From positions 62,001 to 126,000 of the forward strand of contig NZ_MDGT01000003.1 of assembly GCF_001870515.1 (NCBI RefSeq): DNA of 64,000 bases, given 5' to 3'. The notes below the pieces were generated by a model. The model saw only the letters and a program-made list of their open reading frames with translations, was not told the DNA's origin and did no database searches. Both the position numbers and the translations under genes were made by a program. The first letter of the stretch is position 1; the number at the start of each line of letters is the position of its first letter. Source of the stretch: Idiomarina sp. MD25a (GTDB lineage: Bacteria; Pseudomonadota; Gammaproteobacteria; Enterobacterales; Alteromonadaceae). Shown here in pieces: positions 1 to 64,000 of the stretch.

Positions 1-319
1 AACCAAGCAATTTTAATGAGCCTAAATACAGTTCTTGAATATCTTTCGGCGAAGGCTTCATGATGACTTGAAACTGATAGTAATGTTGCAACCGATTGGG
101 GTTCTCACCGTAGCGCCCATCAGTTGGTCGACGACAAGGCTGCACATAAGCAAAGCTTGCCGGCTCTGGACCGAGAGAGCGTAAAAAGGTCATGGGGTGG
201 AACGTACCCGCACCGACTTCCATGTCCAATGGTTGTACTACCGCACAACCTTGTTGAGCCCAATAATCTTGCAGGGCGAGAATGAGCCCTTGAAAAGTAT
301 TAACGTCGTATTTTGCCAT
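1..319 (-). CDS. glyQ: Glycyl-tRNA synthetase alpha subunit (partial)
   Basis: Reverse-strand frame open from the ATG at 319 to the left edge, so only the first 106 residues are present and the C-terminus lies outside. The reading [20 protein letters not shown] followed by the motifs [31 protein letters not shown] and [13 protein letters not shown] is the well conserved start of the bacterial alpha2beta2 glycyl-tRNA synthetase alpha chain, which carries the aminoacylation core and works with GlyS. glyS would be expected beyond the left edge, on the same strand. It is divergent from tag. Identity is near certain because this is one of the most conserved N-termini among bacterial synthetases. 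Confidence 0.95.
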
Positions 320-371
320 AAATGTCTGCAACCTATTTTTTGGTTGACCAAAGATAATCATATATGCCTAG

Positions 372-400
372 ATTATACCCTTTGATAAGCCTCGGTTATA
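372..400 (-). promoter_or_regulatory. Candidate glyQ promoter
   Basis: Reading the minus strand, a perfect TATAAT (372-377) is preceded by a 17-bp spacer and a weak -35 TATAAC (395-400). It lies about 50 bp before the glyQ start, inside the tag/glyQ divergent gap. Only the -10 is convincing. Confidence 0.4.
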
Positions 401-409
401 GGGGATAAA

Positions 410-1024
410 ATGACAAATCAACAACTCGTTCGTTGTGGTTGGTGTGAAGGGGACGGTGAATACGAGCACTATCACGATACTTTATGGGGCCGACCAGTGG
501 ACGACTCCCAGGAGCTGTTCGCAAAATTGTGCCTTGATGGTCAGCAAGCTGGACTGAGTTGGCTGACCATTTTGAGAAAATGGGACGCCTACCATGAGTT
601 GTTTCACAACTTTGACCCGGATGCGCTATTAGCGATGCCAAATGCAGAGCGTGAAGCACTGTATAGCAACCCTGCCATTATTCGCAGTAAAGCGAAAATA
701 GATGCAATATTTACTAATGCGCGTGCATACCTTAAATTGCGTGATAGGGGACAAAACTTTAGCGAATTTTTGTGGAAATTCGTCGATTTTGAACCCACAA
801 TTAATGCGTATCAGGCATTATCTGAAGTACCAACAGAAACTGAAGCATCACGTCAGATGGCAAAAGCCTTAAAAAAGGAAGGTTTTAAGTTTGTCGGTCC
901 GACAATCTGTTATGCTTTTATGGAAGCTGTGGGTATGGTAAACGACCATCTCGTTGACTGCCATTGTTATCAACCATGCAAGACAGCGATGGAAACATTT
1001 AGACTGAGCACTAATTGGAAGTGA
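410..1024 (+). CDS. tag: DNA-3-methyladenine glycosylase I
   Basis: Base-excision repair enzyme that removes 3-methyladenine from alkylated DNA. The 204-aa product starts VRCGWCEGDGEYEHYHD and carries GQQAGLSW, the helix-hairpin-helix region and GFKFVGPTICYAFM, all typical of Tag. The zinc-site residues known from the E. coli enzyme are present: Cys9, His22, His180 and Cys184 (NDHLVDC). The position equivalent to the base-recognition Glu38 is Asp43 (CLDGQQAG), a substitution I believe is common in the family. A purine-rich ribosome site (AGGGGAT) precedes the ATG. It is followed one base later by a GNAT gene, so the two are probably co-transcribed. Confidence 0.95.
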   Translation: MTNQQLVRCGWCEGDGEYEHYHDTLWGRPVDDSQELFAKLCLDGQQAGLSWLTILRKWDAYHELFHNFDPDALLAMPNAEREALYSNPAIIRSKAKIDAIFTNARAYLKLRDRGQNFSEFLWKFVDFEPTINAYQALSEVPTETEASRQMAKALKKEGFKFVGPTICYAFMEAVGMVNDHLVDCHCYQPCKTAMETFRLSTNWK

Positions 1025-1025
1025 T

Positions 1026-1505
1026 ATGATAGAAATTACCTTGGCTGACTACGCCAACCCAGCACATGCCCAAGCAGTGGTAAATATGCTCGACATGTAT
1101 GCAAAAGACCCAATGGGGGGCGGAGAAGGAATATCGGAAGAGGTAAAGGATAACCTCATTAAAGAGATGGCCAAACGGGATAATGTATTTTCCTTACTTG
1201 CATTCGACGGTGACCAACCCGTCGGCGTTGTGAATTGTGTAGAAGGTTTCTCAACTTTTGCGGCAAAACCATTAATGAATATCCACGACATTGCAGTGGT
1301 CGATGAGTATCGTGGCCAGGGTGTTGCACAAAAGCTACTTGAAGAAGTTAAGACCTTGGCGCAGTTTCGTGGTTGCGTAAAATTGACATTGGAAGTACTC
1401 ACTCACAACGACCGTGCTAAAAAAGCTTACGAGAACTTTGGCTTCAAGCCTTATGAGCTGGGCGATGTTGGCCAAGCAGAGTTCTGGGAGTGTTATTTAA
1501 ACTGA
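1026..1505 (+). CDS. GNAT-family N-acetyltransferase
   Basis: A 159-aa single-domain GNAT protein. The acetyl-CoA pyrophosphate loop is visible as R96-GQGVA in VVDEYRGQGVAQKLLEEV, preceded by the beta-4 strand (MNIHDIAVV) and followed by the C-terminal AKKAYENFGFKPY segment typical of these enzymes. Its acceptor substrate cannot be told from sequence. It follows tag with a 1-bp gap and is likely in the same transcript; no repair role is implied by that. A hairpin at 1518-1541 follows. Confidence 0.85.
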   Translation: MIEITLADYANPAHAQAVVNMLDMYAKDPMGGGEGISEEVKDNLIKEMAKRDNVFSLLAFDGDQPVGVVNCVEGFSTFAAKPLMNIHDIAVVDEYRGQGVAQKLLEEVKTLAQFRGCVKLTLEVLTHNDRAKKAYENFGFKPYELGDVGQAEFWECYLN

Positions 1506-1517
1506 ATTGATTGCCAG

Positions 1518-1541
1518 AGTCGCACGTCTAATCGTGCGACT
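1518..1541. terminator. Hairpin between convergent GNAT gene and tusA
   Basis: AGTCGCACG and CGTGCGACT form a perfect 9-bp stem around a 6-nt loop. It overlaps the tusA stop codon and is followed on + by the mixed tract TTCTCT. It may terminate both convergent genes, although the U-tract is poor. Confidence 0.5.
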
Positions 1542-1767
1542 TCTCTATCCAATATCTGAATGGTGTGTCTGCAACAGATTGCTGCACTAACTTGTGCTCC
1601 ATGAACTCACAGAATTGTGGAATGTCGCGTCGCGTGGCAGGGTCATCGGCTATCACCATCAGTACCTGACCCACCGTTAACTTGCGGATCGTGGCACGCA
1701 CCAACATGACGGGCTCTGGGCATCTCAGACCTAGGGTATCTAATTCTTTGTCGGCTTTGATTTGCAT
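1528..1767 (-). CDS. tusA: TusA-family sulfur carrier protein
   Basis: A 79-aa protein with the family signature [13 protein letters not shown]. Cys16 in CPEP is the residue that carries persulfide sulfur, in E. coli passed from IscS toward TusBCD for 2-thiouridine synthesis in tRNA. Length and the middle motif [16 protein letters not shown] match TusA/SirA proteins. It is convergent with the GNAT gene and lies downstream of fadA, separated from it by a strong terminator, so it probably has its own promoter. The paralogous YeeD/YedF carriers are the main alternative, but the full CPEP and DDPAT motifs favour TusA. Confidence 0.9.
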
Positions 1768-1794
1768 CGCTCATCGCTCGTATAAGAGAGTCAT

Positions 1795-1831
1795 AAAAAA
1801 GCCCATGATACCATAGGTACCATGGGCTTTT
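1795..1831 (-). terminator. Terminator of the fadBA operon
   Basis: The stem GCCCATG/CATGGGC (1801-1807/1821-1827) extends inward by TACC/GGTA after one mismatch. On the minus strand it ends in a run of six T (complement of 1795-1800). It lies 17 bp beyond the fadA stop. Confidence 0.8.
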
Positions 1832-1847
1832 ATCTATCTAAGAGCGT

Positions 1848-3029
<1,182 letters not shown>

Positions 3030-5186
3030 TTACTTCGCGCTAGTTGTGTCGAAGTAAGATTTGCCCGCTTTCGCCATTTCGCGCATTCCGTCAGTCACTT
3101 GGTAGATTTCACCTAAGTGTGCGTATTTATCAGCGAGCTTCACAAAATTCTCGATACCCACGGTTTCTAAGTAACGGAAAGGTCCGCCACGGAAAGGAGG
3201 GAAGCCAAGACCGTAAAGTAAGGCAATGTCTGCTTCTGCAGCTGAACCAATAATGCCTTCCTCAAGACAACGAACTACCTCGTTCACCATTGGGATCATG
3301 CAGCGAGCGATAACTTCATCTTTATCTGCTTGCTTACCAGGTTCTGCACCAATGAGTTTATAGGTTTCAGGATCGGCTTCTTTCGTTGGCTTGCCTTTCT
3401 TATCGGTGCCATAAACATAGAAACCTTTGCCGTTTTTCTGACCATAGCGCTCTGCCTTTGCTAACTGGGCAATTGCGCTGCTTTCGTTGCGAGCCATGCG
3501 CGATGGGAAGCCATCAGCCATGACCACGGTACAATGATCAGCGGTATCAATGCCGACAACGTCGCTCAAGTAAGCAGGGCCCATTGGCCAACCGAACATC
3601 TTCTCCATGACCTTATCAATACCAACAAAGTCGATGCCTTCGTCGACCATGCCAGCAAAACCAGCTAAGTAAGGGAAAAGTACACGGTTAACGTAGAAAC
3701 CAGGGCAGTCGTTAACAACAATCGGTGTTTTACCCAACTTCAGTGCGTAAGCGACAACTGCGGCAACGGTTTCGTCGGAGGTTTTTTCGCCACGGATAAT
3801 TTCAACCAATGGCATTTTATGCACTGGATTGAAGAAGTGCATACCGCAGAATTTCTCGGGACGCTTGAGGTTTTTCGCCAGTTCCGTGATAGAAATAGTC
3901 GATGTGTTTGACGTTAAAATAGCATCGTCGCTGATCACGTCTTCGACTTCTGCTAACACTGAGCCTTTGACTTTTGGATTCTCGACAACCGCCTCAACAA
4001 CAATATCAACGTCTTTAACTGCGTCATTAAGCAACGTGGGTGTGATAGAAGAAAGTACCTTAATCATTTTTTCGCTAGATACTTTGCCGCGTTCAACACC
4101 TTTCTTAAGGATTTTGCCAGCTTCTTTCATTCCCAGATCAAGCGCATCTTGTTTGATGTCTTTCATCACTGCAGGAACGCCTTTGAGCGCTGATTGGTAA
4201 GCAATACCACCGCCCATGATGCCGGCGCCCAGTACCGCAGCGGTTTTAATCTCTTTACTTGCGGATTTGGCGTATTTCTTCGACTTTCCTTTGACTGCTT
4301 GGTCGGCAAGGAAAATACCCACTTGTGCGTGGCATGCATCGGTCTGGGTTAAATCAAAGAATGCCTGGTTCTCAGCATTTAACGCACCTTCGCGCGCCTC
4401 GCGGGCACCATTTTCAATAGCCTCAATCGCTTTATGAGGCGCTGGGTAGTGTTTACCCGCTTTAGCTGCGACCATACCTTTAGCGGTCACTAGCGTCATG
4501 GTTAACTCAGTATCGTTCGCTTTAAGCGGTTCCAACTTCGGTTGGCGCTTAGCTTTCCAGTCTTGTTCACCTGCAGCTGCTGCTTTAGCAAGATTCAAAG
4601 CCGCTTCAGTGAGGTTGTCCGGTTCAACAACGGCATCAACGGCACCCACTTTTAATGCGTCTAAAGCAGAGTTGTTCTTACCTGTAGTAATCCATTCAAG
4701 CGCGTTGTCAGGGCCGATTACACGCGGCAAACGCATGGTGCCACCGAAGCCTGGAATCAGACCTAACTTCACCTCAGGCAAACCAATTGTGGCAGTGCTA
4801 TCAGCAACACGATAATCACATGCAAGTAGTGCTTCACAGCCGCCACCGAGTGCAAAACCTTTCACGGCGCCAACAGTCGGCACCGGAAGATCTTCTAGCT
4901 GATCGAATACGCGTGAAGCTTTTGCGACCCATTCGCGAGTATTCTCAGGATCTGCAAACATGTTTAAGAATTCGGTGATATCAGCACCAACGATGAACGT
5001 TGGTTTAGAACTAGTGACAATCACACCACGCAAGTCGTCGGTTTGTGCTAATTGAGTAAGGGCGTCACTAAACTCTTGTAAGGTTTTTTGGTCAAATTTA
5101 TTAACCGAGCCTTTGGCATCAAACTGAAGCTCTGCAAAACCCGGCTCTATAAAATCAACCCGGATGCTTTCGCCTTGATAAATCAT
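3030..5186 (-). CDS. fadB: Fatty acid oxidation complex alpha subunit
   Basis: Multifunctional beta-oxidation enzyme of 718 aa. The N-terminal crotonase domain (about residues 1-190) carries both hydratase glutamates (E118 in GGGCEALL, E138 in [15 protein letters not shown]). The 3-hydroxyacyl-CoA dehydrogenase part begins near residue 315 with the NAD-binding motif [13 protein letters not shown] and contains the catalytic-His motif [15 protein letters not shown]. The duplicated C-terminal helical domain holds GFYVYG and [14 protein letters not shown]. Its neighbour fadA supplies the thiolase. The 134-bp gap toward the divergent slt gene contains a PsrA-like palindrome that could control it. 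Confidence 0.96.
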
Positions 5187-5220
5187 GTTGGGTCTCCCAA
5201 GACATCATTAAATTTTTACG

Positions 5221-5242
5221 TTTCCAATACTTTATTTGGAAA
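5221..5242. repeat. Inverted repeat upstream of fadB
   Basis: TTTCCAA and TTGGAAA form a perfect 7-bp inverted repeat with an 8-bp AT-rich centre, 35-56 bp before the fadB start. It could be a regulator site or part of the fadB leader. I do not recognise the motif. Confidence 0.4.
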
Positions 5243-5298
5243 GTAGTTAAGTTAAAGTAAGAAGAGTGTGGCGCGAAAGCGCTAAATTTTCAACGGTT

Positions 5299-5318
5299 AT
5301 TTAAACATGCGTTTGAAT
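5299..5318. promoter_or_regulatory. PsrA-like operator between fadB and slt
   Basis: TTTAAACATGCGTTTGAA is an imperfect palindrome containing TAAAC-N4-GTTTG. This matches the form remembered for PsrA, the TetR-type fatty-acid regulator of pseudomonads and Alteromonadales (CAAAC-N2-4-GTTTG). It lies in the fadBA/slt divergent gap but closer to slt, immediately before the slt start codon. The link to fadBA control is inference. Confidence 0.5.
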
Positions 5319-5320
5319 CA

Positions 5321-7282
5321 ATGAATAAACTGACGTCTATCATTCGTTACAGCTTATTGGCTTGTTTTCTCAGCACAGCGCACGCTATCGCTGCACAGCC
5401 GGGTGGACAATCCGTAGCCAATGCTCCTCAGCAATCGGCGGATGTTAGCCAACAGCGTGAGTTGTTTAAGAAAGCTGAATACGCTGCCCGTCGTGGTCGC
5501 ATTGCTGAATATAACCAACTTTTAGCCCAGTTGGAAAACTATCCGCTTAAACCTTATCTTGAACTTGAGCGATTACAGCAAGTGGGCTACTTAGCCAACG
5601 AAGATCGTGTCGTGAGCTTTCTTGAGCAATATAAAGGTACGCCGTTAGACTGGCAATTACGCCAGCCTTGGTTAGATTATTTAGCGCAGCAAGGTGAATA
5701 CCAGCGTTTTATTCGCGACTTCCGACATCCGGGTACACTGACTCACCAGTGTTATTTAATTGAGGCTGAGCGAGCCGGTGGCTTAGAGGATGGCCCTTTC
5801 ATTCGTAAGGTGGATGCTATTTGGCGTCACGGTTTTTCTGTGCCGACGGCCTGCGATGCGATTTTAAACGAGTGGGCAGAGCTCGACGCACGTACCAAAG
5901 AAAAAGTTTGGCACAGGATAGTGCTTGCGGCAGAAGAGGGAAACCCAACCTTAATCCCTTACCTTACCAGCTTATTACCGAATCGAGAGCAATACTTAGG
6001 CGAGCTCTACCACAAGGTGCGCTACTCGCCAGCAGCGATTGGACAACTTTCCAGACTCCGCGGTGTCGATCCTGCCAAAGAGGCACAAATAGCAACGTTT
6101 GCGTTGACCAAATTGATTTGGCGAGCAGAAGAGCTCGCACTTAAAGCCTATGAGCGTCTCGTATCACGTTTGCCATTTACCGCAGCGCAGCGGCACAGAA
6201 TAGCTGAGGAGTTTGCCGTTGCGTTGAGCTTGAAAGAGCACCCTGAAGCGCGAGTTTGGCATCAAAAAGTACCGCCCTCTGAGCTTGATGAGCGTGTATT
6301 ACAGTGGCGTCTTGCGGCATACCTGCGCGATCATGACTTCGCTGCACTTAAGATGACTATTCAAACACTGCCACCCGCTATCTCGGGTGGTAACCAATGG
6401 CAATATTGGCTGGCTCGGGCGATGGAGGAAACCGGCGACAAGTTGAATGCTAATCGAATTTATACGGCGCTGGCCAAAGAGCGCCATTACTATGGCTTTT
6501 TGGCTGCGGCGCGTATTGGCGCACCGGTGAGTTTAGAGAAGGACCCGGTCAAGGCAACGCAGACACAGATAACCACCTTATTAGAGCGCGATGATGTTAA
6601 ACGCGCATATGAGTTTCTTCAATTAGGGCGCGATGTCGATGCCCGTCGCGAGTGGAATCATCTACTCAGTGACATCGACGGTGAGGCATTCAAGACCGCC
6701 GCCGTGATAGCCAGTGATTGGGGCTGGCATGATCAAGCCATTTGGACATTGGCCCAAATTGGTCACTTTGATGCTGTAGAGATAAGATTCCCCATGGCTT
6801 ATAGCGAAATCATCAATCTCTCGTCCGAAAAATACGGTATCGACCCAGCGTGGGCGATGGCAATAACTCGACGTGAGAGTAGTTTTAGAGCCGATGCCTA
6901 CTCAGGAGCAGGCGCGCGCGGTCTTATGCAGATCTTGCCTGGTACCGCGAAGTTGCTACGCAATGATGATAGCTTTAAACGTCTCAATACACCGGAAGTT
7001 AATGTCGCGCTCGGTACTTATTATTTGAGTCGACTGAAAGAACGCTTTGATGGTAATCATGTGCTGGCTACCGCGGCCTACAACGCGGGTTATTATAAGG
7101 TCAAAGATTGGCTGCCCTCTGAGTCGACCGCGCTCGATGAATGGGTCGAGATGATCCCTTATTACGAAACGCGGGACTATGTAAAAGCGGTGCTTAGTTA
7201 TCAACAGATTTATGAACTTCTCAATGGTAAAGAGGTTAATTTATTTGATGCTTTTGCTACCATGAGAGTGAAAGATGACTAA
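5321..7282 (+). CDS. slt: Soluble lytic murein transglycosylase
   Basis: Periplasmic enzyme that cleaves peptidoglycan between MurNAc and GlcNAc with formation of 1,6-anhydroMurNAc. The 653-aa product opens with a signal peptide (basic N-terminus, hydrophobic core, AHAIAAQ cleavage region). A long alpha-helical superhelix follows (about 40-480), and then the C-terminal lysozyme-like domain, with the catalytic Glu519 in AMAITRRESSFRADA and the following GARGLMQILPGTA and ATAAYNAGYYKVKDW motifs. Length is close to E. coli Slt70. It is divergent from fadB, and the yigZ gene follows after 14 bp. Confidence 0.93.
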   Translation: MNKLTSIIRYSLLACFLSTAHAIAAQPGGQSVANAPQQSADVSQQRELFKKAEYAARRGRIAEYNQLLAQLENYPLKPYLELERLQQVGYLANEDRVVSFLEQYKGTPLDWQLRQPWLDYLAQQGEYQRFIRDFRHPGTLTHQCYLIEAERAGGLEDGPFIRKVDAIWRHGFSVPTACDAILNEWAELDARTKEKVWHRIVLAAEEGNPTLIPYLTSLLPNREQYLGELYHKVRYSPAAIGQLSRLRGVDPAKEAQIATFALTKLIWRAEELALKAYERLVSRLPFTAAQRHRIAEEFAVALSLKEHPEARVWHQKVPPSELDERVLQWRLAAYLRDHDFAALKMTIQTLPPAISGGNQWQYWLARAMEETGDKLNANRIYTALAKERHYYGFLAAARIGAPVSLEKDPVKATQTQITTLLERDDVKRAYEFLQLGRDVDARREWNHLLSDIDGEAFKTAAVIASDWGWHDQAIWTLAQIGHFDAVEIRFPMAYSEIINLSSEKYGIDPAWAMAITRRESSFRADAYSGAGARGLMQILPGTAKLLRNDDSFKRLNTPEVNVALGTYYLSRLKERFDGNHVLATAAYNAGYYKVKDWLPSESTALDEWVEMIPYYETRDYVKAVLSYQQIYELLNGKEVNLFDAFATMRVKDD

Positions 7283-7296
7283 CGGTTCAGAAGTAC

Positions 7297-7929
7297 GTGA
7301 AAAAAGGTAATTACTTGCGCTTGACGGAAGCTGTTGAGCACGAGATTGAAATTAAAAACAGTCGTTTCATCGCGTCGTTAGCGCCTGTAACGAGCGCAGA
7401 CGATGTGGCGAACCATATTGCCGACGTTAAGCAACGTTGGACTAAAGCCAATCACTATTGCACCGCGTCCGTCGCAGGTAGCCCCTTCGATGATACCTGT
7501 TATGCAAGCAGCGATGATGGCGAGCCCAGTGGTACCGCAGGGCGACCAATGCTTAACGTATTAACCCATCACCCGTTAGGTGAGGTTTCTGCCGTTGTAG
7601 TGCGTTACTTTGGGGGGATCAAGCTAGGTACAGGAGGCTTACAGCGTGCTTACAGCCAAGCCGTAGCGGAAGCGCTCCCGTTCATCAAAACGGCGGAGCG
7701 TAAATACCGTGAATACTACAGTTTAGTCTATGAATACGGGGATCAGGGCGCTGTTGAGAGCATTTTGAGCAGCTGCGAATATAAAGTCATTGAGCAAACA
7801 TACACTGAGACAGTGCATCAAATCATAGCTATTGAGCCTGAATACCGCGCTCAACTCGACAAGCAGTTTCAGGCTCAAACACAAGGGCGCGTAAAGCTGT
7901 TAGAAGAACATCGCGCTGGGTTGGAATAA
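7297..7929 (+). CDS. yigZ: YigZ/IMPACT family protein
   Basis: A 210-aa member of the UPF0029/IMPACT family, translation-linked proteins of uncertain biochemical role in bacteria. Seen are [13 protein letters not shown] near the start, [25 protein letters not shown] and [15 protein letters not shown], the family hallmark, followed by a ferredoxin-like C-terminal domain. The start is uncertain. GTG at 7297 gives the longest frame, but AAAAAAGG sits 7-8 bases before an in-frame TTG at 7315, which would also fit. It follows slt closely. Its last 30 bp overlap the end of trkA on the other strand. Confidence 0.88.
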
Positions 7930-9276
7930 TCGTTCGACCTGATCGATGTACTTCTTGTCCAGCAAGAACAGCATCACATGGTCATCGGATTGAATGATGG
8001 TCTCGCTATGAGCCATAAGTACTTCGCTTCCTCGCACAACCGCGCCGATAGTCGTTCCTGGGGGAAGCTTAATATCTTTAATGGCTTTACCGACCACTTT
8101 TGACGTTGATTCATCTCCATGCGCAATCGCCTCAATCGCCTCAGCCGCACCTTTGCGTAACGAGTAAACGTTGACGATATCGCCGCGGCGCACGTGCGTT
8201 AACAAGGCCGAAATCGTTGCCCGCTGTGGTGATATAGCAATATCAATCTCACCCCCTTGAACTAAATCGACATAGGCACTGCGTTGGATAAGTACCATAG
8301 TTTTGCGGGCGCCCATACGCTTTGCCAGCATCGCCGACATGATATTAGCTTCATCATCGTTGGTTACGGCAATAAAGACATCCGTATCTTCAACGTGTTC
8401 TTCTTCTAAAAGCTTTTGATCGGAAGCATCACCTTTGAACACTAATGTGTGTTCAAGTTGCTGCGATAGGGCCTCAGCACGTGTTTCAGACCGCTCGATC
8501 AGCTTAACGCGATGATCTGCCTCAAGCTGTTTGGCAAGGCCGGCACCAATATTACCACCGCCCACAATCATAATTCGGCGGTATCGATTTTCGAGTTTTT
8601 GCAACTCTTCCATGACGCGGTTTACATGGCGTGTATCGGCAATGAAAAACACTTCGTCATCGGCTTCAATGACGGTAGTACCGGTAGGACGAATCGGCTT
8701 ACCTTGGCGATAAATAGCCGCCACCCGCGTATCGATATTGGGCATGTGCTCTTTAAGTGTTGAGATAGCATGACCGACCAGCTTGCCTCCGTAATACGCT
8801 TTTACGGCCACCAAACTGGCTTTGCCTGAGGCAAACTCCATGACCTGCAGTGCACCCGGGTAGTCAATCAACTTACGAATATAGTTAGTGACGAGTTGCT
8901 CAGGTGAAATGATGTAATCTACTGGTGCGTCGTTTTTGTGAAACAATTGATCACGGTAACGAATGTACTCTTCAGAGCGAATACGAGCGATTTTAGTCGG
9001 CGTATTAAAGATTGAGTAGGCGACCTGGCACGCAATCATGTTGGTTTCATCACTGCTTGTTACGGCGATTAATAAATCGGCATCTTCGGCGCCAGCGCGA
9101 CGCAGCGTGTCTGGGTGTGAGCCATGACCTACCACGATACGTAAATCGTATTTATCTTGAAACGACTCTAACAGTTCGGCATTAGTATCGACGAGTGTAA
9201 TGTCGTTACGTTCGCCGACAAGGTTCTCAGCAAGCGTTCCGCCAACCTGACCTACACCCAATATAATTATTTTCAT
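7900..9276 (-). CDS. trkA: Trk potassium uptake regulatory protein TrkA
   Basis: Cytoplasmic NAD(H)-binding subunit that gates the TrkH/TrkG potassium channels. The 458-aa length equals the E. coli protein. Two Rossmann repeats are evident, [13 protein letters not shown] at the N-terminus and [13 protein letters not shown] near residue 234, each followed by a TrkA_C domain. The start overlaps the rsmB stop by 4 nt, so it is the last gene of the operon def-fmt-rsmB-trkA, the same order as in many Gammaproteobacteria. Its 3' end overlaps yigZ by 30 bp. No trkH is seen in this window. Confidence 0.95.
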
Positions 9277-10586
9277 GGCAGTTTTTCTATCTTCGCGTAA
9301 AAGAATCCGTCACCATCATGTTCGCCAGGTAATAGCTGTAACATGGGACGGTTCGCCTCAATAGCTATAAGGTTAGCATCGGAATGCTGACCGAGGAAGT
9401 GCGATATTTGCTCACTATTTTCCTCGGGCAAGATCGAGCACGTGGCATATATGAGCTGGCCTCCAGGCTTTAATGTAGGCCAAAGACGCTCGAGCATGCT
9501 TTGCTGTAACTCAACAAGCTGATCGATATCTGATGAACGACGCAACCATTTGATATCTGGATGACGACGAATGACACCCGTAGCGGAGCAGGGGGCATCT
9601 AATAAAATACGGTCAAAAGGCTGCTTATCCCACCAACTATCAAGATCTAAAACGTCGGCACAAACCACTTCGCAAGAGAGCTCCGCGCGATATAAGTTTT
9701 CACTAACGCGTTCAAGGCGCTGTTCATCAACGTCAATAGCGATCAAGGGCGTTTGAAACTCGGTACGTTCAAGCAGGTGAACCGTCTTTCCGCCGGGTGC
9801 TGCACAGCAATCAAGCACTCTGTGCTCCGGTTGGGCGTCTACCATATCCGCTGCTAGTTGTGCTGAACGGTCCTGAACTGACACCCAGCCGGCTTCAAAA
9901 TGCGGGAGTTTAGTCACCGGCACCGGTTTGACAAGTCGAATCGCATCGCTTGCCTGACTGTCGGCAACGGCTTCAATACCGTTTTCAGCTAACAGTGCAG
10001 TGTAGTCAGTCACGGTCGTGTGACGTCGGTTTGCGCGAAGCCAGAGTGGCGGCTGAGTATCATTTGCTGTGAAAACGGCTTCCGCTTTCACACCGTAGGC
10101 GGCCTTAATTCTCTCTCTGAGCCAACGCGGATGGTTAACACCCTCGGCGCTTGGCAGGTCGCGTTCGCCATCATCGTTACGCGCGGGCGCTTCACGTAAG
10201 ACTTGGCGTAAAACCCCATTTACCAAACCGCTCAATGCTTTGCGTTTTAATAATTTGCTTGCCTCAACGGTAGCGCTCACCGCTGCGTGGTCTTTAGTAC
10301 GCAACTTAAACAGTTGGTAAGTACCCACTAACAGTAGCGACTGGATAATTTGATTTTTGCCTTTCAACGGTTTATCCAACTTGCCGCTGACTTTTTCAGT
10401 CAACACCGGTAAGTAGCGCATGACACCATAGCTAATGGCTTGCGCGAGACGCTTATCTTCCGCGGATAACTGCTCACTATACGTGGTTAATGCTTGAGTC
10501 AGCGACTGGCCTTGTTCCAGCACTGCGTGGATAGCTTGAGCGGCGGCAGCGCGACTGTGTGCGCCCGTCGATGTGTTAGTCGACAT
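9273..10586 (-). CDS. rsmB: 16S rRNA m5C967 methyltransferase
   Basis: Methylates C967 of 16S rRNA using S-adenosylmethionine. The 437-aa protein has an N-terminal NusB-like RNA-binding domain (about 5-140) and a C-terminal Rossmann methyltransferase. The SAM site is [12 protein letters not shown]. The two mechanistic cysteines are in [15 protein letters not shown] and [14 protein letters not shown]. It overlaps fmt by 11 bp upstream and trkA by 4 bp downstream, so translation is likely coupled. Confidence 0.95.
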
Positions 10587-11550
10587 CGGTTAAATTTACC
10601 CCAATTGCAAAGGTGGTGGCATACCCATTCAGTAAGTCACTCACGGGTAACGGCTTTTTGCCCGGTAACTGCAATGAGTGAAGGGTTAAAGCGCCTTGGG
10701 AGCAGGCAACAGTAACACCCGCAGGTGAACAGTCGATAATGGTGCCTGGCGCTGAGCGGTGATCAGTTTTGCTAACGCTGGCTTGATGAACCTTAACAGT
10801 GCGTTGGCCAGGTTTACCGCCGGGAAGCTCAAACCAAGCAAAAGGCCAGGGATTAAATGCACGTACATTTCTCTCGAGCTGGGTCGCGTCCGACCAATCA
10901 ATTTTGCCTTCGTCCTTACTCAGTTTTTTTGCGTAAGTCGCGGCATCGTGGTTTTGAACTTCTGCGCGTTCACGGTAGCTTTCAATATCGTTCAATGTGG
11001 TTACGAGTGCACGGGGACCGAGTTGAGCAAGTTTTTTATAAAGCGAAGCGGATGTCTCTTGTGCATCAATGGCACAACGCTCAACGTGTAGGACTGGACC
11101 CGTGTCGAGTCCTTTTTCCATTTGCATAACGGCAACACCGGAAGCCTCATCGCCCGCCCAAATTGCGCGTTGGATAGGCGCCGCTCCACGCCAGCGTGGT
11201 AGTAGCGAACCATGCACGTTAATACATCCATACTTGGGCGTGGTCAAAATAGGCTCAGGCAATAATAAGCCATAGGCGACGACGACCATCACGTCAGGGC
11301 GATACTCCGCGAGTTGCTGCTGAGCCGACGTTGTGTTTAGTTTTTCGGGCTGCTCCACTGCGATCGTGTGTTCAAGAGCTAGCTGCTTGACAGCACTAGG
11401 CTGCAGCTTTTTCCCTCGTCCGGCTCTGCGGTCCGGTTGGGTATACACCGCAACGACTTCATGATCAGTATTAAGTAGCGCCGCTAAATGGTCGGCTGCA
11501 AATTCAGGAGTACCCGCAAAAACAATACGTAATGGTCTGTGTGTGCTCAA
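10576..11550 (-). CDS. fmt: Methionyl-tRNA formyltransferase
   Basis: Transfers a formyl group from 10-formyl-THF to initiator Met-tRNA. The 324 residues include the N-terminal formyltransferase domain with IVFAGTPEFAADHL, the substrate loop, the catalytic region NVHGSLLPRWRGAAPIQ (Asn and His), and GLDTGPVL with the catalytic Asp. A C-terminal OB-like domain follows and contains NPWPFAWF. It starts 4 bp after the def stop; the def-fmt pairing is the classic arrangement for N-formylmethionine addition and removal. Confidence 0.96.
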   Translation of the reverse strand: MSTHRPLRIVFAGTPEFAADHLAALLNTDHEVVAVYTQPDRRAGRGKKLQPSAVKQLALEHTIAVEQPEKLNTTSAQQQLAEYRPDVMVVVAYGLLLPEPILTTPKYGCINVHGSLLPRWRGAAPIQRAIWAGDEASGVAVMQMEKGLDTGPVLHVERCAIDAQETSASLYKKLAQLGPRALVTTLNDIESYRERAEVQNHDAATYAKKLSKDEGKIDWSDATQLERNVRAFNPWPFAWFELPGGKPGQRTVKVHQASVSKTDHRSAPGTIIDCSPAGVTVACSQGALTLHSLQLPGKKPLPVSDLLNGYATTFAIGVNLTDVD

Positions 11551-11554
11551 TCGA

Positions 11555-12076
11555 TTAGGCTCCAGTGCTTAATTTTTCTTGCAAACGTTGTTCTTTCTCA
11601 AGTTTCTTACGAATACGCTCGCGTTTAAGCGGTGACAAATAATCAACGAATAGTTTGCCATCTAGGTGATCAATTTCGTGTTGCACACAGATGGCTAATA
11701 GGCCTTCCGCATCCATTGAAAATCGCTCGCCATTTTTGTCCAACGCTTGCACGGTAATATGTTCGGCACGCTCAACTTTAGCAAAAACGTTCGGAAACGA
11801 TAGGCAACCCTCTTCATTGGTGAAATGACCCTCAGCGCGTGTAATCTCAGGGTTAATAAATACTAAGGGCTCGTTCTGACTTTCACTACAGTCAGCGACG
11901 AATAAACGTTGATGAACATCTACTTGAGTAGCCGCCAAACCGACGCCTTGAGATTCATACATCGTCTCAAACATATCGTCAATTGTAGCGCGTAGCGCAT
12001 CGTCAACCTGTTCGATAGGTTGCGCAACAGTGCGTAAGCGCTCATCGGGGTACTTAAGTACCGTTAACTTAGTCAT
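11555..12076 (-). CDS. def: Peptide deformylase
   Basis: Metalloenzyme that removes the formyl group from nascent proteins. The 173-aa sequence has all three family motifs: GVGLAATQ (GxGxAAxQ), EGCLSFP with the metal-binding Cys, and QHEIDHLDG with the two metal-binding His and the catalytic Glu. It is the first gene of the minus-strand operon. A strong ribosome site (AAGGAG) lies upstream. It is divergent from dprA across 54 bp, where both promoters must sit. Confidence 0.96.
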
Positions 12077-12130
12077 TCCAAAATCTCCTTCGCTTTAACT
12101 ACTTTTATTTTACCTTAAATTGGGGGAGGA

Positions 12131-13174
12131 ATGACAGCCGTGCAGTATCATGAACTTGCTTTATTAATGAGCCTCAACAAAGCGCCAATCGCTGTACAGC
12201 GGGAATGTAGAGAGTTCGCTGAGCTAGAAGCGATTGAAGATCGATGTCTGCAATCTATTAAGTCGGTCCAGAGAGCTTACATACTTCAGGCAATGCATTG
12301 GTTGGAAAACGATAACTGTGGTGTCGTGGGCTGGTTTAATGACGAATATCCCGCACTGTTAAGAACCATAGAGCGCCCGCCTATGGTGTTATTTTATAAA
12401 GGGCGTACTGAACTACTATCCCAAGCGAGTGTCGCCATGGTCGGTAGTCGAAAGGCGAGTCACTATGGTATTCAGGTTACCGACCAGCTGGCTCAGGAAT
12501 GCGCGCAATCAGGGTTAGCTGTTGTGAGTGGCTTAGCGATGGGCATCGATGCAGCTGCACACCGCGCGGCTCTCGACTATGGTGCGACCATTGCGGTATT
12601 AGGCACCGGTATCGATCAGATCTATCCGCGTAGAAATCGTGAGCTCTATGAGCTGATGAGTCATCAGGGGTTAATCATCAGCGAATTTTCACCAGGTACC
12701 CCGGCACGCATGGATCATTTTCCGCGTCGCAACCGTATTATAAGTGGAATGTCGAAAGGCGTTGTTGTTATCGAAGCTGCACGACGCAGTGGATCCATTT
12801 CTACCGCCTTGTCGGCGTTACGAGAGGGGCGCGAAGTGGGCGCAGTGCCTAACAGCATTTTTGCTAAGTCACAGGAAGGGTGTCACTGGTTGCTGAAAGA
12901 AGGCGCACACGTGATCACGTGTGCAAACGATATCTTGTCTTGGTTTGACATCAGTGCGAATGAACCGAGTCAGCAAACACAATGTACAATTCCTAAACAC
13001 TTGGCAAACAATCCATTGTTCGCTAATGTGAGTAATGACCCAGTAAGTTTAGATGAGCTGGTTGAACGAACGGGGTTATCGGTTGCTGAGGTAAGCGAAC
13101 AATTATTATTACTTGAGCTTGAAGGACTGATTACAGCAATTCCGGGTGGTTACATAAAAGTGGGGAGGCGCTAA
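12131..13174 (+). CDS. dprA: DNA processing protein DprA/Smf
   Basis: Single-stranded DNA-binding, RecA-loading protein known from natural transformation, also conserved in non-competent species. The 347-aa protein has an N-terminal helical part, then the Rossmann-like core with [44 protein letters not shown] and [12 protein letters not shown]. The C-terminal winged-helix region is from about residue 290. The ATG is preceded by GGGGAGG. It heads the + operon dprA-smg-yrdD-tsaC-hemF-aroE, an order familiar from E. coli and relatives. Confidence 0.94.
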
Positions 13175-13176
13175 CC

Positions 13177-13650
13177 ATGTTTGATATCCTCATGTACTTG
13201 TTTGAGAACTATATACATTCCGACTCAGAAGTTGTGGTTGACCACGATGAGTTGACGGACGAACTCGCCCGGGCCGGATTCCATCGGCAAGAAATTCAAA
13301 AAGCGTTAGCTTGGCTTGAACGCTTGGCGGATTTACAGGAAACAGAGGCTAAGACCTATCTCAACGTCACACCTGTTGCTTCAATGCGGGTCTATACGGA
13401 AATTGAGTGCAGTCGGTTAGATACTCAGTGTCGTGGGTTCTTAACCTATCTCGAAAATCTTGGCGTATTGGACTTTAGCACTCGAGAAATGGTCGTTGAT
13501 AGAGTGATGGAGCTCGAAACCAGTCGATTTAGTCTCGACGATCTCAAGTGGGTCGTGCTTATGGTATTATTTAACCTACCAGGGCGTGAAGCGGCTTACG
13601 ATAAGATGGAAGGTTTGCTATTTGAGGAGCCGGAGGGGCCGCTGCACTAA
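13177..13650 (+). CDS. smg: Smg family protein (DUF494)
   Basis: A 157-aa acidic protein with the family opening [19 protein letters not shown] and the C-terminal segment [17 protein letters not shown]. Its biochemical role is not established in the family. It starts 2 bp after dprA and is followed by yrdD after 21 bp, the usual dprA-smg-yrdD arrangement, so identity rests on both sequence and position. Confidence 0.9.
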
Positions 13651-13671
13651 TCTACTTAAGGATATAGAGTC

Positions 13672-14190
13672 ATGCAGGCGTGTCCGAAATGCGGTCGTGA
13701 GCTGGTTTTAAAGCACAAAGGTCAGCAGAGTTTTTTGGGGTGCAGTGGCTATCCCGGTTGTGAGTATACCCAGGGGCTTCGCGAGCAATCAGAGATTGAG
13801 CCGGAGAGCTTGGGTGTGCCTTGTCCCCAGTGCGGCAATGACTTGCAGTTAAAAAGCGGACGGTTTGGGCTTTTTGTTGGTTGCAGCAATTATCCAGACT
13901 GTGACTTTATTGCAGAAGATCCAACTCAACGAGAACAGGATTCGGTTCCGTGTCCGGAGTGTGAAAAGGCTGGTCGAACAGGTCGAGTTGTTGCAAAGAC
14001 AGGTCGTTCGGGTAAACAGTTTTTCTCTTGTGATCAATTTCCCACCTGCGATTTTTCGTTGCCTTTACCTCCCGTTAATGAAGCCTGTCCCGAGTGTGAC
14101 TTCCCCTTGTTAATGCGAAAGCGTAGTCAGGGTTCCGAGCGCCTTGTTTGTCCGCAAAAGCACTGCGACTACCGCTCCAAGCCGCTATAA
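13672..14190 (+). CDS. yrdD: Topoisomerase-type zinc-finger protein (YrdD-like)
   Basis: A 172-aa protein made almost entirely of four tandem zinc-ribbon units like those at the C-terminus of DNA topoisomerase I. Visible cysteine sets are CPKCG...GCSGYPGC, CPQCG...GCSNYPDC, CPECEKAG...SCDQFPTC and CPECD...CPQKHC. There is no topoisomerase catalytic domain. Related E. coli YrdD sits in the same operon position. Nucleic-acid binding is likely, but no specific function is known to me. Confidence 0.9.
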   Translation: MQACPKCGRELVLKHKGQQSFLGCSGYPGCEYTQGLREQSEIEPESLGVPCPQCGNDLQLKSGRFGLFVGCSNYPDCDFIAEDPTQREQDSVPCPECEKAGRTGRVVAKTGRSGKQFFSCDQFPTCDFSLPLPPVNEACPECDFPLLMRKRSQGSERLVCPQKHCDYRSKPL

Positions 14191-14224
14191 TAAGTCCAGT
14201 TTTTAGTTTTAGAGAGGAACTCCA

Positions 14225-14779
14225 GTGTCAGCACTTGATATTGAATCAGCGCGTTCGGCGCTATTAAACGGTGTAATCGCATACCCAACCGAAGCAGTAT
14301 TCGGTTTAGGTTGCGATCCACGTAACGAGGAAGCGATCCGCAAGATTCTAACCTTGAAAGAACGCCCTGAGGACAAAGGGCTTATTCTAATCGCCGCTGA
14401 CTATAGCCAATTGACACCTTATGTTAAAGATTCCGCAATAGGTCAGGATAAGCGCTTTAGCGTGCTATCACATTGGCCTGGCCCGGTGACATTGATTCTT
14501 CCCGCACGCGATACGGTTTCACCACTGCTGACCGGTGGACGAGATACCATTGCAGTGCGTGTTACAGCCTATGAGCCCGTGCGAGAGCTTTGTCGCAAGC
14601 TAGGTACTGCATTAGTATCTACTAGCGCCAACCCAAGCGGTGAAGAGCCGGCTAGAACAGCTCAAGAAGTGAGTGATTACTTCGGTGATGAAGTCGATTG
14701 GGTTTGGGATGAAAAAACAGGTGGCGCAGAGCAACCCTCTAAAATCATCGATCCATTTAATAACACCGTATTGAGGTAA
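14225..14779 (+). CDS. tsaC: Threonylcarbamoyl-AMP synthase
   Basis: Makes L-threonylcarbamoyladenylate from threonine, bicarbonate and ATP, the first step of the t6A37 tRNA modification. The 184-aa product has the YrdC fold markers: [15 protein letters not shown] near the N-terminus, [21 protein letters not shown], and the [14 protein letters not shown] segment. The start is GTG at 14225 with GAGAGGAACTCC upstream. It lacks the Sua5 C-terminal domain, as expected for TsaC. It is fourth in the dprA operon. Confidence 0.94.
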
Positions 14780-14789
14780 GGTTTTTGTC

Positions 14790-15722
14790 ATGATGGAACA
14801 GACTATGTTGCAGCCGGTATTGAATTACCTGCTCAGCTTGCAAGATAGTATTTGCCAACAATTGGAAGCCGTTGATGGTAGTGGACACTTCCAACAGGAT
14901 GAGTGGCAACGGGAGCAAGGTGGTGGCGGTCGTTCTCGAGTGATGAAAGAGGGCGAAACGTTTGAACAGGCCGGCGTGGGCTTCTCGCATGTATACGGTG
15001 AACAGCTGCCTAAGAGTGCAACGGCGCACCGGCCCGAACTTGAAGGTCGTGACTTCAATGCCTGCGGCGTGTCTTTGGTCATTCATCCACGTAACCCCCA
15101 TGTACCGACCGTTCATCTTAACGTCCGGTTCTTTATTGCCGAAAAGGAAGGTGAAGACCCCGTTTGGTGGTTTGGTGGAGGCTTTGACTTAACACCTTAT
15201 TACCCCTACACCAACGATTGCATTGAGTGGCATAAAAAAGCCAAAGCATCGCTCGATAAAGTAGACCCTGCACTCTATGACAAATACAAAGTTTGGTGTG
15301 ATGATTACTTTTATTTGAAACACCGAAATGAAGCGCGTGGCATCGGTGGTATTTTCTTTGACGACTTGAATGACCGATCGTTTGACGAGGCGTTTGATGT
15401 AATCAAAGCGGTTGGCGATGCCTTTTGTGAAGCTTACGTGCCTATCGTAGAACGTCGCAAAAAAACTGAATACTCAGAGCATCAACGTCAATTTCAATTG
15501 TATCGCCGCGGTCGTTATGTTGAATTTAATCTAGTCTGGGATCGAGGCACCTTGTTTGGCTTGCAAACCGGCGGGCGAACCGAGTCAATTCTGATGTCGA
15601 TGCCGCCGTTAGTGCGGTGGGAATATGACTGGCAACCACAGCCTGAATCAGTAGAGGCTGCTCTGACGGAATACTATTTGTTACCGCGGGACTGGGCCGC
15701 CATGGACTATGTTAATGAGTAA
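14790..15722 (+). CDS. hemF: Oxygen-dependent coproporphyrinogen III oxidase
   Basis: Aerobic decarboxylation of coproporphyrinogen III to protoporphyrinogen IX in haem synthesis. The 310-aa sequence shows [56 protein letters not shown] and [12 protein letters not shown], the core of the family. Two adjacent ATG codons (14790 and 14793) make the exact start uncertain by one codon. The 3' end overlaps aroE, so the two are translationally coupled. Presence of HemF fits an aerobic marine lifestyle. Confidence 0.96.
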
Positions 15723-16536
15723 TCAGTTAGCCGTTTTCGGTAATCCAATTAAGCACAGTCTGTCACCGAGAATACACAGCTTATTTGCTGAGCAAACCGG
15801 GCGCAGTGTTGATTACCAGCGTCTATTAGTGAGTCCTCAAGGTTTTCCGAAAGCGGTAGCTCGGCAATTTTCGCAAGGTTTAGCTGGCGCCAATGTAACA
15901 GTACCATTTAAACAGGTAGCGTATCAGCTTGTGACTCGACACCTAGGCTCAGCTGCTCATAGTGGCGCCGTTAATACATTAATTAGCGCGCCTCATGGTG
16001 GCCTGATCGGTGCCAATACCGATGGCGACGGGCTAGTCGCCGCGCTCAAGTCGAAAGGTGTCAGTTTGGCGGGGCGGCGTATTCTCTTGCTCGGGGCCGG
16101 CGGCGCGAGTCGCGGTGTCATGCCAGCGCTTAATGCCGAGAAGCCAGATGTGATTTGGGTGTGGAACCGCACAGTGGAACGTGCCGAGCAACTTGCTTCG
16201 CTATTTCATTCGGCGCAGGTGTTACGGCATTGGTCTGATGCGCGTAAACCTGATCTCATTATTAATGCGACCAGTGCCAGTTTGTTTGGCGAGTCGTTAG
16301 CACTTCCTGAGCATCTGCTTGATACCGATACCGTTGGCTATGACATGGTTTACAGTCGTGATGCGACAGCTTTTCAAAGTCGGTTTAAAGCATCCGGTGG
16401 GGGTGTTTGTTTTGATGGTTTAAGAATGCTCGTGGAACAAGCGGCAGTCAGCTTTAGCCTTTGGTTTTCCTGCGACAAACCTAAAACCGAAGCCATCTAT
16501 CATCAGTTGCGTAATGAGTTAACCAAGCTTGACTAA
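15715..16536 (+). CDS. aroE: Shikimate dehydrogenase
   Basis: NADP-dependent reduction of 3-dehydroshikimate in the shikimate pathway. The N-terminal substrate domain reads [18 protein letters not shown], with the catalytic Lys in NVTVPFKQ and Asp in GANTDGDG. The Rossmann motif is [12 protein letters not shown] choose the ATG at 15715 (273 aa), since family members begin only a few residues before AVFGNP; an ATG at 15709 is also in frame. The start lies inside the hemF stop region. Its end overlaps the opposing nuclease gene by 18 bp. Confidence 0.94.
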
Positions 16537-18141
16537 TGCGAGGTTGGCATTCACACCGACCTCGTTAAGTGCTCTCAGCCAACGGATTTGGTTGGGGCGT
16601 AATGTGTCGCCTGGACCTTTAACTTCGACCAGCATGACCTGTTTATCGCGATACAACCATAAGTCGGGAAAGCCGGCGCGATTGTTGTGTACGTCGCGAG
16701 CAATACGCTCAAAAATAGCCGCCCACTGCTGACCTTTGAGTCGTAGCCACCAATCTAGGAGTACACCCTTATCAACTCCGGGCCAGTAAATAAACGGATT
16801 CGCGAGGCCTGTTTTTTCATCGATAACCTGAGTAATACGTTGCGTTACGGTGTCGGGGCAGTGCTTGATTTCATCAAGGCGTTTTTTTATTAACGCTTCG
16901 CGACGATGATAAAACTCATGGCTATTGAGATCTCTTGGCCCTCGCTGAAACGGGTGAACAAAGGCCCCCTCGACATCTTCGAATACGATATCCCAAAAAA
17001 TAATGCCAAACAGTGTTTGTGGAATTGTGTTTTCGTAGTGTGCTCCCCGCCAACCTTGCTGCTCAAAGTGAGCTAAGCTCTCTGCTTCTATTGAGGCTCC
17101 TCTCGATGCAAAGCTTAAATGGTGAGTTTCAGGCTCGGTTTGCTGTGCCGTAGGTTCAGCAAACCAACGTGACAATAATTGCTCAGCAATGGCGTGCTCC
17201 GGGTCGTTCCACGGCTCCTCTGCCATTTCATTCAGGGTGGAGTAAGCCTGCTTATTATCACCTTGCTTTCTGTAAATTCTTGCCATTCGTTCGCGCGCAG
17301 GGGGGCGGAATGACTGCTGATAAATCATTAGAGCATCGTCGAGTGCATCGGCTCGTTCACAGTCTCGCGCGAGCTTATTGCAGAGCCGGCTATAGGCACC
17401 TCGAAATTTCTTCCATCCTTGATGGTTTGCTGCGCGTTTATACCAGTCGCGGATAATATGTATACGCTCAGGTAAGCCTTCTGTGTCCGAGTAACGTTGG
17501 CGAAACGTACTCATCGCATGGTAGTTAGCAACATCCTCAGGACTACTGAATAAGCTTTTAGGTCGAATTGTGTAGGTTTCATAACGAACATGACCGAGTG
17601 CTGTCTTTATAAACTCGGTGAGATCTTGATGTGCATTTCCAAAAAACAACAATGACAAGCGGTCAAAGTTTGCTTGTTGTGTTAACGCATACCATTGCAG
17701 TTGAGCGGCGACTGGCCATGGTGTTGGAAGCGCCAATAGTGCCTCGAGAATGTCGGCTTTTTTTGCCGAAGTAGAGAGCATGCAGCCGTTTTCTCGCGCC
17801 ACATGTAGTAGTTCGGCGCGCTTTAATAGTTCAACTCCTTCAGGGCTATTGATCGCATGGTGTACGGTCAGCCAGCCCTCACCCTCAAGCGTGTTGACCG
17901 CTTGAGCGAGGTTGATTTCCGAGTAATTCAAGCCATCGACTCGAAATTGCTGACCGCGACGACTGGATAATCGAATCCATAGCTTTTGTGCGTCGGTGTT
18001 AAGTGACTCATAACGTGCGAGTGTCAGTCGAGTCTCATCATCTAACAGCGTGTCGTGATGATGCCGCACCCAACGCAAGATAGTGTTGAAGTTTTGCCAA
18101 TAGTAATCGGGCTGATCAACATCAGCGGGTTCCCAACGCAT
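16519..18141 (-). CDS. FAN1-like VRR-NUC domain structure-specific nuclease
   Basis: A 540-aa protein resembling bacterial homologues of Fanconi-associated nuclease 1, which cut branched DNA during crosslink repair. The C-terminal VRR-NUC domain (about 425-540) has the PD-(D/E)xK set GFPDLW (D493), LVEVKGPGD (E506, K508) and RPNQIRWL. The N-terminal half contains a winged-helix/SAP-like region with LSTSAKKADILEALL. The middle is helical and TPR-like (RMARIYRKQGDNKQAYSTL). Length matches the Pseudomonas enzyme as I remember it (about 560 aa). It lies alone between aroE and the polA leader. Substrate and pathway are inferred from the family. Confidence 0.82.
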   Translation of the reverse strand: MRWEPADVDQPDYYWQNFNTILRWVRHHHDTLLDDETRLTLARYESLNTDAQKLWIRLSSRRGQQFRVDGLNYSEINLAQAVNTLEGEGWLTVHHAINSPEGVELLKRAELLHVARENGCMLSTSAKKADILEALLALPTPWPVAAQLQWYALTQQANFDRLSLLFFGNAHQDLTEFIKTALGHVRYETYTIRPKSLFSSPEDVANYHAMSTFRQRYSDTEGLPERIHIIRDWYKRAANHQGWKKFRGAYSRLCNKLARDCERADALDDALMIYQQSFRPPARERMARIYRKQGDNKQAYSTLNEMAEEPWNDPEHAIAEQLLSRWFAEPTAQQTEPETHHLSFASRGASIEAESLAHFEQQGWRGAHYENTIPQTLFGIIFWDIVFEDVEGAFVHPFQRGPRDLNSHEFYHRREALIKKRLDEIKHCPDTVTQRITQVIDEKTGLANPFIYWPGVDKGVLLDWWLRLKGQQWAAIFERIARDVHNNRAGFPDLWLYRDKQVMLVEVKGPGDTLRPNQIRWLRALNEVGVNANLALVKLG

Positions 18142-18549
18142 TGAATTCTCGATAAAAAAATAACCTATTATAAAGGTACGCTTAATATGGAAGAAAAGAG
18201 TATAAAAAAACCGACAGTCTGACTAGACCTTGTCTCATTTTGTGGTAGTCTACTTAGTCTGCTCGATTCGGTGCGCTCTGGTATCAAAACGTCGGGTAGC
18301 AAAAATAAGTTTCCACAACGAAACAAATAATAAGAAGTAGGGCACTTAGGGTAGCCCGCCGTTTAAAAATCCCTTTTAAAATCAAGCTGTTAAAATTTAT
18401 CCCATACACGATAACTCTTTTTGTTTGTTCGTGGGGTTTACTATTGTCAACAGAATTATCCACAGCGTATCCACATTTATCGACTAGCCTTGTTTCAGCG
18501 CCTATGGCATCCTTAGCACATTAGTTTTTTGACCAGCGAGACCGCATTC
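18142..18549. other. 400-bp gene-free leader upstream of polA
   Basis: No ORF with a credible start was found. Near 18210-18265 there are repeated AGTCTG/TAGTCT words, and further down an AT-rich stretch and two DnaA-box-like sites (18456-18475). It must contain the polA promoter and the promoter of the divergent nuclease gene. An in-frame TTG at 18529 could extend PolA by 7 codons, but the ATG at 18550 fits family N-termini better. Confidence 0.5.
18456..18475 (+). promoter_or_regulatory. Pair of DnaA-box-like sites before polA
   Basis: TTATCCACA (18456-18464) is a perfect match to the DnaA box TTATNCACA. GTATCCACA (18467-18475) follows with one mismatch, in the same orientation and exactly 11 bp later, about one helical turn. 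They lie 75-94 bp before the polA ATG. DnaA stimulation of polA has been reported in E. coli as I recall, so a regulatory role is plausible. Confidence 0.55.
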
Positions 18550-21324
18550 ATGGCGCAGACAGTACCTGAAAATCCTTTCATTTTAGTCGATGGCTCCTCG
18601 TACTTATTTCGAGCTTTTCATGCTCCGCCACACTTAACCAACTCGGCCGGAGAACCTACGGGTGCGGTTTATGGGGTCGTTAATATGTTGCGCAGTTTGC
18701 TTAAACGCTATAAACCTTCGCACATGGCAGTGGTATTCGATGCCAAAGGTAAGACGTTTCGTAGCGATATTTACGATGAATATAAAGCTCATCGACCACC
18801 CATGCCCGACGACTTGCGCACGCAAATTGAACCCTTACATGCCATTGTTAAGGCAATGGGATTGCCATTACTGTGTGTTGATGGCGTCGAAGCGGATGAC
18901 GTAATTGGTACGCTGGCAAAGCAAGCCGGCGATAAGGGCCGGTTTACCTTGATCAGCACCGGTGACAAGGACATGGCGCAACTAGTTAATGATCATGTCA
19001 TGTTGATTAATACCATGACAGACACACTGCTAGACGAGTCTGGGGTGGTTGAAAAGTTTGGTGTTAAGCCTAGTCAAATTATTGATTACTTAGCATTGAT
19101 GGGTGATAGCTCGGATAATATTCCTGGTTTACCCAAGGTCGGTGAGAAAACAGCGCAGGCGATGCTTCAAGGTATTCCGAGTATCGATAAGATTTACGAA
19201 GATATAAATGCGGTGACAGAATTAGGGTTCCGCGGCGCTAAATCAATGCCGAAGAAACTAGAAGAATTCAAAGACCAATTGCTAATGTCACGCGAGTTGG
19301 CGACTATCAAGTGTGATGTTGAGCTCGAATGTGCACCCGATGCGTTAACGATTGAACCGGCTGACACGGATCAGCTACAAACGCTGTATGGCAAAATGGA
19401 ATTCCGTCGTTGGCTGAATGAGCTGTTAGAAACCGGCGCGGCAACGGATCAAGCCTTAGGCGAAGCGAGTCCTGCCGAAGAGCAAAGCGAACAGTTCAGT
19501 GTTAACCGCGACGCGTACAAGACGTTATTTAATGAAGAAGAAGTCTCTGATTATATTGAGCAATTAAAATCAGCTGAGGTCATTGCGTTTGATACCGAGA
19601 CAACGAGCCTTAACTACATGGAAGCGCAACTCGTCGGCGTTTCGTTTTCAATAGCGGAATGCGAAGCGGTTTACATACCGGTGGCGCATGATTACGTCGG
19701 GGTCGAAAAGCAAGTCGATCGTGACTGGTTGTTAAAAGTCTTAAAACCACTACTCGAAGATTCCAGTATCGCTAAAGTAGGTCAGAATCTTAAGTACGAT
19801 GCGCACATTCTACGTCGTTACGGTATTAAACTTCGTGGTATCAAGAATGACACCATGTTGGCGTCGTACGTTTTTAATAGTGTTGGTTCGCGTCACGACA
19901 TGGACACGCTCAGTCTGCAATACTTGAACCATAAGCCGATTAAGTTCGAAGAGATTGCGGGGAAAGGAGCAAAACAGCTTACCTTTAACCAAATTGAGCT
20001 GGCGCAGGCAGCACCTTATGCTGCGGAAGATGCCGATATTACGTTGCGGTTGCATCATATTTTATGGGACAAAGTCCACCAGACAGGTGAGCAGCTCGCC
20101 TCTGTGTTAACCGATATTGAGGTGCCTCTGGTCAGTATTCTAACCGACATGGAAGAATACGGCGTAAAAGTTGATGCTGAAATGCTCGGTAAACAGAGTG
20201 AAGAGATTGCTAACAAGCTTCTTGAACTTGAGCAAAAGGCCTTTGAAATTGCCGGTGAAGAGTTCAACCTCGGTTCTCCGAAACAACTGCAGCAAATTTT
20301 GTTTGAAAAGCTTGAGCTTCCGGTCATCAAGAAAACACCGAAAGGCGCACCGTCGACCGCCGAGGAAGTCCTGCAGGAGCTGGCGCATGATTATCCACTG
20401 CCGGATGTGATTTTGCAGCATCGTAGCTTGGCTAAATTGAAATCGACCTACACCGATAAATTACCGCGTATGATTAACCCAGATACTGGGCGTGTGCATA
20501 CTTCGTATCAGCAAGCTGTCGCCGCGACGGGTCGGTTGTCATCGACTGAACCCAACTTACAGAATATCCCTATTCGTACGCCCGAAGGCCGCCGTGTTCG
20601 CCAAGCGTTTGTGGCTGAGGAAGGCTTTACGGTCGTAGCTATCGACTATAGTCAGATAGAGCTCAGAATTATGGCGCATTTATCGCAAGATGCCTCGTTG
20701 CTAAGAGCCTTTGCCCAAGGGCAGGACATCCACCGTGCTACGGCCAGTGAAGTGTTTGGTTGTAGCTTAGAGGAAGTCACTGATGAACAGCGCCGCCGAG
20801 CTAAAGCGGTTAACTTTGGTTTGATATACGGTATGTCTGCGTTTGGGTTATCGCGCCAACTTGATATTCCTCGACATGAAGCGCAAGCCTACATGGACAA
20901 GTATTTTGAGCGTTTCCCTGGTGTTTTAGAATATATGGAAAATACTCGCGAAACAGCGAAGAAGCAGGGTTATGTATCGACGCTTTTTGGCCGTCGCTTA
21001 CCGCTTCCAGAAATCAAAGCATCCAATGGTGCTCGTCGCAAAGCGGCTGAACGTGCTGCGATTAACGCACCGATGCAAGGTACCGCGGCCGATATCATTA
21101 AGCGAGCAATGATAAAAGTCGGCGACTGGATCGATGAAAAGGGCTGTCAGCCAGATGTTCGGATGCTGATGCAGGTGCACGATGAATTAGTTTTTGAAAT
21201 TCGTACAGAACATGCCGAGAGTTATGCCAAAGCCCTTGCTGATGTGATGGGTGAGGCGGCTGACTTGGATGTGCCATTGCTTGCTGAGTACGGCTTTGGC
21301 GCAAACTGGGACGAAGCGCATTAA
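18550..21324 (+). CDS. polA: DNA polymerase I
   Basis: Repair and Okazaki-fragment polymerase, 924 aa from the ATG at 18550. The 5' nuclease domain (about 1-300) starts [18 protein letters not shown] and has [12 protein letters not shown] and [11 protein letters not shown]. The 3'-5' proofreading domain keeps its metal residues ([35 protein letters not shown]), so it should be active. The polymerase domain has [30 protein letters not shown], the O-helix [16 protein letters not shown] and [14 protein letters not shown] lies about 10 bp before the ATG. Confidence 0.97.
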
Positions 21325-21353
21325 CTTTTTTGAGAAATTTTGAACTTTCTTAA

Positions 21354-21450
21354 ATAGGGAGACTCTGAATAAGTGAAGGCGAGAGGTAAGCCTTCAAAAA
21401 TTTGTTCTCCCTGGATTGTTTTTAGCCCGGCCTTTTGGTCGGGCTTTTTT
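21354..21450 (+). ncRNA. Candidate Spot 42-like small RNA downstream of polA
   Basis: The polA 3' flank can fold into a compact RNA. AGGGAGA (from 21356) can pair with TCTCCCT (about 21405-21412), enclosing a perfect TGAAGGC/GCCTTCA hairpin with loop GAGAGGTAA, and a Rho-independent terminator follows. E. coli carries spf (Spot 42) in the same place, between polA and yihA/engB, and contains the word AGAGGTAAG; GAGAGGTAAG here is similar. Promoter elements upstream are weak (TAAATA at 21351). Homology to Spot 42 is inferred from position and this short match, not demonstrated. It could instead be simply a structured 3' UTR of polA. Confidence 0.45.
21424..21450 (+). terminator. Terminator after polA / sRNA candidate
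   Basis: AGCCCGGCC and GGTCGGGCT form a 9-bp stem (one G-U pair) around TTTT, followed by six T. It just touches the stop codon of the convergent transporter gene. Confidence 0.88.
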
Positions 21451-22372
21451 ATTTGTTGCTTTGAGGAATGCCTGCAAGTCCGCTTCGACCTCGGCGGTTA
21501 GCAAACCAAACACCGATTAAAATAGCGAGCATTCCCAAACCGTGCTGCAGAAAGAAGGGTTCGCCATCAAGTACACCCAACATCATGGCGACGATGGGAA
21601 TCAAGTAAGTGACGGAGCTGGTGAACACGGTGTTGGTCAGCTGTACGACATAATTGAAAATGACCAATGCACCGGCAGTGCCTACAATTCCTAGCACCAG
21701 TACAGCGGTAAGGGAAAGTGGCGCGTTAGGTCGTTGTGCATGGGCTAAAAAGTCGGTGCCTAGAAATAAGAAAATCGCTGCTGGAATACTGGCCATCAGC
21801 AGTGATACGCCAGTAATGGTGAGCGGTTTTAAGTCGGCAATTTTATGTTTGATTAAATTTAGGTTGATGCCGTAGCACACGGTTGCAAGCATGACCAATA
21901 AGGCATAGCTATTAAAAGTGAACGAACCATTCGCTGTTGCGGTAATGAGTAATACCGTCCCGACTAAGCCAATGACGATACCTACCCACTGCGCCCAGCG
22001 AGCAGACTGACTAAATAGTAATACCCCGGTCACTAACGTTGATATTGGCGTTAATGCGTTTAATACACCCGTGACACCGCTTTGTAGCTGAGTCTGTGCG
22101 ATGGCAAACATGAAGGCGGGTATGAAACTACCTACTAAACCCACACATGCCAGTTTAAGCCAATGTTTACGGGAAATTTGACGCAGTTTAGGCAAGATTA
22201 AAGGTGTTAATACGATCCCTGCAGATGCAATCCGCAGCGCACCGACTTCGAGCGCTGTAAAGGCGATCAACCCTTTCTTAATTAATAAAAACGAACTACC
22301 CCATATCAGTGCGAGTAGGCCTAGCAACAGCCACGCTTTTAATGGTGGAGTCTCCGTGCTGTTATGTGTCAT
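21449..22372 (-). CDS. EamA/DMT-family transporter
   Basis: Inner-membrane protein of 307 aa with about ten hydrophobic segments in two EamA repeats. The first begins [22 protein letters not shown] with the [17 protein letters not shown] region; the second holds [30 protein letters not shown]. Proteins of this family export metabolites or amino acids, but the substrate cannot be predicted. It overlaps engB by 11 bp upstream, so the two are probably co-transcribed, and it interrupts the usual polA-engB neighbourhood. Confidence 0.85.
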
Positions 22373-23039
22373 CGCTTTCTACAAAGTCATCGGTGGCCGG
22401 TTTTTCGCCCAAAAACCATTGATCGAGCTTTTGCTCGAGTTGGTCGATACCAAACTTCTTGAGCGAGGAGAACACTTCAACTTGTACGTCACCATTGAAG
22501 GCAATCGCTGCTTGGCGTGCTTTCAATAACGTTGACTTGCGAGCGCCTTGTTTGAGTTTATCTGCCTTGGTTAATAGCGCCAATACTGGGATGCCGCAAT
22601 CCACCGCCCAATAGATCAGCTCTTGGTCGGTCTCACGAAACGGATGGCGAATATCCATGAGTACGACGAGGCCTTTGAGTGAGTCGCGCTTTTCCAAATA
22701 CTCAGACAACGACCGTTGCCATTGCTCTTTTACTTCCATTGGGACTTTGGCAAAACCGTAACCTGGTAAATCGATTAGGCGTTGGCCGGTTGCGGTTTCA
22801 AAAACGTTAATCAATTGCGTCCGACCCGGCGTCTTACTAGTCCGCGCTAAGTTGCGCTGGCGCGTAAGTGTATTTAACGCACTGGACTTACCTGCGTTTG
22901 AGCGGCCGGCGAACGCGATCTCGATGCCACTATCCTCCGGTAACTTGCGTATATTGGGGGCACTAGTAATAAAGGTAGCTGTTTGATAATTGATGCGCTT
23001 TTCTGACACGACAGGCTCACTTGCTTGTAAAATGTTCAC
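22362..23039 (-). CDS. engB: Ribosome biogenesis GTPase EngB (YihA/YsxC)
   Basis: Essential GTP-binding protein of large-subunit assembly. The 225-aa product shows G1 [12 protein letters not shown], the switch-I Thr region [10 protein letters not shown]3 [12 protein letters not shown]4 LTKADKL and G5 SSLKKFG in order. Location near polA is conserved with E. coli (yihA). It overlaps the downstream DMT transporter gene by 11 bp and is divergent from the cytochrome c4 gene across 164 bp. Confidence 0.95.
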
Positions 23040-23203
23040 TATTGCGCGGTATTATGAAGCATCTGTACACTTTCTCCAACGCTGAATTGCATAAACAATG
23101 TGCATTAGACGTTTAATCGTGCGTTGTTTTGTGTAAAATAAGCTACCGTTAGATGCGATCGGTTCAGGCACGAGGGTGCCTCACAGAGACAAGAGAAGCA
23201 GAC

Positions 23204-23830
23204 ATGAAAAAATTCGCGATCATTCTAGGATTGTTTATTAGTTCGACCAGCGTTGCGATGGCGCAACAGGGTGATGTCGAAGCAGGGAAACAAAAGTCTC
23301 AGGTATGTGCAGCATGTCACGGACCTAACGGCGTTTCTCCTACAGACATGTATCCGAACTTAGCGGGTCAACACCCCAAGTACATCTATAAGCAGTTGAT
23401 GGACTTCAAAACCGCCTCTGAAACTGGCGGTGAGCAAGGTCGTAACAATGCTATCATGATGGGCCAAGTTGCTAACTTGTCCGAACAAGACATGAAAGAC
23501 TTAGCGGCTTATTTTGCAGCACAAGATCCTGCAAAAGGCGATACCCCAGAAGACCTGATCGCTAAAGGCTCAGATCTATTCCGTCGCGGTAACCCAGAGA
23601 CAAATATTCCGTCATGTGCAGGTTGTCACGGACCGCGCGGTAACGGTATGGGTCTTGCTGCTTTTCCTGATATTTCAGGCCAGCATCCGGCGTACGTTAT
23701 TTCTCAATTAGAAAATTTTCGTAGCGGTAAGCGCGCCAATGATCCAAACGGCATGATGCGCGGTGTTGCTGAAAAAATGACCGATGAAGAGATGAAATTA
23801 CTCGCTGAGTACCTGCACGGTCTTTATTAA
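23204..23830 (+). CDS. Dihaem cytochrome c4
   Basis: Periplasmic electron carrier of 208 aa with two tandem class I cytochrome c domains, each with a haem motif: CAACHGPNG in the first half and CAGCHGPRG in the second, plus distal Met regions. A clear signal peptide (KKFAIILGLF ... SVAMAQQ) precedes them. I use the ATG at 23204; an upstream in-frame ATG would add 17 residues before the signal peptide. Cytochrome c4 passes electrons to terminal oxidases. A strong terminator follows. Cytochrome c4 next to engB is common in pseudomonads and Alteromonadales. Confidence 0.93.
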   Translation: MKKFAIILGLFISSTSVAMAQQGDVEAGKQKSQVCAACHGPNGVSPTDMYPNLAGQHPKYIYKQLMDFKTASETGGEQGRNNAIMMGQVANLSEQDMKDLAAYFAAQDPAKGDTPEDLIAKGSDLFRRGNPETNIPSCAGCHGPRGNGMGLAAFPDISGQHPAYVISQLENFRSGKRANDPNGMMRGVAEKMTDEEMKLLAEYLHGLY

Positions 23831-23850
23831 GAAAAAAGTTTATTCATGAA

Positions 23851-23877
23851 GGGTGGCTCGAATGCCACCCTTTTTTT
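23851..23877 (+). terminator. Terminator of the cytochrome c4 gene
   Basis: Perfect 7-bp stem GGGTGGC/GCCACCC with a 6-nt loop, followed by seven T. Confidence 0.92.
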
Positions 23878-23961
23878 ATCATATGTTATAGATTTATGCG
23901 TTTTTTACGTCTTATAAACAAAAATGTTATAAAAAAATGGATTTTTAGAGCGATAAAATCA

Positions 23962-23990
23962 TTGAACTCATCCGCATTAATACGTAGTCT
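23962..23990 (+). promoter_or_regulatory. Candidate promoter of the structured RNA
   Basis: TTGAAC (23962-23967), a 17-bp spacer and TAGTCT (23985-23990) give a moderate sigma-70 match. Transcription would start near 23997, just before the first structured segment. Confidence 0.45.
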
Positions 23991-23996
23991 TTAAAG

Positions 23997-24309
23997 CGTC
24001 CGAGGGAGATGACCTCTCCTGAGGCAATAAAACAATAACAAGACTGCTCAAAGCAGCGAATAAAATCGATACATAAAAATAACAATAAATCGATTCTGGA
24101 TTTCGGTTCACAAAACCAATAATAATAGAATAGAGATCCAGGGAGTAAAAGTAGTATTGGTTGCTCCTTTCTATAATAACAACAACTAGAAAATTAGGTT
24201 ACGGAAGACCGAGATAAAAACTCGGAAGCAGTGACAACCATTCTCATAGTTGCAGTGCGCTGCCGAATATGAGAAACAGAGGCGATGGAAACATCGCCTT
24301 TTTTCTTTT
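23997..24309 (+). ncRNA. Structured non-coding RNA candidate at the csrC position
   Basis: About 310 nt without a credible ORF but rich in self-complementary parts. They are CTGCT/AGCAG at 24044-24056, AATCGAT/ATCGATT at 24064-24095, CTGGAT/ATCCAG at 24096-24141, CCGAG/CTCGG at 24209-24225, a perfect 8-bp TTCTCATA/TATGAGAA enclosing GCAG/CTGC at 24241-24275, and a terminator. Linkers are G-poor and A-rich, as in sRNAs. E. coli csrC lies between yihA and yihI; here the element also lies between engB and yihI, with one extra gene on each side, and the terminator GGCGATG...CATCGCCTTTTTTCTTT resembles the csrC end as I remember it. Only six GGA triplets are present, few for a CsrA sponge, so CsrB/C identity is unproven. 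Confidence 0.55.
24281..24309 (+). terminator. Terminator of the structured RNA
   Basis: GGCGATG/CATCGCC, a perfect 7-bp stem with GAAA tetraloop, followed by TTTTTTCTTTT. It precedes the methyltransferase start by 15 bp, so that gene must rely on read-through or a promoter further inside. Confidence 0.9.
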
Positions 24310-24323
24310 CTATTGAGCCCTTT

Positions 24324-24971
24324 ATGTTGTTATGTCCTCTGTGTGATTCACCAAGTCGGTTTTATGCGCGTGATAGAAGACGTGCCTTCCATCAATGTTC
24401 TCATTGTCAGTTAGTTTTTGCTGATCCAGCGACGCACGTTGACCGTGACGAGGAGAAGCGCCTTTACGAGACACACGAAAACGATCCGCATGACCCACAC
24501 TATCGTGACTTCTTAAGCCGCCTTTGGCAGCCACTGCAGCAAGTTTGCCAAAATTTGAGTTACCGAACAGCCCTCGATTTCGGTTCGGGACCTGGCCCCA
24601 CGCTGCATCTAATGATGCAAGAGTCGGGTATCGATGCTCACCATTATGACCCTATTTACTCACCCGATGAGACGGTACTGAGCGAATCCTACGATGTAGT
24701 GACCTGTACTGAAGTCATAGAACACTTTTATTATCCGCAACGAGAATTTATAAAGTTACGTCGGCTCGTTAAGCCAGGCGGTACGTTAGCGACGATGACA
24801 AAGCCTTATGTATCGGCTGACTTATTTCCGAATTGGCATTATAAAAACGACCTGACCCATGTTTCATTTTTTACTGACCAGACCTATCGTTATATCGCGC
24901 AACGGTTTGGTTTCAGCGTCGACAGAGTGAGCGATCAGGTAACCTTCTTTCGTTGTGTTAAATCCTGCTGA
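24324..24971 (+). CDS. Class I SAM-dependent methyltransferase with N-terminal zinc ribbon
   Basis: A 215-aa protein starting LLCPLCDSPSRFYARD with CPLC and CSHC pairs about 20 residues apart, a likely zinc ribbon. The Rossmann methyltransferase domain contains ALDFGSGPGPT (motif I), VVTCTEVIEHFYYP (motif IV region) and RLVKPGGTLATMT. I prefer the ATG at 24324 because the longer frame from 24285 would begin inside a transcription terminator. The substrate is unknown. It is placed between the structured RNA and yihI. Confidence 0.8.
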   Translation: MLLCPLCDSPSRFYARDRRRAFHQCSHCQLVFADPATHVDRDEEKRLYETHENDPHDPHYRDFLSRLWQPLQQVCQNLSYRTALDFGSGPGPTLHLMMQESGIDAHHYDPIYSPDETVLSESYDVVTCTEVIEHFYYPQREFIKLRRLVKPGGTLATMTKPYVSADLFPNWHYKNDLTHVSFFTDQTYRYIAQRFGFSVDRVSDQVTFFRCVKSC

Positions 24972-25026
24972 TTACAATGCTTGTATGCGTTACAATAGGA
25001 CTAACTCTATGAAATAAGGAGTCCAC

Positions 25027-25482
25027 ATGACTCGTAAGAAAAAAACACGTAAGACGGGGCCTCTTGCGCCGTCGAAAGCGCCAAAAGATAAACGCCAAGT
25101 AGAAAACCTAACCCGTGGAAAGAAAAAAGGTAAAGGCCAGCCTGCCGGTAAACGCCATAGTGAGCCTAAACGTGATCAGCAGACGGGACAAAACAATGAC
25201 ACCCAAACGGATCCACGTAAGGGCAGTAAGCGTAAGATCGACCTAGGCCCTGTTGTTTCAACAGCAGCCGTCGCGGCACTGACTCCGCAACAAGAGCTCG
25301 AGCAGTTGCAAAATGATGAAAAATTGCAGGATTTAGTTGAGCGCTTTGAGCAGGGTGAGGTGTTGTCTAATGATGATCAGCGTTATCTCGACGAGCAATC
25401 TGAACGTTACGAAAAGCTGGCAAGCCAGTTAGGTCTCGATCTTGACGATGATGACGATGAATGGGATGACGAGGAGTATTGA
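25027..25482 (+). CDS. yihI: Der GTPase-activating protein YihI
   Basis: A 151-aa protein with a lysine/arginine-rich N-terminal half (TRKKKTRKTGPLAPSKAPKD) and an acidic C-terminal helical part (LTPQQELEQLQNDEKLQDLVERF, ending in a DDDDDEWDDEEY tail). This matches YihI, which stimulates the GTPase Der (EngA) in late ribosome assembly. The ribosome site AAGGAG precedes the start. It overlaps the next gene by 1 nt (TGATG). Its position after engB agrees with the E. coli neighbourhood. Confidence 0.88.
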   Translation: MTRKKKTRKTGPLAPSKAPKDKRQVENLTRGKKKGKGQPAGKRHSEPKRDQQTGQNNDTQTDPRKGSKRKIDLGPVVSTAAVAALTPQQELEQLQNDEKLQDLVERFEQGEVLSNDDQRYLDEQSERYEKLASQLGLDLDDDDDEWDDEEY

Positions 25483-25937
25483 TGTCTACATTAGCGATAG
25501 TTTTATACATTCTGGGAGTCGTCGTTATCGTAGGTTTAGCCGTTTATGCTATGACACTACTTAAACGCCTACGCTATCAAAATCAGTTACGTCAACAAGC
25601 GGTGCAAAAGCGTGTTGACCGTATCGACGAAAGCATTATTACCATTGCCAAAGGCATGCAGCAAGATCAGTGTCCATTATCTGAAGGATGTTTGCGCATT
25701 GTGGTGCTGCTGGATCATCGTCCTGAATCGACGGAGTATGACTACTCGAAAGATTATCCTGCAATGCACGACATGTACGAACGCATTAAACACATGCCGA
25801 CGCACGAAAACCGTAAAAAGTTTCCAAAGCAGAAGATCAAAGAACTCGATAAAGAGCGTGAAGGTTACGAGGCTGAATTAAAAGACGTTATTTTAGCTGA
25901 CGTCGACAAGTTATTGCGTGAGTTTCCCACTCGGTAA
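25482..25937 (+). CDS. DUF2489 family membrane-anchored protein
   Basis: A 151-aa protein with one N-terminal hydrophobic segment (residues about 4-26, LAIVLYILGVVVIVGLAVYA) and a basic, helical remainder containing CPLSEGCLRI and MHDMYERIKHMPTHENRKKFPKQ. It resembles the DUF2489 proteins commonly encoded next to yihI in Gammaproteobacteria. The start ATG at 25482 overlaps the yihI stop, so translation is coupled. Function unknown. Confidence 0.75.
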   Translation: MSTLAIVLYILGVVVIVGLAVYAMTLLKRLRYQNQLRQQAVQKRVDRIDESIITIAKGMQQDQCPLSEGCLRIVVLLDHRPESTEYDYSKDYPAMHDMYERIKHMPTHENRKKFPKQKIKELDKEREGYEAELKDVILADVDKLLREFPTR

Positions 25938-25949
25938 AAGGAAGCGCCG

Positions 25950-26765
25950 ATGTTATTTAAAGGCATTCGAGAAGATATAAAAAGCGTCTATAGCCGTGAC
26001 CCTGCGGCCCGCAACGCCTTTGAAATACTCTTTAACTATCCAGGCTTACACGCGATTTGGCTCCATCGCTTTAGTCATCGTCTTTGGAAACTTAAGCTGT
26101 ATTGGTTAGCGCGTTTCGTTTCAAATATTGGCCGCTGGTTAACTGGTGTTGAGATACATCCGGGCGCTAAGATTGGACGCCGATTTTTTATCGATCATGG
26201 CATGGGGGTCGTGATCGGCGAAACGGCCGAGATCGGTGATGATGTGACCCTATATCACGGCGTTACCCTGGGTGGAACGTCATGGAATAAAGGTAAGCGT
26301 CATCCCACGCTCAAGGATGGGGTAGTCATTGGTGCAGGTGCAAAGGTACTCGGTCCATTGACTGTCGGTACTGAAGCACGAATTGGATCTAACGCAGTTG
26401 TGGTTCGTGATGTGCCTGATGGTGCCACGATGGTTGGAATTCCCGCGCGAGTAGCTAAGTCAGGCCAAGACAAAGAAACATCGGAGCGCCGTGCCAGAAT
26501 GGCCAAAGCCTATGGTTTTGACGCGTATGCGATTTCAGCCGATAATCCTGATCCTGTTGCAACAGCCATTGGTCGAATGCTTGATCATGTTCATGTATTG
26601 GATCAAAAAGTCTCGGATTTATGTCAAGCCGTGAATCGGTTGGGCGGGGATGTCTGTAGTGAGTTACCCGAAGTCGAGATGGACGACGTTGCCTTTCTTG
26701 AAGAAAAGCAACGTGCTGCACAACAGCGAGAAGCGCAGCACGAAAGTAAGCACGAAGCAGATTAA
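25950..26765 (+). CDS. cysE: Serine O-acetyltransferase (short N-terminal type)
   Basis: First step of cysteine synthesis: serine plus acetyl-CoA to O-acetylserine. The 271-aa protein has the short helical N-terminus ([22 protein letters not shown]) of the EpsC/NifP-like class, then the left-handed beta-helix with [34 protein letters not shown] and YHGVTLGGT. It carries an unusual 90-residue helical extension (about 180-271) rich in Gln, Glu and Lys. It ends HEAD, without the terminal Ile that docks into CysK in the classical cysteine synthase complex. The 3' end overlaps the chemoreceptor gene by 4 bp. Confidence 0.9.
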
Positions 26766-28333
26766 CTTTTCAGGTTGAAGCGCTCAATAAGTTCGTATAA
26801 CTCATACGATGTGCGCTTCAAATCATCGCTCGATTTCTGCGTATTGTCAGAGGTTTGTTCGGTCTGACGGGCAATTTCCGCAATCTCAGATAGCTGTTGA
26901 TTAATATGCTCGGCTACGCCCGATTGTTGCTCAACAGCCGACGCCATTTGCGTAGACATGTCAGCAATCTGTTCAATCGCATCGGAGATTTGTGACAACG
27001 CACTATCGGCTCGCTTAACTTTATCTACTCCTTCGGCAGCCGACTTTTCACCTTGTTGCGACACTGTAACCGCTTCTTTGGCACGTCCTCGCAACTGATT
27101 AATTACATTATGGATACTGTCAGTTGACTCTGAGGTCCTGCGTGCGAGATTCCTCACCTCGTCAGCAACGACCGAGAACCCTCGCCCATGCTCCCCGGCT
27201 CGAGCTGCTTCAATTGCGGCATTAAGCGCGAGCAGGTTAGTTTGCTCTGCAATGGAGGATATCAAATCAGCCGCTTCACCGATTTCTGCCGTTGAAGAGT
27301 CAAGCGCCTCGACCGTTTGAGCGATTTGTTTAACGGCTTCGTGCAGCTCAACAATGACTTCGCTTGCCTGACGTGCGAGTTTGACACTTTCATCGGTGTT
27401 TTGCTTCGCGCTATCAGCTTGCTCCGCATTTTGCTCAACGGTTGCCGCGACTTCTTGTATGGTAGTAGACATCTGATTCATCGCCGCCGCTGTTTGGTCG
27501 GTAGCTTGTGTTTGACGTTGTACCTGCTCATTCGAAGTTTTAGCCTGTTGACTCGTGTCATCGGCGACGCGCAATAAGCCACCCACGGCATCCTTGATAC
27601 GAGCCAACGCAGTGCGGTTACGCGCCCCCTCGCTCAACAACATCAAGGACAATTGGGCTTCTCTTCCCTGAGCATTGAAGTAGGTGCTACCGATCAACTC
27701 GCTGTCAAAAGCTTCGGGTCGTATTTGTAGCATGCGTTGTAGCATAGAAGAAATATAACGGCCGTACCAAACGCAACTAATAGCCGTACCTGCTAGCACC
27801 GCTAAACTAGCCTCTATCGACCCCAAAAACGCAGCGGCTGCTGTAGCAGAAAGACCGGGTATTAATACCGGTGTTAAGTCACGAGCGGCATAAAAAGCAC
27901 GTTTAGAGAAGGAGATTGGACTGCGGCCTTGGTTCATTCGTTGATAAATAGCAAAGGCACGAGCTTTACGTTCATCCGACGTCTTTACGCGAACGGATTC
28001 AAAACCTGCCGGCTTACCATCATGCATAATTGGGGTGACATATGCGCTAACCCAGTAATGGTCGCCATTTTTACAACGGTTTTTAACTAAGCCCATCCAG
28101 GGATGACCACGTTTAATGGTACGCCACATATCTTCAAATACGGCTGCTGGCATATCTGGATGACGCAGAATATTATGTGGTGAGCCGATAAGCTCTTTAC
28201 GATCATATCCACTGACTTCAACGAAATCGTCATTACAGTGAGTAATAATGCCTTTGCGATCCGTTGATGAGATCAGGCGATAATTATCGGGGATGTTGCG
28301 TTCTTTTTGGGTGATGGTTCCGTTATCTTTCAT
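26762..28333 (-). CDS. PAS-containing, Aer-like methyl-accepting chemotaxis protein
   Basis: A 523-aa chemoreceptor. The N-terminal PAS domain (about 15-130) reads [45 protein letters not shown], very close to the FAD-binding PAS of Aer, the redox and oxygen sensor. Two short hydrophobic segments lie near 165-210 with no periplasmic ligand domain. The long cytoplasmic coiled coil follows, with the signalling tip [24 protein letters not shown]. It is probably an energy-taxis receptor; FAD binding is inferred from similarity. It lies alone, away from other chemotaxis genes. Confidence 0.9.
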
Positions 28334-28405
28334 ACTATCCTTCTCTTCTTGATTTATATCAAGGATATATGAATATCGTCAGTGTCCCCAAATTTTTGAA
28401 TAGAA

Positions 28406-28434
28406 ATAAAAAACGCCGCTAAAAAGCGGCGTTT
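28406..28434 (-). terminator. Terminator of the cold-shock gene
   Basis: AAACGCCGCT and AGCGGCGTTT form a 10-bp stem with an AAAA loop (28411-28434). Reading the minus strand it ends in a T-rich tract (GTTTTTTATTT). Confidence 0.9.
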
Positions 28435-28455
28435 AGAATTCTTTTTAAACGTAGA

Positions 28456-28662
28456 TTACATAGGAACTACGTTTTCTGCTTGAGGACCTTTAGGACCTTG
28501 AGCAACGGTGAAAGAAACTTGTTGGCCTTCAGCTAAAGTTTTGAAACCGTCAGCTTGGATTGCACTGAAGTGAACGAAAACGTCTGCGCCGTTTTCTTGT
28601 TCGATGAAACCAAAGCCTTTAGCTTCGTTGAAAAACTTAACTTTACCAGTAGTAGTAGACAT
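28456..28662 (-). CDS. Cold-shock protein (CspA family)
   Basis: A 68-aa single cold-shock domain that binds single-stranded RNA and DNA. The RNP1 motif KGFGFI and RNP2 motif VFVHF are intact. The protein has the usual [17 protein letters not shown] start and PQAENV end. A monocistronic unit is indicated by its own promoter (28800-28827), a 130-nt 5' leader and a strong terminator. Long leaders of this kind act as temperature-responsive structures in cspA genes, so cold induction is plausible but not shown. Confidence 0.95.
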
Positions 28663-28799
28663 GCTGATCTTCCTCGTAATGCATGTGAATTAAAAATGCT
28701 CAGAAATTGGTATTACTTGGACTTACAAAACGAGGTACAGCAAAGAAGGACTTCGTACACAAATCTCAAAACAATAGCCGAATTTCATCAGCGATCATC

Positions 28800-28827
28800 A
28801 GTATATACCCTTGTTTAGGTCTGTCAA
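28800..28827 (-). promoter_or_regulatory. Promoter of the cold-shock gene
   Basis: On the minus strand, a consensus TTGACA (28822-28827) and TATACT (28800-28805) are separated by 16 bp. Predicted start is near 28793, giving a leader of about 130 nt. Confidence 0.7.
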
Positions 28828-28839
28828 TTAAACTCGGAC

Positions 28840-29385
28840 TTATTTTAACCAGTTTTTGCTAATGTGGCGAAACGTGTCAGTGCCTGACTTTTCAAGCCAC
28901 TCAAAAGCGACCATTTCCGACGTTACAATTTGCACACCGGCCTCTCGCATACGTGCAACGGCGGTGTCTTTGTCATTAGGGCGGCGAGAGCCAACCGTAT
29001 CTGTTGGCAAAAACACTTGATACCCCTGCTCAACAAGGTCTAGCGCCGTTTGCATCACGCACACATGGGTTTCCATACCCATAATGACGATTTGCTTTTT
29101 GTCGTATTCTTTAACAACTTCTTGGAACGTTGACTCACGCCAAGCACTAAAATGGGTTTTTTCAACAACACGAGCAGCTTCAATAATTTCTTGTAGTGCC
29201 GAAACGGTATAACCCAACCCTTTAGGATACTGCTCCGTTATCAGTACCGGTACATCGAGCTGCAATGCTATTTCACCGAGCCAACGCATGCGTGAGGTAA
29301 CAATGTCGCGTTGATGAATGGCTGGCGTAATACGCTCTTGTGCATCGACAACCAAAATGATGGATTCATCGCGTTTTAACAACAT
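28840..29385 (-). CDS. Isochorismatase-like cysteine hydrolase
   Basis: A 181-aa hydrolase of the YcaC-like isochorismatase superfamily. The catalytic triad can be placed: Asp in VVDAQERITPAI, Lys in VEKTHFSAW and Cys in GMETHVCVMQTA, the last with the usual cis-peptide region. The true substrate is not predictable, and no isochorismate pathway gene is nearby. It is on the minus strand upstream of csp, with its own leader, and divergent from purE. Confidence 0.88.
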   Translation of the reverse strand: MLLKRDESIILVVDAQERITPAIHQRDIVTSRMRWLGEIALQLDVPVLITEQYPKGLGYTVSALQEIIEAARVVEKTHFSAWRESTFQEVVKEYDKKQIVIMGMETHVCVMQTALDLVEQGYQVFLPTDTVGSRRPNDKDTAVARMREAGVQIVTSEMVAFEWLEKSGTDTFRHISKNWLK

Positions 29386-29566
29386 AGGATTGACCTTAAA
29401 TTAAGCGTTTATAACCATACTACCGAAAAGGCGTATTATGTACATAGTGCTTTGGTCGCAACGGGGTTTGCTAACGGTCAAAAAAACCGCAGAATATTTG
29501 CAGTTTTGTCCCCTGATCGCTACAATTTCGGCCTTTTCAGCCCCCTCTCTTTCAAAAAGGTGATAC

Positions 29567-30058
29567 ATGGCTACCGTACTGATCTTAATGGGTTCGCAAT
29601 CTGACTGGCCAACCATGCAGAAAGCAGCCTATATGCTCAAAGACTTGGGCGTAAGCTGGGAAGCAAAAGTGGTTTCAGCACACCGTACGCCCGATTTGCT
29701 CAAATCGTCTATGGAGCAAGCAGAAAAGGATGACGTAAAGGTAGTCATCGCAGGTGCGGGTGGTGCCGCTCACCTACCCGGCATGCTTGCCGCACACACG
29801 TCGATTCCTGTGCTGGGTGTACCGGTATCGAGCAAACAGCTTAAAGGACTTGATAGTTTGCTTTCTATTGTGCAAATGCCCAAAGGCGTAGCGGTAGGTA
29901 CTTTGGCGATCGGTGACGCAGGTGCGGCTAATGCCGGCTTACTCGCAGCACAAATTGTCGGCTCATTCGACGCGACCGTGCGTCAGCGTGTGACCGAGTT
30001 TCGCAACCAACAGCGCGATAAAGTAATGGCGAACGCGGATTTGGAGTTACCAGAATGA
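29567..30058 (+). CDS. purE: N5-carboxyaminoimidazole ribonucleotide mutase
   Basis: Converts N5-CAIR to CAIR in purine biosynthesis. The 163-aa class I PurE has [10 protein letters not shown], the catalytic His in [19 protein letters not shown] and [23 protein letters not shown] ribosome site AAGGTG precedes the ATG. The gene overlaps purK by 4 nt. I looked for a PurR operator in the 180 bp upstream and found no good match. Confidence 0.96.
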
Positions 30059-31146
30059 AAGTACTGATTTTAGGTAACGGACAGTTGGGGCAGATGCTGG
30101 GTAAAGCGGCTATCCAGCAAGGTCATGAATGTATTTTGTACAGCGACCGCGACCATCAAGTGAAGGCACTGGGTAGCCAGCAAGCACTGGCTTTAACCTT
30201 GGAAGAAGCAAAAGAGTGGGCTGACGTTGTCACTTGGGAACATGAACACCTTGCCGATGATCTGATTGATGCGACGGCAGATAAGTGGTTATTAAAAGCC
30301 AGTCTATTCCGTCAACTAACCGACCGTCGCACGCAAAAAGCCCTTTGTGACACGCTAGAGATTCCAACGTCTGAATGGCAACCTTTTAATGACGCTGCTG
30401 AGCTCGAGAGCATTTTGGCTGACTGTGACCGCGCGGTTGTCATTAAATCAGCGAAGGGCGGCTATGATGGTAAAGGTCAGTGGCGCTGGAAGCCCGGTCA
30501 GGCAAAAGATGACATTATCGCCGAGGCGGGACAACGTCCGGGTATCGTCGAGGATATGATCGACTTTAGCGATGAAGTCTCAGTTGTCGCAGCACGCGAT
30601 CATCATGGTGAACAGCGCGGATATCCATTGACGTTGAATGTCCATCGCAAAGGCATTCTGGCTTATAGCATTGCCGGTGCACAGAGTTTTTCCGAAGCAC
30701 TGGAGCGTCAGGCGCAGGCGTATCACCAAAAACTGACCGATGAACTCGATTATATTGGTGTGTTAGCTATCGAGTTTTTTGTGGTGGGCGAGGGTGACGA
30801 CCAACAATTATTGGTCAACGAAATTGCGCCGCGTGTTCATAACTCGGGTCACTGGACGATGAGTGGTTCGAATTGTGACCAGTTTAATCTGCACATGCGC
30901 GCAATTACGGGGTTACCCACACCAGATTTACTCGTTGCTCCCACATTAATGCTAAATGCCATTGGCATTGACGGTTTTCCGGAAGTGTTATGGGAAGCCG
31001 GTGCCGCTGATTGTCATTGGTACGGCAAAGACGCGCGCCCCGGTCGTAAAGTGGGCCACGTCAACCTAATGGTCGACAGTGCTGAGCGTGCTCATAAGCT
31101 CGCCGACCAATGGTGCGACGAGCTACAAGTGTTAAAAGACGCTTAA
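30055..31146 (+). CDS. purK: N5-carboxyaminoimidazole ribonucleotide synthase
   Basis: ATP- and bicarbonate-dependent carboxylation of AIR, feeding PurE. The 363-aa ATP-grasp enzyme starts [18 protein letters not shown] and carries [15 protein letters not shown] (glycine-rich nucleotide loop), [14 protein letters not shown] and the metal site around ALEFFV-like [10 protein letters not shown] and [14 protein letters not shown]. The start overlaps the purE stop (ATGA). Its end overlaps the opposing esterase gene by 4 bp. Confidence 0.96.
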
Positions 31147-31793
31147 AGGCGCTCGAGTAACCACTTCTGCATATCCTCAACCTGCTCCATGCATAGTGAA
31201 TGCGGCATGGGGTAGGTTTGATAAGTCACTTCGTAACCCATCTCTTTTAACTGCGCCACAGCCCGTTGACCGAGCGTTTCAGGAACAACGGGGTCTTGCG
31301 TACCGTGTTGTACTAAAATCGGCAGTGAACGATTTGCCTCGGCAGGTTTTATGTCACCTTGCGTTGCGAAATAAGTCGAGTGTGCCATCAAACCACCCAA
31401 GGGTTTGGGGTAGGTTAACGCGGCCTCATAGCTGACTGCACCGCCTTGTGAAAAGCCAGCAATAATAATGCGTTTGCTATCAATGCCTTGCTCTATTTGC
31501 TCATCGATCATTTGATGAATCGCGGCAGCAGAAGCGCGTAATTGGGTCGCATCAATCTCACGATCAATGGTCATCGCTGTGATGTCATACCAAGCGGGCA
31601 TCACCATACCTTGATTAATGGTGACCGGAATACGTGGCGCGTGAGGGAATAAGAAACGTACGTGGGCCGGGGCTAAATTTAAGTGTTCAACCATGGGGAC
31701 GAAGTCGTTTCCCGAGGCGCCCAGTCCGTGCAACCAGATAATGACCGCATCGGCGGGTTCGCTTGGATCGTGTTTGATTACTTCTAACTGCAT
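31143..31793 (-). CDS. Carboxylesterase/phospholipase family alpha/beta hydrolase
   Basis: A 216-aa alpha/beta hydrolase of the family that includes Pseudomonas carboxylesterase II and lysophospholipases. Visible are the oxyanion motif IWLHGLGASGNDF, nucleophile Ser in AGFSQGGAVSYEAAL, Asp in HGTQDPVVPE and His in YPMPHSLCMEQ. No signal peptide, so cytoplasmic. It is transcribed ahead of nothing on its own strand, and the pheA gene lies 8 bp upstream, so it may be last in the unit S9 peptidase-pheA-esterase. Confidence 0.88.
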   Translation of the reverse strand: MQLEVIKHDPSEPADAVIIWLHGLGASGNDFVPMVEHLNLAPAHVRFLFPHAPRIPVTINQGMVMPAWYDITAMTIDREIDATQLRASAAAIHQMIDEQIEQGIDSKRIIIAGFSQGGAVSYEAALTYPKPLGGLMAHSTYFATQGDIKPAEANRSLPILVQHGTQDPVVPETLGQRAVAQLKEMGYEVTYQTYPMPHSLCMEQVEDMQKWLLERL

Positions 31794-31801
31794 AAAATCT
31801 C

Positions 31802-32620
31802 CTAATTAAAGGCTGGATACGAACCCAACCAGCTAATTTGATTCAACTCAGCGAGCTTTTTGAGCGCCTTCTGTACCGAAAGATCCTGTTCATGACCATC
31901 AAAATCGATGAAAAAGTGATACTGGCCAAAACCATCCCCGGTCGGACGTGAAACAATCGAGGTTAAGTTAATGCCTTGCTCGGCAAACGCTTTTAAACTA
32001 TCAACGAGTAAGCCCGGGTGGTCATTATCGTCGATCAGCATCACACTACTTTTCCAACGGCTATCTTGCAGTGCCAGCAAGGGCTCGGCGTGCGCGGATA
32101 GTAACACAAAGCGGGTTTGGTTTTTGTGGCTATCGGCGATAGTACGCTGAATACAATGCAACTGTTCTGGGCAGGGTATATGGCTCGGGACAACGGCGGC
32201 CGACGGTTTATCCGCAGCGACTAACTCATTCAACGAAGCGGTGTTGCTTGCGGTATGCACAATCGGTAATGACAGGGTATTTAACGCGTGATGACACTGC
32301 CCGGCAGCCACAAATTGCGCCCATACTTGCTCTGGATGCTGACTGTTAGCGAGCAAATGATACTGAATGGGCAGTCGATATTCTGCGTGAATATACAATG
32401 GATGGTGTGCAAAATGGTCGACAACGGGCGACACGAAACCATCAATTAGGTTCTCGATAGGAACGACCGCAAGTTGTGTGTCATTTACGCTGTGTAGGAC
32501 ATCTGGCAACGTGCTTTTAAACACAATGGGCACTGAGTCGCCTAACTGTTGCTGAAAGTGCTGCGCGGCACGCTCCGAGAACGTGCCGGCAGGACCAAGC
32601 GTCACTAACTGTTCAATCAT
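31802..32620 (-). CDS. pheA: Prephenate dehydratase (stand-alone)
   Basis: Converts prephenate to phenylpyruvate for phenylalanine synthesis. The 272-aa protein begins MIEQLVTLGPAGTFSERAA, the usual opening of the dehydratase domain, with catalytic-region motif NQTRFVLLS. The C-terminal ACT regulatory domain (about 185-272) reads HPGLLVDSLKAFAEQGINLTSI with SRPTGDGFGQY. There is no chorismate mutase domain, unlike E. coli PheA. I place the start at 32620; a longer frame would overlap the S9 peptidase gene, whose stop is 7 bp upstream. Confidence 0.9.
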   Translation of the reverse strand: MIEQLVTLGPAGTFSERAAQHFQQQLGDSVPIVFKSTLPDVLHSVNDTQLAVVPIENLIDGFVSPVVDHFAHHPLYIHAEYRLPIQYHLLANSQHPEQVWAQFVAAGQCHHALNTLSLPIVHTASNTASLNELVAADKPSAAVVPSHIPCPEQLHCIQRTIADSHKNQTRFVLLSAHAEPLLALQDSRWKSSVMLIDDNDHPGLLVDSLKAFAEQGINLTSIVSRPTGDGFGQYHFFIDFDGHEQDLSVQKALKKLAELNQISWLGSYPAFN

Positions 32621-32627
32621 AAAACCA

Positions 32628-34667
32628 TTACTTCTTATAGTGTTCGAACCAGGCCAACGCGTGTTCGATCTTGGCAATCATATGTGAAGGACGGTAGGTT
32701 ACGCCGTGAGACGCGCCAGGCACTCGGACCATGGCAGTATCGACGTGGCGCAACTTCAGCGCTTGGTAGAACTGTTCAGTCTCTGAGATAGGCGTGCGAC
32801 GATCATTTTCACCAGTAAATAACAATACAGGCGTCGAGACGTTTCCTACAAGTGACAATGGTGAGCGTTTCCAATAATGGTCTAAATCCTCCCATGGCAT
32901 CGCCGGAAACTGATTGGTAATTTGCCCAATGGAACTATCTGCCGTGAGTACTTTACTGACCCAGTTAATCACAGGGTTAGTGGCCGCTGCTGCATTAAAT
33001 CGGTCGGTTAAGCCTACCGCATAGGCTGTGGCAATACCGCCCGCCGAGCCGCCGGCAATAAATAAGTTGTCTGCATCAACAAAGCCCTTATCAATCATCG
33101 CATCAACACCACTCATATGATCAGCAAAGTCATACTCTGAAGCGTAGTTGCCATCGAGTAGCATCGCGAAGTCTTTTCCGTAAGAGGTGCTACCACGGTA
33201 GTTTACGTACAGAACGACGTAGCCTTCAGCTGCGTAGCGCTGATGCTCGGCGGCAAAATGAGGACCGTAAGAAAGATGCGGACCGCCATGAATTTCAACG
33301 ATCAGCGGATACTCTTTATCTTCGTCAAAGTCCGGGGGGGTGATATACCAACCCTGAATCGGCTGATCATCGTAGCTCGAGTTGTATGTGATTTCGTGTA
33401 CCTTGCCGAGCTTTTTGTTGCCCAACACGTCTTCGTTAAGCTGAGTCAACGTGTGTGTTTCATCCCCAGACGCTTGATAACCGACATCGGCAGGACGGTA
33501 AGGAGTACCTTGCGTATAAGCGATAGCGCCATTGTTCGATGCGCTGAAACTGCCCATCGTATACGGGCGACTGACATAGGTACCTGACACATCATCAACA
33601 CGGCGGGTTAATTCATCGTCTAGACTGACGTTGGCAATCACGGTTTTACCGCGGTCTGCAAATTGCACCGCAATCGCGTCCTCGCCATTCCACTGTGGGT
33701 TGGCAAACGAGCGATCTAATTCGCTTTGCAGCTCGCGTTTTTGTTTCGAGGCCCAGTCCATGACCCACAGTTCACCTTTGTGATAAGGAACCGGCTCATC
33801 GCTACTGTGTAAATAAACCAAACGCTCACCATCGGGTGAAAACTGTGGCGCGTATTCCTGACCCGGCGCCTGAGTGATGCGCGTGAGCTGCTGAGTTTTC
33901 ACATTAACGGCATAAAGGTCACTGTCATTCACCTCATAGGCCCAGTCTTTGTCGCGGTTAGCGGAAAACACGATCGACTCGCCATCGTGACTCCAAGTCA
34001 GTGGCCCAGAATGGCGGAACGCCCCCGTGGTTAATTGCTGTACACTGCCACCGGTCGCTGGAACAGTAAAAATTTGTGCATGTGCGGGTTTTAGCACACC
34101 TTGGCCATCGCTTTGATAATAAGCTTCTTGCACAACAATCGGTTGCCCACCCCAGTCGGCGCCCTCCGGTTTAGTGGGACGTTTTACTTTCTTTTCAAAG
34201 GCCGTTTTTTCTGCCGGCACATCCATTAAGAAAGCGATCGACTCACCATCAGGTGACCAAGCTAATTGACTTGGCGATTCATGCACATGGGTAATCTCTG
34301 CGTGCTTGTCTTGATTAAGCCAATACACATGAACCTGATAACTGTCCTTGCGATTGGATGTTAATGCTAGCCGTTGACTGTCAGGTGACCACGTTAAGTT
34401 GCCGTAGGCGTCGCCCTCATCAAAGAGTGGATAGTGTTGATTTGATGCCGTATCAAGGATCCAGACCGAACGCTCGGTGTTGTCCTTCATATCGTTAAAG
34501 CGATTACGAATGTAGGCGATATAGCGTCCATCAGGCGAGATGCTTACATCATTCGCATACTCGAGCTGAAAGATATCGTCGATAGCAAAATAGTCATTGG
34601 TTTGTGCGTTAGTAGACGGTGATAACGTTGCAAGCCCAATTACCAGAGCGGATGTTTTTAACCACAT
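32628..34667 (-). CDS. Secreted S9-family prolyl oligopeptidase-like peptidase
   Basis: A 679-aa exported peptidase. A signal peptide (WLKTSALVIGLATLSPSTNAQ) is followed by a WD40/PD40 beta-propeller (about 30-400, repeated SPDGRYIAYI, SPDSQRLALTS, SPDGESIAFL and similar blades). The alpha/beta-hydrolase domain then carries the catalytic Ser in GGSAGGIATAY, Asp in GENDRRTPISE and His in GASHGVTYRP. It resembles acylaminoacyl/dipeptidyl peptidases used in peptide scavenging. The pheA gene follows after 7 bp; it is divergent from alr. Confidence 0.92.
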   Translation of the reverse strand: MWLKTSALVIGLATLSPSTNAQTNDYFAIDDIFQLEYANDVSISPDGRYIAYIRNRFNDMKDNTERSVWILDTASNQHYPLFDEGDAYGNLTWSPDSQRLALTSNRKDSYQVHVYWLNQDKHAEITHVHESPSQLAWSPDGESIAFLMDVPAEKTAFEKKVKRPTKPEGADWGGQPIVVQEAYYQSDGQGVLKPAHAQIFTVPATGGSVQQLTTGAFRHSGPLTWSHDGESIVFSANRDKDWAYEVNDSDLYAVNVKTQQLTRITQAPGQEYAPQFSPDGERLVYLHSSDEPVPYHKGELWVMDWASKQKRELQSELDRSFANPQWNGEDAIAVQFADRGKTVIANVSLDDELTRRVDDVSGTYVSRPYTMGSFSASNNGAIAYTQGTPYRPADVGYQASGDETHTLTQLNEDVLGNKKLGKVHEITYNSSYDDQPIQGWYITPPDFDEDKEYPLIVEIHGGPHLSYGPHFAAEHQRYAAEGYVVLYVNYRGSTSYGKDFAMLLDGNYASEYDFADHMSGVDAMIDKGFVDADNLFIAGGSAGGIATAYAVGLTDRFNAAAATNPVINWVSKVLTADSSIGQITNQFPAMPWEDLDHYWKRSPLSLVGNVSTPVLLFTGENDRRTPISETEQFYQALKLRHVDTAMVRVPGASHGVTYRPSHMIAKIEHALAWFEHYKK

Positions 34668-34759
34668 AATGCGTCCTTAATTTTTATTCTAACGGGTGTT
34701 CTGTAAACGCTTCGAAAAATCATCATTGAAACCGCGCTAAAACGCTCGAAGCCAAGTCA

Positions 34760-34779
34760 CGAACATGATTAAATGTTCG
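34760..34779. promoter_or_regulatory. 20-bp palindrome upstream of alr
   Basis: CGAACAT-GATTAA-ATGTTCG is a perfect 7-bp inverted repeat with 6-bp centre, 36 bp before the alr start and 93 bp before the S9 peptidase start. It has the form of a dimeric regulator site. No known motif recognised. Confidence 0.45.
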
Positions 34780-34814
34780 CTATCATTTACCTATTTGAGC
34801 TTTGGATCGCCTGC

Positions 34815-35927
34815 ATGTCTCAGCCGCATCGACAAACCCGCGCTCGTATCTTACTGACAAATTTACGGGACAATGCCAAACAATTAAAGTCGTATATCGA
34901 CCAGCAGCCGATGCTAGGCGTTATAAAAGCGGACGGATACGGTCATGGCGCGACAGAAGTGGCGCATGCCATCGCGGATTACGTCGAAAAATACGCCGTT
35001 GCTTTTATTGATGAAGCGATTGCGTTACGCGACTCAGGTATCGACAAGCCCATCGTCATTTTGCAGGGGGTATACAGCACTGAAGACTGGTTGATATGCG
35101 CTGAGCAGCATTTTGAACCCGTGATACACAACGCGCAGCAAATTGAGTTTCTGAGCGAAATTACTTCGGAAACCAATCGGGTTAACGTTTGGCTGAAGCA
35201 AGACTCAGGTATGCACCGATTAGGCTTTTTTGCCGATGACGTCGAAGAGGCGGTAGGACAGCTTCGCGCGCATGCGCAGATCAACCACATTGTGCTGATG
35301 ACTCACTTTGCTGAGGCGGATAATCCTGAGAGCCCGTTGACCGCGATGCAGTTAGAACGCTTTTACGCGGTACTCCATGCGGTGCGTGATAAAATAGATG
35401 GTGTTAGCGTGGCAAACAGTGCCTTTATGTTGGGTGACGATGTACTGGATGCGATGGGCCTGACTAAATGGTTTCGGGCTGGGATTGCGCTGTATGGGCA
35501 AAACCCCTCTCAGGTTGAATTAAGCGATGCTGAACTACTCAAACCAACCATGGTGCTTGAAGCGCCCGTGATCGCGTTACGCACAATTCAGCCAGGTGAA
35601 ACCGTAGGTTATGGGAGTCGCTGGCGAGCACAACGAGAGAGCCGTATCGCGACGGTGGCAATAGGTTACGCCGATGGCTACCCGCGTAGCTTACCCGATG
35701 GCACACCGATGATTATTAATGATCAAGTAGGCTGTTTAGTCGGTCGTATTTCGATGGATATGATTACGGTCGATGTGACCGATATTGAGGGTATTGAGCT
35801 CGGCGATAATGTTGAACTCTGGGGTGAGCGTCTACCGATACAAGTGATTGCCGATCAAGCGCGGACAATCACTTACGAGCTATTTGCTCAAGTGACACGT
35901 CGCGTGCCACGCGTTTATGCAGACTAA
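34815..35927 (+). CDS. alr: Alanine racemase
   Basis: PLP-dependent interconversion of L- and D-alanine for peptidoglycan. The 370-aa product has the PLP lysine in MLGVIKADGYGHGA, the RLGFF segment after SGMHRLG, the catalytic Tyr region VGYGSRWRA and the C-terminal GRISMDMITVDVTD. The ATG at 34815 fits other Alr N-termini (MSQPHRQTRARI); an upstream in-frame ATG at 34773 would add an implausible hydrophobic stretch. It is convergent with the PepSY gene, with a 4-bp 3' overlap. Confidence 0.95.
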   Translation: MSQPHRQTRARILLTNLRDNAKQLKSYIDQQPMLGVIKADGYGHGATEVAHAIADYVEKYAVAFIDEAIALRDSGIDKPIVILQGVYSTEDWLICAEQHFEPVIHNAQQIEFLSEITSETNRVNVWLKQDSGMHRLGFFADDVEEAVGQLRAHAQINHIVLMTHFAEADNPESPLTAMQLERFYAVLHAVRDKIDGVSVANSAFMLGDDVLDAMGLTKWFRAGIALYGQNPSQVELSDAELLKPTMVLEAPVIALRTIQPGETVGYGSRWRAQRESRIATVAIGYADGYPRSLPDGTPMIINDQVGCLVGRISMDMITVDVTDIEGIELGDNVELWGERLPIQVIADQARTITYELFAQVTRRVPRVYAD

Positions 35928-36958
35928 CGTTTGTTGCGACGTTTTAGGTAAAACCAAACACCGGTCATAGGTAGTAGTAATAGCGCAATCCCCCCTGCCA
36001 AAATAACCAGGGTCATGGCGGTGCCACCGACAGCCGCCACATGCAGCGGATAGATCATATGGGACACTTGCTCACCTAAGGGGCGTGTCCGCACATCCGT
36101 AATGCTGGAAAGTGTCCCTGTTTCATCAAACGCAATGTAATTACGACCATTCGGATGCCATTCATCAGGCCATTTTAAGCGCATGCGCCCTGAGTCTAAA
36201 TAAATTAAGCGAATATCGGCGTTAGGTAGGACGGTACGGGCGACTTCAAAGCGTTCCTGCCAGTGTGTTGCTGAGCGTTCGGGTACTGAGTGGTGTATCC
36301 GTGAATCGGTCATCGGTAATAGGGTGGTTAAACCGCCTTTGACCGTGCTCGCATACATAATCGCACTACCAGTAAGCATCAGTAATGCCACCGGGATAAA
36401 GACGATAGCACCGGTGCTGCGGTGCAATTGCCATAAGGTTTGCATGCCTTTAGCCGAGAACGGGTTATAAAAGCGTACGGCGAGGTTTTTCCAGCGCCAT
36501 TGTCGCTTAGGCCACCAGCGTACTAGGCCGGTGGTAATCAATACCAAGGCAAGTAGCGACAATACTCCGAGGATGTCCTTGCCGAACTCATCAAGCGCAA
36601 GATGATGGTGCAGTTCGACAAACCAGCTCACCGTGTCAGCGTAGGGCGCTCGAGTAAGCAGTTGCTCACCTTGAGGGCCAAAATAGTGATGGTTACCGTC
36701 ACCATCAACCAGCTCAAACCAGGGACGGTCGTCAGTAGGAAGATACGCGTACCCTGCCGTATAGCGATCGGCAATAGTTGCTGATGTCGCGTGCGACACG
36801 GGATTGTCGAGTCGCAGACTGGGGTATTGCCACATCAGCCACTGATTTTTGAATAACAGCATTGAGCCCGTCACTGCCATGAGCAGTACCCAACCACTCA
36901 GCACAAGGCCAAGCCAGCGATGCCACTGTGTCAGTGACGGTAGCTTAATGCGCCTCAC
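35924..36958 (-). CDS. PepSY-associated transmembrane protein (iron uptake linked)
   Basis: A 344-aa inner-membrane protein with the PepSY_TM architecture. TM1 is near residue 20 (WLGLVLSGWVLLMAVTGSMLLF), followed by a periplasmic PepSY-like stretch, then TM segments at about 140, 185 and 315 (TAMTLVILAGGIALLLLPMTGVWFYL). Conserved His residues in HRWLGL and VELHHHLALDEFG could ligand haem, as in siderophore or ferric reductases of this family. It begins 6 bp after the TonB receptor stop, so the pair is one operon. A role in periplasmic ferric-siderophore reduction is inferred. Confidence 0.85.
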   Translation of the reverse strand: MRRIKLPSLTQWHRWLGLVLSGWVLLMAVTGSMLLFKNQWLMWQYPSLRLDNPVSHATSATIADRYTAGYAYLPTDDRPWFELVDGDGNHHYFGPQGEQLLTRAPYADTVSWFVELHHHLALDEFGKDILGVLSLLALVLITTGLVRWWPKRQWRWKNLAVRFYNPFSAKGMQTLWQLHRSTGAIVFIPVALLMLTGSAIMYASTVKGGLTTLLPMTDSRIHHSVPERSATHWQERFEVARTVLPNADIRLIYLDSGRMRLKWPDEWHPNGRNYIAFDETGTLSSITDVRTRPLGEQVSHMIYPLHVAAVGGTAMTLVILAGGIALLLLPMTGVWFYLKRRNKR

Positions 36959-36964
36959 GTATGA

Positions 36965-39067
36965 CTACCAAGCATAGTTCCAGTTTAAGCTGATAGTACG
37001 TCCGCGACCGGTAAAGTTACGGTTATCACCACCGACGGTTTGTGCATAGTAGGTGAAGTAGTACTCATCGAATAAGTTCTCGATACCGAGTGCAAATTGA
37101 CCATAGTCGCGAGTTTCAAGCAAGACCGATGCATCGATGGTGTTATAGCCATCAAAGTTATTAATGGCTTCGGCACCTGAGTAGATGTCGCGGTCAAAGA
37201 ACTTGTTCCACTGTACCCGGCTCGAAACTTGTCCAGTCCATTGTTGTGACCAGTACAGGTTCGCGCGTTTTGGGGCGATATTACGACCACCAAGCTGCGT
37301 ATCGACTTGGTTATCGCCATCACTGTCAAACTCCCCGTCAGTATCAGCGTAGTTCAAACCAAATGCCGTATCGTTTGAGAACGCATATTCTGCACTAGCC
37401 TCGATACCGTCGATTTCAGTGCGTTCACGTTTAACCGAGTAAATGCCATCAGCATCCGCTTGCAAACGAGCGCCTAAATCCGATTCAGAACGGTAGTAGC
37501 TGATTGAAGCGCGCCATGCGTTGTTGTTGAACTCGACGCCGATTTCCTCGTTATCAGCAAGTACTGGCTGTAAGTCTAAGAAGCTGCTCACACTTAAACC
37601 CGGTGTTGAGATACCGCGCAACACACGCCCTACGTCTGGCATGCTAAAGCCTTCAGAGTAACTCGCGAATACACGCCAGTTATCGTTCAACGCATAAACT
37701 GCGCCTAAGTTGGTGAGCAATTCATTGAAGCTCGGTTCGCCGCCTTCGACAAACACACTGCCGTAAGAAGCGAGGGTGGTGAAGCTATCCGCTTTGAGCT
37801 TGCCGTATTCGTAACGTAAACCACCACTCAGTGTGAGTCCGTTGGCTTGATAGCTCAACTGTGCGTACGGCGCCCAGTTTTCAAATTCAGTCTCCGGTAC
37901 CCACTTACGACCGGTTTGTGCGAGCTCTTGGAACGTCTTATCGTTCATGAAGTCGACACCTGCTGTTACATCAACAGGCAGGTCAGCAACTTTTGCCCAG
38001 TTCATGGTAATGCGAGAACCATACTTACGCGAGTCATTGCGAGACTGGTCAAAGATATCATCGCCGTACTGCGGATCTTGGAAGGTAGCATAGTTGCCGC
38101 CACCATAAAGTGCGGAGAAGTCTTGCAAGAACAGCTGCCAGTTGAGGTCAGCACCTAAAATATCGGTGTTTTTATATGTCAAACTACTGGTGGTGACTTC
38201 GTTTTCTGGTGCATCGCCTGGGTATTCACCTTCGACCGATAGAGCAGGAACGCCCAGTTCGCGGTTACCTACAGTAGCAAAGTAATCACCATTACCCGCC
38301 ATATCAAAGTGATTGACCATTAACGCCAGTGACTGAGTGCTATCAATGCGGTATTCACCTTTGAAAAACACGTCGTAGCTCTTCGAGTCCATGGTGTCGC
38401 CTTGTGTGGTATCGACACCAATTAACTGACCCTTACCATCCACGTACATACCGGTATCGCGGTATTGTGCACCAGCAACAAACTTCCAATCGCCCTCGGC
38501 GTGACGTACTAAATAGCCCGCTTCGTAGCTGAGCCCTTCTGAGATTTCGCTATCGGGTGCTGTGAAACCGGCGTTTACTTCTTGCGTGGTGCCTTCTTGT
38601 GCCTGCTTAGTCACGATATTAATAATACCGCCGCTTGCGCCTAAACCTTGAATAGCGCTGGCGCCATGGATGACTTCTACACGTTCAATCATGAACGGGT
38701 CAATGGTATACGCCGCGCGTGAACCATCCCGTAATGGGTTGGACTGAGGCACGCCATCAATTAAGTAAAGTGGTTGGCGGCCGCGTAATGTCTCGCCCGA
38801 TGAGGTTAACTTTTGACGCGAGGGAGAAAATGCAGGAATCAACTTGCCGAGGACATCAGAAAGCGACTCTGCAACCATCATTTGCTGGCGCAATTGCTCT
38901 CCATCAATGACGGTCACCGTAGCTGGAATCGCGCTTTGAGGGATTTTAGTCCGTGTTGCGGTAATTTCGATGGTCTCATCGACACCTGTACGATTAACTT
39001 CGTCTTGGGCCAATGCCTGACCGGATACAATGGATGCAATTAAAAGAGATAGCAGCTTCTTGGACAT
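36965..39067 (-). CDS. TonB-dependent outer-membrane siderophore receptor
   Basis: A 700-aa outer-membrane receptor. Signal peptide KKLLSLLIASIVSGQALAQ, TonB-box-like VDETIEITATRT, plug domain with IPATVTVIDGEQL, PLYLIDGVPQSNP and IERVEVIHGASAIQGLGASGGIINIV. The barrel ends in an aromatic strand (RTISLNWNYAW). The start at 39067 has AAGGA six bases upstream. Two Fur-like boxes cover the leader, and the downstream PepSY membrane gene supports a ferric-siderophore role. The exact ligand is not predictable. Confidence 0.93.
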   Translation of the reverse strand: MSKKLLSLLIASIVSGQALAQDEVNRTGVDETIEITATRTKIPQSAIPATVTVIDGEQLRQQMMVAESLSDVLGKLIPAFSPSRQKLTSSGETLRGRQPLYLIDGVPQSNPLRDGSRAAYTIDPFMIERVEVIHGASAIQGLGASGGIINIVTKQAQEGTTQEVNAGFTAPDSEISEGLSYEAGYLVRHAEGDWKFVAGAQYRDTGMYVDGKGQLIGVDTTQGDTMDSKSYDVFFKGEYRIDSTQSLALMVNHFDMAGNGDYFATVGNRELGVPALSVEGEYPGDAPENEVTTSSLTYKNTDILGADLNWQLFLQDFSALYGGGNYATFQDPQYGDDIFDQSRNDSRKYGSRITMNWAKVADLPVDVTAGVDFMNDKTFQELAQTGRKWVPETEFENWAPYAQLSYQANGLTLSGGLRYEYGKLKADSFTTLASYGSVFVEGGEPSFNELLTNLGAVYALNDNWRVFASYSEGFSMPDVGRVLRGISTPGLSVSSFLDLQPVLADNEEIGVEFNNNAWRASISYYRSESDLGARLQADADGIYSVKRERTEIDGIEASAEYAFSNDTAFGLNYADTDGEFDSDGDNQVDTQLGGRNIAPKRANLYWSQQWTGQVSSRVQWNKFFDRDIYSGAEAINNFDGYNTIDASVLLETRDYGQFALGIENLFDEYYFTYYAQTVGGDNRNFTGRGRTISLNWNYAW

Positions 39068-39081
39068 GAGAATCCTTATCA
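39067..39081. promoter_or_regulatory. Fur-like box overlapping the receptor ribosome site
   Basis: TGAGAAT-C-CTTATCA matches the 7-1-7 Fur pattern TGATAAT-N-ATTATCA with two mismatches. It covers the Shine-Dalgarno of the TonB receptor gene. Confidence 0.55.
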
Positions 39082-39101
39082 TTTTCTATAAGTGGCGCAG
39101 A

Positions 39102-39116
39102 TGATAATTGTTCTCA
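39102..39116. promoter_or_regulatory. Fur-like box upstream of the receptor
   Basis: TGATAAT-T-GTTCTCA matches the 7-1-7 Fur pattern with two mismatches in one arm. It lies 35 bp upstream of the box at the start codon; tandem boxes suit iron-responsive repression. Confidence 0.6.
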
Positions 39117-39281
39117 TTACATAGTCAACTACTTATTTTAATTTTCTTTTAAGAAAAACGTATCGGCTATCGTTCAATTTGTTGTACGGCAGGCATACAG
39201 GGCTGAAATAGAAGTTTTCTCGGCATTATGGTACTTAATAGAGTTCTCTACATTAACGTCGAGCCGAGAGAGAAACGAGAT

Positions 39282-40871
39282 ATGAAAACACGCATCAGTT
39301 TGTTAAGTGCCGTCATTAGTGTGGCGCTGCTTGCAGGTTGCTCAGAACCACAAACAACGACAAAAAAGGAAGCGACAAGCCAAAGCCTACAGCAAACTGT
39401 TGCACTGGATGAAAAGATCCGCACTACAGCGCAGCAAACGCTTAAGGCATTTAACATTCCCGGACTTGCCGTTGTCGCTGTAAAAGATGGCAAAGTGATT
39501 TTAGCCGAAGGCTTCGGCGTCCGTGATATCGAAAGCCAAGAACCGGTCACCAAAAATACCTTGTTTGGTATCGCCTCGCATACCAAGGCGTTTACCGCTG
39601 CCGCGATTGCCCACCTTGTCGACCAGGGTAAACTGGATTGGGATGACAAAGTCACTGAATATCTACCGGAGTTTAAGTTATCCGATCCGGAGTTGACTCA
39701 TCGCCTCACCATTCGTGATTTACTAAGCCACCGTTCTGGCTTGGGCTTAGGCGCCGGCGACTTAATGATCTGGCCGAATACTGATAAGTCGGTCGATGAG
39801 ATTATTGCTGGCCTCGCTAACGTGCCGATGGACCACGGGTTTAGAACGCAATTTGCCTATAATAACTTGATGTTTTTAACAGCAGGCGAACTCATTCATC
39901 AGGTAACCGGTATACCTTACTCTGACTACATTGAGCAGACGTTCTTCGAACCGCTTAATATGGACGAGAGCGTTGTTGGCTTCTCTAACATTCCGGCAGC
40001 GAACGACAATGTCGCGGTCGGTACCATCGAGAAGGACGGCGAATTACATCGCTTTCCACTCGATTTTCTTGAAGACTTTGGCGGCGCGGGGGCAACGGCC
40101 GCGAGTGTTGATGACATGGGCAACTGGTTAATTACACAGTTACAGCATGGTAAAAGCCCATCGGGCGAGCAGGTCTTTTCGCCCGAGTCACAGCATCAAA
40201 TGTGGCAATTAACCACCCCCATTGGCGTTTCGGATAAAGCCGCTGAGCAGGGTACGTTCTTCCAAGGCTATGGCTTAGGTTGGTTCGTAAAAGACTACCA
40301 CGGTGTTAAACAGGTTTATCATAGTGGCGGTATCTTGGGCATGTTGTCATTAACCACACTCATCCCAGAAGAAAATTTTGGGATTACCGTGGTGAGTAAC
40401 CAACAAGCTTTTGGCGGTCTGACAGCAATTACGCAAGAAGCACTTGAACAAGTACTTAATCTACCTGACCAAGATTGGGTTGCTGAGCAGTCAGAGAATT
40501 ATCGCCAGTTTATGCAACGCAAAACGGACTTTAAAATACCCAAACCCGACACTGAAGAAGACGCCACGTTAGCTAAGCAAGCATACGCCGGTACTTATAC
40601 CGATGCGTGGTATGGCGATATCGATATTCGTATGCAGGGCGATGAGTTACGCTTGGACTTCACTCATACCCCGATGCTCAAAGGCACCTTAGAACATTAC
40701 AACGGTGATACGTTTATCGTACATTGGGATGAACCCTTGCTGGAAGCCGATGCCTATGTGCGTTTTGAATTGAACGAGGACGACTCAGTAAAACAGGCAA
40801 CCATGAAAGCGGTTGCGCCATTTACCGACTTCAGTTTTGATTTTCATAACCTGACGCTGGTGCGTCAGTAG
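39282..40871 (+). CDS. Class C beta-lactamase-like serine hydrolase lipoprotein
   Basis: A 529-aa lipoprotein (lipobox LLAGC) of the beta-lactamase/penicillin-binding superfamily. It has SHTK (SxxK nucleophile, GIASHTKAF), a Tyr motif YNN in FAYNNLMF and HSGG in place of KTG, the typical set of class C-like esterases and peptidases rather than true AmpC. A C-terminal lipocalin-like domain (about 430-529, GTYTDAWYGDIDI) is common in this subgroup. True beta-lactam resistance is not implied. A ribosome site GAGAGAAACGAG supports the ATG at 39282; the longer frame would put 18 residues before the signal. Confidence 0.87.
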   Translation: MKTRISLLSAVISVALLAGCSEPQTTTKKEATSQSLQQTVALDEKIRTTAQQTLKAFNIPGLAVVAVKDGKVILAEGFGVRDIESQEPVTKNTLFGIASHTKAFTAAAIAHLVDQGKLDWDDKVTEYLPEFKLSDPELTHRLTIRDLLSHRSGLGLGAGDLMIWPNTDKSVDEIIAGLANVPMDHGFRTQFAYNNLMFLTAGELIHQVTGIPYSDYIEQTFFEPLNMDESVVGFSNIPAANDNVAVGTIEKDGELHRFPLDFLEDFGGAGATAASVDDMGNWLITQLQHGKSPSGEQVFSPESQHQMWQLTTPIGVSDKAAEQGTFFQGYGLGWFVKDYHGVKQVYHSGGILGMLSLTTLIPEENFGITVVSNQQAFGGLTAITQEALEQVLNLPDQDWVAEQSENYRQFMQRKTDFKIPKPDTEEDATLAKQAYAGTYTDAWYGDIDIRMQGDELRLDFTHTPMLKGTLEHYNGDTFIVHWDEPLLEADAYVRFELNEDDSVKQATMKAVAPFTDFSFDFHNLTLVRQ

Positions 40872-40890
40872 TGTGACAGGCAGTAGGTGA

Positions 40891-40920
40891 AAAAAGCACG
40901 GCACTGAGGCCGTGCTTTTT
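40891..40920. terminator. Bidirectional terminator
   Basis: AAAAAGCACGGC and GCCGTGCTTTTT form a 12-bp stem with a 6-nt loop, giving T-runs on both strands between the convergent serine hydrolase and M17 peptidase genes. Confidence 0.92.
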
Positions 40921-40928
40921 TATGGGCG

Positions 40929-42464
40929 CTATTTATTCAGTTGGTGTACCCACTCGGTTAGTAAGCGAACACCAAAGCCTGTAGGACCTGCCGGGTGAAT
41001 ACCGGTTGGGCTGCTGACCATTGCATCAGCGGCCATATCAATGTGGATCCACGGCGTATCGCCCGCAAAGTGTTTTAAGAACGCTGCACCCGCTTGGGTG
41101 CCTGGCGAACCAATATTACGGATATCGGCTAAAGGGCTGTCGATAATGCCGGGGTAACCCTCTAACGGGAGTTCCCATACCTTTTCATCCGTGACCTTGC
41201 CGGCTTCAATAATAGCGGCACGAAGATCATCCGCCGAAGCAAACATCGCCGCATAACCGGTACCCAACGCACCGACTTTAGAGCCTGTTAACGTCGCAAT
41301 ATTAGCGATAGCGCGTGGTTTGAACGCATCGTTCGCATACCAGTTCGCGTCACCTAAAATTAAGCGACCTTCCGCATCGGTATTGGCGATTTCAACCAGC
41401 GTACCGTCACCGGCTTTAACCACGTCTCCCGGTAATGTTGCTGAACCCGAAATTAGGTTGTGCGAAAGCGGGGCAATCGCGACCACGTTAACAGGCGCCT
41501 GTTGCTTGGCAAGTGCCATGACCGCACCAATGACAGCACCTGCACCGGCTTTGTCGGTTTGCATGCGAAGAATCGACGATGAGCTGGTTTTAAGGTTGTA
41601 GCCGCCGGTATCAAAGGTGTTACCTTTGCCCACCAGTGCAATCGGCGCCTCATCACTGCCTTTGTAATGCGCCGCTAACAGGTAAGAACCGTGTTGGCTG
41701 CCCGCACTCACACTCTCAAGCAAGCCCATTCCCATTTCTTTGACTTGCTCAGGCGTGATAATGGTGAGCTCAATATCTAAATCGCTCATGGCTTGCTTAG
41801 CAAGCTCAACGATCGCCTCAGGGTAGCCATCGCTGCCTGGTAACGCGGTAATATCACGCGCCACAAACACGCCCTCGGCGATAGCACGGTAATCTTCATA
41901 GTGTCGTTCAGCCACCTGCGGTGACTGTGTCACCCAGTGATAAGTGGTCTCAGGACGTGCTTTGGGCTCTGACTGGTAACGGTCAAAGCGATAATTGCGC
42001 AGGTCGATACCATGCGCAACCTGTGCGCTGATTTCGGCTGCGACACCCGGGTTAGAAATTAACCGAGTATCAAAAACAACATCCGTTAGCTCAGGCTTTA
42101 ATGCAGCCGCAATCGCCGCGCCTAACTTTTCAGCATTAAACCGTGATAATTCAGCAGGATTTCCCACGCCCGCCAGCATCAGGTGATCCGCCTGCGTACC
42201 CTCTGGCGCAATCAAAGTGACGTGCTGCGACGCCGCACCGGTAAACGCCTCAATGCCGGCTGCGCGCGCGACCGCTTGATTTTGTTCAGCAGTCCAGCCC
42301 TCAATAGCAATCGATTGATTTTCAGGCACAAAGACAACCCGCGTTGAAGCCGGCGCGTTATCACTTGTAAAACGCACTTTGGTGGATAAATAGTCGCTTG
42401 CCGCCGCCGGCAAAGCTAACGCCGCTGAGATAGCAAGCGTTGATATCGCTCGTTGTAGAGACAT
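40929..42464 (-). CDS. Exported M17 leucyl aminopeptidase family protein
   Basis: A 511-aa M17 metallopeptidase with a signal peptide (QRAISTLAISAALALPAAAS), so it is likely periplasmic rather than cytosolic like PepA. The two-metal site residues are kept: Lys and Asp in GKGNTFDTGG, Asp in MQTDKAGAGAV, and Asp and Glu plus the catalytic Arg in NTDAEGRLIL. The usual FDSGG is FDTGG here. With the nearby S9 and S41 peptidases it points to extensive peptide degradation outside the cytoplasm. Confidence 0.9.
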   Translation of the reverse strand: MSLQRAISTLAISAALALPAAASDYLSTKVRFTSDNAPASTRVVFVPENQSIAIEGWTAEQNQAVARAAGIEAFTGAASQHVTLIAPEGTQADHLMLAGVGNPAELSRFNAEKLGAAIAAALKPELTDVVFDTRLISNPGVAAEISAQVAHGIDLRNYRFDRYQSEPKARPETTYHWVTQSPQVAERHYEDYRAIAEGVFVARDITALPGSDGYPEAIVELAKQAMSDLDIELTIITPEQVKEMGMGLLESVSAGSQHGSYLLAAHYKGSDEAPIALVGKGNTFDTGGYNLKTSSSSILRMQTDKAGAGAVIGAVMALAKQQAPVNVVAIAPLSHNLISGSATLPGDVVKAGDGTLVEIANTDAEGRLILGDANWYANDAFKPRAIANIATLTGSKVGALGTGYAAMFASADDLRAAIIEAGKVTDEKVWELPLEGYPGIIDSPLADIRNIGSPGTQAGAAFLKHFAGDTPWIHIDMAADAMVSSPTGIHPAGPTGFGVRLLTEWVHQLNK

Positions 42465-42628
42465 AGTTGTTCCTTTTATTAAAAGACAGATTGTTCTACC
42501 TGCACTATATCTCGACCGGCCCTGCCAACAACATGTATAAGACCAATTATCTAAAAAAAGAGATGTGTTTAAGAGGTTCTAAAATAACTATTAATAAAAG
42601 CGTGGGAGTTTGAACCGAAGGTCAGCGC

Positions 42629-42657
42629 TGGACAGCGCGCGGCCAAATCCATATAAT
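42629..42657 (+). promoter_or_regulatory. Promoter of tRNA-Arg
   Basis: TGGACA (42629-42634), a 17-bp spacer and consensus TATAAT (42652-42657), followed by a GC-rich discriminator (GCCCTCGC), typical of stable RNA promoters under stringent control. Confidence 0.75.
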
Positions 42658-42680
42658 GCCCTCGCTTTTCTGTCGCATGC

Positions 42681-42757
42681 GCACCCTTAGCTCAGCTGGA
42701 TAGAGCGTTGCCCTCCGGAGGCAAAGGTCATAGGTTCGACTCCTATAGGGTGCGCCA
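42681..42757 (+). tRNA. tRNA-Arg (anticodon CCG)
   Basis: The acceptor stem GCACCCT/AGGGTGC, D-arm GCTC...GAGC, anticodon stem TTGCC/GGCAA with loop CTCCGGA (anticodon CCG, reading CGG), T-arm ATAGG-TTCGACT-CCTAT, discriminator G and an encoded CCA all fold cleanly. 77 nt. It marks the left border of the accessory region. Confidence 0.97.
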
Positions 42758-42760
42758 TTC

Positions 42761-42783
42761 GTAGGTCGCGCATTTTGCGCGAC
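42761..42783. repeat. Dispersed 23-bp palindromic repeat, copy 1
   Basis: Contains the hairpin GTCGCGCATTTTGCGCGAC preceded by GTAG. The identical 23 bp recur at 51238-51260. This copy starts 3 bp after the tRNA CCA and has no T-run, so it is more like a REP-type element than a terminator. Confidence 0.7.
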
Positions 42784-42810
42784 AATATGTTCTTTCGCCA
42801 GAGCGATAAG

Positions 42811-43710
42811 TCAGCTTGCCAATAACGCTTCAAGTCGATGAAGTTGTCGTTGATAGATCTCTGGATTGTCTTCCTTGAATTTGGCCAAGTTGAACAGTTT
42901 CCACTTAACGGATGGAAAGCGCTGATAGTCGTATACAGACCAGTCAGGCTTTAGTCTATTAAAGCTTAACAAAAACTGCTTATCCGACTCGTTCAAATTT
43001 CTTCTTATCGTATCAATGAGGATGCCTCTGGTGGCTTCATAGTCGGCATAACTGAACGCAAGGTCACTCATTCCCTCGAACTGGTTTTCAAAGGCTGCTT
43101 GCTGGTCAAGCAAGTTTGGCTCGAGCATCTCATGCGTGGGTCGGTTGCTGCTGATGAGGGCGAATATAAAGCCACGTTTTATTTCGTCCGTAAAGCCAGT
43201 ACCTTCCAACAAGAGCTTCGTATCGAAAAGGTCTCTTGGGTGCTGGCGGTCAAGCGCTGCACAGAGTTTGCCGCCATAAAGCTGACCAAGCGGGACTATC
43301 GGCATGGCACAGAATACGTTGTATTGCTCTTGTGCAGATGCACATAATGCCGTTTTTGTTGCTGGTTCCAATAAACCGCGCCCAACCATATTCACTTCAA
43401 TCTTAATTTGAACGCCGTGCTGACTAATCTGAAGTTTACAAACCTTCGGTTTATGCTGAATGCGTATGGATCCGCTCAAGTTTTCTATGCGCCCTTTTGT
43501 GCGCAAAAGGGCGGCATTGATGGCATCCATCGTTTCAGCTCGCTCAGCTATTTCGACGTAAGTTAAGTCGATGTCTACGGACAATCTTGGCATGTTCTGC
43601 AGAAACAAATTGATGGCCGTACCGCCATGCATCGCAAAACATTCCTCTTTAGCAACCTCCGGCAACACATCCAGAAGCAGCTTTACCTGCCTTTTATAAG
43701 CGTCATTCAT
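42811..43710 (-). CDS. AbiEii-type nucleotidyltransferase toxin
   Basis: A 299-aa DUF1814/AbiEii family protein, the toxin of type IV toxin-antitoxin systems that can act in phage abortive infection. Seen are the nucleotidyltransferase core FAMHGGTAINLFLQNMPRLSVDIDLTY (GGT and SxDxD) and the second motif YGGKLCAALDRQHPRDLFD. The start overlaps the antitoxin gene by 4 nt. It lies 28 bp after the REP-like element beside tRNA-Arg. Related enzymes such as MenA modify tRNA acceptor ends; that activity is not assured here. Confidence 0.88.
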   Translation of the reverse strand: MNDAYKRQVKLLLDVLPEVAKEECFAMHGGTAINLFLQNMPRLSVDIDLTYVEIAERAETMDAINAALLRTKGRIENLSGSIRIQHKPKVCKLQISQHGVQIKIEVNMVGRGLLEPATKTALCASAQEQYNVFCAMPIVPLGQLYGGKLCAALDRQHPRDLFDTKLLLEGTGFTDEIKRGFIFALISSNRPTHEMLEPNLLDQQAAFENQFEGMSDLAFSYADYEATRGILIDTIRRNLNESDKQFLLSFNRLKPDWSVYDYQRFPSVKWKLFNLAKFKEDNPEIYQRQLHRLEALLAS

Positions 43711-44477
43711 GCCATAGCCTCCAATGCTTTCGGTACAGTGATTTGGTACTTCGCTACATAAACCCCATCAGCTACTATCGAGCGCTTGCCGGAGCCCAGG
43801 TCCACGTTGTCTAAATTGAGGTAACGCACCCAGTCGTGATTCGCTTTGTCAGCTATATAAAGAAATAGGCGTTTCACTTTGATTGATTTGCAGGCCTCAA
43901 GCAGTTTTTGCACGGATGCCGGCCGCAGGTTATTCAGTCCCTCCATTAACTCGAAGACTTCCGTTAATGATTGTGACTTTGGTGCGAGGTATAAACATTC
44001 CATGATTGCGCGTGCAGGGTCGGATACCTTCACTTTAAATTGCTTATGCGATAGTTCGGTTAAGCCAAGCTCTGGGGGTAAGAAGTTGGTGAGCGTGCAT
44101 TTTATGTTCACGCCCCAATCCCGCTTTTTAAACCAAAGCGGTAAATGCTCACCCTGGTCACCAAACAGTTGCGCATGTTTTGGAGAGAGCTCTAAGTAGT
44201 GTGATTTGCCCTGCAACGCTAATGCAGTCTTACCCCCTGGATGGACGGATAGACCCAGTTGGGTTTGCAGTGCATATACAGCCCCCAGATAATCGACCTG
44301 GTCGCCGAAGCGGATCAATGCACCCGTACCGACAGATTCAAACCAACGACTTTTTTTATAACGTTGCTGCAAGTTAACGCTGTAACCATTATCAGCAAGC
44401 CAGGACGAGCAAAGCACAACCCCGGTGGGTTGGGCTCTGAGCAGCTTGTTTAATTTAGATGATGATTCGGTACTCAT
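43707..44477 (-). CDS. AbiEi-type antitoxin / transcriptional regulator
   Basis: A 256-aa protein resembling AbiEi antitoxins. An N-terminal winged-helix part (LNKLLRAQPTGVVLCSSWLADNGYS ... LQQRYKKSRWFESVGTGALIRFGD) is followed by the C-terminal antitoxin domain (FKVKVSDPARAIMECLYL and NNLRPASVQKLLEACKSIKVKRLFLY). AbiEi proteins repress their own operon by binding inverted repeats; a 7-bp inverted repeat lies 21-48 bp upstream. The antitoxin-first order and the ATGA overlap with the toxin gene are standard. Confidence 0.85.
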   Translation of the reverse strand: MSTESSSKLNKLLRAQPTGVVLCSSWLADNGYSVNLQQRYKKSRWFESVGTGALIRFGDQVDYLGAVYALQTQLGLSVHPGGKTALALQGKSHYLELSPKHAQLFGDQGEHLPLWFKKRDWGVNIKCTLTNFLPPELGLTELSHKQFKVKVSDPARAIMECLYLAPKSQSLTEVFELMEGLNNLRPASVQKLLEACKSIKVKRLFLYIADKANHDWVRYLNLDNVDLGSGKRSIVADGVYVAKYQITVPKALEAMA

Positions 44478-44497
44478 AGTGCCAACCTACTGTAATT

Positions 44498-44525
44498 TAT
44501 AAACCAAATTAACCGTTAGTTTATA
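44498..44525. promoter_or_regulatory. Inverted repeat upstream of the AbiE operon
   Basis: TATAAAC (44498-44504) and GTTTATA (44519-44525) form a perfect inverted repeat with a 14-bp centre, in the AT-rich promoter region of the antitoxin gene. It is a good candidate for the AbiEi autoregulation site. Confidence 0.5.
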
Positions 44526-44600
44526 TTATTTTATATTTTGGCGCTATTAGTACCTGAATAAATTAAATTTTAAACTGCTGAGCTGGTTGTAGATTGATGC

Positions 44601-44948
44601 TCAACCAAAGAAACAAGCATACCGATCTTCTTTCACAAGCTCTAAGAACTCACTAAGTCGCTTCACTTTAGGCTTTGGCTCATAAGCATGCCATTTCAAA
44701 TCAGCGCGTTGCCAATACACTTTCCAGCAATTTTGCGTTTTTACGTAGGTTGTTTTTGCTACCGGCAGTTCCATGGTTTCAGTAGGATTTTGCCATTGCG
44801 GTCTGATCTCGAAAATCTCAATACTCTGATTTTCAATTCGGTAACCAAGGTCAAGCTCTGGTCGTATGTGCACGGGCGGTCTTCGTATCGCCATGAACGA
44901 TTCAAGTTCTTTCTCACATTTCTTAATTTCGAACTCATTGAGTGCCAT
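44601..44948 (-). CDS. DUF3024 domain protein
   Basis: A 115-aa small soluble protein with the features I associate with DUF3024: RRPPVHIRPELDLGYRIENQ, IFEIRPQWQNPTE, KVYWQRADLKWHAYEP and a C-terminal CFFG. The function is unknown. Members occur widely in Gammaproteobacteria, often near mobile or defence genes. It sits between the AbiE operon and the hip remnant, with its own start and no overlap. Confidence 0.75.
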   Translation of the reverse strand: MALNEFEIKKCEKELESFMAIRRPPVHIRPELDLGYRIENQSIEIFEIRPQWQNPTETMELPVAKTTYVKTQNCWKVYWQRADLKWHAYEPKPKVKRLSEFLELVKEDRYACFFG

Positions 44949-45037
44949 GGCAGATTACCTAAAGCTGGAAAAGGAAGCAGAATTTTAACCAAAAATACCC
45001 GATTTATACAGGAAGCTGATCCTCAAACTGCGCAATT

Positions 45038-45235
45038 TCACAATTTGCGACATTCAAACCGAGGTTTTTCATAAATGTCTGATAGAACGCTTAGGGATAT
45101 AGCACGGCCACCGTCTACTTCTAACCACTCTGTGGCGTACTTAAAGCTCATACGGCCTTTTTTTAAGTACAACTCACCTACTGGAAATCCGTTCATGGAG
45201 CAATAAAGCGTTCGGGTATGCGATTTTCGTCCCAC
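45038..45235 (-). pseudogene. hipA: Truncated hipA (N-terminal fragment)
   Basis: Only 65 residues. RTLYCSMNGFPVGELYLKKGRMSFKYATEWL and GRAISLS match the N-terminal subdomain of HipA-type serine/threonine kinase toxins, which are normally around 430 aa. After the position of the usual LSLSLP motif the reading changes to an unrelated tail and stops. No kinase domain is present anywhere nearby, so no toxin is expected. It abuts hipB (1-nt overlap), the normal hipBA arrangement. Confidence 0.75.
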
Positions 45236-45501
45236 TAGAATCTCAATGATTTTTTCGCAAGTGAATTAGTCGGCGTGGACACTTCATTCTTGGGCAGGTT
45301 GGCGATCTTAAACTCCAATTCGAGTGCCGCACACAGTTTGATGAGCATATCGACAGAGACCTTTTCAGGCTTGGTTTCGCAGTTAGAAATATCTCTTTGA
45401 TATACTCCGATACGTTTGGCCAAATCGGCTTGGGTCCAGCCTTTGAGTTTTCGATTGTCCCTGATGACGGTGCTTAGATCTTTTGGCGTATTTATTTTCA
45501 T
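45235..45501 (-). CDS. hipB: HipB-like HTH antitoxin/regulator
   Basis: An 88-aa Xre-type helix-turn-helix protein (VIRDNRKLKGWTQADLAKRIGVYQRDISNCE) with a short C-terminal tail, like HipB antitoxins. Its kinase partner is truncated, leaving an orphan DNA-binding protein. It may still repress its own promoter, which has a long inverted repeat upstream (45513-45554). The IS21 remnant begins immediately upstream. Confidence 0.82.
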   Translation of the reverse strand: MKINTPKDLSTVIRDNRKLKGWTQADLAKRIGVYQRDISNCETKPEKVSVDMLIKLCAALELEFKIANLPKNEVSTPTNSLAKKSLRF

Positions 45502-45512
45502 GTCAGCTTTTT

Positions 45513-45554
45513 ATACAAAATATTGAATAAAATTAATTTATACTAAATTTGTAT
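45513..45554. promoter_or_regulatory. Inverted repeat in the hipB promoter region
   Basis: ATACAAA (45513-45519) and TTTGTAT (45548-45554) are perfect inverted arms 28 bp apart in very AT-rich DNA, and TTTATAC occurs twice between and beside them. It is a candidate HipB operator region, partly overlapping the end of the istB fragment. Confidence 0.4.
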
Positions 45555-45735
45555 CATCGGGACCAGTCCTGCAGTCTTCTTGCCTTTTAATCGATAACCT
45601 TCACCACTGATTTGCACAATATTCGAGTGATGTAGCAGCCTATCCAACCGCCCCTGACTTTTTGCTACTGCCTGGGTGCACCGGTGGCAAACTCAAAGTC
45701 ATAATCGCCAAACGACTTAATGAGTCGAAGCAATA
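45543..45735 (-). pseudogene. istB: Degraded IS21-family istB
   Basis: Two pieces of an IstB-like ATPase in different frames. The upper piece reads LLRLIKSFGDYDFEFATGAPRQ followed by a stop. The lower reads GRLDRLLHHSNIVQISGEGYRLKGKK, the typical C-terminal end of IstB (LLDRLLHHS, GESYRL). The whole ATPase centre is deleted and no istA or terminal repeats are seen. It is an old IS21 insertion that has decayed. It is clearly shorter than a working 240-260-aa IstB. Confidence 0.72.
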
Positions 45736-45738
45736 CAC

Positions 45739-45930
45739 ATGATCTTAGCCACTATTGTCGTCATTATATTGTTAGTTCCTTTTTTGGCGGTTTCCACCCG
45801 TCGGTTGCGAGATGCAGGACAAAGCATATGGTGGCAATGGATGTATCTAGTGCCATTTGGTGTGTTAGTCGTGCTGTATTTGATGACTATGCCAAGTTTA
45901 AAGCGGTCTGAAATGTCCCCGAAACGTTAG
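45739..45930 (+). pseudogene. DUF805 membrane protein fragment
   Basis: 63 residues resembling the second half of DUF805 inner-membrane proteins: a hydrophobic segment (ATIVVIILLVPFLAVSTRRLRDAG), then WWQWMYLVPFGVLVVLYLMTMPS. Complete members are about 110-130 aa and start with a helical pair that is missing here. The break lies exactly where the IS21 remnant ends, so the insertion probably removed the front half. It may still be translated from the ATG at 45739. Confidence 0.6.
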
Positions 45931-46153
45931 AGCAGTTAAAGGAAGAAAATTCCATTCCCGAGAACCCAACCCGTACTTCGCTCGTCTTTTCTACATAATT
46001 CCTAACTTGTGCTTCATCATGACGACTTTACGAGCGACTTCCTGTCTTTGCGCTACCCTTGTAGTGAGCGCTGTCAGTGTTGCAGCCGTCACAGCATTAA
46101 TCGGTAGGCTATTAAGGACAATCAGTTGAATGGCAGAACAAAAGGGCGTCCGC

Positions 46154-46666
46154 ATGAAACCGGAACTGGTTGAGCTATTAGTCTTGGCAGCCCAAGAGGG
46201 GCGGACATCTGCGCTCTCTAAGTTGTATCAGGAGTTTCATCGCCCGATGAAGCGATTCGCCTTATTGCGTGTGGGTGATGTGATGATAGCCGAGGATCTT
46301 GTTCAGAATGTCTGGACAAAAGTGGATCGACGATTGGCTCATTTAAAAGATGTCAGCCTTTTTCGAAGCTGGCTTTATCGTGCATTGCGGTGGGAGATAA
46401 CTGACTGGCTGAGAGCACAGCAGAAGTTGTCCTATCAAGCGCCACCGGAGCCTGAAGTGCAACCAGCGGATAGTGGATTAAGCGATTTACCCAAACTAAT
46501 AAAGCAGTTGAGTGAAGACGAGCGCGATGTCGTCGAGCTGTTTTACTTGAATGACCTAACTCTTAGCGAGACAGCCCTGGCAATGACGTTACCGGAAGGC
46601 ACAGTAAAGTCTCGCCTATCAAGGGCAAGTTCGAAGCTAAAGCAACTATTTGAACAATCGGAGTAA
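46154..46666 (+). CDS. ECF-type RNA polymerase sigma factor
   Basis: A 170-aa sigma-70-family factor with region 2 (LYQEFHRPMKRFALLRVGDVMIAEDLVQNVWTKV) and region 4 (LIKQLSEDERDVVELFYLNDLTLSETALAMTLPEGTVKSRLSRASSKL). I use the ATG at 46154, which has AAAGGG upstream and fits usual ECF starts; an ATG at 46130 would add 8 residues. The next gene starts 5 bp downstream and encodes a small membrane protein that is a natural candidate for its anti-sigma partner. Its target promoters are unknown. Confidence 0.87.
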   Translation: MKPELVELLVLAAQEGRTSALSKLYQEFHRPMKRFALLRVGDVMIAEDLVQNVWTKVDRRLAHLKDVSLFRSWLYRALRWEITDWLRAQQKLSYQAPPEPEVQPADSGLSDLPKLIKQLSEDERDVVELFYLNDLTLSETALAMTLPEGTVKSRLSRASSKLKQLFEQSE

Positions 46667-46671
46667 CGACC

Positions 46672-47034
46672 ATGACAAATGATGAACGAATCAAAAAAGA
46701 ACTGCATACTGCCTCTCGTGAACTTGATGAACTGATGAGTGAAAACGAAGGAATTACAGGGTATTTAAAGCTTGGGTTTCAATCCTCTACCGGCAAATTG
46801 GTGAAGTTAGGTTATGCCCTAGCGATTGTCCTGACGTTGTTGATGTTTTTTACGGGCTACAAATTCTTCACCGCCATGCCCGATGGCCAAGTCTTTTGGG
46901 GCGTTTGCCTGATATTGAGTTTCAATGCACAAGTTGCCACCAAACTGTGGATTTTCTCACAAAGTAATCGCAACTTTATCGCCAAAGAAATTCGTTTGAT
47001 GGAGCTACGACTGAAAGACAGGGAACAAGCATAA
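46672..47034 (+). CDS. Small two-TM membrane protein, possible sigma-factor partner
   Basis: A 120-aa protein with a charged N-terminus (TNDERIKKELHTASRELDELMSE), two hydrophobic segments at about 45-66 and 73-92, and a charged C-terminal helix ending EIRLMELRLKDREQA. The layout resembles DUF6768-like proteins that follow ECF sigma genes in marine Gammaproteobacteria. It lacks a zinc anti-sigma motif (HxxxCxxC). Position 5 bp after the sigma gene suggests a functional pair; control of the sigma factor is inference. Confidence 0.6.
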   Translation: MTNDERIKKELHTASRELDELMSENEGITGYLKLGFQSSTGKLVKLGYALAIVLTLLMFFTGYKFFTAMPDGQVFWGVCLILSFNAQVATKLWIFSQSNRNFIAKEIRLMELRLKDREQA

Positions 47035-47118
47035 TCTGAGTTCTCTCAGTCATGAGCATAAGATTGAATAACTTAATTTTATAGCAACCAAACAATTTAA
47101 GTATTACTAGGTGTTAGT

Positions 47119-47874
47119 ATGCCCAGAAAATTTCAGCTGTATAAGCACATGTGGATCGATCGCCAACTTACAGATTTTGAGATTAAAGGAGTTTGCGGAA
47201 GCATGGTCCACGACTTGGACTTTGAACGCAGTGTCATGCCTAATCAACTCGTTGCCCCTATTAAAGAAGAGGACTTCTATATTGATGTTCCTCCTCAAGC
47301 TCCAATTATTAAATTGTCGCAACGCCGATATGTTGACGAATTTTTCGAAAAAGGAACCTTAAAACTGGGTACTTTTCACGAATACCAGCACCATCCAAAT
47401 CCTGAAATAGGTGACCATGAGGAAGGACTCGTAACTTTAGTCGTAACAGCTAACTGGGGCACCATGATCGGTAAATACCGCACCGGTTATAACTATTATC
47501 TATTCTGTGCTGCTATCGGTGACGTCAATCCAGCTACAGTCAATTCATTCGGTTATGACTCTGCATTTGAGGTGAGTAATCCACAAGCATTCGCTAGGGC
47601 AATCGCGGCTAAATTAAATGCTCGTTCTTATAACTTTGGTCGTTGTATCTACCATAACGGAAAAGCTATTATTGGTCGCCCGAGAAGAGTAATTGACCGA
47701 TCGAGAATTTCCTCTGAGTATGCAGATTTGTTAGGCATATCAAAGTACTTAATAAAGATGAACAAATACAAACCCCAACGGGAGCTCCGGTTTTTGTTTG
47801 AGATGCCGGCCGATGTTCATGAGCCGATTATGATTGAGTGTCCGGAGGCGGTACAGTTTTGTAAAAAACTGTGA
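47119..47874 (+). CDS. Unrecognised 251-aa protein of the accessory region
   Basis: I do not recognise this protein. It is soluble, without signal peptide or TM segment. Notable stretches are RRYVDEFFEKGTLKLGTFHEYQ followed by GDHEEG (residues about 69-103), YNYYLFCAAIGD, YNFGRCIYHNGKAIIG and a C-terminal YKPQRELRFLFEMP. The spacing FxxGxLxxGTFxxY...GDxxEG...QxExRF is reminiscent of uncharacterised island or defence-associated proteins, where such motifs line a catalytic pocket, but this is only impression. A ribosome site AGGTG lies 7 bp before the ATG. It is monocistronic and followed by a terminator. Confidence 0.6.
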   Translation: MPRKFQLYKHMWIDRQLTDFEIKGVCGSMVHDLDFERSVMPNQLVAPIKEEDFYIDVPPQAPIIKLSQRRYVDEFFEKGTLKLGTFHEYQHHPNPEIGDHEEGLVTLVVTANWGTMIGKYRTGYNYYLFCAAIGDVNPATVNSFGYDSAFEVSNPQAFARAIAAKLNARSYNFGRCIYHNGKAIIGRPRRVIDRSRISSEYADLLGISKYLIKMNKYKPQRELRFLFEMPADVHEPIMIECPEAVQFCKKL

Positions 47875-47882
47875 AACCCCAC

Positions 47883-47917
47883 AAAAAAAGCGAGCTCCAA
47901 ACAGAGCCCGCCTTTTA
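47883..47917. terminator. Bidirectional terminator after the 251-aa gene
   Basis: GCGAGCTC and GAGCCCGC pair with one mismatch, flanked by A7 on the left and TTTTATT on the right, between the unknown gene and the convergent S41 protease gene. Confidence 0.75.
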
Positions 47918-47938
47918 TTAAACCACCCTTAAAACGGC

Positions 47939-50900
47939 TTAAAGCGTCTTCAACAACTCTTCAACGGCACGTTCTAATTGCGGATCCACGTTCTTAGCTT
48001 TATACGCCGGTGGATTAAAGACCTCAATATCAGGTTGTGCTGGGGTAAAGTCCATGTTGGCGTCGGACTCTTTTACCCACCAGCCTCTAAACGGCATTCT
48101 GATAATGGAGCCATCGACCAAGCGCTCAGCGCCGGTACTGATAACCGCGCCAAAGGTCGGGCGACCAACGAGCTTACCAATATCTAATGACTTATACGCA
48201 TGAGCGAAAATTTCAGCGTTTGAGTAGCTGTTTTCGTTGCTCATGGCAATCGATGGTTTGGTCCATGCTGACAAAGGTAAACGTTCAGAGTAGGGGTATT
48301 TATCTCTGAATTTCTTCTGGTCTTTGTCCAGATTGTCAGTCGCACCGCGCGGGATCGTGTAAGCGTGTTGCTCTACGTTCAATACGGCCATGAGGTAGTC
48401 GGTTGTCCAGCCACCACCGTTGTAGCGTACGTCAATGACGATACCGTCTTTGCCGTAACCGGCGGCCATTAGTTCGCGCTCAAAACGTTCGAAGCTGGTC
48501 CAGTTCATACCGCGAATATGCAAATAGCCCAGACGACCATTAGAATACTCTTCGGTTAGCTTACGACGTGTTTCGACCCAGTTGTCGTACTTCTCGTCAC
48601 TTAAACTTGTGGTTGGCCAAAGTACCACTTCGGTTGGCTGGTCGGCTCGCTTAATATCGAGCAACACGCGTTGGTTAGCATAACCGTTCAGCAACTGATA
48701 AAAGTTCGCGCTTTTAACCGACTGTTGGTTGACCTGTGTGATGACATCGCCCACTTGTAGGCGGCTCTCATCACGGGCGGCAGGGCTTTTATCCAAGACA
48801 GACGTTACTTTTAAGCCATCTTCAGTGGGCACGACTTCAACACCGAGCAAACCGGTGCGGGTTTCTTGGGTGTCTTTCGGATTTTCACCACGATATAAGC
48901 CCATGTGACTTGCGTTCACTTGGCCAAGCATCAAGTTAAAGATGTACTGAAAGTCTTCTTTCGTTGATGCTTTTAACGCCAGTGGACGATATTTTTCTTT
49001 CAGCGCTTGCCAGTCGTTACCGTGAAATTCAGGGTCATAGAAACCTGCATTCAGCGCTTGCCACGCCTCATCAAAGATCTGCGCCCGTTCGGCCATATGC
49101 TCGATGGTTTGTTGAGATACCGTCGATAAGGTTTCTGGTTCGTCCTTTTTGGTATCTACCTTGACTAAAGTGCCGCGTTCGACAAGTGCAAAAAGGCTTT
49201 TGCCATCGGTACTTAGCGATAAGCTGCGAGGGCTTTGGTCACCTTTAATAATGTGCTCTTTGTCTTCGCCATTCCACTTAATTTTGAACAGGTCTTGGTC
49301 CATCTCGAAGTTCTGGCGACCGGCACCACCGATGGTATAATAAACGTGCTCGCCTTCTTTGTCGAACGCTAAACCGGATTCGTTACCTGCAAAACGTGTT
49401 ACTTGAACAAGCCGTTTATAGATGCCGTCCAAATCAATCTGCATAGGCTCAACGGCGTCTTCCGCAGCGTCCGAATCGTCTTCAGATTCTTTGGCATCCG
49501 CAGTTTCCTCAACAAACTCGTCGCGTTTCCACTCCTCTTGCGAGCGTTGCCAATCGCTTTCTTTTAACCATGCAAACCAAATGTCGTAATCGCCATTGTT
49601 CCGCATGGAACTAAAGCCTAACTTGCTGCCATCCGGAGACCAGACTGGGCTGTAATCGCCTTTTGGATGCATGCTGACGTTAACGGGTTCTTGAGAGTTA
49701 TCCGCCGCATGAATAAAGATTTCGCTGTTAAATGATAAGTCAGATTTAGCGTAGGCTAACCACTGGCTGTCTGGCGACCAGCTGACACCGCTCGGTGTTG
49801 CCCAGCCGTCTAATAGCACCACGGGGTTGGTCAGTGACTGATCATCGGCTACATCCGCGACAATGAGTTTTCCACGACCTTCACGGTAAGCCACTTTTTT
49901 ACCATCCGGCGAGACCAAAGGCTCATGTTCTTCGGCATCTGTGCGCGTTACCGGTTTAACTGAATGCTTTAACGACCTAAATAGGTTTGGCTCTTCAGAA
50001 TCCGCTGATGTCACTGCAAAAATATCATTTTGACCATCGCGGTCAGAAACAAACAACACGGTGTTGTCGTCTAACCAAGCAACATCTCTGTCGCGTGCGG
50101 CACCCGTGGTGAGTCTGACCGAGCGCTTATCTTCTTTATCGTTGCGCTTAACAAATACGTCGCCGCGCACAACATAAGAAATCAATTTACCGTTGGGTGA
50201 GACACTGTACTCATCCAAAGCGTTGGTGGTTGACTTGTTGGTGACCGGGTCAAAACGAAAGTCTGTAGGAATCGATAGGTCGAGTGATTGGCGCTTGCTA
50301 CCGGCTATTAACTGTACTTTATCGGCGGCTTGATAAACGAGGTGATTGGCCTGCTTATCGATGCTGAAGTGCTCGACGCCAAACTCGCGCTCATCAGTAA
50401 TTTGCTCGGCGCGGTTTGAACCCAACTTCTGCCTAAACACGTTGTATTTGCCCGCGCGCGATGAAATAAAATACAGCTCATTGTTACTAGACCATTGTGG
50501 CATAAAGTCGTTGCCATCAAAGTCGGTCAATTGCTCGTATTCACCTGTTTCGGTATCGTAAATCCAGATATTGCGGTTTGCCGGACCGCGATAATCTTCG
50601 CGTGAAATACGGCATGTGCCTCGAACAAAAGCAATTTTTTTGCCGTCAGGCGATACCACCGCGTCAAAACCGAGCGCATCCATAAAGCGGGCTTCGGTCG
50701 CATCGCCACTGGGCGCAACGCCGTAAACTTCCCACTCACGCTCAACTTCAGCGTATAAGCGACGCGTATTAAATAGCACTTGGTTGTCGTGACCAAACCC
50801 AAGCACACGATCAGGCGCACTATGATAGGTCAAACGATCGGGTCGACCGCCTTGGCTAGGCATCACAAACACATCGTCATTACCAAATCGGTCACTACTG

Positions 50901-51145
50901 AATGCGATGGTTTTACCGTCTTTTGACCACTTTGGTGAGCTCTCATAGCCCTCGTGGATGGTTAAACGGTTGGGATGGGTACCCGACGTTGACATGGTCC
51001 AGATATCACCTTGATAACTGAAGGCGATTTGGGTGCCATCGGGGCTGATTTCGGGTTGCATGATTAGCGGTCGTTCTGGAGCTCCGTTTGACGCAGAGGC
51101 GCCAAAGGCCGCAGAAACAAGCAGGCTGGTTACCAGTCGTTTCAT
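47939..51145 (-). CDS. Tricorn-like S41 protease, exported
   Basis: A 1068-aa exported protease with tricorn layout. Signal peptide KRLVTSLLVSAAFGASAS, then two beta-propellers of SPDG-type PD40 blades (about 25-640, such as SPDGTQIAFSYQGDIW and WSKDGKTIAFSSDRFGND). A C1-like helical region follows, then a PDZ domain (LGVEVVPTEDGLKVTSVLDKSPA) and the S41 core with YNGGGWTTDYL and the nucleophile Ser in NENSYSNAEIFAHA, followed by GRPTFGAVIS. It degrades peptides, probably in the periplasm. It is transcribed toward the accessory region and is not part of it. Confidence 0.92.
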   Translation of the reverse strand: MKRLVTSLLVSAAFGASASNGAPERPLIMQPEISPDGTQIAFSYQGDIWTMSTSGTHPNRLTIHEGYESSPKWSKDGKTIAFSSDRFGNDDVFVMPSQGGRPDRLTYHSAPDRVLGFGHDNQVLFNTRRLYAEVEREWEVYGVAPSGDATEARFMDALGFDAVVSPDGKKIAFVRGTCRISREDYRGPANRNIWIYDTETGEYEQLTDFDGNDFMPQWSSNNELYFISSRAGKYNVFRQKLGSNRAEQITDEREFGVEHFSIDKQANHLVYQAADKVQLIAGSKRQSLDLSIPTDFRFDPVTNKSTTNALDEYSVSPNGKLISYVVRGDVFVKRNDKEDKRSVRLTTGAARDRDVAWLDDNTVLFVSDRDGQNDIFAVTSADSEEPNLFRSLKHSVKPVTRTDAEEHEPLVSPDGKKVAYREGRGKLIVADVADDQSLTNPVVLLDGWATPSGVSWSPDSQWLAYAKSDLSFNSEIFIHAADNSQEPVNVSMHPKGDYSPVWSPDGSKLGFSSMRNNGDYDIWFAWLKESDWQRSQEEWKRDEFVEETADAKESEDDSDAAEDAVEPMQIDLDGIYKRLVQVTRFAGNESGLAFDKEGEHVYYTIGGAGRQNFEMDQDLFKIKWNGEDKEHIIKGDQSPRSLSLSTDGKSLFALVERGTLVKVDTKKDEPETLSTVSQQTIEHMAERAQIFDEAWQALNAGFYDPEFHGNDWQALKEKYRPLALKASTKEDFQYIFNLMLGQVNASHMGLYRGENPKDTQETRTGLLGVEVVPTEDGLKVTSVLDKSPAARDESRLQVGDVITQVNQQSVKSANFYQLLNGYANQRVLLDIKRADQPTEVVLWPTTSLSDEKYDNWVETRRKLTEEYSNGRLGYLHIRGMNWTSFERFERELMAAGYGKDGIVIDVRYNGGGWTTDYLMAVLNVEQHAYTIPRGATDNLDKDQKKFRDKYPYSERLPLSAWTKPSIAMSNENSYSNAEIFAHAYKSLDIGKLVGRPTFGAVISTGAERLVDGSIIRMPFRGWWVKESDANMDFTPAQPDIEVFNPPAYKAKNVDPQLERAVEELLKTL

Positions 51146-51237
51146 AGTTTAACTACCTATTTTAGTTAGAATTATTAAAATTTTGTTGATGGTAGCAAAA
51201 ATATGAGGTCGGGTACGGAGGTTCAGCTCATTACTCG

Positions 51238-51260
51238 GTAGGTCGCGCATTTTGCGCGAC
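51238..51260. repeat. Dispersed 23-bp palindromic repeat, copy 2
   Basis: Identical to the repeat at 42761-42783 (hairpin GTCGCGCATTTTGCGCGAC preceded by GTAG). Here outer bases GGTA/TACC extend the pairing. It lies between the starts of two minus-strand units (ybiT end and the S41 promoter region). Confidence 0.7.
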
Positions 51261-51282
51261 GTACCATTTTTAATTAATTAAC

Positions 51283-52875
51283 TTAAGCGGATTGAAGTTG
51301 TTTCAAATAGTCGTCGTAACTTCCCGAGAAGTCACGCATGCCTTTGTCGGTTAATTCAATAATACGAGATGCCAGTGACGATACAAATTCGCGGTCATGA
51401 CTGACGAAAAGTACTGTTCCATCGTAGTTTTCGAGTGCTAGGTTGAGTGCTTCAATTGATTCCATATCCAAGTGGTTGGTCGGCTCATCCATCACTAATA
51501 CGTTGGGACGCTGCATAATGAGCTTGCCGAAGATCATACGTCCTTTTTCACCACCCGATAAAATCGACACTGGCTTTTTGATATCGTCCTGAGAGAACAA
51601 CATGCGACCCAATACACCGCGAATTGCTTGCTCATCATGGTGTGGTTGCTTCCACTGGCTCATCCAATCAAATACGGTCATTTCCTGTTTGAACCAGTCG
51701 GCATGGTCTTGTGCATAGTAACCTATATTAACGTTTTCAGACCACTTAATGATGCCATCGTCAGCTGCGTATTGATCGACCAAACACTTCAGCAGCGTGG
51801 TTTTGCCGATACCGTTAGCGCCGAGTATGGCGACCTTTTCGCCGACTTCGACCATGGCGTTCAAATCTTTTAATACGTGTAAGTCACCAAAGGACTTATT
51901 GAGTCCCTCGATCTCGAGTGCTAAGCGATATAGTTTCTTTTCTTGCTCGAAACAAATGTATGGGCTCACTCGGCTCGATGCTTTGACTTCGGCTAATTGA
52001 ATCTTCTCGATCTGTTTTGCCCGCGAGGTCGCTTGTTTGGCTTTTGATGCGTTAGCAGAGAATCGGCTGACAAACTGTTGCAGTTCGGCGATTTTATCCT
52101 TTTTACGCGCATTCTCATTCAGCAGTTGTTCGCGTGCCTGTGTTGCGGCGAACATGTACTGGTCGTAGTTACCTGGATACACGCGTAACTCGCCGTAATC
52201 GATGTCAGCCATGTGGGTGCACACGCTGTTTAGGAAGTGCCGATCGTGCGAAATAATGATCATCGTCGCTTGGCGTTCATTGAGTACCGTTTCTAGCCAA
52301 CGAATCGTATTGATATCCAAGTTGTTGGTCGGTTCGTCCAGTAACATAATATCAGGTTCTGAAAACAAGACCTGTGCGAGCAAAACCCGCAATTTAAGAC
52401 CCGGTGCAAGTTCGCTCATCAAGCCAAAGTGCGCTTCGAGCGGAATACCGACACCGAGTAACAGTTCGCCCGCGCGTGACTCTGCTGTATAACCGTCCAT
52501 TTCGGCAAATGCGACTTCAAGGTCAGCAACACGCATGCCGTCTTCTTCGCTCATTTCAGATAAGCTGTAAATACGATCGCGTTCTGATTTTACTTGCCAC
52601 AGTTCCTCGTGACCCATGATAACGGTATCAACGACACTGAATTGCTCATAAGCGAACTGATCCTGCCTCAATTTACCGACGCGCATGTTTGGATCAGTGG
52701 ATACATTGCCAGACGAGGGCTCTTGGTCGCCGCTGAGGATGCGCATAAACGTCGATTTACCGCAGCCGTTGGCGCCGATCAGACCGTAGCGGTTACCTTC
52801 GCCAAATTTCACTGATATGTTTTCGAATAGAGGTTTTGCACCAAATTGCATGGTGATGTTTGAAGCAGAAATCAC
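51283..52875 (-). CDS. ybiT: ABC-F ATPase YbiT
   Basis: A 530-aa soluble protein with two ABC ATPase domains and no membrane part, member of the ABC-F ribosome-associated translation factors. Walker A sites are GANGCGKST and GANGIGKTT. The second signature is LSGGEKGRM, while the first is the YbiT-type [14 protein letters not shown]. Walker B regions are [12 protein letters not shown] and [12 protein letters not shown]. The charged linker contains [22 protein letters not shown] choose GTG at 52875, because E. coli YbiT starts at the same place and AGGTG precedes it; the frame could extend 20 codons further. Confidence 0.95.
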
Positions 52876-52973
52876 GTTTACGCACCTGAATAAAAAATAG
52901 GCGCGTAATCTACGCGTTTTGGCGGCAAATGACAAAGGAAGATTGCATTACAAGGCGTACAAATAACACAAAA

Positions 52974-53002
52974 TAAAAAGGTCGCGCGTTTTGAGCGACC
53001 TT
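52974..53002 (-). terminator. Terminator of the AhpD-DoxX unit
   Basis: GGTCGC/GCGACC stem (52980-53000) with a 9-nt loop. On the minus strand it is followed by TTTTTATTTT. It is related to the 23-bp repeats in its stem but differs in the loop. Confidence 0.75.
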
Positions 53003-53010
53003 TGATAGTA

Positions 53011-53409
53011 TCAAAACGACAGCTTCGTATCGTATTCGCGCAACATAAATAGCGCGATACACGCCGCTAACATTGGCCATGCGGCAAAGAACAACAAGTT
53101 ATTAAAGGCGTCGAGGTATTGTGCAAACGAAGAAAATGTCGACATGCCATGCATTACCAGAATCACACCATATGTGAGTGTTTTCCAAAGTCCTACCAAA
53201 AACGCCAGTGTTAACACAATTTGTAAGACACCCATGACGTTAGTAAGGTTTGTTGATAATCCGCTAATGCCGTAAAAGCCTTCGAACACGGCCACCGCGT
53301 GACTTGGGTTTACCAGCTTATCAACTGCCCAAATAAACATCACGATAAAAATACCGACACGCAGGGTGAGTAGCGCCCATGGTAGTTTTTGCTCGAGTGA
53401 TTGCGTCAT
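53011..53409 (-). CDS. DoxX-like small membrane protein
   Basis: A 132-aa protein with about four hydrophobic segments (ALLTLRVGIFIVMFIWAVDKLVNP, VMGVLQIVLTLAFLVGLW, YGVILVMHGM, LFFAAWPMLAACIALFML). It resembles DoxX/DUF417-type membrane proteins linked to redox stress. The start at 53409 is preceded by GGAGAAG; the frame extends 9 codons further. It follows the AhpD-like gene on the same strand after 71 bp containing a hairpin. Confidence 0.7.
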   Translation of the reverse strand: MTQSLEQKLPWALLTLRVGIFIVMFIWAVDKLVNPSHAVAVFEGFYGISGLSTNLTNVMGVLQIVLTLAFLVGLWKTLTYGVILVMHGMSTFSSFAQYLDAFNNLLFFAAWPMLAACIALFMLREYDTKLSF

Positions 53410-53421
53410 TTTTGCTTCTCC

Positions 53422-53446
53422 AAAACTCGTGCCCAACGGGCACGAG
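53422..53446 (-). terminator. Hairpin between AhpD-like and DoxX-like genes
   Basis: CTCGTGCCC/GGGCACGAG, a perfect 9-bp stem with AAC loop. On the minus strand it is followed by TTTT. It could attenuate transcription so that the DoxX-like gene is expressed less than the upstream gene. Confidence 0.6.
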
Positions 53447-53480
53447 AGGGTGGTGTTCGATAAGCAACTTTAGGTGAGAG

Positions 53481-54020
53481 TTACTCAAACTTTTTAAAAG
53501 GCCCGTCGATAGGCGTACCAGCGATGGCATTGGTGTAGTTACTCATGGTTTTCTGAGCGAGGCCAAGCACCACATCGAGTGCATGACGTTGGCTGTAACC
53601 TGCGTTAAAGAACGTGGCAAGGTCATCTTCTGTCGCTTGTCCACGTTTCTCGAGCATCACAAGTGTGAAGTCGCGCAGAGCTTGTAATTTGCTATCGTCG
53701 AGCGCTTTTCCTGCACGAATATTGTCGGTGATTGCGTCGTCAGCACCCATTTGTTTGGCGATAGCGGTATGTGCGGGTACGCAATAGTGGCACTCATGGT
53801 AAACATTAATTGTTTGCCAAACGACCGTGAGCTCATTCTTGTCAAAGCTACTGTTCATGAACAATTCATGGCTGTCTTGGTAGGCTTTTAGTAATCCAGG
53901 CGCTTCTGCCATGACCGCATGTAAGTTAGGTAGCATGCCAAATGCTTTCTCTGAGTTTTTAATGAGTGGTTTACTCTCTTCAGGAGCTGACGATGCATCG
54001 TGTAATTTAAACTCTGCCAT
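53481..54020 (-). CDS. Carboxymuconolactone decarboxylase/AhpD-like peroxidase
   Basis: A 179-aa alkylhydroperoxidase-like protein of the CMD family. The redox motif is HECHYCVPAHTAIAKQMG, with ECxxC and the downstream His of the AhpD proton relay. The final segment NAIAGTPIDGPFKKFE is common in this subgroup. It likely detoxifies peroxides with thiol electrons. It lies between the AraC-type regulator and the DoxX-like gene, all on the minus strand, suggesting control by that regulator. Confidence 0.87.
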   Translation of the reverse strand: MAEFKLHDASSAPEESKPLIKNSEKAFGMLPNLHAVMAEAPGLLKAYQDSHELFMNSSFDKNELTVVWQTINVYHECHYCVPAHTAIAKQMGADDAITDNIRAGKALDDSKLQALRDFTLVMLEKRGQATEDDLATFFNAGYSQRHALDVVLGLAQKTMSNYTNAIAGTPIDGPFKKFE

Positions 54021-54155
54021 ATTCTTTCTCCAACTGTGTTGTGATTAAGCGTGTCTATGCATCTTAAGCGCTAAACCCGAGCTTAGGAAAGGACGTTCAG
54101 GTGGGTCAGTCGTTTTGGTTGTGAAAACAGGTGTTTTGAACAACAACAGGTCGCA

Positions 54156-55076
54156 TCATCGGCTGGTTTCCCTGTAATCACTTGCAGCGATACCTGCGTA
54201 GCGTTTAAAAAATCGGCTGAATGCAGCGACTGATTGATAGCCGACTTGTTGTGCTATGGCAGTTAATGGTAACGCGGTATTGTTGAGCAACATACGGGCC
54301 CGTTGCATGCGAAGCTGATCAACGAGCTTCTTTGGCGACAATCCCGTTTGTTTATGACAACGCTCCGCAAACGCACTCGGCGACAAAAACACCTGCTTTG
54401 CCATAGATTCTACGGACCAGTTCGCTGCGGGGTATTCGATAATGGTGAACACTAAATCGCGCAGATATTTATCCTGAAGGGCCGCTAATGGACCTGTAAG
54501 CTCTTGGTGTCCGTCAATCACGGCTCGCAATAAGTGAATAGCCAGCACATCACTCAAGCGCTGTACAATCGCCGAACCGCCGGGTTCATTGCGCTTGGCC
54601 TCGGCGCGAATCATGTCGATGATCGCCTTCATTTCATGTGCCTGACGTTCGTGGCTTAGCACCAGCCATGGCGGTAGCAAACGAAACACGGTATCGGTTA
54701 TCTGAGAGGGGCTGTCAATGTCATAGCACACGACACCGTCTTGCTGGTGTTCGGGTTCACAAAAAGAAGCGAGCTCGTGTTCAGCGATATCATTCGGAAC
54801 TGGGCTATGGCTAAGAAAGTGAGACACTCCTTGATTCACAAAAATAATGTCACCGGCGCTAAGCTCTAATACGCTGGGCTGCTGGGGCGACAAGCCAAAC
54901 CAGCAATGGCCTTCAGTGACTAAGTGCAATGCCGCTTTAGCGGGTTTATTGGCCATTAATGTCCAATCACCACAGAGTCCTGATTGAAAATGAAACTCCG
55001 TGCCTTGAGCGACTTGATTAAGCAGTAAGTCGACGCGTTTCTGAAGGCTTGTGGACTCTGACGTGATGTTAGACAT
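54156..55076 (-). CDS. AraC-family transcriptional regulator
   Basis: A 306-aa regulator with an N-terminal cupin_6-type ligand domain (FGLSPQQPSVLELSAGDIIFVNQGVSHFLSH) and a C-terminal double helix-turn-helix (VESMAKQVFLSPSAFAERCHKQTG and PLTAIAQQVGYQSVAAFSRFFKRYAG). The cupin half is like regulators of oxidoreductase or peroxide-scavenging genes. Position just upstream of the AhpD-like gene on the same strand suggests it regulates that gene; the effector is unknown. Confidence 0.88.
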   Translation of the reverse strand: MSNITSESTSLQKRVDLLLNQVAQGTEFHFQSGLCGDWTLMANKPAKAALHLVTEGHCWFGLSPQQPSVLELSAGDIIFVNQGVSHFLSHSPVPNDIAEHELASFCEPEHQQDGVVCYDIDSPSQITDTVFRLLPPWLVLSHERQAHEMKAIIDMIRAEAKRNEPGGSAIVQRLSDVLAIHLLRAVIDGHQELTGPLAALQDKYLRDLVFTIIEYPAANWSVESMAKQVFLSPSAFAERCHKQTGLSPKKLVDQLRMQRARMLLNNTALPLTAIAQQVGYQSVAAFSRFFKRYAGIAASDYRETSR

Positions 55077-55250
55077 GGCTGGGCAGTGAATACGATAGAC
55101 TAGATTCGTTCTAGTAAATCACTCAATACATTCGTGGTAAAGAGGGAGCTTTTGGTTTACCAAATTAAATTACGCCATTGCTTTATTTGACACACTTTAT
55201 TCACTATGATTTTCTTTTTATATTAATGTTAAAAATGGATACCAAAAACA

Positions 55251-55580
55251 ATGAAGTTGATACTAGCTAAAAGTATTGTTCCCTTAACTTTTATAGCCTT
55301 TTCGGCTGTCTGCCATGCGGAGAATTTGCCTGACGAGAAAGCACAGACACTCGAGAAGTTTCAGCAAATACAAGAAGCTGCGGCCAAGCGAGGTATCGAG
55401 GTCACATTAAAATCTGTGGAGATTAAAGACGATAGCCGTGCAGATTTAGTAGACGCTGCAAGCTCTTGTACGCAAACGGTAGAGTTACCTGTTGCAGGAC
55501 GATCGGCGCGCATGTCTGCGACGGCACCCACCTGTATCGCTGCTGCTCAAATGATTGCTGAGGGTATAGAGTCGCAGTAA
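55251..55580 (+). CDS. Small secreted protein of unknown function
   Basis: A 109-aa protein with a signal peptide (KLILAKSIVPLTFIAFSAVCHAEN), giving a mature protein of about 85 residues. There is a helical charged stretch (EKAQTLEKFQQIQEAAAKRG) and two cysteines (SSCTQTVELP and APTCIAAAQ) that could form a disulfide. I do not recognise the family. It stands alone, divergent from the AraC-type gene and convergent with the bicupin. Confidence 0.6.
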   Translation: MKLILAKSIVPLTFIAFSAVCHAENLPDEKAQTLEKFQQIQEAAAKRGIEVTLKSVEIKDDSRADLVDAASSCTQTVELPVAGRSARMSATAPTCIAAAQMIAEGIESQ

Positions 55581-55588
55581 CAGAGCAT

Positions 55589-56236
55589 TTATCCTAAATG
55601 TCCTGTTTTGACCCAGATCACGGTTTCTTCATCCACGAACGGGTGGTGAACGCTCATATGTGGGTTACGGAGCCAGGTTCCTTTCGGATAGCGACCGTGT
55701 TCATCACAAAACTCGCCGGACAACACAAATATTTCTTCGCCACCGAGGTGCCTATGAGGCTTGAATCTCTCATTGCGTGGCCATTTTACGAGTGCGACGT
55801 GTTCGGTACCGTGACTATGCAACGGCATCACCTTGAGTCGGCCTTGACCGGCTAGCCAGTCCGTCTGCTGAGTATTAACTCTGACTGTGGCGGTATCATC
55901 CTGTTGGAACTGGTGGAGTTTTACCAATAATACGCAACCCTCTTTACTAAAAGGGGCATGGCTACTGCCGGGCGGATTTCTGAGATAGGTACCCGCTGAA
56001 TAGTCACCATATTCGTCAGAAAATACACCTGACAGCACCAGTATTTCTTCACCCAGTGGGTGTGAGTGGGTATTAAACGATGCGCCGGGTTTATATTCAA
56101 CGATACTGGTTGCGCGACCACGCTCAGCCTCTTCTCGTTCGAGTAGTTTACGCTTAACGCCTGCTGAGGGGCTATCGATCCAATCTTGTTCTGAAGTATT
56201 AATTACAACACGTTGCTGAAAATCTAAATTTAACAC
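55589..56236 (-). CDS. ChrR-like bicupin protein
   Basis: A 215-aa protein with two tandem cupin repeats. Each has a metal-site pattern: THSHPLGEEILVLSGVFSDEYGDYSAGTYLRNPPGSSH in the first and PHRHLGGEEIFVLSGEFCDEHGRYPKGTWLRNPHMSVHH in the second. This matches the ChrR cupin domain (anti-sigma factor sensing singlet oxygen), but the N-terminal zinc anti-sigma domain is absent. It is probably a metal-binding enzyme or sensor of unknown substrate. Confidence 0.82.
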   Translation of the reverse strand: MLNLDFQQRVVINTSEQDWIDSPSAGVKRKLLEREEAERGRATSIVEYKPGASFNTHSHPLGEEILVLSGVFSDEYGDYSAGTYLRNPPGSSHAPFSKEGCVLLVKLHQFQQDDTATVRVNTQQTDWLAGQGRLKVMPLHSHGTEHVALVKWPRNERFKPHRHLGGEEIFVLSGEFCDEHGRYPKGTWLRNPHMSVHHPFVDEETVIWVKTGHLG

Positions 56237-56334
56237 AATGACTCTGCCGACTGACTAACAGGACTAAGTACAATTACGCAAAAAGCATAATATGTGGCTC
56301 ACTTTGATTGCTAATTATATTATTTTTTCTGCGA

Positions 56335-56352
56335 TGTTAAAAATATTTGACA
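56335..56352. promoter_or_regulatory. Operator 1 of the HTH/membrane-protein pair, overlapping a -35
   Basis: TGTTAAAAATATTTGACA is an 18-bp dyad of the form TGTTAA-N6-TTRACA. Its right end is also a consensus -35 (TTGACA, 56347-56352), with a TAATCT -10 candidate 17 bp later (56370-56375). Confidence 0.6.
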
Positions 56353-56380
56353 TAATAAGGCGATGAATCTAATCTTCGAG

Positions 56381-56398
56381 TGTTAACTATTTTTAACA
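56381..56398. promoter_or_regulatory. Operator 2 of the HTH/membrane-protein pair
   Basis: TGTTAACTATTTTTAACA is the second 18-bp dyad with the same TGTTAA-N6-TTAACA form, centred 46 bp after operator 1 and covering the predicted transcription start. Two like sites around a promoter suggest autorepression by the HTH protein encoded downstream. Confidence 0.62.
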
Positions 56399-56412
56399 TT
56401 GTGGGGTGGGTT

Positions 56413-56832
56413 ATGGCATTTCGTGAAAAATCAGCATGGCTGATGTTAATCATTACTTTATTGGTCGGTGGCGGTCTTACTTTTGAAGTTGTGCAGGGCT
56501 TTAATTCAACAAGCCAGTGGCCGCCAGCGGTTTCGGTCTTTACACGGTTAACGATAGGACTCATTGTGTTGAGTATTGTCGGTCAGATCGCGTTAGCGCT
56601 TGTGGAACGTAAGTCGGCGAATCGCCCCGCAGATGAACGCGAAAAAACGATTCAACAACGTGCGGATGCCTATTCTGGTATCTTATTAGGCGTACTCATT
56701 GTTTCTAGCTTAATGACGTATTTGGTGCATCAACATGGGGATCTTCTGTTTTTGATGGCATTGTTGAGTTTAGTGGTGGCGCAAGCTGCGGAGTACGTTG
56801 TAGAAATTATCGGATATCGACGGGGTTATTAA
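56413..56832 (+). CDS. Small four-TM membrane protein (DUF2178-like)
   Basis: A 139-aa membrane protein with about four hydrophobic segments (AWLMLIITLLVGGGLTF, VFTRLTIGLIVLSIVGQIALALV, GILLGVLIVSSLMTYLV, LLFLMALLSLVVAQAAEYVVEIIG) and an internal charged loop DEREKTIQQRADA. This loop is typical of the small proteins encoded just ahead of short HTH regulators. The start at 56413 follows GTGGGGTGGG. An upstream GTG would put the start inside operator 2. Function unknown. Confidence 0.72.
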   Translation: MAFREKSAWLMLIITLLVGGGLTFEVVQGFNSTSQWPPAVSVFTRLTIGLIVLSIVGQIALALVERKSANRPADEREKTIQQRADAYSGILLGVLIVSSLMTYLVHQHGDLLFLMALLSLVVAQAAEYVVEIIGYRRGY

Positions 56833-56833
56833 T

Positions 56834-57046
56834 ATGTTGCCCATTGATAACTGTGTGCGTGCTTTGCGCGAACAACACGGTGGAATGACCCAGGCCGAAC
56901 TCGGCGACAAGGTCAATTTAACGCGTCAGACCATTGCGGCAATTGAACAACGACGTTATTCACCCTCACTTGAAACAGCATTTCTGATAGCGCGCGTTTT
57001 TGGGCAGCGCCTTGAAGATGTGTTTTGGTTTGATGACAGTCGGTAA
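56834..57046 (+). CDS. Short Xre-family HTH regulator
   Basis: A 70-aa single-domain regulator (VRALREQHGGMTQAELGDKVNLTRQTIAAIEQRRYSPSLETAFLIARVFGQRLEDVFWFD), the compact YozG/Xre type. It starts 1 bp after the membrane-protein gene. The pair membrane protein plus short HTH is frequent in bacteria; the HTH probably represses the pair through the twin 18-bp sites upstream. Confidence 0.88.
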   Translation: MLPIDNCVRALREQHGGMTQAELGDKVNLTRQTIAAIEQRRYSPSLETAFLIARVFGQRLEDVFWFDDSR

Positions 57047-57124
57047 CTGAGTTCTCTAGGTGCTAGATTTAATGCGTGATAGATCACTAACTGTTACATA
57101 AGTAGGATAAGCACGGAGCGCTAG

Positions 57125-57829
57125 ATGATTATAAAGATGCTTGTTCTAACATGGGTTGCTGGCTTTACAGCTTTTTTAGGGGCTTTGTTAGCCAAGTGGG
57201 AAGGCTCGGCTGAGTCTGCTAATAAGCAAAAGTTAGTTCACGGTGTTGTCGCCATAGGTGGTGGGATACTTCTTTCCGCCGTTATGTTTGCGCTGCTGCC
57301 TGAAGCCAACAAGAACTTGCCCGTCTGGGCAGTTGCGACTGCCTTCATGGCAGGCGGGATATTGTTTTGCTGGGTCGACCAGTGGCTAGCGAAGCAGGCA
57401 AGCCAAGCGTCTCAACTGCTGGCAATGTTACTGGACTTTATCCCAGAGGCACTGAGTTTGGGGGCGATGTTTGCAATTAAGCCCGAGTTTGGCATGTTGC
57501 TGGCGCTATTTATCGGCTTACAAAATCTTCCTGAAGGTTTTAATGCCTTTAGGGAACTCCAAGGTTCTAAGTTGTCAGAGAAAAAGCGTTTAATGGGGTT
57601 TTTCCTGGTGGCATTCATTGGACCTATCTCTGCGCTCACTGGGCACTGGGTGCTCGCTGACTACACCGAGGCGACAGCCGTTATCATGGCAACGGCTTCA
57701 GGTGGTATTTTGTATCTGATCTTTCAAGATATTGCGCCGCAATCGACCATGCCACGTTATTGGACGCCCCCGCTAGGTGCCGTATTTGGATTTATCATTG
57801 GTTTAGTAGGTAATCAGCTACTAGGGTAA
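57125..57829 (+). CDS. ZIP-family metal transporter
   Basis: A 234-aa inner-membrane protein with about eight hydrophobic segments and ZIP signatures. TM4 contains LDFIPEALSLG and TM5 contains GLQNLPEGFNAF; the E/N/P residues there form the metal pathway. No long histidine loop is present. Transport of zinc or another divalent cation into the cytoplasm is the usual role; the metal is not predictable. It is followed by dgkA 16 bp downstream. Confidence 0.85.
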   Translation: MIIKMLVLTWVAGFTAFLGALLAKWEGSAESANKQKLVHGVVAIGGGILLSAVMFALLPEANKNLPVWAVATAFMAGGILFCWVDQWLAKQASQASQLLAMLLDFIPEALSLGAMFAIKPEFGMLLALFIGLQNLPEGFNAFRELQGSKLSEKKRLMGFFLVAFIGPISALTGHWVLADYTEATAVIMATASGGILYLIFQDIAPQSTMPRYWTPPLGAVFGFIIGLVGNQLLG

Positions 57830-57845
57830 AACAAGGAAAGGTTAA

Positions 57846-58214
57846 GTGAAACCAAGTCAAAAAGGTCTACGCAGAATCATTAATGCGAACCGATATTCGT
57901 TTCGCGGTTTGGTCGCAGCTCTGAGAAGTGAAGCTGCATTTAGGCAAGAGTGCGCATTACTTATTATTATCATTCCAACACTATTATTTGTGCCAAGCGG
58001 ACTGATAGCTAAACTATTACTCATTATTACTTACGGCATCGTTCTTATTACGGAGCTACTTAACTCCGCCATTGAAGCGGTCGTTGATCGCATCGGCCCC
58101 GACTTTCATGAGTTGAGCGGTAAAGCAAAGGATATTGCCTCGGCAGCGGTTTTTATTTCGATTCTACTGATGTTAATTACGTGGGTGAGTATCTTGTTTT
58201 TAGCGCCGAGCTAA
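57846..58214 (+). CDS. dgkA: Diacylglycerol kinase
   Basis: A 122-aa inner-membrane enzyme that phosphorylates diacylglycerol to phosphatidic acid. Three TM segments are visible. Family motifs are NANRYSFRGLVAALRSEAAFRQE at the N-terminus and ITELLNSAIEAVVDRIGPDFHELSGKAKDIASAAVF with the catalytic Glu residues. The start is GTG at 57846 with AAGGAAAGG upstream. Its proximity to a putative lipid glycosyltransferase operon is notable, since both could use diacylglycerol. Confidence 0.93.
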   Translation: MKPSQKGLRRIINANRYSFRGLVAALRSEAAFRQECALLIIIIPTLLFVPSGLIAKLLLIITYGIVLITELLNSAIEAVVDRIGPDFHELSGKAKDIASAAVFISILLMLITWVSILFLAPS

Positions 58215-58272
58215 ACCGTTTAATCGAATTTATCGTAAGAACGACTTTAACAAACCGAAAGGAGTAGTTTCC

Positions 58273-58947
58273 ATGGCCAAAGTATTGTTAATTACAGGCG
58301 CCTCTTCGGGGATTGGTGAAGCCACGGCTAAAGAGGCAGTAAAGCAAGGTTACAAGGTTGTGGCAACCGCTCGCAGTGAAGATAAGCTGCAAGCATTGGC
58401 AAATGATTTGGGCGCTGAGCACGTATTACCTATTGCGGCCGATGTAACGGACTATCAGCAACTGGAGCGTGTGGTACAGCAAACCGTTGATCAGTTTGGC
58501 CAACTCGATGCCGTATTTGCTAATGCGGGTAAGGGATTGAATGCTGCAGGCACTGAAAATGGCGACCCTAACGAGTGGCGCGAAATGATTGATCTTAATA
58601 TCAATGCTTTACTCTATACCGCAAAACTTACTTTGCCGCACTTAAGGAAATCCACGGGCCACTTTATTATGACCGGTTCGGCAGCAGGTCGCACCGCGAT
58701 TAAGGGCTCTGTCTACGGCGCAAGCAAATGGTTTGTGCATGGTTTTGCCCAAAACTTAGCGGAAGAGATGCGCGAATGGAGCGGACGCTGCACGGTAATT
58801 GCACCGGGTATGGTCAATACGCCGTTCTTTGATGAGCCAAAACCGGATAAATTAGACCCTCAAGATGTGGCCGACGCGGTCTTACATGCGCTTAATGCGC
58901 ATCCGCGTAACTGTGTTCGCGAAGTGTTTTTAATGCCCGGGTACTAA
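58273..58947 (+). CDS. Short-chain dehydrogenase/reductase
   Basis: A 224-aa classical SDR: cofactor motif LITGASSGIGEATA, structural FANAGKG, catalytic Ser in MTGSAAGRTAIKGS, Tyr and Lys in VYGASKWFVHG. The shape after the active site (APGMVNTPFFDEPKP) is typical of YdfG/DltE-like oxidoreductases acting on small hydroxy compounds. The gene overlaps the following flippase gene by 1 nt. Substrate unknown. Confidence 0.88.
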   Translation: MAKVLLITGASSGIGEATAKEAVKQGYKVVATARSEDKLQALANDLGAEHVLPIAADVTDYQQLERVVQQTVDQFGQLDAVFANAGKGLNAAGTENGDPNEWREMIDLNINALLYTAKLTLPHLRKSTGHFIMTGSAAGRTAIKGSVYGASKWFVHGFAQNLAEEMREWSGRCTVIAPGMVNTPFFDEPKPDKLDPQDVADAVLHALNAHPRNCVREVFLMPGY

Positions 58948-59996
58948 TGCCTATTAACACAGAGAAACAACCTATTGCTTGGAAGAGGCTACTGATTTTC
59001 AGTGGCCTCTTTGTTGTATTAACGGCTCTCGGTTTTTACAGCATTCAGCAGTTTTTCCAAGGTTCCGAGCTACAATTTGACAGCCAGTTGCTGCAACCTG
59101 CGGTGTTGCTCAGCTTACTGGCGCTACTTATTGTCTATTTCGCCAGTGACGGATTGCGCCTCTATTTTACTTTACGGGCATTGGGGTATCGGGTGCCGGC
59201 GGCACCAATGACTCGGCTGATTTTTATTAATATGTTTTTTTCCAATGTTACACCGATGGCGACCGGTGGAGGCTTTGCGCAAGTGTGGTATTTGGCCAAG
59301 CAGGGCGTGCCCGTGGGACGTGCGACGGCAGCCACAACGATTCGGACTGTGTTGGCGGTAATTTTTATCTTCACATTTACGCCGGTTTTATTGCTGACAC
59401 TGCCTGCACTTTCTGACTCAACGCTGTCTAAAAGCATTGGCGGCTCGCTTGCTGTATTGGTCACGGCTTACTTAACATTTTTTGCGATGGTGCTGTTCAA
59501 AACCCACTGGCTGATTGCGCCAATCAATGGCGTGCTTAGAGTACTTACGGCAGTCAATTTAATTAGTGCACATAAATGCCGTGTACTTGGCTTTTGGAGC
59601 AAACGTGAAATGCTCCGTTTTGCTGACAGTTTTCGAGATTATTGTAAGGGCAAGCCGCTCTATGTGTGGGGCTCTGTGTTTTTCACGGTTGTCTTTTTAT
59701 TAAGCCTCTTCAGCTTCCCCGCTATTCTATTATGGGGACTCGACTATACGGTTCCTTATTGGCAGTCCGTTGGTCTTTTGGTAGTGACCACCTTTGTCAT
59801 GTATTTTGCACCAACCCCCGGAGCATCAGGCGTTTCTGAGGGCGTTTTCGGTTCATTTTTTGCGCAGTTTGTGCAAAGTAATCATTTATTATTAATTATC
59901 TTTAGCTGGCGCTTTATCACTATTTATTTGGGCATGCTGATTGGCATGGTGACGTTGCAGTATGAGATGTTGGCAAGTCGCAGGAAGGACGCATGA
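58947..59996 (+). CDS. Flippase-like membrane protein (YbhN/AglD/MprF-N type)
   Basis: A 349-aa integral membrane protein of the lysylphosphatidylglycerol synthase TM family, with about eight TM segments. Visible marks are LIFINMFFSNVTPMATGGGFAQVWYLAKQGVPVGRATAATTIRTV and FAPTPGASGVSEGVFGSFF, matching this family, whose members flip or transport lipids. It overlaps the downstream glycosyltransferase gene by 4 nt, so a lipid-linked or glycolipid substrate is a reasonable inference. Confidence 0.85.
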   Translation: MPINTEKQPIAWKRLLIFSGLFVVLTALGFYSIQQFFQGSELQFDSQLLQPAVLLSLLALLIVYFASDGLRLYFTLRALGYRVPAAPMTRLIFINMFFSNVTPMATGGGFAQVWYLAKQGVPVGRATAATTIRTVLAVIFIFTFTPVLLLTLPALSDSTLSKSIGGSLAVLVTAYLTFFAMVLFKTHWLIAPINGVLRVLTAVNLISAHKCRVLGFWSKREMLRFADSFRDYCKGKPLYVWGSVFFTVVFLLSLFSFPAILLWGLDYTVPYWQSVGLLVVTTFVMYFAPTPGASGVSEGVFGSFFAQFVQSNHLLLIIFSWRFITIYLGMLIGMVTLQYEMLASRRKDA

Positions 59997-62221
59997 ATAA
60001 AAATAAATGGCTGAAGTTACTGTTTTACGTCAATGTCGCCATTGTGGCGTTGGTTATTGGCTATAAGATTTATTTGAATTTTAGCCAGCCGGAATTTGAA
60101 GTGGTGCATAGCGATCAGGTGGCGAGCATCAGTAGTCGTTTGCAAGGTGATGCAGACTATCAGTTTGCGGTACTGGGCAATATTAACAATTCGATTGGTA
60201 TCTTTGAGCAGCGGATCATTCCTGAATTAAACCAAGCTGATATCGACTTTGTTGTATCCGCTGGTAATGCGGTGAGTGGTGGTGGCGAAGACAAATATCG
60301 CGCACTTTATGGCAGTCTTTCGCACTTGAATAAGCCTTATTTGCTGACTTTTGGCGATAATGAATATGACGAATTTGGCAGCTTTCGCTACTACGAGCAT
60401 TTTGGTCCTCATTTTTTTAGCTTTGTAGCAGACAGTACGCGCTTTATTTTTTTGGATAGTACGGGTAAAACGCCATGGCAGTGGCAGTTGCGTTGGCTGA
60501 CGGATATTTTGCGCGCCGATGAGTCAAAACATCGCTTTATTTTTGTATCTCATCCGCCTGTGCAGCCCAAGAACGAGACCTTGTTTGCGACGGAGGATGA
60601 CTTTTTACAACCGTTGGGCTTTCGCTCTGGGCTTTTGCAACTGGTCGAGCAGCATTCAGTTGACGCGGTATTTTCCAGTCATTTATCGATTTACGATAAA
60701 GTCATGTACAAAGGTACGCCATTTTATATCACGGGTGGTGCAGGTGGCTTAGTACTTAATCACGATAATAGCTTCTACCATTATTTGATGGTGCGTGTAA
60801 CAGATGCCGGTATCGAGGTGAATGTGAATGAGCTTGAAGTCGGTCAACATCCGGTGCTCAAAATACTCGAAAGCCTCTGGTTCTTTATCTACTCTTTGCT
60901 CTATGCAGGCTATATCAACTTTATTCTTATCGTAAGCGCATTGCTACTTGTGAGCGTAAAGCTGTATCAAATGGTATTCGTAGGTAAGTCTTATTATCCT
61001 GATTATGATATCGATCCGAAGCCATGGTTAAGTAAACCACTGAACATCGTGATGTTCACCAATAACTATTTACCGTTTATCGGCGGTGTACCTATTTCTA
61101 TCGAACGCTTAAGAGTCGGTCTAAAGCATCTCGGTCATAAAATCTCGATCGTGGCACCCAAATACGCAAATGCGCGTACCGATGAAGCGCATGTTATTCG
61201 TATGCCTAATTGGTTCTCGTTTGGTGAAAACAGTGAATTCCAGTTCGCGCATTTATTTTCACGTGTAGTTAGACAAAAGGTGAAAGCACTCAAGCCTGAT
61301 ATTATTCATGTGCATCATCCGTTTTGGATAGGCTCGCTCGGTGTTTACATGGCCAAGCGTTTGAAAGTGCCCGTCGTTTATACCTACCACACACGGCTAG
61401 AACACTATGCTCATTATGTCATGCTGCCGGGTAACCTATTTCGGAATATCATCGCGCATATTATGGTGCGTCGTTTTGCCAACAAGTGCGATAGTGTGAT
61501 TGTGCCCACCCAGTCGGTTGAAGAGTATTTACGTATGATTGGTGTGACGCGGCCTATCTATGTGCAACCAACGGGCATTGAGTATCAGCGCTTCCAAAAA
61601 GTCAGCCACGATAAGATTAAGTCAATAAAAGCATCACAGTCCATGAATGACGACGAATGTGTATTGGTAAGTGTGGCGCGTCTCTCTGACGAGAAAAATA
61701 TCGACTTCATGATAGACGCGATGGTGGATATCCGTAAGCGTGCCAATAAGTCTGTGCGCCTGCTGCAAATCGGTGAAGGACATCAGCGCGACTATCTGCA
61801 ACAGCGGATTGATGACAATGGGCTGACTGACTGTGTTCAGTTAGTGGGGGCCGTACCGCCCAAGGACATGCCTGAATGGTATGCGTTGGGTGACTTATTT
61901 GTGTTTGCGTCGCAGTCTGAAACTCAAGGTATGGTTATTCTTGAGGCGATGGCTGCGGGTATGCCAGTTGTTGCTGTGCGCTCGAGCGGTATAGAAGATG
62001 TCGTCGAAGATGATATTAACGGCTATAAAACGCCTGCAAAACAAGACCGTTGGAGTGAGCAAGTGGTTAAGCTCATCAATGACGATGAGCTGCGTGAGCG
62101 ACTCGGTAAACAAGCACTTAGGTTCGCTGCGGACTACTCTGTGGAGGCGTTTACTCGCCATGTTGAGTGCGTCTACGGCGAAACTTTAGCGCGATTCAAT
62201 AATAAGGATAAGCGCGACTAA
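59993..62221 (+). CDS. Fusion of degenerate metallophosphoesterase-like domain and GT4 glycosyltransferase
   Basis: A 742-aa protein: N-terminal TM (about 9-28), calcineurin-like phosphoesterase fold (about 50-280), second TM (about 295-325), then a GT4 glycosyltransferase (350-740). The GT4 part opens NIVMFTNNYLPFIGGVPISI and has the EX7E motif in SETQGMVILEAMAAG; it looks like diacylglycerol glucosyltransferases. The phosphoesterase metal ligands are mostly replaced: LGNINN instead of GDxH, SAGNAV instead of GD, FGDNE instead of GNHE, and SHLS instead of GHxH; only His187 and His230 remain. That domain is likely non-catalytic. It overlaps the flippase gene by 4 nt. Confidence 0.82.
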   Translation: MNKNKWLKLLFYVNVAIVALVIGYKIYLNFSQPEFEVVHSDQVASISSRLQGDADYQFAVLGNINNSIGIFEQRIIPELNQADIDFVVSAGNAVSGGGEDKYRALYGSLSHLNKPYLLTFGDNEYDEFGSFRYYEHFGPHFFSFVADSTRFIFLDSTGKTPWQWQLRWLTDILRADESKHRFIFVSHPPVQPKNETLFATEDDFLQPLGFRSGLLQLVEQHSVDAVFSSHLSIYDKVMYKGTPFYITGGAGGLVLNHDNSFYHYLMVRVTDAGIEVNVNELEVGQHPVLKILESLWFFIYSLLYAGYINFILIVSALLLVSVKLYQMVFVGKSYYPDYDIDPKPWLSKPLNIVMFTNNYLPFIGGVPISIERLRVGLKHLGHKISIVAPKYANARTDEAHVIRMPNWFSFGENSEFQFAHLFSRVVRQKVKALKPDIIHVHHPFWIGSLGVYMAKRLKVPVVYTYHTRLEHYAHYVMLPGNLFRNIIAHIMVRRFANKCDSVIVPTQSVEEYLRMIGVTRPIYVQPTGIEYQRFQKVSHDKIKSIKASQSMNDDECVLVSVARLSDEKNIDFMIDAMVDIRKRANKSVRLLQIGEGHQRDYLQQRIDDNGLTDCVQLVGAVPPKDMPEWYALGDLFVFASQSETQGMVILEAMAAGMPVVAVRSSGIEDVVEDDINGYKTPAKQDRWSEQVVKLINDDELRERLGKQALRFAADYSVEAFTRHVECVYGETLARFNNKDKRD

Positions 62222-62232
62222 CAAACGAGTTT

Positions 62233-64000
62233 CTACTCTTCTTTTAGAAACTCGGTTTCGTTACCGTCTGCATTTAATTGTCGGATACGCGACGGAGCAC
62301 CGTCCTGATCAAAACTGACCCAGCCGATACCGGAATGATTCCAGAGTCGCTCACCGGCATCACGGCCGGTCGGCAGCCGTGGCGACACGGCGAAACGGCG
62401 TCGTTTAGTTAGCCAGTTGAGAGGTGAACGCGGGGAGTAAAGCCACCGATTCATACGGTCGAGCCACTCTAATAATGTATTCGGGAACTCGTTTTTAACG
62501 CCACTACTGGTAATTTGCCATATCGATGATTCGGCTTTTTCGCGCCGTAACTGCACGTCATATACAAATGAATAGTGCACGTCACCCGACAGAATCGTGA
62601 ACTTTTGCGGTGTGCGTTTGTGGGAAAAGATATTGAGTAGGGTATTGGCGGCACCGTTGTGCGCCATCCAGTTTTCAGCATCGACAACGAGTGGTTTACC
62701 CAACGCGGTAAACACCGTTTGGATTGCTTCTATTAGTTTTACGCCAAATATCGGTGCAGGGGACACTAAAATGACAGCTTCTTGATCCATAATTTGGTGC
62801 TGCATCTCCATTAGAGACTCCCAATCCATTAATCCCGATGGTTTGCGGGTGCTACGTTCACTTCGCCAGCGGCGGGTACGGGTATCGAGCACAAGAACCT
62901 TGGGTTGCGTGTCTAAGGAGAACTGCCATTGCTCCCAATCCAGCAGTTGCTCGATAAGTTGATCGTGCTCCTCGGGTTGCTCAGTTAATGGCTTTTCAAG
63001 TAACTGTGCAGTGGCATCCATCAGAGGAGTTACCACTTCAGGTTGGTTGCCCCAACCTTGAAAAATTAAATAACCCCACAGCGCGTTGCCGACAATACGT
63101 TTTGAAAAAGGATGGTGGTAGGCCGTGAGCTCCCAAGCGGCTGATAGGTTCCAGTCATCGGTCACATCGTGATCGTCAAACATCATATAGTTGATACTGT
63201 GAGCCATGGCACGCGCTGCTTGCGGTAGTGTTTTAACGAACTCATCAACGGCTGCTTGTTCATCGATAAAGCGCTTTTGTTGTTCTTGGTTTAACTGCGA
63301 CGGTTGTTGCACCTTGATTAAACGCCACGGCGTGGGAGACCAACAGAGCAGATACATGGCGAAGACTTCAGCGACAGTAATCAGGTGATTTCCCGCGTGC
63401 GCTGAGGTAAAAATCGGTTTTTTCACGCCACCAAAAAATTTCTCAGTCAGCGCTTCATTCGCTTTAGTATCCGGTAGCAAGGACTGGCGACTGTAATAGC
63501 CATTCGGGTGTTGAATCAAGTCATTGAGCTGATTCAGTTGATCATCGGGCAAGGCCTCATCAGCCAGCTTTAGCACATCAATTAATGCGTGTATGGATGC
63601 CAACATCGGGCCAGCGACATCATCGACGTAGACTTGATCCCCTGTGTGCAGAAGAATACCCGCGCGTTTCGAGGGGCGATCGAGGTGTGCCTCAATCTCT
63701 TTATCAGCGCGTGATAACCCATCACGAGCGGGATGATGAGGGCGGCGACATGAACCATGAAGCAGTTGGTCAATCGTCTCTTTATAAACAAACTGCGGAC
63801 ATGTTTGCCCTGAATAAAGCAAGAAGTCATGTTGTTCTGATAAACGCTCGTTTTCGGTGGGCCAAACCAGGTCGTAACCGATTCGTTGGTTGTGAGCAAG
63901 CGGTTGAGCAGGCTCGACCCTTATCAACATCACATAAGCATGCTTGCCAATAGCAATGACTCGGTCTGTTTGTTTGATATCGACCGGCGTCTCATCGATA
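62233..64000 (-). CDS. PhoD-like alkaline phosphatase/phosphodiesterase (5' partial)
   Basis: A calcium- and metal-dependent PhoD-like phosphatase. Visible motifs are LHTGDQVYVDDVAGPM, FDDHDVTDDWNLS and ILSGDVHYSFVYDV, which carry metal ligands in this family. The frame stays open from the first in-frame GTG (63933) to the right edge, and the added residues (IDETPVDIKQTDRVIAIGKHAYVMLIRVEP) continue the N-terminal beta domain, so the real start is outside the window. At least 588 aa are present. It is convergent with the GT4 operon, separated by 11 bp. Confidence 0.87.
   Translation of the reverse strand, partial: IDETPVDIKQTDRVIAIGKHAYVMLIRVEPAQPLAHNQRIGYDLVWPTENERLSEQHDFLLYSGQTCPQFVYKETIDQLLHGSCRRPHHPARDGLSRADKEIEAHLDRPSKRAGILLHTGDQVYVDDVAGPMLASIHALIDVLKLADEALPDDQLNQLNDLIQHPNGYYSRQSLLPDTKANEALTEKFFGGVKKPIFTSAHAGNHLITVAEVFAMYLLCWSPTPWRLIKVQQPSQLNQEQQKRFIDEQAAVDEFVKTLPQAARAMAHSINYMMFDDHDVTDDWNLSAAWELTAYHHPFSKRIVGNALWGYLIFQGWGNQPEVVTPLMDATAQLLEKPLTEQPEEHDQLIEQLLDWEQWQFSLDTQPKVLVLDTRTRRWRSERSTRKPSGLMDWESLMEMQHQIMDQEAVILVSPAPIFGVKLIEAIQTVFTALGKPLVVDAENWMAHNGAANTLLNIFSHKRTPQKFTILSGDVHYSFVYDVQLRREKAESSIWQITSSGVKNEFPNTLLEWLDRMNRWLYSPRSPLNWLTKRRRFAVSPRLPTGRDAGERLWNHSGIGWVSFDQDGAPSRIRQLNADGNETEFLKEE

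Follow-up and report, generated by a model that had tools for sequence, protein, structure and literature searches.

CsrC of Escherichia coli (RF00084), a CsrA-sponge RNA, is encoded on the same strand as yihI, in the gene order polA-spf-yihA-csrC-yihI in strain MG1655, where yihA is also known as engB. It contains 14 GGAs and can form 8 GGA hairpins. Further Csr RNAs come from the marine gammaproteobacterium Pseudoalteromonas fuliginea, in which Pf1, Pf2, and Pf3 carry 25, 21, and 9 GGAs, respectively, and Pf1 has a putative GacA box (PMC9927453); binding of CsrA to Pf2 and Pf3 has been demonstrated (PMC11882849). A different type of titrating RNA is represented by CrcZ and CrcY, which are Hfq decoys transcribed from an RpoN promoter at another locus, with several AAnAAnAA motifs in their loops. 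Hfq binds the pattern AAYAAYAA. CrcZ of A. vinelandii has six AAnAAnAA motifs, located in loops (PMC5429807).

Here, we analyze the csrC locus of Idiomarina sp. MD25a in a stretch of 64,000 nucleotides of contig NZ_MDGT01000003.1 (hereafter the window). For a structured RNA between engB and yihI, a preliminary description of this DNA had raised two possibilities, namely that it belongs to CsrB/C as a diverged member or that a different RNA occupies a conserved locus. The comparisons below support that proposal and favor a diverged csrC-locus RNA. In the open-access literature, we found no title or abstract describing an Idiomarina csrC-locus RNA or a change in the UvrY receiver.

Results

A small RNA gene in the csrC position

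The features of the locus are collected in Table 1. The presumed RNA gene, about 315 nt long, has no notable gene on its forward strand and folds at −89.3 kcal/mol, compared to −57.9 kcal/mol (SD 4.5) for 100 shuffles, none of which is as low (z −7.0); the gene-free stretch and its self-complementary arms are thus as first described. Its location between engB and yihI holds insofar as both genes flank it, but each is one gene further out than the immediate neighbors, which are a cytochrome c4-type gene and a methyltransferase gene. This is nevertheless the csrC position by engB and yihI, with these two genes intervening, and on the same strand as yihI as in E. coli, where csrC does lie between yihA and yihI as had been stated. 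Both the c4 type of the cytochrome and the identity of engB are our assignments by recognition. The cytochrome gene product is 99% identical to its I. baltica counterpart, and the gene is closed by its own terminator (23848–23873), so that the RNA seems to be a unit of its own. The longest form of the methyltransferase open reading frame starts at 24285, within the RNA terminator; a start at 24324 is likelier.

Table 1. Features of the csrC locus in the window
Feature	Position	Strand	Basis or remark
engB (yihA)	22362..23039	-	ORF
Cytochrome c4-type gene, upstream neighbor	23153..23830	+	Pfam Cytochrom_C, two stretches
Candidate regulator site, 18-bp inverted repeat TAAAAA-N6-TTTTTA	23930..23947	.	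centre near −58 of presumed start
−35 element, TTGAAC	23962..23967	+	TTGA conserved in alignment
−10 element, TAGTCT	23985..23990	+	conserved column block
Structured sRNA (csrC-locus RNA)	23997..24309	+	fold z, genus-wide matches, R1 searches
5′ hairpin GAGG...CCUC	24002..24016	+	fold; most variable part of genus alignment
A-rich tract 1 (AAUAAAACAAUAACAAG), linker	24026..24042	+	AAYAAYAA enrichment
Stem-loop with covarying stem, alignment columns 104-122	24042..24056	+	two-sided changes in 3/4 pairs
Stem-loop with covarying stem, loop is A-rich tract 2 (AAAAAUAACAA)	24065..24094	+	two-sided changes in 3/6 pairs
A-rich tract 3 (AAUAAUAAUAG), MFE hairpin loop	24118..24128	+	fold, AAYAAYAA enrichment
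GGA site 1, CCAGGGAG	24138..24145	+	CCAGGGA in 35/35 Idiomarina and Pseudidiomarina copies
A-rich tract 4 (AUAAUAACAACAACUA), MFE hairpin loop	24173..24188	+	fold, AAYAAYAA enrichment
GGA site 2, ANGGA within the hexaloop of the hairpin GGUU-ACGGAA-GACC	24197..24210	+	ANGGA in 35/35
GGA site 3, ACU-CGGAAGC-AGU, weak 3-bp hairpin	24220..24232	+	GGA in 35/35
Conserved 3′ hairpin UUCUCAUA...UAUGAGAA	24241..24275	+	genus alignment, consensus fold
Rho-independent terminator	24280..24304	+	scan: stem 24278-24301 with T-rich tail
SAM methyltransferase gene, downstream neighbor	24324..24971	+	Pfam Methyltransf_23
yihI	25027..25482	+	Pfam YihI

The promoter, previously called a moderate sigma-70 promoter, is weaker than that. 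The −35 and −10 elements, spaced by 17 nt, match the consensus at 4/6 and 3/6 positions, respectively, and a consensus promoter scan gave no forward-strand site; the weak −35/−10 block is conserved across the alignment of 19 Idiomarina genomes. The terminator, on the other hand, was found by the scan just as described, its stem is invariant in the genus alignment, and the AGGCGA...TCGCCTTTTTTCTTT likeness to the terminator of E. coli CsrC noted earlier is real. By sequence and conservation, the RNA therefore has what CsrB and CsrC have in terms of a discrete intergenic gene with promoter and terminator, and we take it to be an independent small RNA gene.

Upstream of the promoter, the motif TAARRA-N6-TTYTTA is centered 55–61 nt before the presumed start in 19/19 Idiomarina and 11/16 Pseudidiomarina copies, with constant arms and a variable center. 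Its 6-6-6 layout is that of the UvrY/GacA box, but it is a different repeat from this box of CsrB and CsrC promoters, which, at up to one mismatch, is found in 0/19 Idiomarina and 0/16 Pseudidiomarina upstream regions. That UvrY binds the repeat is a guess; the motif is equally compatible with a UP element or with a site for some other dimeric regulator.

Conservation and covariation in Idiomarina

A DNA search at an E value of 1 or better matched the RNA in all 19 Idiomarina genomes, the two weakest best matches being at 5.4e-10 and 1.8e-5. The RNA is upstream of yihI in every one of them, and 18 have a cytochrome c4 match upstream (no hit is listed for L019). The methyltransferase gene is found between the RNA and yihI in five genomes and is missing from this place in 14. 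Since numerous further genera of the family carry it as well, it may have been lost more than once.

The preliminary description would have been refuted by stems that are not conserved among relatives. This is not the case: the RNA is conserved and two of its stems covary, 6 of their 10 pairs having changed on both sides; neither this count nor the covariation score is reached by any of 500 shuffles, for stems chosen from the fold of the same alignment that was used for the test. Further pair types in these stems are not above the shuffles (341/500). The best conserved part is the 3′ 137 nt, with a mean column identity of 83% as opposed to 69% for the whole RNA. The 3′ third is kept more tightly than a simple sponge would need, which counts against the sponge reading.

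Few GGA sites and many A-rich tracts

The window RNA contains 6 GGAs, compared to 5.6 in shuffles, and its MFE fold has no GGA within any hairpin loop, which bears out the earlier remark that GGA is near chance and mostly outside loops. It can form three GGA hairpins (0.78 in shuffles), one of which is the terminator loop, and the many GGAs in hairpin loops that mark CsrB and CsrC are not seen in it. GGA is present at three positions in all 35 Idiomarina and Pseudidiomarina copies, which are related, so that counts over them are not independent. Sites 1 and 2 read ANGGA in 35/35 copies, and site 3 in 2/19 Idiomarina and 16/16 Pseudidiomarina copies. The site 2 hairpin, GGUU-ANGGAA-RACC, occurs in 17/19 genus copies, with a different GGA hairpin at this place in L026 and none in L025; it is kept in 98.5% of cells, compared to 94.1% for a competing long-range pairing, and shows no two-sided change in the alignment. 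A site 3 hairpin of at least three pairs is possible in 32/35 copies, in a register that is not constant.

The A-rich linkers of the preliminary description exist as A-rich tracts, but tracts 2, 3, and 4 are in hairpin loops, and the term linker does not cover them. The window copy has 8 overlapping AAnAAnAA matches, a multiplicity expected of CrcZ, and Idiomarina RNAs have 11.1 on average as opposed to 1.56 in shuffles. For the stricter AAYAAYAA pattern, the counts per RNA are 6.47 versus 0.16 shuffled in Idiomarina, 5.75 versus 0.15 in Pseudidiomarina, and 1.90 versus 0.11 in 29 other RNAs of the family, with GGA counts of 5.16 versus 5.15, 5.38 versus 4.54, and 6.69 versus 4.71, respectively.

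Covariance-model searches

The Rfam search suggested earlier gave no match to the RNA whatever the cut-off, with neither CsrB nor CsrC appearing even at E 10, and 0/19 Idiomarina genomes pass the cut-off of the CsrB model. Because no Rfam cut-off is reached and the RNA does not display many GGAs in hairpin loops, it is not filed as a CsrB/C member. We judged 24 sub-threshold rows near the RNA (STnc430, MicX, STnc40, GcvB, etc.), many of them on terminator hairpins, to be chance. Over the whole window, only cspA and one tRNA are above cut-off, the former being a cspA thermoregulator RNA at a cold-shock gene (28406–28795, reverse strand, 121 bits); Spot 42 is not found in the window at the gathering score.

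A covariance model built from the 3′ 137 nt (R1) matched in 17/147 family genomes at E 0.01, with 14 matches beside cytochrome c4 and/or yihI. The matches L057, L058, and L060, which lack both neighbors and look like terminators only, were dropped. Applied to 92 loci, 80 of them named, R1 gave 51 matches: 10 are in named Idiomarina or Idiomarinaceae, 16 are of Pseudidiomarina type (one in a MAG named only Gammaproteobacteria), 13 are weak, with E values from 6e-5 to 3e-3, and belong to Alteromonas and its relatives, and 12 are the unnamed loci.

The same slot in relatives

For the family comparison, we used 60 yihI neighborhoods from 48 genera of the GTDB family. A cytochrome c4-type gene is upstream of yihI in 38/60; the 22 loci without such a hit (L137 and L149 being at contig ends) entered the UvrY-box count only. 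Many of the gaps hold, by eye, an RNA with hairpins of the type GUC-AGGAA-GAC and a terminator. Counts of GGAs and motifs were made on 29 RNAs, including one from Pseudidiomarina (L147), and exclude L092, L095, L114, L118, L125, L139, and L142, whose ends were not set, as well as L143 and L145, whose gaps exceed 1100 nt. These RNAs can form 53 GGA hairpins in total, compared to a shuffled expectation of 21.2; as a positive control, CsrC of E. coli gives 8 versus 1.1. The excess is a group effect: it is rare (at most 10/200 shuffles) for 6/29 individual RNAs, and 5/29 lack GGA hairpins entirely. GGA counts are above the RNA's own shuffle mean in 28/29, and the GGAs in loops of the MFE fold are above all 30 own shuffles in L136, L138, and L140 only, in a comparison that took in 10 of the 19 genus copies. 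The UvrY box, at up to one mismatch, occurs in 7/60 upstream regions from seven genera, compared to 0.4 in shuffles.

None of 20 yihI loci of relatives reached an Rfam cut-off, and 2/12 had CsrC matches below the cut-off of 61 bits, one scoring 29.0 (E 5e-5) and the other 21.3 (E 0.02), so that the RNA group at these loci goes unrecognized by Rfam. Two further elements were seen in the neighborhoods. Spot 42-like RNAs of 37–61 bits, under the Rfam cut-off of 80, are present at 6/12 loci (L107:595-675, L109:3661-3781, L122, L127, L133, and L140), and a GTAAA-N6-GTAAA direct repeat, which resembles an OmpR/CpxR-type site, precedes the RNA in 17/38 gaps (last 1000 nt; L094, L102, L107, L127, and others).

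The hairpin GGCC-A(C)GGA-GGCC occurs in every one of the 16 Pseudidiomarina copies, and its GCC-AGGA-GGC core is common to the CGCC-AGGA-GGCG hairpin of E. coli CsrC. GCC-AGGA-GGC is found in 0/19 Idiomarina copies, several of which have, by eye, AGCC-AAUA-GGCU or similar at the matching place, which we read as a probable lost CsrA site. In a midpoint-rooted cytochrome c4 tree of 27 rows, Idiomarina, Pseudidiomarina, and Aliidiomarina group together (96/94).

UvrY, BarA, CsrA, and a second sponge

With E. coli UvrY as query at E 1e-40, 131/145 family genomes match, as opposed to 0/19 Idiomarina. The 14 family genomes without a match are the five Idiomarina drawn, four Pseudidiomarina, three Aliidiomarina, and two less than 90% complete. 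Absence of UvrY from this clade was considered and rejected, for a looser cut-off revealed a response regulator beside uvrC in 7/8 genomes tested, diverged to 29–34% identity with its E. coli counterpart; in the eighth (G137), no hit is beside uvrC among those fetched, a subset of its hits. The uvrC-linked protein is the top UvrY hit in four of the seven genomes and is outscored by another regulator in G016, G118, and G076. Its DNA-binding domain, however, is 43–54% identical to that of UvrY, compared to 10–36% for 23 other fetched hits, and sets the seven apart as UvrY orthologs. Their presence agrees with the reported occurrence of GacS and GacA in Idiomarina (PMC7366521).

The LuxR-type DNA-binding domain is kept in all seven copies, from Idiomarina, Pseudidiomarina, and Aliidiomarina, whereas their receivers are only 16–22% identical to that of E. 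coli UvrY. All seven have changed every one of positions D8, D9, D54, and K104, the phosphorylation residues of receivers, and with them the acidic pair and the phosphoacceptor are gone. Among the 23 other regulators, 18 read D, D, D, K, three deviate solely in having E as the first residue, and two differ further. In the UvrY ortholog of the window's genome, found beside uvrC at L256:1423-2145 (around G000:C3:1246975-1247592), the degenerate receiver scores 19.3 bits with Pfam Response_reg (cut-off 30.2; E. coli 109.7), and GerE scores 60.4. These replacements suggest that the usual route of phosphorylation is closed to the receiver in the seven copies examined.

A search for BarA gave kinase hits at 1e-60 in 20/20 genomes, many being partial matches to the kinase domain. 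CsrA is encoded in all 19 Idiomarina genomes, and twice in that of the window. An AGGA-AGGA-AGGA pattern gave 25 mostly scattered hits in the latter genome, as many as the reversed control, so that no GGA-dense CsrB is seen there, although a sparse one would escape this pattern; it gave 6 hits in E. coli CsrC and 8 clustered hits at a probable CsrB of one Idiomarina genome (G017). This canonical-looking, GGA-dense RNA (L038:1501-1809, reverse strand, on G017:C4; Rfam CsrB 31.7 bits) is beside a small gene that we recognized as presumably DUF1328-like, and the densest GGA windows beside that gene in the 18 other Idiomarina genomes hold nothing comparable by eye. It is one of seven sub-threshold CsrB rows in 5/19 genomes. 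Those judged by reading were G017, L039, and L041, with L040, L042, L043, and one locus-less row left out; L039 holds a terminator after a coding end, and L041 reads as coding DNA.

Discussion

Synteny and the family-wide comparison make it most likely that the RNA descends from a CsrA-sponge RNA of the CsrC type. The shared slot and the GGA hairpins of relatives speak for this, with the qualification that the window RNA no longer displays many GGAs in hairpin loops and is dominated by A-rich tracts. The RNA differs from E. coli CsrC in having these tracts, fewer GGAs and GGA hairpins, and no Rfam match, and like Pf1–Pf3 it bears GGAs, but fewer. We consider it rather probable that the CsrC-derived RNA is a CsrA binder with few sites that also binds Hfq and is uncoupled from the BarA/UvrY phosphorelay. 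Transcription would run from the presumed start near 23997 to the terminator, and the conserved 18-bp repeat is a candidate site for an activator, which might be the UvrY of Idiomarinaceae. With three kept GGA sites, the RNA could accommodate one CsrA dimer or two, and the many (AAY)n motifs of its loops and linkers would be expected to bind the distal face of Hfq. Such an RNA would be a low-capacity CsrA decoy that is also bound by Hfq, which might stabilize it or be titrated by it. Transcription, CsrA and Hfq binding, and UvrY control are what we infer from the sequences.

It is also conceivable, if unlikely, that the RNA is chiefly an Hfq-dependent antisense sRNA, which would pair with mRNAs through its 3′ module (GGAAGCAGUGACAACCAUUCUC and the hairpin) and carry the GGAs as remnants. 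The tight conservation of the 3′ 137 nt would be explained, and A-rich tracts and a terminator U-tail suit Hfq binding, but a possible stem overlaps part of the module, and the three GGAs persist in Pseudidiomarina despite changed flanks. These GGAs would be left unexplained by a CrcZ-like decoy, which would use its multiple AAnAAnAA motifs to titrate Hfq. The excess of such motifs and their place in loops recall CrcZ of A. vinelandii; since the locus is engB-yihI rather than cbrB, and the Rfam CrcZ model gives 12.6 bits against a cut-off of 95, we regard this reading as improbable. Least of all do we expect a leader or attenuator of the methyltransferase gene or yihI. It would suit the methyltransferase start, 20 nt past the terminator in the window, but not the invariant terminator stem, nor the 14/19 Idiomarina without a methyltransferase gene between the RNA and yihI, which have, by eye, a conserved promoter-like block before yihI.

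Returning to descent from a CsrC-type RNA, the csrC-locus sRNA gene is conserved and was remodeled in Idiomarinaceae alongside its presumed regulator, and its RNA would be a dual binder of CsrA and Hfq. More tentatively, and with considerable doubt, the Csr output of this family may have been rewired as a unit, with a phosphorylation-independent pseudo-receiver UvrY reading a new 18-bp repeat, TAARRA-N6-TTYTTA, and a former many-site CsrA sponge turned into a decoy for both CsrA, at three sites, and Hfq, at (AAY)n tracts. If so, two global RNA-binding regulators, CsrA and Hfq, would be linked by one RNA. The locus illustrates how a protein-titrating RNA may stay in place, shed the majority of its target sites, and acquire the motif of another protein, while the two-component regulator of that RNA loses its phosphorylation switch. 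The clade of Idiomarina, Pseudidiomarina, and Aliidiomarina is a natural experiment on the requirements of the BarA/UvrY-Csr circuit, and its csrC-locus RNA a direct test case for crosstalk between CsrA and Hfq within one molecule.
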